Source: Dysgonamonadaceae bacterium (lineage in GTDB: Bacteria > Bacteroidota > Bacteroidia > Bacteroidales > Dysgonomonadaceae). Taken from it: a DNA stretch of 37,027 bases. The notes beneath the pieces were generated by a model, which was not told where the DNA came from, made no database searches, and worked only from the letters and a program-made list of their open reading frames with translations. The translations under genes and the position numbers were made by a program. Positions 1 to 37,027 of the stretch are shown piece by piece. The stretch's first letter is position 1. Each line of letters begins with the position of its first letter. The stretch lies in contig JARICS010000070.1 in assembly GCA_029264035.1 (NCBI GenBank), forward strand, positions 1-37,027, read 5' to 3'.

Positions 1-63
1 AGAGTAGAGGTTTATATTCTTCCAAATGCTAAGATGATTCAAGACGCTAAGCAGGGTAAATAA
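1..63 (+). CDS. C-terminal end of an OmpA-family outer-membrane protein (partial)
   Basis: The window opens inside a reading frame that ends at TAA 61-63. Its last residues read RVEVYILPNAKMIQDAKQGK. The start of this stretch (RVEVYI) resembles the RRVE(V/I) segment that closes the peptidoglycan-binding OmpA C-terminal domain, and a short Met-Ile-x-x-Ala-Lys tail is common in Bacteroidales members. The family anchors the outer membrane to peptidoglycan. Only 20 residues are visible, so the domain itself cannot be confirmed. A strong terminator follows 30 bases later, which fits the end of a transcription unit. Confidence 0.5.
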   Translation, partial: RVEVYILPNAKMIQDAKQGK

Positions 64-93
64 TAAGGTAAATAATATTTACATTATACATTC

Positions 94-135
94 AAAGAGT
101 CATTTTACGTATAATCGTAAAATGACTCTTTTCAT
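94..135 (+). terminator. Intrinsic terminator after the OmpA-like gene
   Basis: A perfect 16-bp stem (94-109 with 116-131) closes a 6-base loop and runs directly into a T-rich tail. It lies about 30 bases after the stop codon at 61-63. Confidence 0.85.
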
Positions 136-240
136 TTTAATGCTTTTAGTTTTCACTATTGCCATGTTAATAAAGTGTTTTTTTGTAGGTTTGATTTAAG
201 ATCAAATAGACTTGGTGTATTTTCACGTAAATTATGAGAT

Positions 241-550
241 TTGCATCCACGACGGTGAAAATCTTTAAAAGAGATGAAACTTACATCTACGACGGGGAAA
301 ATGTTCTCCACCTCATTATTTTCTTTTTGTTGCCCTATTATGGGACATTTATGCTATAAAAACCCAGTTTGCAAAATAGAATTTTCATCAAATCTTCTGA
401 ATTTTCAATCTCGGGTTTATTTTTCTCTTTTCATGACATTTTTCTCCCAGTTTTGCCTAAAATAAAACTATTCTTACTTTATAAAACATTTCCACGACCG
501 TGGATTCAATTTTCATGACATGAACGTTCAATTGCAGACCGCTGATTTGA
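241..550. repeat. Symmetrical non-coding repeat element, copy A, with imperfect terminal inverted repeats
   Basis: The stretch 274-307 matches the reverse complement of 483-516 at 24 of 34 positions by hand count. Each end carries two GC-rich cores of the type CCACGACSGTGG: on the left at about 244-260 and 285-302, on the right at about 491-507 and 532-550. The two cores in each end are about 41 bases apart, and the two ends are separated by about 175 bases of AT-rich core. A second, diverged copy with the same spacing lies at about 36442-36752. There is no transposase. A 63-codon open frame (274-465) lies inside but is not kept open in the other copy. This could be a MITE-like element or a structured RNA. 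The outer ends are estimates. Confidence 0.65.
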
Positions 551-730
551 TTTCCAACTCTTTTATGGATCATTTTCGTGTAAAATGAAATAAATGTGGG
601 TTTGTTTTTTGCAAATTGATAAAAGAGGGGCTACTGTGCTATGTCTAAAGAGTTCCTTTCAAGAATTCCTATACTGCGAACCCAATTATATATATGATAC
701 CAAGAAATATAGAGTTAATTATATTTTCTC

Positions 731-738
731 TATATTTG
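731..738 (+). promoter_or_regulatory. Bacteroidales -7 box for the fRMsr gene
   Basis: TATATTTG matches the TAnnTTTG consensus. A start of transcription about 7 bases downstream would leave a leader of about 33 bases before ATG 779. The -33 element is not obvious. Confidence 0.55.
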
Positions 739-778
739 CATGATATTAAAATTACGCATTTAATAAAACTGTAAAATA

Positions 779-1258
779 ATGGCAGAACAACTTATATTTT
801 CCGACGATATAATAAGCAAAGAAGATAAATATATTTCTTTGTTTCCACAGATATATGCATTAATTGAAGGTGAAACAGATCTCATAGCAAATTTAGCAAA
901 TGTATCTGCAGCTTTAAAAGAAGCATTTAATTTCTTTTGGGTGGGTTTTTATATTGTTAAAAAGGATCAGTTGGTTTTAGGTCCTTTTCAAGGTCCTATA
1001 GCTTGTACAAGAATAGGTTATGGAAAAGGAGTCTGTGGAACTTCATGGAAGGAAAATAGAGCAATTGTAGTAGCTGATGTTGATCAATTTCCTGGACATA
1101 TTGCCTGTAGCTCATTGTCTCAATCAGAAATTGTTATACCCATAGTGAAGGACAACCAAGTTGTGGCTGTTTTGGATGTTGACAGCGAACATTTGAATCA
1201 TTTTGATGATATAGATCAAAAATACCTATCAAAAATAGTAGATCAGCTCAAATTTTGA
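779..1258 (+). CDS. msrC: Free methionine-(R)-sulfoxide reductase (GAF-domain protein)
   Basis: This cytoplasmic enzyme reduces free methionine-R-sulfoxide and so repairs oxidised methionine. The protein is 159 aa, the usual length, and is a single GAF domain. The FWVGFYIV and GPFQGPIAC segments are characteristic of the YebR/fRMsr family. Cys76 (in IACTRI), Cys86 (in GVCG) and Cys110 (in HIAC) have the same 10- and 24-residue spacing as the three redox cysteines of the E. coli enzyme (84, 94, 118). The late VLDVDSEH segment is also family-typical. ATG 779 is the only plausible start and follows a clear -7 box. The gene appears to be monocistronic, because a separate promoter for the tRNAs starts 33 bases after its stop. 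Confidence 0.92.
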   Translation: MAEQLIFSDDIISKEDKYISLFPQIYALIEGETDLIANLANVSAALKEAFNFFWVGFYIVKKDQLVLGPFQGPIACTRIGYGKGVCGTSWKENRAIVVADVDQFPGHIACSSLSQSEIVIPIVKDNQVVAVLDVDSEHLNHFDDIDQKYLSKIVDQLKF

Positions 1259-1290
1259 TTTTTTTATTTTGGTAAATCAAAAGTTCATTC

Positions 1291-1298
1291 TATCTTTG
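1291..1298 (+). promoter_or_regulatory. -7 box for the tRNA-Gly/tRNA-Leu unit
   Basis: TATCTTTG is a perfect TAnnTTTG box, with a TTTTGG stretch about 19 bases upstream as a possible -33 element. Transcription would begin near 1306, so the extra tRNA pieces at 1302-1373 would mostly be in the primary transcript. Confidence 0.65.
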
Positions 1299-1301
1299 CA
1301 C

Positions 1302-1330
1302 TTCAATTGTGAAAATAACGTCAGTTGATA
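1302..1330 (+). pseudogene. Degenerate copy of the tRNA-Gly 5' leader and first ~22 bases
   Basis: The stretch begins TTCAATTG, as does the flank of the intact tRNA-Gly at 1451-1458. It continues with about four substitutions and one inserted base relative to tRNA positions 1-21, covering the acceptor 5' strand and D arm. It stops before the anticodon arm and cannot make a tRNA. Confidence 0.55.
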
Positions 1331-1337
1331 CTCAATT

Positions 1338-1373
1338 GCGAAAGTAGCTCAGTTGGTAGAGCATAACCTTGCC
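1338..1373 (+). pseudogene. 5' half of tRNA-Gly (ends just after the anticodon)
   Basis: These 36 bases are identical to positions 1-36 of the intact tRNA-Gly at 1458-1530, including the GCC anticodon at 1371-1373, and then diverge completely. The preceding CAATT is also shared with the intact gene. The 3' half of the anticodon stem, the T arm and the acceptor 3' strand are all missing, so this is not a functional tRNA. Confidence 0.85.
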
Positions 1374-1457
1374 CCAAAAGGATAGACAATGAAACCTAAC
1401 CTTGGCAAGATTCAAATTAAACAAACGAGTTTAATATCCAACAACAACATTTCAATT

Positions 1458-1530
1458 GCGAAAGTAGCTCAGTTGGTAGAGCATAACCTTGCCAAGGTTA
1501 GGGTCGCGAGTTCGAGTCTCGTCTTTCGCT
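1458..1530 (+). tRNA. tRNA-Gly (anticodon GCC)
   Basis: All four arms pair: acceptor GCGAAAG with CTTTCGC, D stem GCTC with GAGC, anticodon stem TAACC with GGTTA around loop TTGCCAA, and T stem GCGAG with CTCGT around TTCGAGT (one G-U pair). The discriminator base is T1530 and no CCA is encoded. It is preceded by two partial copies of its own 5' end and followed 84 bases later by tRNA-Leu, apparently in the same transcript. Confidence 0.97.
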
Positions 1531-1566
1531 CAATATCATCAAACAATATTATTATATAAATTAAGA

Positions 1567-1582
1567 GCTGAGACAACTCAGC
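1567..1582 (+). other. Small perfect hairpin in the tRNA spacer
   Basis: GCTGAG at 1567-1572 pairs perfectly with CTCAGC at 1577-1582 around the loop ACAA. It sits between the two tRNAs and has no T-run, so it is more likely a processing or spacer structure than a terminator. Confidence 0.4.
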
Positions 1583-1614
1583 GTAAATTGTTTGTGCATA
1601 TATATACAACAGTG

Positions 1615-1698
1615 GCGCAGGTGGTGAAATTGGTATACACGCTACCTTGAGGTGGTAGTGCCGGAAACGGTGTGTGAGTTCGAGTCTCATCCTGCGCA
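1615..1698 (+). tRNA. tRNA-Leu (anticodon GAG)
   Basis: Acceptor GCGCAGG pairs with CCTGCGC. The anticodon stem CTACC/GGTAG closes the loop TTGAGGT, giving anticodon GAG. A long variable arm, as expected for a class II tRNA, lies between the anticodon stem and the T arm (TTCGAGT). The discriminator is A1698 and no CCA is encoded. Length is 84 bases. Confidence 0.96.
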
Positions 1699-1708
1699 CA
1701 ATTTGAAG

Positions 1709-1740
1709 AAGTATTCACATTAAAAGTGGATACTTTTTTT
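1709..1740 (+). terminator. Terminator of the tRNA unit
   Basis: A 10-bp stem with one G-U pair (1709-1718 with 1726-1735) closes a 7-base loop and ends in a run of seven or more T residues. It lies 10 bases after tRNA-Leu. Confidence 0.85.
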
Positions 1741-1798
1741 ATTTTCAAGACAAAATGATTATTTTTACGTGAATACAAACTTAATCTCACAATGCGTC

Positions 1799-3322
1799 AT
1801 GAAAATACTAACCGCAAATGCTATTAGAGCTGTAGATGCTAAAACCATTGAATACAACGAAATCTTCTCACACGAACTGATGGAGATGGCTGCAAGAGCC
1901 TTCTTTTACCACTTTGCAAGCAAATACAGTTGTCATACAAACGTAGTAACCCTGTTTTGTGGAACAGGAAACAATGGCGGAGATGGCATTGCAGTAGCCC
2001 GTATGTTGCATACGGTTGGCTATTCTGTCAAGCTTTTTATTGTAGAGATAAGCAATAACTACTCTGACGATTGTGCTCTGAATATCGAGAGAGCCGAAAA
2101 AGCTGGTGTAGATATCACCACAATTACTTCCGTAGATCAGATTCCCTCACTGGATAATGTAAATGTGATTATCGATGCAATTTTAGGTACAGGACTGTCA
2201 CGTCCCTTAAATGGATTAGCAAAAGATGTACTTGAAATAATAAATAGAGCGCAAAAAATAGTTGTAAGCTTAGATATTCCCAGTGGACTGTTTATGGATA
2301 AACCTACCTCATTGGCTATTAATGCTACCGAAACTGTTACATTTCAGATACCAAAGTTAGCGCTTTTTCATCCACTCAATGATCAGTTTGTTGGTCTATT
2401 ATCTATTGTGGATATAGGTCTCGACTCAAAAGCTATTACTGAGGCAGATACAGATATGTATTACCTAACCGATGCTTCTATGGCAGACAAATTAGTGCCA
2501 TTGGCTAAATATTCTCACAAAGGTACACAAGGACATGCTTTAATTATTGGAGGAAGTATTGGCAAGATAGGTTCTATTACTTTGGCTTTGAAGGCTGCAT
2601 TGAAGAGTGGCTGTGGATTGGTTACAGCTTTAGTTCCCCAATGTGGTGTGAGTGTCATTCAAAGTTCCTTTCCTGAGGCAATGGTTGTGCAAGATAAAAA
2701 TCAAACTCATCTATCATCTATCTCTTATGATATTAATCCTTCGGCCATAGCAATTGGAATGGGCATGGGGCAACATAATGATACAAAGAAGGCTTTAGGT
2801 CTCTTTTTACAAAATACTTCTATTCCAATGGTTATAGATGCTGATGCTCTGAATATTTTGGCTGATAATTATGATTGGATAAGCTACTTGAAACCCAATA
2901 CTATACTCACTCCACATCCAGGAGAATTATCACGCCTAATTGGAAATTGGGATGATGACTTTCATAAAATAGCATTAACCCGTGAGTTTGCACGTAAATA
3001 CAATCTGATTGTTGTTATTAAAGGAGCGCACAGTTTAATTATAGATTCCAATAATTTATATGTAAACAGCAGTGGAACACCAGCCTTAGCAACTGCCGGT
3101 AGTGGCGATGTATTGTCGGGTATAATAGCGGGACTACTTGCGCAAGGATATGAGGCAATCATCGCAACGCAGTTGGGGATTTATATTCATGGCATGACAG
3201 CCAATATTACTTCAGACACAATTAATGCACGCTCTTTTATTGCATCCGATATTATAGACAACATTGGTAAAGTGTATGATAGAATGAATGTTGTGAAGAA
3301 TACTGATGATTTAGTTTTGTAA
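1799..3322 (+). CDS. nnr: Bifunctional NAD(P)H-hydrate epimerase / ADP-dependent dehydratase
   Basis: This enzyme repairs hydrated NADH and NADPH. The N-terminal YjeF_N half epimerises the R and S hydrates, and the C-terminal ribokinase-like half dehydrates the S form using ADP. The epimerase half shows GTGNNGGDG at residues 55-63. The dehydratase half shows LTPHPGE, VIKGAHS and ATAGSGDVLSGI, the nucleotide and catalytic loop. The frame is also open from a GTG at 1769, but ATG 1799 gives the normal family N-terminus (MKILTANAIRAVDAKTIE) and a 507-aa protein, so I prefer it. The gene follows the tRNA terminator and has no close partner. nadD, also in NAD metabolism, lies 3.5 kb downstream but in a separate unit. 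Confidence 0.95.
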   Translation: MKILTANAIRAVDAKTIEYNEIFSHELMEMAARAFFYHFASKYSCHTNVVTLFCGTGNNGGDGIAVARMLHTVGYSVKLFIVEISNNYSDDCALNIERAEKAGVDITTITSVDQIPSLDNVNVIIDAILGTGLSRPLNGLAKDVLEIINRAQKIVVSLDIPSGLFMDKPTSLAINATETVTFQIPKLALFHPLNDQFVGLLSIVDIGLDSKAITEADTDMYYLTDASMADKLVPLAKYSHKGTQGHALIIGGSIGKIGSITLALKAALKSGCGLVTALVPQCGVSVIQSSFPEAMVVQDKNQTHLSSISYDINPSAIAIGMGMGQHNDTKKALGLFLQNTSIPMVIDADALNILADNYDWISYLKPNTILTPHPGELSRLIGNWDDDFHKIALTREFARKYNLIVVIKGAHSLIIDSNNLYVNSSGTPALATAGSGDVLSGIIAGLLAQGYEAIIATQLGIYIHGMTANITSDTINARSFIASDIIDNIGKVYDRMNVVKNTDDLVL

Positions 3323-3338
3323 GATTGAATATTTATTG

Positions 3339-3346
3339 TAATTTTG
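3339..3346 (+). promoter_or_regulatory. -7 box for rplU-rpmA
   Basis: TAATTTTG fits TAnnTTTG, and a TTTTG at 3315-3319 lies about 19 bases upstream as a -33 element. Transcription should begin near 3353. Confidence 0.65.
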
Positions 3347-3351
3347 CACCT

Positions 3352-3365
3352 CAATTAGCTAATTG
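3352..3365. promoter_or_regulatory. 14-bp perfect palindrome at the rplU transcription start
   Basis: CAATTAGCTAATTG is its own reverse complement and overlaps the predicted start of the rplU-rpmA transcript. It could be an operator or simply a terminal AT-rich palindrome. The leader from here to ATG 3429 is about 75 bases, longer than most leaders in this window. Confidence 0.4.
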
Positions 3366-3428
3366 GCTTACAAAGAAGGCACAGATAGTGGCTCGCCTAA
3401 GGCTTATAACGTAAAAGTTATTTATAGT

Positions 3429-3740
3429 ATGTACGTAATAGTAGATATTCAAGGTCAACAATTTAAAGTTCAAAAAGACCAAAAATTATTTGTCCACAGA
3501 ATCGACGCCAATGAAGGTGATACAGTGGAGTTCGGAAAAGTTTTGCTAATAAGCAACGGTGACGATATCACAATCGGTTCTCCTTTAGTGGATGGAGCAA
3601 AAGTAGTTCTCGAAGTGCTTTCGCAAGTAAAAGGAGATAAAGTTCTTATTTTCAAAAAGAAAAGAAGAAAAGGTTATCGTAAGTTGAACGGTCATCGTCA
3701 GCAATTTTCACAAGTAATAGTGAAAGATATTATTTCTTAA
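3429..3740 (+). CDS. rplU: 50S ribosomal protein L21
   Basis: L21 is a small protein of the large ribosomal subunit that binds 23S rRNA. The product is 103 aa, the normal length, and starts [14 protein letters not shown], the canonical L21 N-terminus. The frame is open further upstream to a TTG at 3363, but those residues do not belong to the family and ATG 3429 is clearly the start. The C-terminus carries the basic [16 protein letters not shown] stretch that contacts rRNA. rpmA follows after 19 bases, the usual rplU-rpmA pair. Confidence 0.97.
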
Positions 3741-3759
3741 TCAGTAAAAACAGAAGAAA

Positions 3760-4032
3760 ATGGCACATAAAAAAGGAGTCGGAAGTTCAAGGAACGGACG
3801 CGAATCGGAAAGTAAACGATTAGGCGTAAAAATATATGGTGGTCAAGTAGCAAAAGCAGGCAACATTCTTGTTCGTCAGCGTGGTACTTCTCATCATCCA
3901 GGAGAAAACGTAGGAATGGGAAAAGATCATACTCTATTTGCATTAATTGACGGAGAAGTAGTTTTTCGCAAAAGACGCAACAATAGATCGTTTGTATCAG
4001 TTATGCCTTTGGTAGAAGAAGCCGAAGCATAA
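3760..4032 (+). CDS. rpmA: 50S ribosomal protein L27
   Basis: L27 sits at the peptidyl-transferase centre and its N-terminal tail helps place tRNA. The product is 90 aa and begins [20 protein letters not shown], with no cleavable N-terminal extension of the kind seen in Firmicutes. The GVKIYGGQ and ILVRQRGT blocks are standard. It is cotranscribed with rplU and followed by a terminator at 4097. The serS gene often found next in Bacteroides relatives is not here. Confidence 0.97.
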
Positions 4033-4096
4033 AACAAACTTCCTCTCAAAGATTAAAGTTGAATGGCGTCATGCGTTATCAACTAAGGAAATTAAT

Positions 4097-4138
4097 AAGA
4101 AGCTATCTCATAAATATATGGGTTAGCTTCTTTTTTTA
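4097..4138 (+). terminator. Terminator of rplU-rpmA
   Basis: A 15-position stem with one mismatch and one G-U pair (4097-4111 with 4118-4132) closes a 6-base loop and ends in a long T-run. Confidence 0.88.
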
Positions 4139-4362
4139 TACCTTAACTAAGCTTTTTCATCTTGATTATTTATATAATATCACAAATAAATTGCGAAATA
4201 GATATTAGAAAAGCATTTCTTACAATTATTGCAAACCATGTTTCCTTTGTCCTTTTCATTCAATTATCTATTTCTCTATAATCTCTCTCTTCGAAAAATG
4301 AGATACAAACGTTTATTTTGCTATCTTTATTCCATTCTTTATTATTAAACACAAAGCAAACA
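4139..4362. other. AT-rich intergenic stretch with a weak promoter
   Basis: Apart from the terminator at 4097-4138, the 330 bases between rpmA and the SDR gene hold no gene that I can support. TATCTTTA at 4322-4329 is one base away from the -7 consensus and is the likely promoter of the SDR gene, leaving a leader of about 25 bases. Confidence 0.5.
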
Positions 4363-5142
4363 ATGACAAATAAAACAGCCCTCATCACGGGAGCTTCAAA
4401 AGGATTAGGAAGAGAGTTTGCAAAGATTCATGCTGCAAATGGAGACAACTTGGTGCTTGTTGCCCGTAGCGAAGACCAATTGCTACTGCTTAAAAATGAA
4501 TTGAAGGCGGAGCGTACAACCATTAGGGTGGAAGTCATAGTGAAAGATTTAAGTCTTCCAGACAGTGCAATAGAAGTTTACAACGAAGTGAAGAAACATA
4601 ATATTCAAATTGATTACCTCATAAATAATGCAGGAATAGGAGAGTTTGGTTTTTTTGCAGATACACTTTGGGAGAGGAATGCGCAAATGATAGATTTGAA
4701 TATAAAAGTGCTCACTCACTTGTGTCATCTTTTTATGCCACACATGATGGCTCGCAAGCAAGGCAAGATTATGAATATTTCATCTACAGCTGCTTTTCAG
4801 TCTGGACCAATGATGGCTGTTTATTTTGCCTCAAAATCCTATGTGCTGCACCTGTCTGAAGCGTTGAACAATGAGGCCAAAGACAGCGGCGTTAGTGTAA
4901 CTGCTTTTTGTCCTGGACCTACAGATACTCATTTTATGGATGACTCTAAAATGAAAGAGACAAAAGCGATTAAGAATATGAAGTTGCCTTCATCTCATGT
5001 TGTAGCTTTGGCAGGATATAAGGCTATGATGAGTGAAAAGCCTGTGAAGATACACGGTTTTATAAACAATGCAGTTGCGTTTAGCATCCGATTAGTGCCT
5101 CGTAAATGGGTAGTTGCCATTACGAGAAGGTTGGGGGCTTAA
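4363..5142 (+). CDS. Short-chain dehydrogenase/reductase (SDR), unknown substrate
   Basis: This is a classical NAD(P)-dependent oxidoreductase of the COG0300 type. Visible motifs are the Rossmann loop TGASKGLG at residues 9-16, NNAG at about 88-91, the catalytic Ser in NISST at about 140, and the YxxxK pair Tyr154/Lys158. The 259-aa length is normal. ATG 4363 (MTNKTALITG) is preferred over an upstream frame extension to 4318, which overlaps the probable promoter. The substrate cannot be read from sequence. Neighbours (ribosomal proteins, nspC) give no strong hint, and the gene appears to be transcribed alone. Confidence 0.88.
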   Translation: MTNKTALITGASKGLGREFAKIHAANGDNLVLVARSEDQLLLLKNELKAERTTIRVEVIVKDLSLPDSAIEVYNEVKKHNIQIDYLINNAGIGEFGFFADTLWERNAQMIDLNIKVLTHLCHLFMPHMMARKQGKIMNISSTAAFQSGPMMAVYFASKSYVLHLSEALNNEAKDSGVSVTAFCPGPTDTHFMDDSKMKETKAIKNMKLPSSHVVALAGYKAMMSEKPVKIHGFINNAVAFSIRLVPRKWVVAITRRLGA

Positions 5143-5195
5143 GTTTATTAGCCAACTTTCCATCACGAATCTTTTAAGCAGATGTTTTTTAAACT

Positions 5196-5203
5196 TATCT
5201 TTG
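5196..5203 (+). promoter_or_regulatory. -7 box for nspC
   Basis: TATCTTTG is a perfect TAnnTTTG box. A start near 5211 leaves a leader of about 25 bases before ATG 5236. Confidence 0.65.
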
Positions 5204-5235
5204 CTTCTCAATAACAATATATAAATAGATCAACA

Positions 5236-6378
5236 ATGATAGATATAAATAAAATTCCTTCTCCATGCTATGTAATGGAGGAGCAACAACTTCGAAATAA
5301 TTTGCAATTAATTAAATCTGTAAAAGACAAAGCGGGTATAAATATCATACTTGCTTTCAAAGCTTTTGCCTTGTGGAAGTCTTTCCCAATTATCCGCGAA
5401 TATATAGGTGAGTCAACAGCCAGCTCTATAAACGAAGCTCAGCTTGCCTACGAAGAGATGGGGAGCCTTGCTCACACTTATGCTCCATCATACTCAGATG
5501 AAGATTTTCCTCTCTTTCTGAAGTACAGTAGCCATATTACATTCAACTCATTGTCGCAATTTGAACGTTTTTACCCACAAGTACTCAAATCGGGTAATGA
5601 CATTAAATGCGGTTTGCGTATCAATCCTGAGTTTTCTGTAGTAGACACAGATTTATACAACCCCAGCACACCAGGCTCGCGATTAGGGGTTACACATGGG
5701 CTTATTGGTGATAAACTACCTGAAGTAATTTCAGGTTTGCATTTGCACAACTTGTGTGAGAATAACTCATACGACTTAGAGAAAACGCTGCAAGTGGTTG
5801 AAGAAAAATTTGGCCATTTGCTTAGCAGTATAGAATGGCTCAACTTGGGAGGCGGACATCTCATGACCGATAAAAATTACAATACAGAACATCTTATCTC
5901 GCTATTGCATGCATTGAAAGAGCGTTATCCAAATTTAGATATTATCATGGAGCCTGGTAGTGCATTTGCATGGCAAACTGGTGTGCTGATTGCTACTGTT
6001 AACGACATTGTGGAAAACAATAATGTGAAAACTGCTATGCTCAATGTTTCATTTGCATGCCACATGCCCGACTGTTTGGAAATGCCATACAAACCGCGTA
6101 TTCGTGGTGCTCATCAAGAGCCAGTGGAGGGTAAACCAACTTATCGAATGGGTGGCAGCAGTTGTTTAAGTGGTGATTTTATTGGCGATTGGTCTTTCGA
6201 TGAACCATTGGAAGTGGGAGATAAGATTGTATTTGAAGATATGATTCATTATACAATCGTAAAGACCACCATGTTTAACGGTGTATCGCATCCATCGTTG
6301 GGGCTTTGGACATTGGATAACGAATTTGTAATTTATCGTAGCTTCGATTATGATGATTATAAGCACAGGATGAGTTAA
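5236..6378 (+). CDS. nspC: Carboxynorspermidine decarboxylase
   Basis: NspC is a PLP enzyme of the alanine-racemase/ODC fold III group. It decarboxylates carboxyspermidine or carboxynorspermidine in the alternative polyamine pathway used by Bacteroidota. The protein is 380 aa, the family length. The N-terminal SPCYVMEE block is characteristic, and Lys42 in the LAFKAF segment is the expected PLP Schiff-base lysine. Further family blocks are GLRINPE, the PGSRLG loop, LNLGGGH, and the catalytic-loop GSSCLSGD region near residue 305. The partner carboxyspermidine dehydrogenase is not in this window, so the pathway is split. A perfect -7 box lies directly upstream. Confidence 0.93.
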   Translation: MIDINKIPSPCYVMEEQQLRNNLQLIKSVKDKAGINIILAFKAFALWKSFPIIREYIGESTASSINEAQLAYEEMGSLAHTYAPSYSDEDFPLFLKYSSHITFNSLSQFERFYPQVLKSGNDIKCGLRINPEFSVVDTDLYNPSTPGSRLGVTHGLIGDKLPEVISGLHLHNLCENNSYDLEKTLQVVEEKFGHLLSSIEWLNLGGGHLMTDKNYNTEHLISLLHALKERYPNLDIIMEPGSAFAWQTGVLIATVNDIVENNNVKTAMLNVSFACHMPDCLEMPYKPRIRGAHQEPVEGKPTYRMGGSSCLSGDFIGDWSFDEPLEVGDKIVFEDMIHYTIVKTTMFNGVSHPSLGLWTLDNEFVIYRSFDYDDYKHRMS

Positions 6379-6450
6379 TAGACCAATAACTAAATATACA
6401 GCTTTAGAGATTAAACAATATAGACTATCAACTGTTAATATAGCATCAGT

Positions 6451-6475
6451 GAAATTATTTCATATAAATAGTTTC
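6451..6475 (+). other. AT-rich hairpin between nspC and the GlsB-type gene
   Basis: A 10-bp stem with one G-U pair (6451-6460 with 6466-6475) closes the loop CATAT. It could end the nspC transcript, although only a short mixed A/T stretch follows, or it could be a 5' structure of the next gene. No clear -7 box is seen for the next gene. Confidence 0.4.
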
Positions 6476-6504
6476 TATTATTAATCATTAAAAAAAATAA
6501 TTTT

Positions 6505-6759
6505 ATGGACGGAAGTATAGGTTGGTTATGGTTTATTATAATCGGGATATTAGCTGGTTTTGTTGCTGGTAGATTGATGAGAGGTGGAGGCTTTGGCTTA
6601 GTTGTAAACCTTGTTGTGGGAGTAATCGGAGCCGTACTTGGCGGATGGGTTTTTGGTCTTTTAGGTATTTCAGCTGGTGGTATTATTGGAAGCCTTGTAA
6701 CTGCAACTGTAGGAGCCATCATCTTACTATGGATTATCTCCTTGTTTCAACGTTCCTAA
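6505..6759 (+). CDS. GlsB/YeaQ/YmgE-family small membrane protein
   Basis: This 84-aa inner-membrane protein belongs to the family once called transglycosylase-associated. Three hydrophobic, glycine-rich segments are visible, at roughly residues 6-24, 30-52 and 58-80, with the conserved AGRLMRGGGFG loop after the first. Members are often induced by general stress in other bacteria, but their molecular role is not established. The gene is flanked by hairpins on both sides and seems to be its own unit. Confidence 0.88.
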   Translation: MDGSIGWLWFIIIGILAGFVAGRLMRGGGFGLVVNLVVGVIGAVLGGWVFGLLGISAGGIIGSLVTATVGAIILLWIISLFQRS

Positions 6760-6792
6760 ATTAAGATATTTAAAAAACAAAATATTCAATAT

Positions 6793-6832
6793 AAGTCGAT
6801 GTCTTCGGTAAAAACGAACATCGACTTTTATT
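6793..6832 (+). terminator. Terminator-like hairpin directly before nadD
   Basis: A perfect 9-bp stem (6793-6801 with 6819-6827), with an inner TTCG/CGAA pairing, is followed by a short T-run. It ends about 12 bases before the nadD start codon. Confidence 0.75.
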
Positions 6833-6843
6833 ATATCAAATAG

Positions 6844-7443
6844 ATGAACAAACAAAAGATTGCTAAAAAGCAGGTAGGCATATTTTCAGGATCGTTCAAT
6901 CCCATCCATATAGGGCATGTAATACTGGCCAACTACCTAACTGAGTTTACATATATAGATGAAGTTTGGTTTGTGATTACACCTCACAACCCACTCAAAC
7001 AGATCAATGGGCTGGCAGATGAAAACTCGCGATTACAGATGTGTCAAATAGCTTTGCAAGGAATGGAGAAACTGAGAGTTTCTGATATAGAGTTTTCGAT
7101 GCCTAAACCCTCATATACTATCAATACACTTGATAGACTGAGAAAAGATTATCCCAATTTAGATTTCAGTTTAATAATAGGCGCTGATAATTGGAGCAAG
7201 TTTCACTTGTGGAGAGATTATGAAAAAATTAGAATCGAAAATAAAATTCTAATTTATCCACGATTGGGCGAGGAGCTTACAATAGACATACAATTCAGAG
7301 ATAACGTTCAGGTTTGCAATGCCCCTATCATAGAAATATCTTCTACTTTTGCACGCTCAAGTATTCGTGATGGTAAAAACATATCAGCATTTCTGCCCAA
7401 TGGTGTTTATGAGTATATTTCAACTCATAAACTGTATAGGTAG
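6844..7443 (+). CDS. nadD: Nicotinate-nucleotide adenylyltransferase
   Basis: NadD joins nicotinate mononucleotide and ATP to give nicotinate adenine dinucleotide, the central step of NAD synthesis. The product is 199 aa. The nucleotidyltransferase signature GSFNPIHIGH sits at residues 16-25, and the C-terminal ISSTFARSSIRDG holds the SSTxxR ATP-binding motif. ATG 6844 is the only Met before the signature and gives the normal N-terminus. The stop codon lies 5 bases from the stop codon of the opposing TPR gene, and the start is just after a terminator-like hairpin, leaving almost no room for a promoter. Confidence 0.96.
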   Translation: MNKQKIAKKQVGIFSGSFNPIHIGHVILANYLTEFTYIDEVWFVITPHNPLKQINGLADENSRLQMCQIALQGMEKLRVSDIEFSMPKPSYTINTLDRLRKDYPNLDFSLIIGADNWSKFHLWRDYEKIRIENKILIYPRLGEELTIDIQFRDNVQVCNAPIIEISSTFARSSIRDGKNISAFLPNGVYEYISTHKLYR

Positions 7444-7448
7444 ATGTT

Positions 7449-9671
7449 TTATTCTAAGTCATATTCAATCTTGTCAAGCAGTGCAGGTATAATCTTAAGG
7501 TCTACACCAGCTTGCTGAAGCTCCTTGTAATCTCCTTTTAGAAGAGCCTTGAATGTCTTTATATTTTTGATTTTCCTTATCGATTCAGAATAATAATTCA
7601 TTGCCTCTTTCATATTTCCCAAAGCAAGTTCTACGTGTCCTGCATTTAATAAATCATGTGAGTTGGAGTTAGCTTCATCTTCTATTATCTTTAAATAATA
7701 TCTTTGCGATATATCAAACTTGTGTGATAAGAATGCACACCAGGCTATTGAACGCCATACTCGCTTATTGGTATCATCAATCCACTCAACCTTAAAGTAA
7801 TTCTTCAGTGCCTCTTCATATTCTATCAACTCTAAATAGCAATGTCCAATGTTGAGTTGAACATTTAAATCTTCGGGGTGAAGCTTCTCCAATTTTTTAT
7901 AATACTGTAGTGCCTCTTCAGGTTGTTTCAGTAGTCTATAGCATTGCGCTATGCGTCTCAAAATCCAAGTATTGTTAGACTCTATAAGCTCTGCATGCAA
8001 GTAGGCTTTTAGTGCTTCATCTATATTTGCTAGTTGTTGTTTACAATAGCCAATTTTTTGCCATACTTCAGAGTTGGCTGTATCTAATTCCGAAAGCATT
8101 TCGTAAGCTTTTAATGACTCTGGAAGATGATTCTTTTCGAAATAATAAAGCGCTATTTTCTCCAGATTCTTTGGAAGAGTAATAATGGAAGAGATAGCCT
8201 CAATTTCATGGAAGTTGAGTGGGAATGCAAATATGTCTGTAAAATCATTTTTGCGAGGGTGTATTTTATAGAATCTATATAAATCTTGAACATATTGTTT
8301 ACAAACAGCCTCTTCTTCTTGGTAGGGATTGATGGCAAACTCTTCATTGCGCATGTTTTTCAACTCTTCGCTCTCAGCTCCAAGTTGAGAACTCATCATC
8401 TTGCGATACTCTTCAGGCATCATCATTATGCTGAAGCAAAATGAATATTTATCCGAGTTGCAGATGAATGTTGCATTCGTAATTGAGTTTATAACACCTA
8501 TGTTCTCAACGTTTTCAGAGATGAAGTTTTGCAGCTCGGATTGCTGCAAACTAAAAGGAAGAAACCAATTGCTCATTTCATTGAAAAATGGGTAAGACTT
8601 TAAATTTGAAAAAGTTGAGTGAAACACATCTGCTCCTTGAAGTTGCAAATTTGAAAACTCCTCTAGTTTATCAGTAATACCAGCATCGTCAAGAATCTTT
8701 TGCCATTCAGGGTTTTTATCGTCCATACCTGTTTCGCCCATCCACTCGTCCATCTTTATTTTCTTTCCAATAATAGGACTCAGCTTCATCATCTCGGGTA
8801 GAATCTCTTCTGTTAGCTTCTTAGTAATTTTCTCTGTTTCGCGCGATTGAATGAATTCGATAATGGCTATCAAAAGTCTTCTTCTAAAATAACTCTCATC
8901 TGACAAAAGAGATAGTCTACTATTGAGCTCTGGATATAGATGCCATCTGCTATGGTATTGTTGAAGAATGGGTGTGAGCGAAATAATGGCACGCATAGAA
9001 ACATGCATATTTTCGTGCGAGCAGCATTCTAATAGAAATAATATCTTTTTTACATCAAAACGCTGCATTATATTCAACATTAGGGCAGAGATAAACATGC
9101 TCTTATCGTCAACATGAATATTCTCGTCAAATAGAAAATTGCTGTAAGCTTTTATATCATCAATATTTGCACGAGGTGCAGAGAATATGGAGTAAAACAT
9201 TTCGCTAACAATGCGTTCATGTTCTTGCTCATTGCTTTTTGTTCTATTTTTTTTCTCTTCTCCTTCTTCAAAGAGTGAAAGGAGCGAACGAGTGTCTTCT
9301 TTTTTCTTAATCTCTTCGCTGAATTCATCTAACGATAGGGGAGAGCGAACTGAAGAAACTCTTATTTTCTCAAAAAACAGTTCAGAACTTTCGCTTATCA
9401 TTGCTGTTTCGGCAGCATCAATAGTCAACTTAAAGGTGTCGCGAATTAGTTTATTATATATTTTTTCTTGTTCGGGGTCATTACTACCTTCTATTAGGTA
9501 GTGCAACATATATTTATAGTTGTTCTTAAGCTCGTTTAGTTTATCAGTAATTTTCCAATTATGCAGTTCTTCAGCAATGCTTCCAATAGAATCGAAAGCA
9601 CTTTTAAGCTCTTTTTTCTCGATTAGCTGATTGGTCCTTTGTATGAAGTCTTTTATTTGGGTACTATTCAT
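7449..9671 (-). CDS. Tetratricopeptide-repeat protein, unknown function
   Basis: This is a 740-aa, apparently cytoplasmic protein with no signal peptide or membrane segment. The first two thirds are charged and mostly helical with no family that I recognise. A low-complexity Glu/Lys-rich stretch lies near residues 140-150. The C-terminal third, roughly residues 500-725, is a run of about six TPR units with repeats such as the A-x-x-x-Y and L-x-x-x-x-x-A-L patterns (for example EALKAYLHAE, EALQYYKKLE, EALKNYFKVE). TPR arrays mediate protein-protein contacts. The frame extends to 9728, but that would overlap the upstream gene, so ATG 9671, 5 bases after that gene's stop, is chosen. It appears to be the last gene of the DUF4922-serB operon. 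Confidence 0.8.
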   Translation of the reverse strand: MNSTQIKDFIQRTNQLIEKKELKSAFDSIGSIAEELHNWKITDKLNELKNNYKYMLHYLIEGSNDPEQEKIYNKLIRDTFKLTIDAAETAMISESSELFFEKIRVSSVRSPLSLDEFSEEIKKKEDTRSLLSLFEEGEEKKNRTKSNEQEHERIVSEMFYSIFSAPRANIDDIKAYSNFLFDENIHVDDKSMFISALMLNIMQRFDVKKILFLLECCSHENMHVSMRAIISLTPILQQYHSRWHLYPELNSRLSLLSDESYFRRRLLIAIIEFIQSRETEKITKKLTEEILPEMMKLSPIIGKKIKMDEWMGETGMDDKNPEWQKILDDAGITDKLEEFSNLQLQGADVFHSTFSNLKSYPFFNEMSNWFLPFSLQQSELQNFISENVENIGVINSITNATFICNSDKYSFCFSIMMMPEEYRKMMSSQLGAESEELKNMRNEEFAINPYQEEEAVCKQYVQDLYRFYKIHPRKNDFTDIFAFPLNFHEIEAISSIITLPKNLEKIALYYFEKNHLPESLKAYEMLSELDTANSEVWQKIGYCKQQLANIDEALKAYLHAELIESNNTWILRRIAQCYRLLKQPEEALQYYKKLEKLHPEDLNVQLNIGHCYLELIEYEEALKNYFKVEWIDDTNKRVWRSIAWCAFLSHKFDISQRYYLKIIEDEANSNSHDLLNAGHVELALGNMKEAMNYYSESIRKIKNIKTFKALLKGDYKELQQAGVDLKIIPALLDKIEYDLE

Positions 9672-9676
9672 TTTGA

Positions 9677-10561
9677 TTAAAAGATTTTTTTGCGAATTAT
9701 AAGTGTTGATGGTAGGGAATGGCTCCATGTAATAGCCGAGCTTATTAATTTAGACCATCCTTCAAAACCAATGACAACAAGATCGAGTCCTTTTATGAAA
9801 TCATATTCAATTTTCTTACAGTTATCCCACATTACCACTCGCTCATCATTGTTTTTTTGCATTATTTGGAATGCTTTTTTTAGTTCCGGAACAGATTCAA
9901 CTACTCCTATTGCATCCCACAAAGTAATTTTGGCTATTGTTTTGTCAGCTAAACGTTTTATATAATCAAATATATGGATATCATTTTTATCTAGAATAGG
10001 TATAAATATCTGGTCTATTGTTTCAAGATTGTTATCTATAAAAATGCCTGTCGTTTTATCGTTGCGTTCTAGTAAAGATGAAACTCCTTTGTAAGATAAT
10101 GTGTCAAGTGTCGAATCCGTTTTTTCAGGTGTCCCTTGATAGGATTTAAATTTTTGATAAGAGCCCCACAGTTGTGGTGTGAAAACCGTTTTTCCTATTC
10201 CAATTAAAACTAAGTTGCAGTTTAAATCTTCTGATGTTTTTAAGATTTCACTAACAAAATCTTCTGATGGTTTTACGAATGTTCGCACCATAGCAGTACT
10301 TTTCTTGCATTCATTTATTATACCATCGAAGAGAGAAGTCTTGTATTCTTCAATATTCTCTATTTTATTGTATTCTTCTTTCTCAATTAAATGCAATGAT
10401 GCTATTTGCTCATTTTTTATTTTTGAATTCATAAAATGGCTTGCAATTTTACAAAGTGCAGTCCCTGTTTCTTGTTTTGAGAAACAAATGAGAATATTTA
10501 GAGGAATATCAGATTCCTCTTCTATGATTGTCTTTTTAAGAAACTTATCTATTAATGCCAT
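9677..10561 (-). CDS. Tandem UspA-like domain protein (resembles the cytoplasmic tail of Na+/H+ antiporters)
   Basis: This 294-aa soluble protein appears to hold two universal-stress-protein-like domains, about residues 18-125 and 165-290. The second ends with a beta-strand/loop pattern (LVVIGFEGWSKL then PSTLIIRK) that aligns with the closing segment of UspA folds, although the usual G-x2-G-x9-G(S/T) ATP loop is not intact. The arrangement, including a middle GIFIDNN segment, resembles the C-terminal region of some bacterial cation:proton antiporters. No membrane half is encoded here: serB ends only 19 bases upstream. It may be a free-standing regulatory domain or a remnant of an antiporter. 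Function is unassigned. It lies between serB and the TPR gene. Confidence 0.5.
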   Translation of the reverse strand: MALIDKFLKKTIIEEESDIPLNILICFSKQETGTALCKIASHFMNSKIKNEQIASLHLIEKEEYNKIENIEEYKTSLFDGIINECKKSTAMVRTFVKPSEDFVSEILKTSEDLNCNLVLIGIGKTVFTPQLWGSYQKFKSYQGTPEKTDSTLDTLSYKGVSSLLERNDKTTGIFIDNNLETIDQIFIPILDKNDIHIFDYIKRLADKTIAKITLWDAIGVVESVPELKKAFQIMQKNNDERVVMWDNCKKIEYDFIKGLDLVVIGFEGWSKLISSAITWSHSLPSTLIIRKKIF

Positions 10562-10580
10562 AAGAAATTATGATTAATAA

Positions 10581-11810
10581 TTATTGTAGTAACTCTCCAT
10601 CCAACATGGAATCTTTGTATCCTAAGAAATAAAGAATACCATCAATGCCTACACTTGAAAGTGATTGTTTTGCATTTTCAATAACTTTTGGTTTTGCGTG
10701 AAATGCTATTCCCAATCCAGCTGTTTCCAACATTAATAGATCATTGGCTCCGTCTCCCACAGCAACTGTTTGTCTTATATCTACTTTTTCTACTTGTGCT
10801 ATCAGTTTTAAAAGTTCAGCTTTTCTTTTTGCATCTACAATATCGCCAATGTAGTTTCCTGTAAGCTTTCCATCTTTCACTTCTAGCTCATTGGCATACA
10901 TATAATCTAGTTGGTATCTCTCTTTTAGATAATTACCAAAATAAGTAAACCCTCCAGATAAAATTGCAATTTTGAAACCAACTTTCTTCAACACAGCTAT
11001 CAATCTGTCTAAACCTTCAGTTATAGGTAGGTTTTCTACAATCTCCTGCATTACTGAAACGTCAAGCCCTTTTAAAAGTTTAACGCGTTGAATGAAACTT
11101 TCCGAAAAGTCTATTTTGCCTTGCATTGCCAACTCTGTAATTTCTTTTACTTGTTCGCCAACGCCAGCTTTCATAGCCAGTTCATCTATCACTTCTGTTT
11201 GGATGAGTGTAGAATCCATGTCAAAACATATAACTCTTCGCATTCTGCGATACATGCTCTCTTCTTGAAACGAAATATCAAAATTGAGCTCAGATGATAA
11301 TTGAAGGAATGCCTTTTGCATTCCACTTTTATCCACAGGAGTGCCTCTAACAGACAATTCTACACAAGCTTTTCTAGAACGTTGCGACTCATCAAGAGGA
11401 ATGCGCCCCGTGAGGCGATTAATATTATCGATATTCAATCCTTGGTCGGTTATAATTTGTGATACTGCTGCAATTTGCTTTGCAGTTAAAACACGTCCAA
11501 GCAGGGTGATGATAAATCTATTCTTTCCCTGCATTTTCACCCAATTGCTATACCGTTCATTGCTTATTGGAGTGAATCGTATTGTTGTATCTAGCTCATA
11601 CGCTTTAAATAACAGGTCTTTCAGAATATCGCCTCCTACATTTTGTTTTGTTTTAAACAAAATACCCAAAGATAAGTTGCGGTGTATGTCTGCCTGACCA
11701 ATATCAAGTATATCGGCATCGTGTTTGGCAAGAACTTGTGTAAGTGCAGCAGTTACGCCAGGTTTGTCTTCACCATTTATAGTTACGAGAATTATTTCTG
11801 AGTTTGTCAT
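10581..11810 (-). CDS. serB: Phosphoserine phosphatase with N-terminal ACT domains
   Basis: SerB carries out the last step of serine synthesis, dephosphorylating O-phosphoserine. The protein is 409 aa. An ACT-type regulatory region covers about residues 1-180 in two copies (ILVTINGEDKPGVTAAL, then FIITLLGRVLTAKQIA). The HAD phosphatase domain follows, with the nucleophile motif FDMDSTL (Asp197, Asp199), the ILSGGFTYFG motif with the catalytic Ser, and VAVGDGANDLLML with the metal-binding Asp pair. It is the second gene of the minus-strand operon, 9 bases after the DUF4922 gene and 19 bases before the UspA-like gene. The ACT domains suggest amino-acid feedback. Confidence 0.96.
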   Translation of the reverse strand: MTNSEIILVTINGEDKPGVTAALTQVLAKHDADILDIGQADIHRNLSLGILFKTKQNVGGDILKDLLFKAYELDTTIRFTPISNERYSNWVKMQGKNRFIITLLGRVLTAKQIAAVSQIITDQGLNIDNINRLTGRIPLDESQRSRKACVELSVRGTPVDKSGMQKAFLQLSSELNFDISFQEESMYRRMRRVICFDMDSTLIQTEVIDELAMKAGVGEQVKEITELAMQGKIDFSESFIQRVKLLKGLDVSVMQEIVENLPITEGLDRLIAVLKKVGFKIAILSGGFTYFGNYLKERYQLDYMYANELEVKDGKLTGNYIGDIVDAKRKAELLKLIAQVEKVDIRQTVAVGDGANDLLMLETAGLGIAFHAKPKVIENAKQSLSSVGIDGILYFLGYKDSMLDGELLQ

Positions 11811-11819
11811 TTTTCTTTG

Positions 11820-12662
11820 TTATATGATAGCCATTGAAACCTGTGTGTATATGTCTTCAATGTCTTCTCGCTCTATTCTATCAAAGTCTTCTTTGCGTGG
11901 AGTTATAAACATTCCGGCCATATCTAATGCACCTGGACTCACAAGCAGTTGATCTTTGCCTTGTGCTGAATATTGCCATGGGCGATGCAGTTTTCTAGGG
12001 AATACATGAATTACATACATTCCGTTTTCCATAAACGAAATAATATTCATCATGGGTTCATCTTCTTCAGGTTGATGCGTCTTCAAGTAGTTGAAAACAT
12101 CGTAAAATTGCTCTTCGGCTTCTACTTTTGTTTCGCATTCAATTCTAAGACAAGATCGAAGAGAGTTTTCGTTACTCAAAAGAACTTTGCTCTTCAGTCC
12201 AGCTTGAAAATGAAAATGATCGGGGGCTGAGGCTCCACACTTTGGGCCATTGTAAAACACAATGTAATCTGGCAACAGTTCGGTTAGTGATAGCATATCA
12301 ACTATTTTTTTGCCTATCAACTGAGGCACATGAGTGTGCAAAGGTATGGTCAAATGATTTTGCAAGATGGGAAAAGGGTTACACAAAATCATGTATTTAT
12401 CTAAGAACGATATCCCTTTCTGTACATCAGGTCTGTTTTCGGCACATAAAAAGCATTTACGCTCTTCAATGCTTTTTTTATCTATCTTGGCCGATGCTGA
12501 AATGAGACGAGATGGATTGTATTGCAAAATCACCTCTACATCACTTCCCCAATTGATTGACCTTTCTACGATATTACTCATTTGCTTGCAATTGTCGTCA
12601 AGCAATTTCCACTCTTCTCGTTGTGTTGAAAAGAGTTCTTTTATTTCTTTCTGAAGATTCAT
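11820..12662 (-). CDS. DUF4922 protein with HIT/GalT-like motifs
   Basis: This 280-aa cytoplasmic protein belongs to a Bacteroidota family (DUF4922 type). It carries a CxxC pair (Cys70, Cys73) and, later, HFHFQ (His149, His151, Gln153), which fits the HxHxQ signature of the HIT/GalT fold used by nucleotidyltransferases and Ap4A or ADP-glucose phosphorylases. CNPFPIL and HLTIPLHTHVPQ segments resemble the central strands of that fold. A nucleotide-sugar or dinucleotide phosphorylase-type activity is therefore plausible but inferred. Frame starts at 12686 and 12671 exist. The promoter at 12684-12691 predicts transcription from about 12677, which excludes the first and favours ATG 12662. It leads the operon containing serB. 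Confidence 0.72.
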   Translation of the reverse strand: MNLQKEIKELFSTQREEWKLLDDNCKQMSNIVERSINWGSDVEVILQYNPSRLISASAKIDKKSIEERKCFLCAENRPDVQKGISFLDKYMILCNPFPILQNHLTIPLHTHVPQLIGKKIVDMLSLTELLPDYIVFYNGPKCGASAPDHFHFQAGLKSKVLLSNENSLRSCLRIECETKVEAEEQFYDVFNYLKTHQPEEDEPMMNIISFMENGMYVIHVFPRKLHRPWQYSAQGKDQLLVSPGALDMAGMFITPRKEDFDRIEREDIEDIYTQVSMAII

Positions 12663-12683
12663 TTTTTGCATTTTTCTTATTAA

Positions 12684-12691
12684 CAAAGGTA
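12684..12691 (-). promoter_or_regulatory. -7 box for the DUF4922-serB operon
   Basis: On the minus strand this reads TACCTTTG, a perfect TAnnTTTG. The predicted start near 12677 gives a leader of about 15 bases to ATG 12662. Confidence 0.6.
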
Positions 12692-12794
12692 TGAATAATT
12701 TCTTTTATTGCACCGAAATCGAGTAAAAAAGACAGTTTATGTAACATTTAGCTGAATTTCAGATGCTTTTGTCTGTTTTATGCTATTATTTTCA

Positions 12795-12802
12795 TATTTT
12801 TG
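12795..12802 (+). promoter_or_regulatory. -7 box for the DUF4348 lipoprotein
   Basis: TATTTTTG matches TAnnTTTG. A start near 12810 gives a leader of about 57 bases to ATG 12867. Confidence 0.55.
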
Positions 12803-12866
12803 TACCCGGTAACTCAAAGTTAACTAAGGCAGTTAGGCAAAAGAGATATCGATTAAAACATAAAAG

Positions 12867-13328
12867 ATGAAAATCAAACTTTTGTTATTACTTATATTTG
12901 TTTTTTCTATCACTATTTCTTGTAATCAATTTGAAAAGAAAAAAGATAAGCAAACTGAGACTGTTAATAGCAATTTTACAGATGAGGAAGACTTTAATAC
13001 TTTCTTGCAAAACTTCAGCAAAAAACCAACATTTCAACGCCAACGTGTTTTGTTTCCATTGGATGCGACTCTACTAGACCCGTCTGAATATAGTATGCAA
13101 ACAGTGAGTGAGGAGATAAAATATAATGAGTGGCTATTACTCGACTTTTCGTATGATAGTACTTATGCTATCCGACAGATGGATAGGTATGAACAACTCA
13201 TACGTGTGTATGAAGACTCTACAATAATAGAGCACAGAGGTATTGATAATGGCATATATGCCAATTATTATTTTTTGAAGATAGATGGCAAGTGGTACCT
13301 GAAGTCTTTTACAGATACCTCATATTAG
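12867..13328 (+). CDS. DUF4348-type lipoprotein
   Basis: This 153-aa exported lipoprotein has a hydrophobic signal segment (residues 3-16) followed by ITISC, so Cys19 is the probable lipidated residue, with a charged KKKDK linker after it. The mature part resembles the Bacteroidota DUF4348 family, with the late NYYFLKIDGKWYLKSF block typical of small secreted NTF2-like domains. The function of the family is unknown. It has its own promoter and ends 10 bases from the end of the opposing cdd gene. Confidence 0.78.
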   Translation: MKIKLLLLLIFVFSITISCNQFEKKKDKQTETVNSNFTDEEDFNTFLQNFSKKPTFQRQRVLFPLDATLLDPSEYSMQTVSEEIKYNEWLLLDFSYDSTYAIRQMDRYEQLIRVYEDSTIIEHRGIDNGIYANYYFLKIDGKWYLKSFTDTSY

Positions 13329-13338
13329 AGTTTAGCTT

Positions 13339-13821
13339 TTAAACTAAAGCTGTTTTAGTAAAGCTCAAAGGCATTAGGCTACTCATGCTTTCTGCAACGT
13401 ATACTTCATCTTTTTTGTTGTATAACAATATCTTCACTGACGAATTGTAACGACTCTCTACCTCAAGAAGTACTTGGCGGCAGCTGCCACAAGGTGAAAT
13501 GAGATCATTTGTAAACTCTCCATTATAAAAAGCAGCTACAGCCAGAGCTTCAATTTTTTGATCGGGATATTGAGCATTGGCATAAAAAACAGCTGTACGT
13601 TCAGCACACAATCCTGAGGGGTATGCAGCATTCTCTTGATTGTTGCCAGTTATTATTTTCCCATTTTCTAAAAGGAGTGCTGCACCAACATGAAAATGAG
13701 AATAAGGGGCATATGCATTGGAAGTAGCAAGTTTTGCAGCATCAATTAGCTTTTTTTCTATCTCTGTGCATTCTTCGTAACTATAAACGGTTATCTTTGT
13801 AGTTAAATTAATTTCTTTCAT
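13339..13821 (-). CDS. cdd: Cytidine deaminase
   Basis: Cdd converts cytidine and deoxycytidine to uridine and deoxyuridine in pyrimidine salvage. The protein is 160 aa. The zinc site is complete: Cys72-Ala-Glu74, with Glu74 the proton shuttle, and the PCGSC block with Cys111 and Cys114. The AYAPYSHFHVGAAL strand is family-typical. A perfect -7 box lies at 13850-13857 on this strand. The gene is divergent from the glucosaminidase gene, with only 48 bases between their start codons. Confidence 0.96.
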   Translation of the reverse strand: MKEINLTTKITVYSYEECTEIEKKLIDAAKLATSNAYAPYSHFHVGAALLLENGKIITGNNQENAAYPSGLCAERTAVFYANAQYPDQKIEALAVAAFYNGEFTNDLISPCGSCRQVLLEVESRYNSSVKILLYNKKDEVYVAESMSSLMPLSFTKTALV

Positions 13822-13849
13822 AAAGACTATTTTATTATTTTAGATAGTT

Positions 13850-13857
13850 CAAAAATA
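13850..13857 (-). promoter_or_regulatory. -7 box for cdd
   Basis: On the minus strand this reads TATTTTTG, a perfect TAnnTTTG, giving a start near 13843 and a leader of about 20 bases. No matching box is visible in the other direction for the glucosaminidase gene. Confidence 0.6.
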
Positions 13858-13869
13858 CACATTTTTAGA

Positions 13870-14796
13870 ATGGCTTTCACACTAAATAGATATAAATCAC
13901 TTTTAAAGCTGCTGTTTGTACTATTATTTGCGTTTACATGCACTTTTCAGGCAGTTTCTCAAAAAAGATATAAGCTATACGAAGACTATATAGATAAATA
14001 TAGCCCCATAGCAGTTAGTCATATGCAGAAACATAAAATACCAGCATCCATAACATTGGCTCAAGGCTTATTGGAATCGGGTGCGGGGCAGAGTCAACTT
14101 ACAAAAAAGTCAAATAATCATTTTGGTATTAAGTGTCATCGCGACTGGAAGGGTGGACGAGTATTTGCTAAAGATGATACTCCAAATGATTGTTTTAGAC
14201 AATACCGTAGAGCTGAGGAATCTTTTGAAGATCACTCTCAGTTTTTGGTGCAAGGTGCAAGGTATCGACCTCTATTTACACTCTCTCCAACCGATTATAA
14301 AGGATGGGCTCGAGGATTGCAAAAATCGGGATATGCTACTGATAAAGCTTATGCAAACAAACTAATAAAACTGATTGAAGACTATGAACTTTATCGATTT
14401 GATAAAAAAAATTATAGAGGGTCAAGTATTCAAGAAGCTTCAGCTCCTCAAAATTGGTCGCATCAGCCTTTCAAAACACATGGGCTAGTCTATGTGTTGG
14501 CAATACAAGGAGATACATACGAAAGTATAGCGGCCGAATTTAACTTCAAAACCGAAGACTTGTTGAAATACAACGAAGTACCAAAAGGTTTTCCTTTGAA
14601 TGCCAAAGATATTGTCTATTTTCAAAAAAAGAAATCGCGAGCCGACAAACCTTACTTTGAACATATTGTTCAAATAGGTGAGTCAATGCACGGTATCTCT
14701 CAGAAATATGGCATGAAGGTGAAGAACCTATATAAAATGAATAAAAAAGATTACGAATACGTGCCCGAAGAAGGCGACGTGTTAAAACTAAGATAA
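13870..14796 (+). CDS. Secreted GH73-type glucosaminidase with two LysM modules
   Basis: This protein probably cuts N-acetylglucosaminyl bonds in peptidoglycan during cell separation or wall remodelling. The 308-aa product starts with a signal peptide (hydrophobic residues 11-28, likely cut before QKRYK). The GH73/FlgJ-like domain, about residues 40-180, shows SITLAQGLLESGAG with Glu69 as the likely catalytic acid, then NNHFGIKC and the YATDKAYANKL block. Two LysM-like wall-binding modules follow, at about 204-250 and 262-307. It lies 3 bases before the DUF4290 gene and probably heads the operon with rimM. The start is ATG 13870. Confidence 0.9.
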   Translation: MAFTLNRYKSLLKLLFVLLFAFTCTFQAVSQKRYKLYEDYIDKYSPIAVSHMQKHKIPASITLAQGLLESGAGQSQLTKKSNNHFGIKCHRDWKGGRVFAKDDTPNDCFRQYRRAEESFEDHSQFLVQGARYRPLFTLSPTDYKGWARGLQKSGYATDKAYANKLIKLIEDYELYRFDKKNYRGSSIQEASAPQNWSHQPFKTHGLVYVLAIQGDTYESIAAEFNFKTEDLLKYNEVPKGFPLNAKDIVYFQKKKSRADKPYFEHIVQIGESMHGISQKYGMKVKNLYKMNKKDYEYVPEEGDVLKLR

Positions 14797-14799
14797 ACA

Positions 14800-15399
14800 A
14801 TGGAATATAACACACAACTAACAAAACTTATTTTGCCAGAATATGGCCGGAATGTTCACAACATGGTAAACTATTGTCTTGAAATTGAAGACAAAGAGGA
14901 TCGCACAAGATGTGCTTATTCACTCATAGATATAATGGGAAATATGTTCCCTCATTTGCGCAATGTAAATGATTTTAAACATATTCTATGGGATCATCTG
15001 GCCATAATGGCTGATTTTAAATTGGATATTGATTATCCATACGAGATAATCAAAAAAGAAGAGCTTATAGCTCATCCACAAAAAATTGAATATAGCAGAC
15101 CAACCATGAAATACAGACACTATGGGAAAACCCTTGAGCGAATGATTGCTTGTGCTGTAGAAATGCCTGAAGGCGAAGAGAAAGATCAGCTGATAAGCTT
15201 GCTTATAAGCCAAATGAAAAAATCGTATACACAATGGAATAGAGAAATAGATGATGCAGCTATCTTGGAAGACTTATATGAGCTTTCTGATGGGAAAATT
15301 AAACTAAATCCTGAAACATACGTGATACCTGCTTTTAAGTCGCAACCCAACATTTCAAGACATCGCACAAAATCTATAAAAAACCAAAGAAGAAGATAA
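14800..15399 (+). CDS. DUF4290 family protein
   Basis: This 199-aa cytoplasmic protein belongs to a family confined mainly to Bacteroidota (DUF4290). It starts MEYNTQLTKLILPEYGRNVH, the conserved family opening, and is mostly helical with a basic C-terminal tail (RHRTKSIKNQRRR). Its function is unknown. In Bacteroides relatives it usually precedes murA and rimM. Here rimM follows after a single base with no murA between. The tight spacing to both neighbours indicates one transcript. Confidence 0.88.
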   Translation: MEYNTQLTKLILPEYGRNVHNMVNYCLEIEDKEDRTRCAYSLIDIMGNMFPHLRNVNDFKHILWDHLAIMADFKLDIDYPYEIIKKEELIAHPQKIEYSRPTMKYRHYGKTLERMIACAVEMPEGEEKDQLISLLISQMKKSYTQWNREIDDAAILEDLYELSDGKIKLNPETYVIPAFKSQPNISRHRTKSIKNQRRR

Positions 15400-15400
15400 G

Positions 15401-15943
15401 ATGATAGAGGAAAAGAACCTTATTGAAATAGGAAAATTATTGAAGCCTCATGGTGTGAAAGGCGAGGTTACTGTTCTTTTCAATAAACCTGAGTTTGCAG
15501 ATATTGACACCAAGTTTTATTTTCTTTTTCTGGATGGCATGTATGTTCCTTTCTTTATAGAGGAGTTTATGTTTAACTCTGATGTCACTGCACGCATCAA
15601 GTTTCAGAACTTCAATTCAATAGAGCAAGCTTCTACTTTTGCAAACACTGCCATCTTTGTTCCAAGCGAATTTGTTGAAGCCTTGGAGCCAGCAGAAAAA
15701 GTATTTGATTCTGAGTGGGATCAATTCATTGGTTTCACAATAATAGATGAGTCTTCATCTACTATTGGAGTGATAAGTGGAGTGGACAGTGCTACAATGA
15801 ATGTTCTTTTTATTGTGGTGAAAGATGACGAAGAGATATTGATTCCTGCTACGGAAGACTTTATTGTGAAGATAGATAGTAATGAAAAGTGTCTTTATAT
15901 GAAACTACCCGAAGGCTTGTTGGACACTTCTTTTGAAGAGTAA
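15401..15943 (+). CDS. rimM: Ribosome maturation factor RimM
   Basis: RimM helps the 30S head mature and binds S19. The protein is 180 aa with the two expected beta-barrel halves: an N-terminal RimM domain (IGKLLKPHGVKGEVTVLF) and a PRC-barrel-like C-terminal half starting near residue 105 (DQFIGFTIID, then EEILIPATEDFIVKID). The start ATG 15401 is one base after the DUF4290 stop. A 42-bp tandem repeat follows its stop, and no terminator is obvious. Confidence 0.94.
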   Translation: MIEEKNLIEIGKLLKPHGVKGEVTVLFNKPEFADIDTKFYFLFLDGMYVPFFIEEFMFNSDVTARIKFQNFNSIEQASTFANTAIFVPSEFVEALEPAEKVFDSEWDQFIGFTIIDESSSTIGVISGVDSATMNVLFIVVKDDEEILIPATEDFIVKIDSNEKCLYMKLPEGLLDTSFEE

Positions 15944-16002
15944 ATCAAAAATTTTTCGAATGAAGCTTTCTCTCTTTAGGTAAGAAGCCTCTTATAAATC
16001 TC

Positions 16003-16198
16003 CTTTCGGCTACCTCCGGAACCTACTTTGCAAAAGTAAAGCTGCTTTCGTACACCTCCGGAACCTACTTTTCAAAAGTAAAGTCGCTTTCGTACACCTC
16101 CGATACCTACTTTTCAAAAGTAAAGTCGCTTTCGTACATCTCTGAAATCTACTTTGCAAAAGTAAAGTTACTTTCGTACACCTCCGGAACCCACCCAA
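16003..16198. repeat. 42-bp tandem repeat, about 4.7 copies
   Basis: Full units start at 16003, 16045, 16087 and 16129, and a partial fifth starts at 16171. Each begins CTTTCG and contains an inverted TACTTT-AAAGTA core: copies 2 and 3 read TACTTTTCAAAAGTA, while copies 1 and 4 have TTTGC. Most units also carry TCCGGA. Units differ at scattered positions and there are no unique spacers, so this is not CRISPR. Because 42 is a multiple of three, the minus strand stays open (16010-16201) as a 14-residue repeat, but it has no ATG, promoter or family match. Most of the 413 bases between rimM and dxr is this array, and the rest is AT-rich with only the dxr promoter. Confidence 0.9.
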
Positions 16199-16326
16199 CA
16201 CATAGTAAGTTCAGTCCATAAATCTTATTGTTGTATTAACTTCGACAGTGGCATATAAATTATTGCATTAACTTGTAGCTTTCTGTCTAGCCTTGATGTA
16301 ATCACAAAAGTCATTGTTTTTTTTAT

Positions 16327-16334
16327 TATCTTTG
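16327..16334 (+). promoter_or_regulatory. -7 box for dxr
   Basis: TATCTTTG is a perfect TAnnTTTG box. Transcription would begin near 16341, downstream of the ATG at 16336, which supports the next in-frame ATG (16357) as the dxr start. Confidence 0.65.
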
Positions 16335-16356
16335 CATGATTAATGCAGTTAAATAT

Positions 16357-17523
16357 ATGGAGAAAAAGAAAAAGCAAATTGCCATTTTAGGTTCCACAGG
16401 TTCCATCGGTACTCAAGCACTAGATGTGATAGCTCAACACCCTAATAAATTTGAGGTGTACGCCCTAACGGCCAACAATAATATCAATTTGCTTATAGAA
16501 CAGGCAATAAAGTTTAAGCCCGAAGTTGTAGTTATTGCAAACGACAAAAACTATTTAGTTTTGAAGGATGCTCTGCAGGATTATCCTATAAAAGTGTGGG
16601 CAGGAATAGATGCTATTTCAGATGTAGTGCAAAGCGATCACATAGACGTAGTATTGGCAGCCATGGTTGGATTCTCTGGACTTAAATCTACAATAAGTGC
16701 ACTCAAATCGGGCAAAACTGTGGCACTGGCCAACAAAGAAACCTTGGTTGTAGCTGGCGAACAGATGATTGATTTAGCACTAAAAAATGGAGCTCCCATT
16801 TTGCCAGTAGATTCTGAGCATTCAGCTATTTTTCAATGTCTGAATGGTGAGGGAGTAAACAAAATAAATAAAATATGGCTAACTGCTTCGGGTGGTCCAT
16901 TCCGTAATTTCTCTATACAACAATTGCAGCGTGTATGCAAAGAGCAAGCACTCAATCATCCCAGTTGGAGTATGGGGGCAAAAGTCACCATTGACTCTTC
17001 AACCCTTATGAACAAAGGTCTTGAGATGATAGAGGCCAAATGGTTGTTCGATGTAGACCCTTCTCAAATTGAGGTGGTGGTACATCCGCAGTCTATAGTT
17101 CACTCTATGGTAGAGTTTGAAGACACCTCGGTGATAGCACAAATGGGAGTGCCCGATATGCGTATCCCCATTCAGTATGCATTTACATATCCCTATAGGT
17201 TGAAATCGAATTTTAAGACAGTCAACTTCTTCCAACTATCCAATCTTACCTTTGAAGAGCCAGACCTAAAAGTTTTCAGAAATCTCTCTTTTGCTTACGA
17301 TGCAATAAATAAAGGAGGTAATATGCCATGCATACTCAATGCTGCAAACGAAATTGCAGTAGAAAGCTTTTTGCAAGATAAAATTTCATATCTTGGCATG
17401 AGCGATGTTTTAGAGCAAACAATGCAGAAAGTATCGTTTATACAAAAGCCTTCACTCGACGATTATTTTGAGACTGACATGGAAGCGCGCAAAATAGCAG
17501 CAGATATAATAAACAAACTATAA
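16357..17523 (+). CDS. dxr: 1-deoxy-D-xylulose-5-phosphate reductoisomerase
   Basis: Dxr makes 2-C-methyl-D-erythritol 4-phosphate with NADPH, the committed step of the MEP isoprenoid pathway. The protein is 388 aa from ATG 16357. The NADPH loop GSTGSIG is at residues 12-18, LANKETLV follows in the middle, and the metal-binding PVDSEHSAIFQ and the ASGGPFR flexible-loop region are all present. An upstream ATG at 16336 adds seven residues but lies upstream of the predicted transcription start. rseP follows 43 bases later, a common pairing. Confidence 0.96.
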   Translation: MEKKKKQIAILGSTGSIGTQALDVIAQHPNKFEVYALTANNNINLLIEQAIKFKPEVVVIANDKNYLVLKDALQDYPIKVWAGIDAISDVVQSDHIDVVLAAMVGFSGLKSTISALKSGKTVALANKETLVVAGEQMIDLALKNGAPILPVDSEHSAIFQCLNGEGVNKINKIWLTASGGPFRNFSIQQLQRVCKEQALNHPSWSMGAKVTIDSSTLMNKGLEMIEAKWLFDVDPSQIEVVVHPQSIVHSMVEFEDTSVIAQMGVPDMRIPIQYAFTYPYRLKSNFKTVNFFQLSNLTFEEPDLKVFRNLSFAYDAINKGGNMPCILNAANEIAVESFLQDKISYLGMSDVLEQTMQKVSFIQKPSLDDYFETDMEARKIAADIINKL

Positions 17524-17566
17524 ACAAGAAAATCTCAACTTTTTCAAATAATAAGTTACACAAACA

Positions 17567-19012
17567 ATGGAAACATTTTTAATAAAAGCAATACAACTCA
17601 TCTTGAGTTTGTCCATACTCGTTATAGTGCACGAATACGGGCATTATTTATTCTCAAGATTATTCAATATAAGAGTTGAGAAATTCTATATGTTTTTCAA
17701 TCCCTCTTTTTCAATTATACGTGCTAAGAAGATAAATGGCAAATGGAGAGTAAAACTATTCTCTAAAAATACGCCTGACTTAATCCCAAAGACAGGCGAA
17801 AATAAAATAGAACAATTACCCACAAGTAAATTGCCTAGCGAAGATTGGAACAAGCATGCAGACTCCACAGAGTGGGGTGTAGGTTGGGTTCCACTGGGAG
17901 GCTATTGCAAAATATCTGGAATGATTGATGAGTCTATGGACAAAGAGCAAATGAAACTGCCCCCACAACCATGGGAGTTTCGCTCTAAGCCAGCATGGCA
18001 AAGATTGCTAGTAATGACAGGTGGCGTTATGTTCAATCTGATTCTTGCTTTTTTTATCTATTCTATGATTATATTTACGTGGGGAGACAGCTATGTTCCT
18101 CTCAAAGATGTGAGTATGGGTATGGAGTATAGCCAAACGGCCAAAGATGTAGGCTTTCAAGATGGAGACATCATATTATATGCCGATGGAAAAGAGGTGA
18201 TAGACCGATTTGATTTGGTTGACAACTTTGCTAGTCAAGTAGTAGAAGCAGATATCGTAACTGTTTTACGTGATGGAAAAGAGGTGGAAATAGCAATGCC
18301 AGACAAATTTGTGCAAAAACTGATGGAAGAGAAACAGGGTTTTGCAGGCTATCGTGTACCAACAGTGGTTCAAGATGTAGATAAAGGGGGCTCGGCCGAG
18401 ACAAGCGGACTTGTTGCTGGAGATAGTTTAGTGGCTATTAATGGCGTAATTGTACCAACATTTATAGAATTTAGAACCGAGTTAGAAAAGTATAAGAACG
18501 ATCAGATACCAATGGATTTCTATCGCGACGGTATTTTAAATACACTTCCTATTAAGGTTAGTGAAACGGGTACAATAGGGATTGCTGTAAAAAACGCCAT
18601 ACCTACTGCCCGCGATGAATATTCATTTTTTGCATCTTTCCCGCAAGGAGTCAAATTTGGATGGCGTACACTTAAAGGGTATATTGTTCAGTTCAAATAT
18701 GTATTCACACCCGAAGGGGCATCTTCTCTAGGAGGATTTGGGGCTATTGGCAACTTCTTTCCTCCAATATGGGACTGGTATGCTTTCTGGAAAATGACTG
18801 CATTCTTATCTGTCATTTTAGCATTTATGAATATACTGCCCATACCTGCACTTGACGGTGGACATGTTATGTTCTTATTGTATGAAGTGGTGAGTCGCCG
18901 AAAGCCCAACGAAAGATTTATGGAATATGCTCAGATTGTTGGAATGATCTTCTTGTTCGGGCTACTCATCTATGTGAATGGAAACGATTTGTTTAAAGCT
19001 ATCTTTAGATAA
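17567..19012 (+). CDS. rseP: Site-2 membrane protease RseP
   Basis: RseP is a zinc intramembrane protease of the inner membrane that cuts membrane-spanning substrates such as anti-sigma factors and leftover signal peptides. The 481-aa protein has the zinc motif HEYGH at residues 22-26 in the first membrane helix. Two PDZ-like regions follow, around 190-245 and 265-320, and NILPIPALDGGH near residue 430 holds the third ligand. A long soluble insert sits between the first helix and WVPLGGYCKI. It follows dxr and precedes metF after 23 bases, so it is probably part of the same transcript. Confidence 0.95.
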   Translation: METFLIKAIQLILSLSILVIVHEYGHYLFSRLFNIRVEKFYMFFNPSFSIIRAKKINGKWRVKLFSKNTPDLIPKTGENKIEQLPTSKLPSEDWNKHADSTEWGVGWVPLGGYCKISGMIDESMDKEQMKLPPQPWEFRSKPAWQRLLVMTGGVMFNLILAFFIYSMIIFTWGDSYVPLKDVSMGMEYSQTAKDVGFQDGDIILYADGKEVIDRFDLVDNFASQVVEADIVTVLRDGKEVEIAMPDKFVQKLMEEKQGFAGYRVPTVVQDVDKGGSAETSGLVAGDSLVAINGVIVPTFIEFRTELEKYKNDQIPMDFYRDGILNTLPIKVSETGTIGIAVKNAIPTARDEYSFFASFPQGVKFGWRTLKGYIVQFKYVFTPEGASSLGGFGAIGNFFPPIWDWYAFWKMTAFLSVILAFMNILPIPALDGGHVMFLLYEVVSRRKPNERFMEYAQIVGMIFLFGLLIYVNGNDLFKAIFR

Positions 19013-19035
19013 GCTTCATAGAAACTTTTAATTTT

Positions 19036-19989
19036 ATGCAAGTATCAAGATTAATTAAGAACAATGAAGGGAAGACAGCTTTCTCATTCGAGTTGCTACC
19101 TCCTCTAAAAGGAAACAGCATTCAACAAGTTTTTAATGTTATTGATCGTCTTAGAGAGTTCGAACCTAAATATATTAATATAACTACGCATCATAGCGAG
19201 AATGTATTTGAAGAGGGCAAAGATGGTAATCTGATAAAGCGCAATATTCGCAAACGCCCAGGATCTGTAGCTATTGCAGCTGCCATACAAAACAGATATG
19301 GCATAACTGCCGTTCCTCATATGATAAGTAAAGGCTTTGCTAAAGAGGAGACCGAGTATGCATTGCTGGATCTCTCTTTCCTTGGTGTTCACGACTTGTT
19401 GTTGCTTAGAGGCGACACTTCAAAACTAGACGAGGAACAACTGGCCATGGATAGTCATGACCATGCAACGGGTTTGCAAACACAGGTAAACAACTTCAAC
19501 AAAGGTATTGCATTTGATGGAACACCTTTTGCTGCTCCAGAATATCCTTTTTCTTATGGAATGGCTTGCTATCCGGAGTTGCATGCAGAATCGCCCGACA
19601 TGGAGTCAGAGCTTTTTTATTTAAAAAAGAAAGTTGAGAACGGAGCAGAATACTTGGTTACACAAATGTTTTTTGATAACGAAAAGTACTTTAACTTTGT
19701 TGAGCTGTGCAGAAAAGAGGGAATAACTGTACCAATAATACCAGGTATAAAGCCTATTCACCTCAAAAATCAACTATCAATACTTCCAAAGATTTTCAAA
19801 TCAAACATTCCGGAGGCTTTGGCCAAAGAGTTGCAAAATTGTAGTAATGATGACGATGCTAAACAAGTAGGTGCTGCATGGTGTATTGAGCAATGCAAAG
19901 AATTGGTAACTCATAAAGTACCAAGTATCCATTTTTACACATACATGGCTTCCGAAATTGTATATAAAGTGGCAAGTGAAATCTATTAA
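19036..19989 (+). CDS. metF: Methylenetetrahydrofolate reductase
   Basis: MetF reduces 5,10-methylene-THF to 5-methyl-THF, the methyl donor for methionine. The 317-aa protein has the TIM-barrel opening FSFELLPPLKG with the catalytic Glu, YINITTHH, the FAD-contacting HDLLLLRGD and FSYGMACYPELH segments, and TQMFFDNEKYF and PIIPGIKPI near the end. This is the FAD-type enzyme without an extra C-terminal regulatory domain. It appears to be cotranscribed with rseP. Confidence 0.95.
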   Translation: MQVSRLIKNNEGKTAFSFELLPPLKGNSIQQVFNVIDRLREFEPKYINITTHHSENVFEEGKDGNLIKRNIRKRPGSVAIAAAIQNRYGITAVPHMISKGFAKEETEYALLDLSFLGVHDLLLLRGDTSKLDEEQLAMDSHDHATGLQTQVNNFNKGIAFDGTPFAAPEYPFSYGMACYPELHAESPDMESELFYLKKKVENGAEYLVTQMFFDNEKYFNFVELCRKEGITVPIIPGIKPIHLKNQLSILPKIFKSNIPEALAKELQNCSNDDDAKQVGAAWCIEQCKELVTHKVPSIHFYTYMASEIVYKVASEIY

Positions 19990-20045
19990 TTTAATTGATT
20001 AATTAATGGGGAGTTTTCATCGCTTCATAAAAAAACTGTAATCTT

Positions 20046-21170
20046 ATGTATTTTAGAGACATAATTGGACTAACCGATATAAAGAAACATCTTATTGAAT
20101 CAGTTCAAAAAGGCTATGTACCTCATGCTCGTATGATTTATGGAGCTGAGGGAATAGGTAAATTGCCTTTGGCTATTGCTTATTCTCGCTATCTCAATTG
20201 TCTCAATCCTCACGACACTGATTCTTGTGGTGAGTGCAGTTCGTGCTCTAAATACGATAAGTTGGCTCACCCCGACCTGCACTTTGCGTTTCCGATGGTT
20301 CAGAAAAGAGCTGAGAAGTTAATGGTGTGCGACAATTATTTACCCCAATGGAGAGCTTTCTTAACCGAGAAGACCTATTTCAATTTAGGACAGTGGCTTC
20401 AATTTATCAATGCTAAGAATGCTCAAGGCATGATATATGCTCAAGAGAGCGAAGAGATTATCAGAAAGTTAAACTTGAAGGTTTACGAAGCCAAATACAA
20501 AATAATGATCGTGTGGCTTCCCGAAAAGATGAATATTGAATGTGACAACAAACTCTTGAAAATGATTGAAGAGCCACCAGCTCACACCATTTTCTTATTA
20601 GTTTCTGAAGATTTAGACAAAGTTATACCCACCATCAAATCCCGTTGTCAACCCATCTATATCAAGCCTATTGAACATAGTGCTATGATTACCGCCATTC
20701 AGCACAATTACAACCTTACGGCTAGCGATAGCCATTCTGTAGCTCATATTGCCAATGGAAGTTTCTCAAAAGCTATTGAATTAATTGAATCGTCTGATGA
20801 TTCTCAAATGCTTCTCAATCTTTTCAGTAAGATGATGGGTGCTGCGTATTCAAAGAATATAAAGCTGATAAAAGAAGTTGCTGATGTGTTATCTAAAACT
20901 GGCAGGGAGGTTCAGAAAAGTTTTCTCATCTTCACACTACGCATGTTTAGAGAATACTTTGTAAAGAACTTCAATGTGCCCGAACTAGTATATCTTAATA
21001 GAGCCGAACAACAACTGGGACAGCAATATTCAGGTACTATAAACGAGACTAATATAGAAGTTTTGGTTGATGAGTTCTCTTTAGGACACAGACAAATAGA
21101 ACAAAATGGAAATGCTAAAATCATTTTTTTAGATTTATGTTTGAAGTTAACTATGCTAATAAAAAAATAA
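20046..21170 (+). CDS. holB: DNA polymerase III subunit delta'
   Basis: Delta' is part of the clamp loader that places the sliding clamp on DNA. The 374-aa protein opens with FRDIIGLTDIKKHLIESV, typical of the family. A Walker A-like GAEGIGKLPLA at residues 33-43 lacks the Ser/Thr after Lys, as expected for a subunit that does not hydrolyse ATP. A zinc module is formed by Cys52, Cys61, Cys64 and Cys67. An SRC-like motif (IKSRCQPI) follows near 200. The gene sits between metF and ricT, as often in this phylum. Confidence 0.92.
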   Translation: MYFRDIIGLTDIKKHLIESVQKGYVPHARMIYGAEGIGKLPLAIAYSRYLNCLNPHDTDSCGECSSCSKYDKLAHPDLHFAFPMVQKRAEKLMVCDNYLPQWRAFLTEKTYFNLGQWLQFINAKNAQGMIYAQESEEIIRKLNLKVYEAKYKIMIVWLPEKMNIECDNKLLKMIEEPPAHTIFLLVSEDLDKVIPTIKSRCQPIYIKPIEHSAMITAIQHNYNLTASDSHSVAHIANGSFSKAIELIESSDDSQMLLNLFSKMMGAAYSKNIKLIKEVADVLSKTGREVQKSFLIFTLRMFREYFVKNFNVPELVYLNRAEQQLGQQYSGTINETNIEVLVDEFSLGHRQIEQNGNAKIIFLDLCLKLTMLIKK

Positions 21171-21209
21171 ATTGTTATATTGCAGTGGATTTAAACAATA
21201 AAAAGCAAA

Positions 21210-21246
21210 AAACCTGTTTATCAATGTTTTTATTGAAGGCGGGTTT
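21210..21246 (+). other. Two-tier hairpin in the ricT leader
   Basis: An outer 7-bp stem with one G-U pair (21210-21216 with 21240-21246) and an inner TCAAT/ATTGA stem (21221-21225 with 21232-21236) close the loop GTTTTT. No T-run follows, only a TA repeat up to ATG 21261. It could be a processing site or leader structure. Confidence 0.45.
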
Positions 21247-21260
21247 ACTATATATATATA

Positions 21261-22469
21261 ATGGAATACGAAATAGATAAAGAATCACTAGGAGCATTTA
21301 ATGCTGAGAGTGTCTTAATAAATAAAGCAAACAGAGAGCGCTTAAAATGCCGTAGTTTTAATGCAAAACTTCATACATACAATTGGCTTGAAGACTATCC
21401 CGAAATGCAGGATTTAACCAATTTAGTAGAAGTTCAGTTTAAAAACACACGCAAGTGCTTTTATGTAAATAGCAACAATATAGAGCTTACTCAAGGCGAT
21501 ATGGTTGCAGTTGAGGCTTTACCAGGCCACGATATAGGCACAGTAACACTTACAGGAAAATTGGTGTTGTTGCAAATGAAGAAAAATCATTTTCGTCCCG
21601 ACGAAAATGGACTACGACGTATTTACAGAATTGCTCGTGAGGGTGATTTAGAGAAATACAATTTGGCTAAATCTCGCGAAGAGATTACAATGATCCGTTC
21701 TAGAGAAATAGCCCAAGATCTTGGATTAGACATGAAGATTGGTGATGTAGAATATCAAGGAGACGGCAACAAGGCCATCTTTTATTACATTGCCGATGAG
21801 CGTGTCGATTTTAGAGAACTCATAAAGATCCTTGCTAGTGAGTTTAGAGTGAAAGTAGAGATGAAACAGATTGGTGCAAGACAAGAGGCTGGCCGTATAG
21901 GTGGTATTGGTCCTTGTGGGCGTCAATTGTGTTGTAGTGGATGGCTCACAAACTTTGTTTCTGTGTCAACATCTGCCGCTCGTATTCAAGAACTATCCAT
22001 CAATCCACAGAAATTAGCAGGACAATGTGCTAAGCTAAAGTGTTGTCTCAACTATGAGGTCGATTCTTATATTGAAGCTCAAAAGAAGCTTCCTTCTCGC
22101 GAGGTTCCTTTAGAAAGCAAAGACGGATTTTACTATCACTTCAAAACAGACATCTTTTCTGGAATGATGACCTATTCTATGGGTCGAAACTCATTGTCCA
22201 ATTTAGTGACAATACACAAAGATAGGGTCTTTGAAATAATCAATTTGAATAGAAAAGGCATAAAGCCCAACACTTTAATTTCCGAAACACAAGAGAGTCA
22301 AGTTCCAAAAGAAGTTTATGGAGGAAACTCTTTAAATGATGACAGCATTACCCGTTTTGACAATTCGGCGAAAAGTAATCCTAAGAAGAAAAGAAGAAAG
22401 TCATCTGTGCGTCGTCGAAACAAAAACAACCCTAATCAAAATAAAGGTCCTGCTAAGGATGATAAATAA
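21261..22469 (+). CDS. ricT: PSP1-domain protein RicT
   Basis: RicT homologues bind iron-sulfur clusters. In Bacillus the protein acts in the Ric complex with RNase Y, while the role in Bacteroidota is not defined. The 402-aa protein has the PSP1 region with conserved IGPCGRQLCC (Cys219, Cys224, Cys225) and GQCAKLKCCLNYE (Cys256, Cys261, Cys262), the likely cluster ligands. The C-terminus is a basic, disordered tail rich in Lys, Arg and Asn. The last 11 bases overlap the start of gldH, so the two are translationally coupled. Confidence 0.9.
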   Translation: MEYEIDKESLGAFNAESVLINKANRERLKCRSFNAKLHTYNWLEDYPEMQDLTNLVEVQFKNTRKCFYVNSNNIELTQGDMVAVEALPGHDIGTVTLTGKLVLLQMKKNHFRPDENGLRRIYRIAREGDLEKYNLAKSREEITMIRSREIAQDLGLDMKIGDVEYQGDGNKAIFYYIADERVDFRELIKILASEFRVKVEMKQIGARQEAGRIGGIGPCGRQLCCSGWLTNFVSVSTSAARIQELSINPQKLAGQCAKLKCCLNYEVDSYIEAQKKLPSREVPLESKDGFYYHFKTDIFSGMMTYSMGRNSLSNLVTIHKDRVFEIINLNRKGIKPNTLISETQESQVPKEVYGGNSLNDDSITRFDNSAKSNPKKKRRKSSVRRRNKNNPNQNKGPAKDDK

Positions 22470-22929
22470 ATTTACTCGTTCTTTTATTGGTCTGATTTTA
22501 TTTGGTTGCATGTGTTCATGTAATCAAGGAGAAGCTTATTATCAATTCAGACAGATACCACAAAACGAATGGAGCAAAGATCAAGAACTCTTCTTCACAT
22601 TAGATTCTGTAACTATCAACCCAAAGCATAACTATGCACTATCGATAGAGATATCCCATAATATAGGCTATTCATACAAAAATTTGTTTTTATATATAGA
22701 TCACACTCTTCAAGATAGTATATTAGTGAGAGATACACTAGAGTGTATGTTGGTAGACGATTTAGGTAAATGGTATGGCAGTGGCAATGGTGCTACAAGA
22801 CAATTGTCAGTGTTGTATAAAACCAATCAAAAAATAGACACCGCATTGCACAACGAAGTTATTATTCGTCATGCAATGCAAGATCTAAAATTGAAAGGGA
22901 TAGAAAAGATTGGATTAAAAATCTATTAA
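22459..22929 (+). CDS. gldH: Gliding-motility-type lipoprotein GldH
   Basis: GldH is a lipoprotein needed for gliding in Flavobacterium, but it is also common in non-gliding Bacteroidales, where its role is unclear. The 156-aa protein from ATG 22459 begins with a short basic stretch and a hydrophobic signal, then CMCSCNQGE, with Cys21 the likely lipidated residue. The mature part (YYQFRQIPQNEWSKDQELFFTLD) is the standard GldH opening. A longer frame to 22336 lies wholly inside ricT and is rejected. Overlap of 11 bases with ricT is typical of the pair. It ends 20 bases from the opposing GH57 gene. Confidence 0.9.
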   Translation: MINKFTRSFIGLILFGCMCSCNQGEAYYQFRQIPQNEWSKDQELFFTLDSVTINPKHNYALSIEISHNIGYSYKNLFLYIDHTLQDSILVRDTLECMLVDDLGKWYGSGNGATRQLSVLYKTNQKIDTALHNEVIIRHAMQDLKLKGIEKIGLKIY

Positions 22930-22949
22930 CCTTTCTATTTATTAGTCTC

Positions 22950-24311
22950 TTACTTTTTTCCTTTCTTCTCTTTTTTAGCAGCTTCTAGAGGTTTAGCCGG
23001 TCCTACAAGCTTCTCCACATTTCTGTCAATTACTGTTTTCAGTTCAGCCTGTAACTTTTTTATTTCAAGCGCTTGATTGTTTATTGTAAGCAGAAGCGCA
23101 TTCAACTCTTCATTCTCAACTGAATCTGGATATTGAGCTTTAACTCTACCAATAAAATCGCTCAACACATTCATGTAGTTGTTAAAAGCATCGTAAGGCG
23201 ATGGATATGGGCTAAACTGAGCGTGAACTGCCCCATCTGAAAAGTGCTTGGTGGACATATAGTAAAAGTGATCGCTGGCTTGCAAGTACAACCAGTCCTG
23301 CTTTAATCGTCTATCGTTACACATGCGTAATCTTTCACCAATATTGTATAGTGTTTTATAGGCTTCTTTCTGCAGCGTATTTCCAATCCATGCGCTTAGA
23401 TCGCGCTCTTCATCGGCCCAAGAAATAGGATGCGGCACACTCAATTCACCAACAGGTTTGTGTTCATCCATTACTTCAGAAGGAGTTGCAAACTTCATTC
23501 CTTTTTCAAAAGCAAAATGGGGTAGAGCTTTCATGAATTCAAAAATGCCTGTGTGAGAAGGCTGCATGCTTCCAAAAGTCTCATAATTCATGAAAAGATT
23601 AACCACTTCTTCCTCGGCTGGCAAATCATCAATCCATTGGATAAACTTATCTGCTGTTAGTGGATATTCGCTCCAATTATAATTGGAGAAACGAAACATG
23701 ATATCGTCACTAAACCTAGAGTTCTTGAGTAGTAGTTTCAATTTTGGTTCTAGTGAAGATGTATAAACAAAATTGGAACTTTTCCAACCCAATACATGTT
23801 TGGCACCTTCAGTAATCATTTTATCATATCCCATCTCATAAACAGCCTTTCCAATATCGTCTGAGTATATTAGTTCTGTGTTTCTAAATGTAGTGGGTTT
23901 TTGATCAAACAACATTTCAATTTTATCGGCGTGTTGTTTTACTTGATTTTTGAAATCTATGGGGTCTATCATAGATGCTAGAGAGTGGGCATACGTTTCT
24001 GCAAGAAATTCTACATTCCCTGTGTTGGCTAACTGTCTTAGTCCGTCTATAACTTCTGGAGCATATATTTCCAACTGCTCTAAGGCGGTTCCCGAAATAG
24101 AAAATGCAACTTTGAAGCGTCCTTTATACTGATTGACTAAATCAAAAAGCATCCTATTGGCCGGAATAAATGAATTAGCTGCAATCTTTTGCATGATGTC
24201 TTCATTAGAAAAGTCATCGTAGTAATAGTGATCTTTACCTATATTGAAGAATCTGTATCGTTTCAACCTAAATGGTTGATGTATTTGAAAATAAAAGCAA
24301 ATTGTCTTCAT
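22950..24311 (-). CDS. Glycoside hydrolase family 57 (alpha-amylase-like)
   Basis: GH57 enzymes cut or transfer alpha-glucan chains and act here probably on glycogen in the cytoplasm, as no signal peptide is present. The 453-aa protein opens with MKTICFYFQIHQPFRL, containing the family HQP motif (residues 11-13). FRNTELIYSDDI, with a probable nucleophile Glu, and LFMNYETFG follow in the expected order. The C-terminal 60 residues form a likely coiled coil (LLLTINNQALEIKKLQ) with a Lys-rich end. It is the last gene of a three-gene cluster with a GT4 enzyme and a debranching enzyme. Confidence 0.92.
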   Translation of the reverse strand: MKTICFYFQIHQPFRLKRYRFFNIGKDHYYYDDFSNEDIMQKIAANSFIPANRMLFDLVNQYKGRFKVAFSISGTALEQLEIYAPEVIDGLRQLANTGNVEFLAETYAHSLASMIDPIDFKNQVKQHADKIEMLFDQKPTTFRNTELIYSDDIGKAVYEMGYDKMITEGAKHVLGWKSSNFVYTSSLEPKLKLLLKNSRFSDDIMFRFSNYNWSEYPLTADKFIQWIDDLPAEEEVVNLFMNYETFGSMQPSHTGIFEFMKALPHFAFEKGMKFATPSEVMDEHKPVGELSVPHPISWADEERDLSAWIGNTLQKEAYKTLYNIGERLRMCNDRRLKQDWLYLQASDHFYYMSTKHFSDGAVHAQFSPYPSPYDAFNNYMNVLSDFIGRVKAQYPDSVENEELNALLLTINNQALEIKKLQAELKTVIDRNVEKLVGPAKPLEAAKKEKKGKK

Positions 24312-24340
24312 ATTTTATTGTTTTTCAGTCTTTGGTTTAT

Positions 24341-25600
24341 CTATTTTACAAATTTATTATAAATATCACGTACCTCTTGGCCAGCGTATTCCCATTTTAT
24401 TTCATCCACCTCTTTTTTACCTTCTACTCGTAGAAAGTCTGCCATACCTGGATATGTGCAGATAGAGTATATGGCATCAGCCATCCCATCTACATCCCAA
24501 TAATCAGTTTTGATTACATTATCCAATATTTCAGAACATCCAGATTGGTATGAAATGATGGATGGAACTCCACATTGCATTGCCTCTAAGGGCGATATGC
24601 CAAAAGGCTCTGATACGGATGGCATCACATAAACATCGCTGGAGTTGAGCATCTCGTATACCTGATTTCCTTTTAAGAACCCAGTAAAATGAAATTTATC
24701 AGCAATGCCTCTGTCTGCTACTAGTCTAACCATTTTGTCCATCATGTCTCCACTACCAGCCATAACGAAACGTATATGGTTAGAGTTTTTTAGAACCTGT
24801 GTTGCTGCATCCACAAAATATTCTGGACCTTTTTGCATGGTTATTCTTCCCAAAAAGGTTACAACCTTTTCAGGCACTTTGGTCAGTCTCTCTATGGCAA
24901 CTTTTTCAGGACTAAGGGGTTCAACCGCATTGTGCACAGTGGTTACTTTGCTTGGGTCTTGATGATACTTTTCTATAACTATTTTTCGTGTTAGATTGCT
25001 CACACAAATAATATGATCAGCATGATCCATTCCATTTTTCTCAATATTGTAAACCAAAGGGTTTACTTTACCTCCACTTCTGTCAAAATCAGTTGCATGA
25101 ACGTGTATTACGAGTGGTTTGCCTGTCACAGATTTTGCATGCAATCCAGCTGCATATGTCAACCAATCGTGTGAGTGTATGATATCAAAATCGTAGGTTC
25201 GTGCTATTACACCTGCTACTATGGAGTAATTGTTGATCTCTTCTAATAAGTTATTAGGATATTTTCCAGAAAACTCAATACACCCCAAGTCATTAGTGTT
25301 CATGTAATTGAAGTCAGCGTAAATATTATCTCTTAAATTGAAATATTCTTGCGGATCCATGAATTTCTCTAATCTATCCTTAGCTGTTTCCCATGACACA
25401 TCGCGCCAAACTATGGGGGTGTTGTTAGCTCCTATAATTTTAAGGAAGCTTTGATCTTCATCACCCCAAGGCTTCGGTATTACAAATGTGATATCCATAT
25501 CTTCTTGAGTTGACATGCCACGTGTTAATCCATAACTCGCAGTGCCAAGGCCTCCTAATATGTGGGGAGGGAATTCCCATCCAAACATGAGTGCTTTCAT
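24341..25600 (-). CDS. Family 4 glycosyltransferase (glycogen-synthase-like)
   Basis: This 419-aa GT-B-fold enzyme probably extends alpha-glucan from a nucleotide sugar. The N-terminus GWEFPPHILGGLGTASYG has the glycine-rich loop of glycogen/starch-synthase-like GT4 proteins, and HSHDWLTYAAGL follows in the first domain. The second domain carries FLGRITMQKGPEYF and SEPFGISPLEAMQCG, the E-x7-E motif with the nucleotide-contacting Glu pair. It lies between the debranching enzyme (14 bases) and the GH57 gene (29 bases), so the three look cotranscribed. The donor, UDP- or ADP-glucose, cannot be read from the sequence. Confidence 0.88.
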   Translation of the reverse strand: MKALMFGWEFPPHILGGLGTASYGLTRGMSTQEDMDITFVIPKPWGDEDQSFLKIIGANNTPIVWRDVSWETAKDRLEKFMDPQEYFNLRDNIYADFNYMNTNDLGCIEFSGKYPNNLLEEINNYSIVAGVIARTYDFDIIHSHDWLTYAAGLHAKSVTGKPLVIHVHATDFDRSGGKVNPLVYNIEKNGMDHADHIICVSNLTRKIVIEKYHQDPSKVTTVHNAVEPLSPEKVAIERLTKVPEKVVTFLGRITMQKGPEYFVDAATQVLKNSNHIRFVMAGSGDMMDKMVRLVADRGIADKFHFTGFLKGNQVYEMLNSSDVYVMPSVSEPFGISPLEAMQCGVPSIISYQSGCSEILDNVIKTDYWDVDGMADAIYSICTYPGMADFLRVEGKKEVDEIKWEYAGQEVRDIYNKFVK

Positions 25601-25614
25601 AATCTATCTGTTTC

Positions 25615-27555
25615 TTAGTTATATTCTTTCATTATTTTCTTTGCACGAAGTAGTTCTGCCACACTCATTGCAAATGAATATGCACCATGTGCTATAAATG
25701 GAGGACTAGAGTCGTACAATTCAGAGATGCTACCAATACAATCGTTCGACATTTCATTCTCCATATCTACCATTATTCTATCTACTAGAGACAAACCGCT
25801 ACGTTTATATACTTTGAGATATGCCTCTATATAAGGGCCTAATAGCCATGGAAAGGCTGGACCATTAAAGTAAGTATACTCTTTCTCTCCTGGATTGCTA
25901 GAAAAATAAGGTTTAAATTTCTCATCCTTGGGGCTCAAAGATCTTATACCACAGTTGGTGAGCAACTCCTTAGTCGCAAAGTCAACTATCGAACGCATTC
26001 TATGTTTCTCAAGCGGAGAGTGGTCAAGCGATACTGCAAACAGCATGTTGGGTCTTAGGCTCCAATCGGAGTGTGCACCATCTACAAAATCAAACAAATA
26101 GCCAGCACTGTTTAAAAACACTGAGGTGAAGGACTCTTTCACGATATCACTTTTTTGTGATAGTTGATACTCCATTGTTGAATCACCTTTGGTTTTGTAA
26201 ATTTCCTCACCAAATTTAAGTGCGTTGTACCACAAAGCATTAAACTCAACCAAGTAGCCCGAACGAGGTACTGCTGGTCGTCCATCTAATATCGAGTTCA
26301 TCCAACTTACAGGTCTCGAGTGTCCGTAAGTTGTTACTAAACCATTGTCTGGATCTACTCGTAAATTAAGCTGCTTATTATTCAATATGTATTCTATGAT
26401 TTCTAAAACAAGATCTGAATATTTTCGATAGAATTCTTCGGGTCTTTCTTTAGCATATTGTTGTAAAGCCCAAACAGCCCAAAGGGGTAAATCGGGATCG
26501 GTTATTTGCTTCAATAAACCATCGGAAGGTTTGCCAGCCATCACCGTTCTGATTTGAATAATAGCAGTGTCCATTATTTTTTCAAAATCATCAACACGTC
26601 CCACAGCTAGTGTGCAGCCGGGGAGCGATATAAATTGATCTCGCGCTCGCACTTTGAACCATGGGTAACCTGCAAGTAAATACTGCTCGCCTGGCTTAGG
26701 AATATAAAAGAACTGATGACTAGAGTTTTTCAAGCAGTTGTAGAATGACTTGCGTGGTGTTCTCTTTTTTATTTCATGCTCAAATTCATTCTCTAGCTCT
26801 TTTGTCTCTTTCAGGACATCACCAGCCGAGAATATAATTGAATCACCTTTCTTTATCGGCATTTCAAAATAACCAGGCACATACAAATCTTCCTTGTAAG
26901 TGTCACCCGCTTGCATATCTTGCAAATATTCAATTCCTTTGTTCCAGTGAGGTTGATACACAAAGTCCGCTTCAGTGTTGAATTGCATGTATAACTCAGG
27001 ATACCCTTCATACATACAGGTGCTAATGCCGTTTTCAATTTCCCTGTAAGATTTATCTGCTTTATCATTTTCTTGGGTCAATTTAAATACATTTCTAAAT
27101 GCTAGAAATGGTTTAAATCTAATGGTTGTAGGAGAGTGTGCTTCTATTAATTTGTAGCGTATCATCACTGAGTTGTTTTGTGATGAAAACAATATTTCTT
27201 TTGACAAAACTACCCCACCAACACGATAAATAGTTATTGGAATACTCTCGCTACTAAATTCACGAATGTATTTGTGTCCACGAGGGCTATAGTTATCTCC
27301 TGTGTATTTGTGAATTCCCAAGTTAAATTCAGCTCCATGTTGAATTACAGTCTCGTCAAATGACGACAATATCAAGTGATTATCATCATCAAGTGCTGGT
27401 ACCGGCATAACCAATAATCCCTGGTACTTAGTTGTATTGCATCCTGAAATGGATGTGTTATGATAAGCCCCTTTTCTATTAGTTCGCAACACATTGCGGT
27501 ATAATGAATATTCGAGGCTTATGATTAAATCTTTATCGAATTTAAGATAACTCAT
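25615..27555 (-). CDS. Glycogen debranching enzyme (amylo-alpha-1,6-glucosidase type)
   Basis: This enzyme removes alpha-1,6 branch stubs from glycogen. The 646-aa protein has the N-terminal beta-sandwich seen in prokaryotic GDE proteins (GAYHNTSISGCNTTKYQGLL) and a C-terminal (alpha/alpha)6 barrel with GYPWFKVRARDQFISLPG, where the Asp is in the conserved RD position, and RPNMLFAVSLDHSPL near residue 505. It leads the minus-strand cluster with GT4 and GH57. TATCTTTC at 27587-27594 on this strand is the likely -7 box. Confidence 0.93.
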   Translation of the reverse strand: MSYLKFDKDLIISLEYSLYRNVLRTNRKGAYHNTSISGCNTTKYQGLLVMPVPALDDDNHLILSSFDETVIQHGAEFNLGIHKYTGDNYSPRGHKYIREFSSESIPITIYRVGGVVLSKEILFSSQNNSVMIRYKLIEAHSPTTIRFKPFLAFRNVFKLTQENDKADKSYREIENGISTCMYEGYPELYMQFNTEADFVYQPHWNKGIEYLQDMQAGDTYKEDLYVPGYFEMPIKKGDSIIFSAGDVLKETKELENEFEHEIKKRTPRKSFYNCLKNSSHQFFYIPKPGEQYLLAGYPWFKVRARDQFISLPGCTLAVGRVDDFEKIMDTAIIQIRTVMAGKPSDGLLKQITDPDLPLWAVWALQQYAKERPEEFYRKYSDLVLEIIEYILNNKQLNLRVDPDNGLVTTYGHSRPVSWMNSILDGRPAVPRSGYLVEFNALWYNALKFGEEIYKTKGDSTMEYQLSQKSDIVKESFTSVFLNSAGYLFDFVDGAHSDWSLRPNMLFAVSLDHSPLEKHRMRSIVDFATKELLTNCGIRSLSPKDEKFKPYFSSNPGEKEYTYFNGPAFPWLLGPYIEAYLKVYKRSGLSLVDRIMVDMENEMSNDCIGSISELYDSSPPFIAHGAYSFAMSVAELLRAKKIMKEYN

Positions 27556-27586
27556 ATTTCATGCGTTTTAGAATTGATTTTATTCC

Positions 27587-27594
27587 GAAAGATA
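27587..27594 (-). promoter_or_regulatory. Probable -7 box for the glycogen cluster
   Basis: The minus strand reads TATCTTTC, one base from TAnnTTTG. It would give a leader of about 25 bases to the debranching enzyme start. Confidence 0.45.
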
Positions 27595-27671
27595 GAAAGA
27601 TTAATAATATTAAACAAATGAAAAGTATCATATTTATATTTTAATTCAGCTTGTAGATGCGTTTTCATTTG

Positions 27672-27679
27672 TAAATTTG
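27672..27679 (+). promoter_or_regulatory. -7 box for the rhomboid gene
   Basis: TAAATTTG matches TAnnTTTG and gives a start near 27687, 16 bases before ATG 27703. Confidence 0.6.
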
Positions 27680-27702
27680 TTATCTATACAATGATTTAGT
27701 TT

Positions 27703-28440
27703 ATGAATGAAAGTCAAGAGAGCTATTTTACAATAGAGAAAAAACGGATGCGCATAGCATTTGTTCCCACTTTTGTTCTGATCTGTTTGCTATGGCTCAT
27801 CTATATATTAGACTCATCGCTAACGCTACAACTCTATCAATATGGGGTTTATCCTCTTGAAATGAAAGGGTTGCCAGGATTGTTTTTGTCGCCACTCATT
27901 CATCATTCTGCAAAGCATCTTCTGTCAAACACCCTTCCGCTTTTAGTACTTATGTGGTGTTTATACTATTTTTATAGTGCAATTGCTCACAAAACGTTTT
28001 TGCTTTTATGGTTGCTTAGCGGATTGCTCACTTGGACTATTGGGCGAGAAGCATGGCACATTGGTATTAGTGGTGTTATTTATAGTCTTTCTTTTTTTCT
28101 ATTCTTTAGTGGTATTTTTCGCAGACATATTCCACTTATTGCTATTTCTCTAATTGTTGCTTTTTTGTATGGCAGTACTGTGTGGAATATGATGCCATGG
28201 TCTATTTATTTAGATGCTAATGTTTCGTGGGAGGGTCATCTCGCCGGGGGCATTAGTGGTCTTATAATAGCACTAATATTTTATAAACACGGTCCTCAAA
28301 AGCCTCAAAAAAATTGGATTGATGAGTACGAAGATGAAGGTAATGACGTAGATACTTTTTATGGAAGTTATTGTAGAATAATAGATAGGGTAGTTATTAA
28401 GATAGACCAAGATGACGTTGAGAATGATGATAGAAGTTAA
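27703..28440 (+). CDS. Rhomboid-family intramembrane serine protease
   Basis: Rhomboids cut substrates inside the inner membrane. The 245-aa protein has about six hydrophobic segments. The catalytic pair is visible: Ser123 in GISGVIYS and His179 in WEGHLAGGISG. The HHSAKHLLSN loop (residues 67-76) matches the conserved H-x4-H-x3-N helix that helps form the oxyanion site. The last 45 residues are a very acidic cytoplasmic tail. Substrates are unknown. It has its own promoter and is divergent from the glycogen cluster. Confidence 0.93.
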   Translation: MNESQESYFTIEKKRMRIAFVPTFVLICLLWLIYILDSSLTLQLYQYGVYPLEMKGLPGLFLSPLIHHSAKHLLSNTLPLLVLMWCLYYFYSAIAHKTFLLLWLLSGLLTWTIGREAWHIGISGVIYSLSFFLFFSGIFRRHIPLIAISLIVAFLYGSTVWNMMPWSIYLDANVSWEGHLAGGISGLIIALIFYKHGPQKPQKNWIDEYEDEGNDVDTFYGSYCRIIDRVVIKIDQDDVENDDRS

Positions 28441-28489
28441 ATTCGGAGTTTTCTTAGCATAGAACACGTTAAATTATCGCCTGAAAGTA

Positions 28490-28503
28490 TTTTATCGATA
28501 AAA
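28490..28503. promoter_or_regulatory. 14-bp perfect palindrome upstream of the transporter promoter
   Basis: TTTTATCGATAAAA is self-complementary and lies about 46-59 bases before the putative -7 box at 28549. It could be an operator, or the weak 3' end of the rhomboid transcript. Confidence 0.35.
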
Positions 28504-28548
28504 GCTATAATAGTAAACTGACTTTTGCGACTTCTAATTTAAAAGTTA

Positions 28549-28556
28549 TATATTTA
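28549..28556 (+). promoter_or_regulatory. Probable -7 box for the SLC12-like transporter
   Basis: TATATTTA is one base from TAnnTTTG, and a TTTTG at 28523-28527 lies about 21 bases upstream as a -33 element. A start near 28564 gives a leader of about 27 bases to the proposed ATT start at 28591. Confidence 0.45.
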
Positions 28557-28590
28557 CAAAATACTAATTTTTCAAGAATAAAAATTTACT

Positions 28591-30777
28591 ATTATCAAAA
28601 ACGGAACAAAAAATACAGCACATGGTTTAAACACCTTTGAAGGAGTCTTCACTCCCTCCATACTCACGGTTCTGGGTGTAATCATGTATCTTCGCTTTGG
28701 TTGGGTTGTTGGCAATGTGGGACTTATTGGCACACTTATCATCGTCACCTTAGCTACATCCATCACTTTTCTTACAGCTCTATCCATTGCATCTATTGCC
28801 ACCAATGCACCTGTTAAGGCAGGAGGTGCCTATTTTTTGATAAGTAGATCATTAGGTGTGGAAATGGGCGGAGCAATTGGTATTCCATTATTTCTAGCAC
28901 AAGCTTTTTCTGTAGCTCTCTATATCATGGGCTTTTCAGAAAGTATGATTGCGATATTCCCTTCACTGAATATTAAATTGGTGGGTATTGTCACAACTGT
29001 TCTTCTGAGTCTGCTTGCTATGTTTTCAACCAAAGCTGCTATTCGCGCTCAGTTTGTTATTTTAGCAGTAATCGCCTTTTCCCTTATATCGTTTTTTCTT
29101 GGGGGACCCATTGAAGATTCTCATATTGAACTATGGGGTGTTCCAGCAGCTGAGTCTGTCAACTTTTGGACTGTATTTGCAGTCTTTTTCCCTGCTGTCA
29201 CAGGTATCATGGCCGGAGTAAATATGTCGGGCGATTTGAAAGACCCTGCTAAATCTATTCCAAAAGGCACTTTTATGGCCGTGGGTGTCGGATATGTTAT
29301 CTATATGGTTGTACCCTTCTTCTTTGCTTTCAGAGCAGATGCTGCTACGTTAGTGAGCGACAATATGATTATGCAAAGAATAGCCTATTGGGGCTTTGCT
29401 ATTTTGTTGGGAATCTGGGGTGCAACTTTATCGAGTGCTGTAGGAAGTTTACTAGGTGCACCTCGAGTGTTGCAAGCTTTAAGTATAGACAAAGTATTGC
29501 CCTCAAAGCTCTCATTCTTAGGTAAAAGTTCAGGTTCCGAAAAAATACCACGAGCTGCAACCATCTTTACATCCATCATCGCACTAACACTTATCTCTTT
29601 GGGCGATTTGAATACAATTGCACCTATCTTAACTATGTTTTTCTTAACAACCTATGGCACACTCAATCTTACCTCAGGAATAGAAACATTGCTGCAGAGC
29701 CCATCATTCCGACCAAAATTCAAAGTTCACTGGATATTCTCTTTTCTTGGTACAATTGGTTGTGTGGCTGTCATGTTTCTTATAAATGCTCTTGCAACTG
29801 TTGTTGCTATGGTTTTTATTGTAGGAATATATGTATGGTTGCGTCGCCGCAGACTCAAAACAACTTTTGGAGATGTTACTCGTGGAATGTTATTGCAAAT
29901 AGTTCGCTATGCCTTGTTGAGGCTCGACTCTACAGCTGACCATGCAAAAAGCTGGCGTCCCAATATATTGGTCTTTTCGGGCATGCCCACCAAAAGGTGG
30001 CATTTAATTGATTTTGCTTATGGAATAGTGCAAGAGAAAGGTCTCATTACTGTGGCAACCATACTTCCCGAAGAAGGGGTGTCGCAAGAAAGAGTTGCCA
30101 AACACGAACGAAATATTTCGACTTACTTGAGCGGCAAAGACATTAAAACACTGGTGAGAGTAACTAGGGCTGAAAATGCTTTTACGGGCTCTAAACAATT
30201 GGTCAATTCTTATGGATTGGGTAGTGTAGTTCCAAACACTGTTTTGCTTGGAGATACCGAAGAGAACAGTCATCACGAGCCCTATTGCGATATGGTGTCG
30301 CATTTCTATAAATCGAAGAGAAATGTAATTATACTCCAGAATGATTTTAAACTTGATTATGCTGGAGTCAAAAAGATTGATCTTTGGTGGGGTGGTCTCA
30401 AAGGCAATGGTGGCCTGATGATGATAATAGCTCATTTGATAAGAACCAGTCCGCGCTGGCAAAATATAGAGGTGTGTGTCAAAATGGTAGTTGCCTCAGA
30501 GGAAGCTGCCAAAGGAACACGCGAAAACCTAAAGAACATTTTGATTGAAATGCGTGTTGCTTTCGACTATGAAATCATTGTATCTGAAGGACGAAGTTTT
30601 TGGGATATCCTTGAAACTGAGTCTAAAGATAGCACAATGGTGATGATGGGACTGAAAGTTCCAGACGAGAACTTTGCTGATTATTACAAACAATTGAAAA
30701 TAAATACTAAAGCTATTGCTAACAAGGTGTTCTTTCTCGCTGCTGAGCACATAGATTTTAAAGATGTGCTGAATTAA
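28591..30777 (+). CDS. SLC12-like cation-chloride/amino-acid transporter (APC superfamily), likely non-ATG start
   Basis: This is a membrane transporter of the amino acid-polyamine-cation fold, closest in pattern to bacterial Na-K-Cl cotransporter homologues. About 12 hydrophobic segments fill residues 25-430, and a soluble SLC12-type C-terminal domain follows (RPNILVFSGMP onward). The first ATG is at 28684, but the conserved family start TFEGVFTPSILTVLGVI is encoded in frame just before it and includes half of membrane helix 1. The frame is open back to a stop at 28579 and contains no ATG, GTG or TTG, so I place the start at ATT 28591, giving 728 aa. ATC 28594 is possible. The transported ion or solute is not certain. 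Confidence 0.8.
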   Translation: MIKNGTKNTAHGLNTFEGVFTPSILTVLGVIMYLRFGWVVGNVGLIGTLIIVTLATSITFLTALSIASIATNAPVKAGGAYFLISRSLGVEMGGAIGIPLFLAQAFSVALYIMGFSESMIAIFPSLNIKLVGIVTTVLLSLLAMFSTKAAIRAQFVILAVIAFSLISFFLGGPIEDSHIELWGVPAAESVNFWTVFAVFFPAVTGIMAGVNMSGDLKDPAKSIPKGTFMAVGVGYVIYMVVPFFFAFRADAATLVSDNMIMQRIAYWGFAILLGIWGATLSSAVGSLLGAPRVLQALSIDKVLPSKLSFLGKSSGSEKIPRAATIFTSIIALTLISLGDLNTIAPILTMFFLTTYGTLNLTSGIETLLQSPSFRPKFKVHWIFSFLGTIGCVAVMFLINALATVVAMVFIVGIYVWLRRRRLKTTFGDVTRGMLLQIVRYALLRLDSTADHAKSWRPNILVFSGMPTKRWHLIDFAYGIVQEKGLITVATILPEEGVSQERVAKHERNISTYLSGKDIKTLVRVTRAENAFTGSKQLVNSYGLGSVVPNTVLLGDTEENSHHEPYCDMVSHFYKSKRNVIILQNDFKLDYAGVKKIDLWWGGLKGNGGLMMIIAHLIRTSPRWQNIEVCVKMVVASEEAAKGTRENLKNILIEMRVAFDYEIIVSEGRSFWDILETESKDSTMVMMGLKVPDENFADYYKQLKINTKAIANKVFFLAAEHIDFKDVLN

Positions 30778-30940
30778 TATTCACTGATTACGAGAAAAAC
30801 TTCTATCTTAATCAATAAGAGATTTTTTTGAACAGCATCAATAATCAATAATTAACAAGGTTTTAAATACTCTTTTAAAGAGTAATAGCAAACATATACC
30901 CTTGCAATTAATCTCTTATTTGCTTTCACTAACTAAAAAC

Positions 30941-30970
30941 CTCCCATCGTAATTGATAGGAGATTTTTTT
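30941..30970. terminator. Bidirectional terminator between the transporter and an SDR gene
   Basis: CTCCCATC (30941-30948) pairs with GATAGGAG (30955-30962) with one mismatch. A T-run follows on the plus side and an A-run precedes it, so it can end both converging transcripts. The 223-base gap between the genes holds nothing else that I recognise. Confidence 0.65.
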
Positions 30971-31000
30971 CTTATTTCAAGGCTTGTGAATATAGTGTTT

Positions 31001-31765
31001 TTAGAATGCTGTCCATCCACTATCTGCCACTATGCACTGACCGTTTATAAAGCTAGAAGCGTCAGTTGCTAAAAACAAAGCTATTGTGGCAATCTCCTCG
31101 CTTTTACCACTTCTTGGATTTCCACATGTACTTGGCATTATTACATCAATACCTGTTTTATTCAAATCTTTCATGTACTCGCCCGATCCGACCTCTGTAT
31201 CTACACCACCTGGGCATATAGCATTGCAACGGATGTTCTTTTTAGCATACATAAATCCTGTGTTTTTAGTCAATCCTATTATTGCATGTTTTGACATAGT
31301 ATATGCTGCACCCGCTCTTGCTCCATATAAGCCACCAATAGAGCTAACATTGATGATATTGCCCCCGCCTTGTTTCAAAAAACAGTTAATGGCTTTTCGG
31401 ATGCTATAGAAAGGAGCCATAACATTTATATCTGTTAGGTTTTGCATCATTTCGTCCGAAACCTCTCCAATAGGGCTAAAGTCATCCATAACTCCTGCAT
31501 TATTTACAAGAACATCAAGTTTGCCTTGATCTTTGCAGGCAAGGTCGATAATTCGCTCTGCTTGATCTCTGTTTCTGAGATCTGCCGAGTAGGGGATTAC
31601 CTCTCCAGCGAAATCTTTTGTACACTCTTGCAGCTCTTTTAGCCGCTCTGTTCGGCGTGCAACTGCATATACCACAGCTCCTTCTTTAGCAAATAGTGTG
31701 GCAATAGCTCTGCCTATTCCCGCACTTGCTCCTGTTACAATAGCTACTTTTCCTTCTAATTTCAT
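31001..31765 (-). CDS. Short-chain dehydrogenase/reductase (SDR), unknown substrate
   Basis: This is a classical SDR oxidoreductase of 254 aa. It shows the cofactor loop TGASAGIG at residues 11-18, NNAG at 88-91, the catalytic Ser in NVSSIGG at about 141, Tyr155 and Lys159 (YTMSK), and a late ICPGGVDT segment. Arg37/Arg38 after the second strand suggest preference for NADP. The C-terminus reads NGQCIVADSGWTAF, the usual closing loop. The substrate cannot be assigned and the gene appears to be monocistronic. Confidence 0.9.
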   Translation of the reverse strand: MKLEGKVAIVTGASAGIGRAIATLFAKEGAVVYAVARRTERLKELQECTKDFAGEVIPYSADLRNRDQAERIIDLACKDQGKLDVLVNNAGVMDDFSPIGEVSDEMMQNLTDINVMAPFYSIRKAINCFLKQGGGNIINVSSIGGLYGARAGAAYTMSKHAIIGLTKNTGFMYAKKNIRCNAICPGGVDTEVGSGEYMKDLNKTGIDVIMPSTCGNPRSGKSEEIATIALFLATDASSFINGQCIVADSGWTAF

Positions 31766-32197
31766 GATACATTCTTTTTAGATTAAATTTGCAACTTTCC
31801 TTCATAAATTTAGGCATATATTTTGAAAAATGCAAATAAAAGTGAATAAATAGCAAGTTGGTTCTTCAGGGTCAAAGAACAAGTCACGACTTTTTACTAC
31901 AAAATGCCTTGCAATATGATTGTCAAATGATAAAGTACACAGTAGAATAAATAATTCTTAATTCTAAATTTATTTCCGCCTTTCTGGCCTTCAGTACACC
32001 GACGTTCACTTTGTCTCTCGAAGTGTTCGGAAATCGTTACAAGCAGGCCATAAGTACAACTCGCAACTTGCCCTACAATCTGTCTTGCAATAAAACACAT
32101 CTTTAATTTCAACTCATCGCTCATTACTCATCACTTAAAACATATCGAATCATCCAATAATTTTGATTATTTTTGCAACTAATAAAAACAGATTCTA
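31766..32197. other. Intergenic stretch with a heptamer repeat and a doubtful minus-strand ORF
   Basis: No gene that I can support lies in these 432 bases. A minus-strand frame of 75 codons (31897-32124) has no family that I recognise. It starts within a short tandem repeat of CTCATNN on the plus strand (32113-32136, three and a half 7-base units). GTTCTT/AAGAAC (31861-31880) is a small inverted repeat. The ddh promoter lies at the right end. Confidence 0.45.
32168..32175 (+). promoter_or_regulatory. -7 box for ddh
   Basis: TATTTTTG matches TAnnTTTG, giving a start near 32183 and a leader of about 15 bases. Confidence 0.6.
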
Positions 32198-33097
32198 ATG
32201 ACAAAGAAAATAAGAACAGCCATTATAGGCTACGGTAATATAGGCAAATATGTTATTGATACAATTTTACATACCCCCGATTTTGAAGTTGCAGGGATAG
32301 TTCGTCGTAACGTACAAGAGATACCCACCGAACTAAAAGAATATACTGTAACAGACTCCATCAGTAATTTATCTGATGTAGATGTAGCAATATTATGTTT
32401 GCCAAGCCGATTGTTAGAAACAGCTGCCAATGAGTGTCTTTCATTAGGAATAAACACAGTAGATAGTTTTGATATCCATTCAGATATATTGGTATTACGC
32501 AAATCGCTTGATGGTGTTGCAAAAGAACACAGTGCTGTTTCTGTTGTATCGGCTGGATGGGATCCCGGTAGCGACTCCATTGTGCGCGCTTTGATGCAGG
32601 CTATGGCGCCCAGTGGCGTCACCTATACCAATTTTGGTCCTGGCATGAGCATGGGACACTCAGTTGCAGTGAAAGCCATTAAGGGCGTCAAGGATGCTCT
32701 TTCAATAACTATCCCTACAGGAACAGGAATACATAGACGCATGGTTTATATAGAGCTTAAAAAAGGGTATCAGCTTGACAATGTGACTAAAGCCATACAA
32801 AACGATTCTTATTTCATCAATGATGAAACGCATGTGTTTCAGGTCAATGATATTAGTGAGCTCAAAGATATGGGTCACGGTGTGGAGATGGAGCGCAAAG
32901 GAGCCTCTGGTAGCACACAAAATCAGCTGTTTTCCTTCGGTATGAAAGTAAACAATCCGGCCCTGACAGCGCAAATGCTGGTGAATGCTGCACGCGCATC
33001 GCTCCTTCAACAACCAGGTGCTTACACACTCATCGAGATACCTTTAGTGGACTTCTTGCCAGGTAAGAAAGATGAATGGATACAAAAGTTGGTTTAA
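32198..33097 (+). CDS. ddh: meso-Diaminopimelate D-dehydrogenase
   Basis: Ddh makes meso-diaminopimelate from tetrahydrodipicolinate, ammonia and NADPH in one step, feeding lysine and peptidoglycan synthesis. The 299-aa protein has the Rossmann loop GYGNIG at residues 11-16, the SAGWDPGSDSI block near residue 120, FGPGMSMGHSVAVKAI for substrate binding, and GVEMERKGASG near the C-terminus. It is a single-gene unit with its own promoter. Its presence suggests use of the dehydrogenase variant of the DAP pathway. Confidence 0.94.
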   Translation: MTKKIRTAIIGYGNIGKYVIDTILHTPDFEVAGIVRRNVQEIPTELKEYTVTDSISNLSDVDVAILCLPSRLLETAANECLSLGINTVDSFDIHSDILVLRKSLDGVAKEHSAVSVVSAGWDPGSDSIVRALMQAMAPSGVTYTNFGPGMSMGHSVAVKAIKGVKDALSITIPTGTGIHRRMVYIELKKGYQLDNVTKAIQNDSYFINDETHVFQVNDISELKDMGHGVEMERKGASGSTQNQLFSFGMKVNNPALTAQMLVNAARASLLQQPGAYTLIEIPLVDFLPGKKDEWIQKLV

Positions 33098-33112
33098 GTA
33101 TTAAAAAATCAG

Positions 33113-33120
33113 TATCTTTG
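33113..33120 (+). promoter_or_regulatory. -7 box for lgt
   Basis: TATCTTTG is a perfect TAnnTTTG box, 28 bases before ATG 33149. Confidence 0.65.
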
Positions 33121-33148
33121 TTTTACTAATCAATAAAAACTACGGCAC

Positions 33149-34045
33149 ATGTTATCTTTCATCACTTGGAATGTTGATCCAGAATTATTCACTTTATTCG
33201 GTAGAGAAATCAGATGGTATGGTCTTTTTTGGGTCATCGGACTTATTGTAGCTGTATATATAGTTCAGCGAATATTTGATAGGGAGAAACTTCCCGAAAA
33301 ATGGTTCGATTCACTATTTATTTACATGATGTTGGGCATCATTTTAGGTGCTCGTCTTGGACATTGTCTCTTTTATGAACCTGCCTACTATTTAGCCAAT
33401 CCGCTTGAAATTTTAAAAATATGGGAAGGTGGTTTGGCAAGTCATGGTGGGGTTGCAGGCATCATCATTGCCGTTTGGTTATACTCTAAAAATGTTACCC
33501 ATAAGAGTATGATTTGGACTTTCGATAGGGTAATAGTCCCTACAGGCTTTACAGCAGCCATGATACGTTTGGGAAATTTGATGAACCACGAGATATATGG
33601 TGCTCCTACATCACAACCTTGGGGTTTTCGCTTTATAGAAAATATTGGTGCTTGGAAGGCTGGTATGGCAGAACCCATTTTCTCTGCTCCTTCACACCCC
33701 ACACAGATATACGAAGCTCTTGTTTATTTTCTTGTCTTTGCTGTTACCATGTATCTGTTTTGGAAAACCGATGCTAAGAAAAAACAAGGTCTGCTCATTG
33801 GTATAGCCATGATTATGATTTTTGTGTCCCGATTCTTCATCGAATACATAAAAGAAGTACAAGTGGAGTCTGAGATATTGATGCGCGAAAACACAGGACT
33901 CATTCTTGGTCAGTGGCTTAGTATCCCTTTTATAATATGGGGTATATGGCTTGTATGGAATGCATTCAGAAAAAAGAATAATGACAGTGATGATCCTATT
34001 GTGCGACAGAAAAAGGGAGTAGATTCCAACTTCATCACAAAATAA
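33149..34045 (+). CDS. lgt: Prolipoprotein diacylglyceryl transferase
   Basis: Lgt attaches diacylglycerol to the lipobox cysteine of prolipoproteins, the first step of lipoprotein maturation in the inner membrane. The 298-aa protein has about seven hydrophobic segments. Family blocks are IRWYGLFWVIG, GIILGARLGHCLFYEP, GGLASHGG, the Lgt signature GNLMNHEIYGAPT, and HPTQIYEAL. The substrate lipoproteins in this window include GldH and the DUF4348 protein. Confidence 0.95.
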   Translation: MLSFITWNVDPELFTLFGREIRWYGLFWVIGLIVAVYIVQRIFDREKLPEKWFDSLFIYMMLGIILGARLGHCLFYEPAYYLANPLEILKIWEGGLASHGGVAGIIIAVWLYSKNVTHKSMIWTFDRVIVPTGFTAAMIRLGNLMNHEIYGAPTSQPWGFRFIENIGAWKAGMAEPIFSAPSHPTQIYEALVYFLVFAVTMYLFWKTDAKKKQGLLIGIAMIMIFVSRFFIEYIKEVQVESEILMRENTGLILGQWLSIPFIIWGIWLVWNAFRKKNNDSDDPIVRQKKGVDSNFITK

Positions 34046-34061
34046 TATTTAGAAACACAAA

Positions 34062-34087
34062 AGGCCAAACGAGGAAAAGATTGGTCT
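34062..34087 (+). other. Weak hairpin between lgt and the flavoprotein gene
   Basis: AGGCCAA (34062-34068) pairs with TTGGTCT (34081-34087) with one G-U pair around a 12-base loop, followed by a short AT-rich stretch. It is a possible weak terminator of lgt. Confidence 0.35.
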
Positions 34088-34114
34088 ATTTAATAATATA
34101 TATATATATACGAT

Positions 34115-35350
34115 ATGTACAAACCAGTTGAGATTAACAAAGGTCTATTTTACGTTGGTGTAAACGACAGATCCAAAGAGCTATTCGAGAATTTATGGCC
34201 CCTTCCCAAAGGAGTGTCGTATAATTCATACCTAATTCGTGACGAAAAAGTTGCTCTTGTAGATACTGTTGATATTGCTTATACTGATGTTTTCCTAAAG
34301 AAATTAGATGTTGTTTTAGACGGCAGGTCGATAGACTATTTGGTGATAAACCACATGGAGCCCGATCATTCGGGAGCATTGCTCTTTCTTTTAAATAAAT
34401 ATCCCAACATTCAACTTGTGGGTAGTGTCCGCACAGCCGATATGCTGGAAGGCTTTTATAATATTACATCCAATATTAAGGTTGTAAAAGAGGGCGAAGA
34501 GCTTTCATTAGGTAAAAACACCTTGAAGTTCTTTATGACACCCATGGTGCACTGGCCCGAAACAATGATGACCTATGTAAAAGAAACCAAAACAGTATTT
34601 GCGGGTGATGCCTTTGGCACATTTGGTACATTAGATGGCGGAGTAACTGATTCGCAATTGAATCCTGACGTATATTGGGATGAAATGGTGCGTTATTACT
34701 CCAATATTGTTGGTAAATATGGATCGCCAGTACAAAAAGCTTTACGCAAGTTGGCCGATGTAGAGATAGAGACTATTTGTCCTACTCACGGACCTGTATG
34801 GACCGAAAAAGAAAACATCGAAAAGGTAATTGGTCTATACGACAAGATGAGTAAATATGAAGCCGACAAAGGCTTGGTAATTGCTTATGGCAGTATGTAT
34901 GGCAACACTGAGCAGTTGGCTGAGGCTATAGCATCTGAAGCTGCAGCATGTGGGGTCAAAAATATTGTGATGCACAATCTCTCAAAGAGTCATCTATCAT
35001 ATGTCATTCAAGATATTTATAAGTATAAGGCCCTTATTATAGGATCACCTACTTACGATAGCAAACTATATCCTGCAGTGCAGAGTTTGGTGAGTGCATT
35101 AGAGAACAAGAATCTAAAGAATAGATATTTCGGATACTTTGGTGGACATTCGTGGGCAGGAACCTCGGTGAGATTGCTTGGCGACTTTGCAGACAAAATG
35201 CAATTCGAAATAGTGTGCAATCCTATCGATATGAAACAGTCGCTCAAAGAGGATGTATATCAAAAAGCAATGACGTTGGGAAGCAATATGGCGAAGAAAA
35301 TTCTTTCGGACGATGAGGTAGTTCCAAACAAAACTACCGATTGTCAATAG
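34115..35350 (+). CDS. A-type flavoprotein (FprA family, flavo-diiron)
   Basis: Flavo-diiron proteins reduce O2 to water, or nitric oxide to N2O, and protect anaerobes. The 411-aa protein has an N-terminal metallo-beta-lactamase-like domain with the diiron ligands H-M-E-P-D-H (His80, Glu82, Asp84, His85), then MVHWPETM, GDAFGTFG and PTHGPVW. It ends in a flavodoxin domain starting near residue 255 (IAYGSMYGNTEQLAEAIA). No rubredoxin domain is fused, so an external electron donor is needed. The leader contains a TA repeat just before the ATG. Confidence 0.93.
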   Translation: MYKPVEINKGLFYVGVNDRSKELFENLWPLPKGVSYNSYLIRDEKVALVDTVDIAYTDVFLKKLDVVLDGRSIDYLVINHMEPDHSGALLFLLNKYPNIQLVGSVRTADMLEGFYNITSNIKVVKEGEELSLGKNTLKFFMTPMVHWPETMMTYVKETKTVFAGDAFGTFGTLDGGVTDSQLNPDVYWDEMVRYYSNIVGKYGSPVQKALRKLADVEIETICPTHGPVWTEKENIEKVIGLYDKMSKYEADKGLVIAYGSMYGNTEQLAEAIASEAAACGVKNIVMHNLSKSHLSYVIQDIYKYKALIIGSPTYDSKLYPAVQSLVSALENKNLKNRYFGYFGGHSWAGTSVRLLGDFADKMQFEIVCNPIDMKQSLKEDVYQKAMTLGSNMAKKILSDDEVVPNKTTDCQ

Positions 35351-35423
35351 TCTCATCATACAGATGTGAGACTGATAGGTACTTAATAAAAATAATATAA
35401 CTAAATAACTAAATAATAAAAAT

Positions 35424-36233
35424 ATGAGATTAATTATTCAACCAAATGCAGATCAGATAGCAAAATGGGCTGCCAACTATGTGGTTTCTAAAATTAATAA
35501 GGCCAACCCTACACCCGAAAAGCCTTTTAAATTGGCTTTGCCAACTGGTTCATCGCCAATAAAGATGTACAAAGAGTTGATTAAACTGCACAAAGAAGGA
35601 TTGATTTCTTTCCAGAATGTAATTACTTTCAACTTAGACGAGTATATTGGTTTAGGTGCAGACCATCCTCAAAGCTACCACCATTTTATGTGGAACACTT
35701 TCTTCAATCATATCGACATTAAAAAAGAGAATGTAAACATTCCTAACGGTATGGCTCAAGATGTTGAGGCTGAGTGTGCAGCATATGATCAAAAAATTAC
35801 CGATGCAGGTGGTATCGATCTATTTTTAGGTGGAGTGGGAACTGATGGACACATTGCTTTCAATGAGCCAGGTTCGTCACTGTCGTCACGTACACGTATC
35901 AAAACGCTTACTGCAAAGACAATTGTAGCCAACTCTCGATTCTTTGACACTGTGGACGATGTTCCAAAAACTGCAATTACTGTGGGAGTAGGTACTATTT
36001 TAGAGTCAGAAGAGATATTGATATTGGTGGATGGCAGTCATAAAGCAAGAGCGCTTTACCACGCAGTGGAAGGCTCTGTAAACCAAATGTGGACAGTGAG
36101 TGCATTGCAATTGCACCGCAGGGGTATCATTGTGTGCGACTACGAGGCTTGCTCTGACTTGAGAGTAGGAACATACAAATACTTCCTCGATATTGAACAC
36201 GACAACTTAGATCCAGACTCTCTGTTGGATTAA
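35424..36233 (+). CDS. nagB: Glucosamine-6-phosphate deaminase
   Basis: NagB converts glucosamine 6-phosphate to fructose 6-phosphate and ammonia, in amino-sugar use. The 269-aa protein is the usual length. PTGSSP binds the phosphate. The catalytic residues sit where they do in E. coli: Asp72 in FNLDEYIGL, Asp141 and His143 in [12 protein letters not shown], and Glu148. The late [11 protein letters not shown] block is also present. ATG 35424 follows an AT-rich leader with a repeated ACTAAATA. A strong terminator follows at 36273. Confidence 0.96.
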
Positions 36234-36272
36234 TTTGGGGGATCTCTCTCCAATAAAAATATAAAACTAAAT

Positions 36273-36304
36273 AAAAGGATGTCTGTTTCGGCATCCTTTT
36301 TTTT
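36273..36304 (+). terminator. Terminator of nagB
   Basis: A perfect 9-bp stem (36273-36281 with 36292-36300) closes a 10-base loop and ends in a run of eight T residues, 40 bases after the nagB stop. Confidence 0.9.
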
Positions 36305-36398
36305 AGTTTAAAACTCGACGTTTATTTGACAAAAAGCCTTGTTTTCCTGAGGTGGTTTAGGTATTGTTGCGTGTTTTGCATTTTGATATATCTTTTTC

Positions 36399-36428
36399 AA
36401 AACATTTTACAGAAGTACAAAATGTTTT
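36399..36428. repeat. Perfect 10-bp inverted repeat next to repeat copy B
   Basis: AAAACATTTT (36399-36408) is the exact reverse complement of AAAATGTTTT (36419-36428), with a 10-base loop. The same AAAACATTT string occurs at the inner right edge of both repeat copies. Confidence 0.5.
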
Positions 36429-36441
36429 AATCTGTTGAAAC

Positions 36442-36752
36442 TTGCAATCCACGACGTAGAAAATGATTTAAACTGTTGAAACTTCCCTCCTCGACGGGGG
36501 AAATGTTTCTCAACACATTATCTTTGTTTTGTAGCCCTCATTTACACCATTTCTGTCTTTAAAATCTATTTCCCTGTTTAGGGGTTGTCTATTCAACAGT
36601 TGATTCTTCAATCTTATTCCGTTGTTCTTATTTTTAAGGCATCTTTCCTCCCATCTTAGCTAAAAAATGCTCCACTTTAGCGATTCAAAACATTTCTATG
36701 ATCGCAGATTCAATTTTCATGGCATAAACGTGTAATCCACAACCGTGGATTT
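36442..36752. repeat. Symmetrical non-coding repeat element, copy B
   Basis: This is a diverged, same-orientation copy of the element at 241-550. The inner right arm (36687-36730) matches 483-526 at 37 of 44 positions by hand count. Cores lie at about 36447, 36487, 36695 and 36735, so the spacings (40, 208, 40) are almost those of copy A (41, 206, 41). The outer right core is an exact ATCCAC-4-GTGGAT palindrome. The frame open in copy A is closed here by a TAA. The 686-base gap between nagB and the next gene consists of the terminator, this element and a promoter. Confidence 0.65.
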
Positions 36753-36817
36753 GAGTTCAAACTAATTTCCGCAAAAATGAATTTACTTCGTTACTTTTCA
36801 CTCAAAGCTTCTTTTAC

Positions 36818-36825
36818 TATCTTTG
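36818..36825 (+). promoter_or_regulatory. -7 box for the last, partial gene
   Basis: TATCTTTG is a perfect TAnnTTTG box. The leader is about 87 bases and contains a small ACATCC/GGATGT hairpin (36865-36887). Confidence 0.6.
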
Positions 36826-36919
36826 TACCATCATAAAACAACGTTTACAATCCAATAAAATCAAACATCCGCCAATGATCAGGATGTAACAAAATAGAAA
36901 ACAGAAAACAGAATCGAAG

Positions 36920-37027
36920 ATGAAAACATATTCAATAGAAGAAAAAGAGAAAATAGAACGTATTTTGAAATCAGAACAGATATGTTTTGTTGGTTTTTCT
37001 GACCCTCAGGGAATATGTTTTCATCTT
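36920..37027 (+). CDS. Start of a probable pyridoxamine 5'-phosphate oxidase-like flavoprotein (partial)
   Basis: Thirty-six codons are visible before the window ends. The opening MKTYSIEEKEKIERIL then ICFVGFSD resembles the first helix and strand of small Bacteroidota proteins of the PNPOx-like split-barrel family, which bind FMN and are often annotated as 5-nitroimidazole-resistance-like. No cofactor-binding residue can be seen in this part, so the assignment is tentative. The start ATG 36920 follows a clear promoter. Confidence 0.45.
   Translation, partial: MKTYSIEEKEKIERILKSEQICFVGFSDPQGICFHL

Follow-up and report, generated by a model that had tools for sequence, protein, structure and literature searches.

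To our knowledge, few bacterial genes with an evolutionarily conserved AUH start codon (AUU, AUC or AUA) are known, and infC, pcnB, ccpN, cvfC1 and rnhC are among them. In infC, the gene for IF3, an AUH start is conserved over species and belongs to the class of codons that IF3 discriminates against. Escherichia coli pcnB begins with AUU, a weak start that is thought to hold a potentially harmful product low. Staphylococcus aureus provides two further examples, ccpN (AUA) and cvfC1 (AUU), whose conserved non-canonical starts reduce initiation and of which the former is shared with Bacillus subtilis (PMC13009471). The GTC start of Streptomyces sigR is repressed by IF3 and sets protein dosage (PMC5472188), and Listeria rnhC has a fixed ATC start that is reported as experimentally confirmed (PMC13068326). 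AUH-type codons have been found to lower synthesis in other bacteria and to be repressed by IF3 (PMC5472188; PMC13009471; PMC13068326).

Here we describe a gene for an SLC12-like cation-chloride cotransporter that very probably starts at AUC, found in a window of 37,027 nucleotides, by which we mean the whole stretch of DNA analysed (contig JARICS010000070.1 of a Dysgonamonadaceae bacterium, assembly GCA_029264035.1). The gene resembles infC in that its putative AUH start is conserved over species and falls in the codon class that IF3 discriminates against. However, the cotransporter is not a translation factor and there can therefore be no autoregulatory loop via its own product, unlike the case of infC. 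The parallel with pcnB is that of a weak start thought to restrain a potentially harmful product, although gene, phylum and context all differ. The ccpN and cvfC1 sites possess an extended Shine-Dalgarno sequence, on which these best-described of the recent AUH cases depend, whereas none was seen in the cotransporter leaders. Similarly, sigR differs in having GTC rather than an AUH codon, in encoding a sigma factor and in having an extensive ribosome binding site ahead of it; rnhC shares the ATC codon but is an enzyme gene of Firmicutes. Conserved AUH starts as such are thus of a known kind. What appears to be new, as judged from comparative sequence data, is a conserved AUH start in a transporter gene and in a phylum that makes no use of Shine-Dalgarno pairing, and a literature search that had most subscription journals outside its scope returned no report of AUH starts in Bacteroidota. 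With its apparent retention in some 20 species of this phylum, the trait offers a natural test bed for weak-codon recognition in the absence of such pairing.

An SLC12-like gene without a canonical start codon

The gene occupies positions 28594..30777 of the + strand, on which all features described here lie, and encodes 727 aa followed by a stop. Its product matched Pfam AA_permease (4.6e-51, 174.4 bits against a cut-off of 24.6) and SLC12 (1.2e-18, 67.8 bits against a cut-off of 27) and, amongst solved structures, SLC12A7/KCC4 (3.3e-91) and NKCC1 (2.7e-44, N-terminal part). With NKCC1 (6nph, 7mxo) it shares the transport domain and part of the C-terminal domain, but it is bacterial and its N-terminus is short (~14 residues). 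Both proteins contain the ATLSSA motif and the Tyr of AMYVVGF/ALYIMGF, which in NKCC1 are elements of the sodium and potassium sites. This suggests sodium- and potassium-coupled chloride transport as the putative activity.

The upstream bound of the frame is an in-frame TAA (28579..28581), and direct reading of the sequence from this stop to ATG 28684 revealed no in-frame ATG, GTG or TTG. The intervening codons spell the peptide K F T I I K N G T K N T A H G L N T F E G V F T P S I L T V L G V I, the C-terminal end of which is LNTFEGVFTPSILTVLGVI. An out-of-frame ATG (28622..28624) reads ATG GTT TAA. Among the other 14 clade leaders, ATG is also found at this position in L025 and L145 and GTG in L043, and all of them run into the same early stop. 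A preliminary description of this DNA had reported both the lack of a canonical codon ahead of the conserved N-terminus and the immediate termination of the out-of-frame ATG, and both are borne out here by the sequence and its translation; the congeners likewise lack a canonical start. It had also proposed a rare non-canonical start upstream of ATG 28684, namely AUU 28591. We retain an upstream start of the AUH type but move it to the adjacent AUC (28594..28596), since the AUU is not conserved, and we put the probability that translation starts at AUC 28594 at roughly 0.87.

Conservation and spread of the AUH codon

The genus is represented in our collection by four genomes, all of which (4/4) contain the gene. 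The three congeners of the window, with 85-91% identity, also have no canonical start at the same place. Common to all four is TATCAAAAAC, with AUC in register, and in each of them ATC AAA AAC is found in frame exactly 13 codons ahead of the Thr of Thr-Phe. The codons between ATC AAA AAC and Thr-Phe vary among the four, and immediately ahead of the ATC the alignment is poor. Of 15 Bacteroidales without a canonical start, 14 have a near-cognate codon, differing from ATG by a single base, at offset -13 (6 AUC, 5 AUU and 3 AUA), compared with at most 5/15 at any other offset; the exception, L023, reads ACA at this offset but carries an ATT at -11. The following two codons, AAA AAC (28597..28602), are conserved as well, with AAA at codon 2 in 13/15 and AAC or AAT at codon 3 in 11/15. 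Moreover, two loci of another family (L133 and L173, 58-59% identity) contain GCT ATC AAA AAT at the same offset, and thus also ATC.

These relatives were collected by scanning 84,980 species genomes and searching further genomes, which yielded well over a hundred loci; many of the genomes compared are metagenome assemblies. In a first set of 89 distinct proteins, 50 had an in-frame upstream ATG, 21 had only GTG or TTG and 18 had none of the three, and these 18 cluster on the tree. In Bacteroidota, weak starts seem to be common throughout the bacterial SLC12 family. A canonical start is absent from at least 20 related species, most of which have AUC, AUU or AUA at the corresponding position; they comprise the three congeners and 17 further species, sequenced in several independent projects. 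Within a wider clade of 32 cotransporters (support 100/99), 21 have no canonical start, 9 have ATG and 2 have TTG. Nested in it is a Bacteroidales subclade of 17 species (support 98/93), where 15 are without a canonical start, two have TTG (L022 and L027) and none has ATG. The ATG lineages of the clade of 32 are Cyclobacterium, with the ATG ~15 codons before Thr-Phe, and Marinilabilia, with the ATG 7 codons before it. Because these related lineages have ATG, AUH is not indispensable; since the position of the ATG differs between them, AUH may be ancestral in the clade, with ATG acquired twice. We consider the distribution best explained if AUC, AUU and AUA starts arose long ago in this Bacteroidota transporter clade and have been retained since.

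Initiation context and candidate promoter

A-rich start contexts are typical of Bacteroidota, whose ribosomes do not use Shine-Dalgarno pairing. Ahead of AUC 28594 lies an A/U-rich initiation context without a Shine-Dalgarno sequence (28580..28593), with A at -10 to -14, -6 and -3. When 17 leaders were aligned, A was found at -11 in 16 and at -12 and -13 in 13, a purine occupied -3 in 16, and the first, second and fourth bases after the start codon were A in all (17/17). No Shine-Dalgarno sequence at usable spacing was detected in the 17 leaders, AGGA occurring only at -20, in L133 and L173. In Flavobacterium johnsoniae, adenines at -3, -12 and -13 promote initiation (PMC6847099). The leaders are also less structured than controls, with a mean folding energy around the codon of -2.5 kcal/mol versus -5.5 kcal/mol for neighbouring genes, and no RNA structure resembling a control element was seen in them.

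Further upstream, pattern matching identified a candidate Bacteroidota-type promoter (28524..28555), made up of TTTG at 28524-28527 and TATATTT at 28549-28555. The TATATTTAC part of this candidate is kept in the four congeners, and the rest of the spacer aligns poorly. The pattern itself is only mildly enriched in the window (18 occurrences versus 10.3 expected). From its position we infer a transcription start at ~28562-28565, which would give a leader of ~30 nt.

Proposed role of the weak start

We propose that AUC 28594 would be read by initiator tRNA, presumably as fMet, and that initiation there would proceed at low efficiency, helped by the open, unstructured, A-rich leader without Shine-Dalgarno pairing. 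The weak codon may be kept because synthesis of a membrane ion transporter thereby stays low, and it would leave that synthesis open to control via initiation fidelity, through the level or activity of IF3. That the weak start throttles synthesis of the transporter is a reading towards which the sequence data tilt us slightly, and regulation of the AUC start through IF3 would be plausible. More tentatively, the AUH codon could be a selected regulatory device, whereby, in bacteria that do without Shine-Dalgarno pairing, cotransporter expression would be set by the fidelity of initiation (through IF3 and possibly through ionic conditions acting on it), with the codon drifting among AUC, AUU and AUA and kept off AUG over long evolutionary times; we hold this to be possible but rather doubtful. 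That no reversion to AUG was seen is no more than suggestive: six third-base changes were counted among AUC, AUU and AUA and none to AUG, but in most of these genes G is scarce at fourfold sites (~7-15%), so that the result does not reach significance by itself.

The alternative that survives best accepts the AUH start as real but regards it as non-adaptive, that is, as a weak start tolerated under weak selection for expression. It concerns the role and not the codon, and its probability is not to be added to those of the alternatives considered below. In its favour, the gene is patchy across species and TTG or GTG starts are common in the family (21/89). However, the trait has lasted over a total branch length of ~2 substitutions per site in the 17 species, with zero ATG inside, and purifying selection on the protein itself is strong. 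We regard tolerance of a weak start as a serious contender that nevertheless falls well short of even odds.

Alternative points of initiation

Amongst the alternatives that do concern the codon, initiation at AUU 28591 (28591..28593) fares best. This codon is in frame and lies directly upstream, three bases ahead of AUC 28594; AUU is the known start of E. coli infC (PMC5472188), and AUH codons are also found at offset -14 in 5/15 relatives. However, the corresponding position reads GAT, CGT or GCT in the three congeners. Start contexts were also scored with a matrix built from 157 neighbouring genes, in which the start codon itself was ignored. In the window, AUC 28594 scored 0.8, which is below the control mean of 2.6 (sd 3.0), versus -1.7 for AUU 28591. 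By this measure AUC ranks second in the window, where an internal CTG within helix 1 scores higher and ATT 28591 lower, and the AUH codon is the top-scoring near-cognate in 12/17 leaders. We treat this ranking as supporting evidence and not as decisive. Initiation at AUU 28591 is, in our estimate, improbable.

It is less probable still that ribosomes enter the frame from further upstream, whether through a frameshift, readthrough of a stop or reinitiation after termination of the previous gene. In the window the previous gene is of the rhomboid family (27703..28440; Pfam Rhomboid 1.1e-13), with its stop 153 nt before the ATC, and no intrinsic terminator was found between it and the transporter gene. 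Reinitiation is conceivable in family f97, a second family with the trait, where the previous gene is another one, PdxH-like by eye from its C-terminus, and ends 17-51 nt upstream. In contrast, three of the four genomes of the genus have the rhomboid gene at a distance of 153-187 nt, with a promoter-like site between, and a different ORF is found in the fourth. Since the upstream gene and the spacing differ by lineage, coupling, readthrough or frameshift is very unlikely as a general mechanism. Moreover, stops separate the frames in most species and no out-of-frame start is common to all species. For three loci (L026, L029 and L036) a frameshift from a nearby start can be set aside, since none of their frames contains ATG, GTG or TTG within 90 nt. 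Even reinitiation would need a start codon, and AUH is the only shared one.

A start at ATG 28684 (28684..28686), with the conservation upstream of it being fortuitous, we consider highly improbable. No other canonical codon precedes this ATG in the frame, and its Met is conserved in the 17-species clade. However, across the 18 codons from Thr-Phe to this Met the mean dN within the clade was 0.03 versus a dS of 1.27, and the segment before ATG 28684 is therefore under selection as protein. A start at 28684 would also remove the predicted helix 1. AlphaFold places this helix at residues 15-32 counted from AUC (mean pLDDT 72.9, first 17 residues below 50), so that a start at Met31, close to the end of the helix, loses nearly all of it. 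The part removed includes LTVLGV, which aligns with LNIWGV of NKCC1, a helix-1 stretch that there forms part of the ion site. Comparison with orthologues had been put forward in the preliminary description as a check, and in relatives with a canonical ATG that codon does lie upstream of Thr-Phe. Translation of the segment before ATG 28684 is thus supported, with AUH as the only shared start candidate. Gene callers limited to ATG, GTG and TTG would place the start where nearly all of helix 1 is lost, and the annotations and expression constructs derived from them would therefore be wrong.

Finally, a sequencing error or recent mutation that took away an ATG in the window assembly, which the preliminary description had named as what would overturn its reading, can be dismissed: the out-of-frame ATG 28622 adjoins short runs in which one missing base could mask a start, but none of the three congeners (0/3) has ATG at that position, and error as the cause is excluded because these congeners and 17 other species, assembled in several independent projects, show the same absence.

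Control genes and infC

The control scan covered neighbouring genes of the same contigs, with antisense shadow ORFs filtered out. In the genus of the window, only the cotransporter gene was flagged among 63 genes. The scan of 122 genes in f97 flagged 11 copies of the cotransporter and 3 copies of a single other ORF, in which an ATG precedes a signal-peptide-like stretch. Among these 185 neighbouring genes, no other appears convincingly to be without a canonical start. An ATG lies near the conserved start in 157 of 169 neighbouring genes, whereas the remaining 12 have only GTG or TTG.

As a positive control we turned to infC, most copies of which in f97 lack a canonical start. At seven f97 loci (L215, L217, L218, L219, L223, L224 and L226) there is no ATG, GTG or TTG before the conserved N-terminus, and the f97 loci share GTC/GTT ATA GCA/GCG/GCT GGA CCA AGA. 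The apparent start is AUA, in line with the known AUH start of infC, which suggests that these bacteria do initiate at AUH codons. The window's own genome assembly, which is 66% complete, contained no infC and the gene of congeners was used instead. There (L101-L103) infC starts ATG AGA TAT, and so its AUH start seems to have been replaced in the genus.

Other starts in the family

Four further relatives (L037, L040, L042 and L164, including Cryomorphaceae, Pleomorphovibrio and Owenweeksia) have no canonical start; candidate AUH start codons are found there at other offsets. Pleomorphovibrio marinus is a cultured relative of this kind. Outside the AUH clade, only TTG or GTG is found at L053, L055, L057, L062, L078, L088, L135, L136 and L137, often then followed by AAA AAC or GAA AAC. 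Lastly, L021 alone among the congeners has a tiny ORF, ATG GAA AAA TAA, just before the AUC and 57 nt before Thr-Phe.
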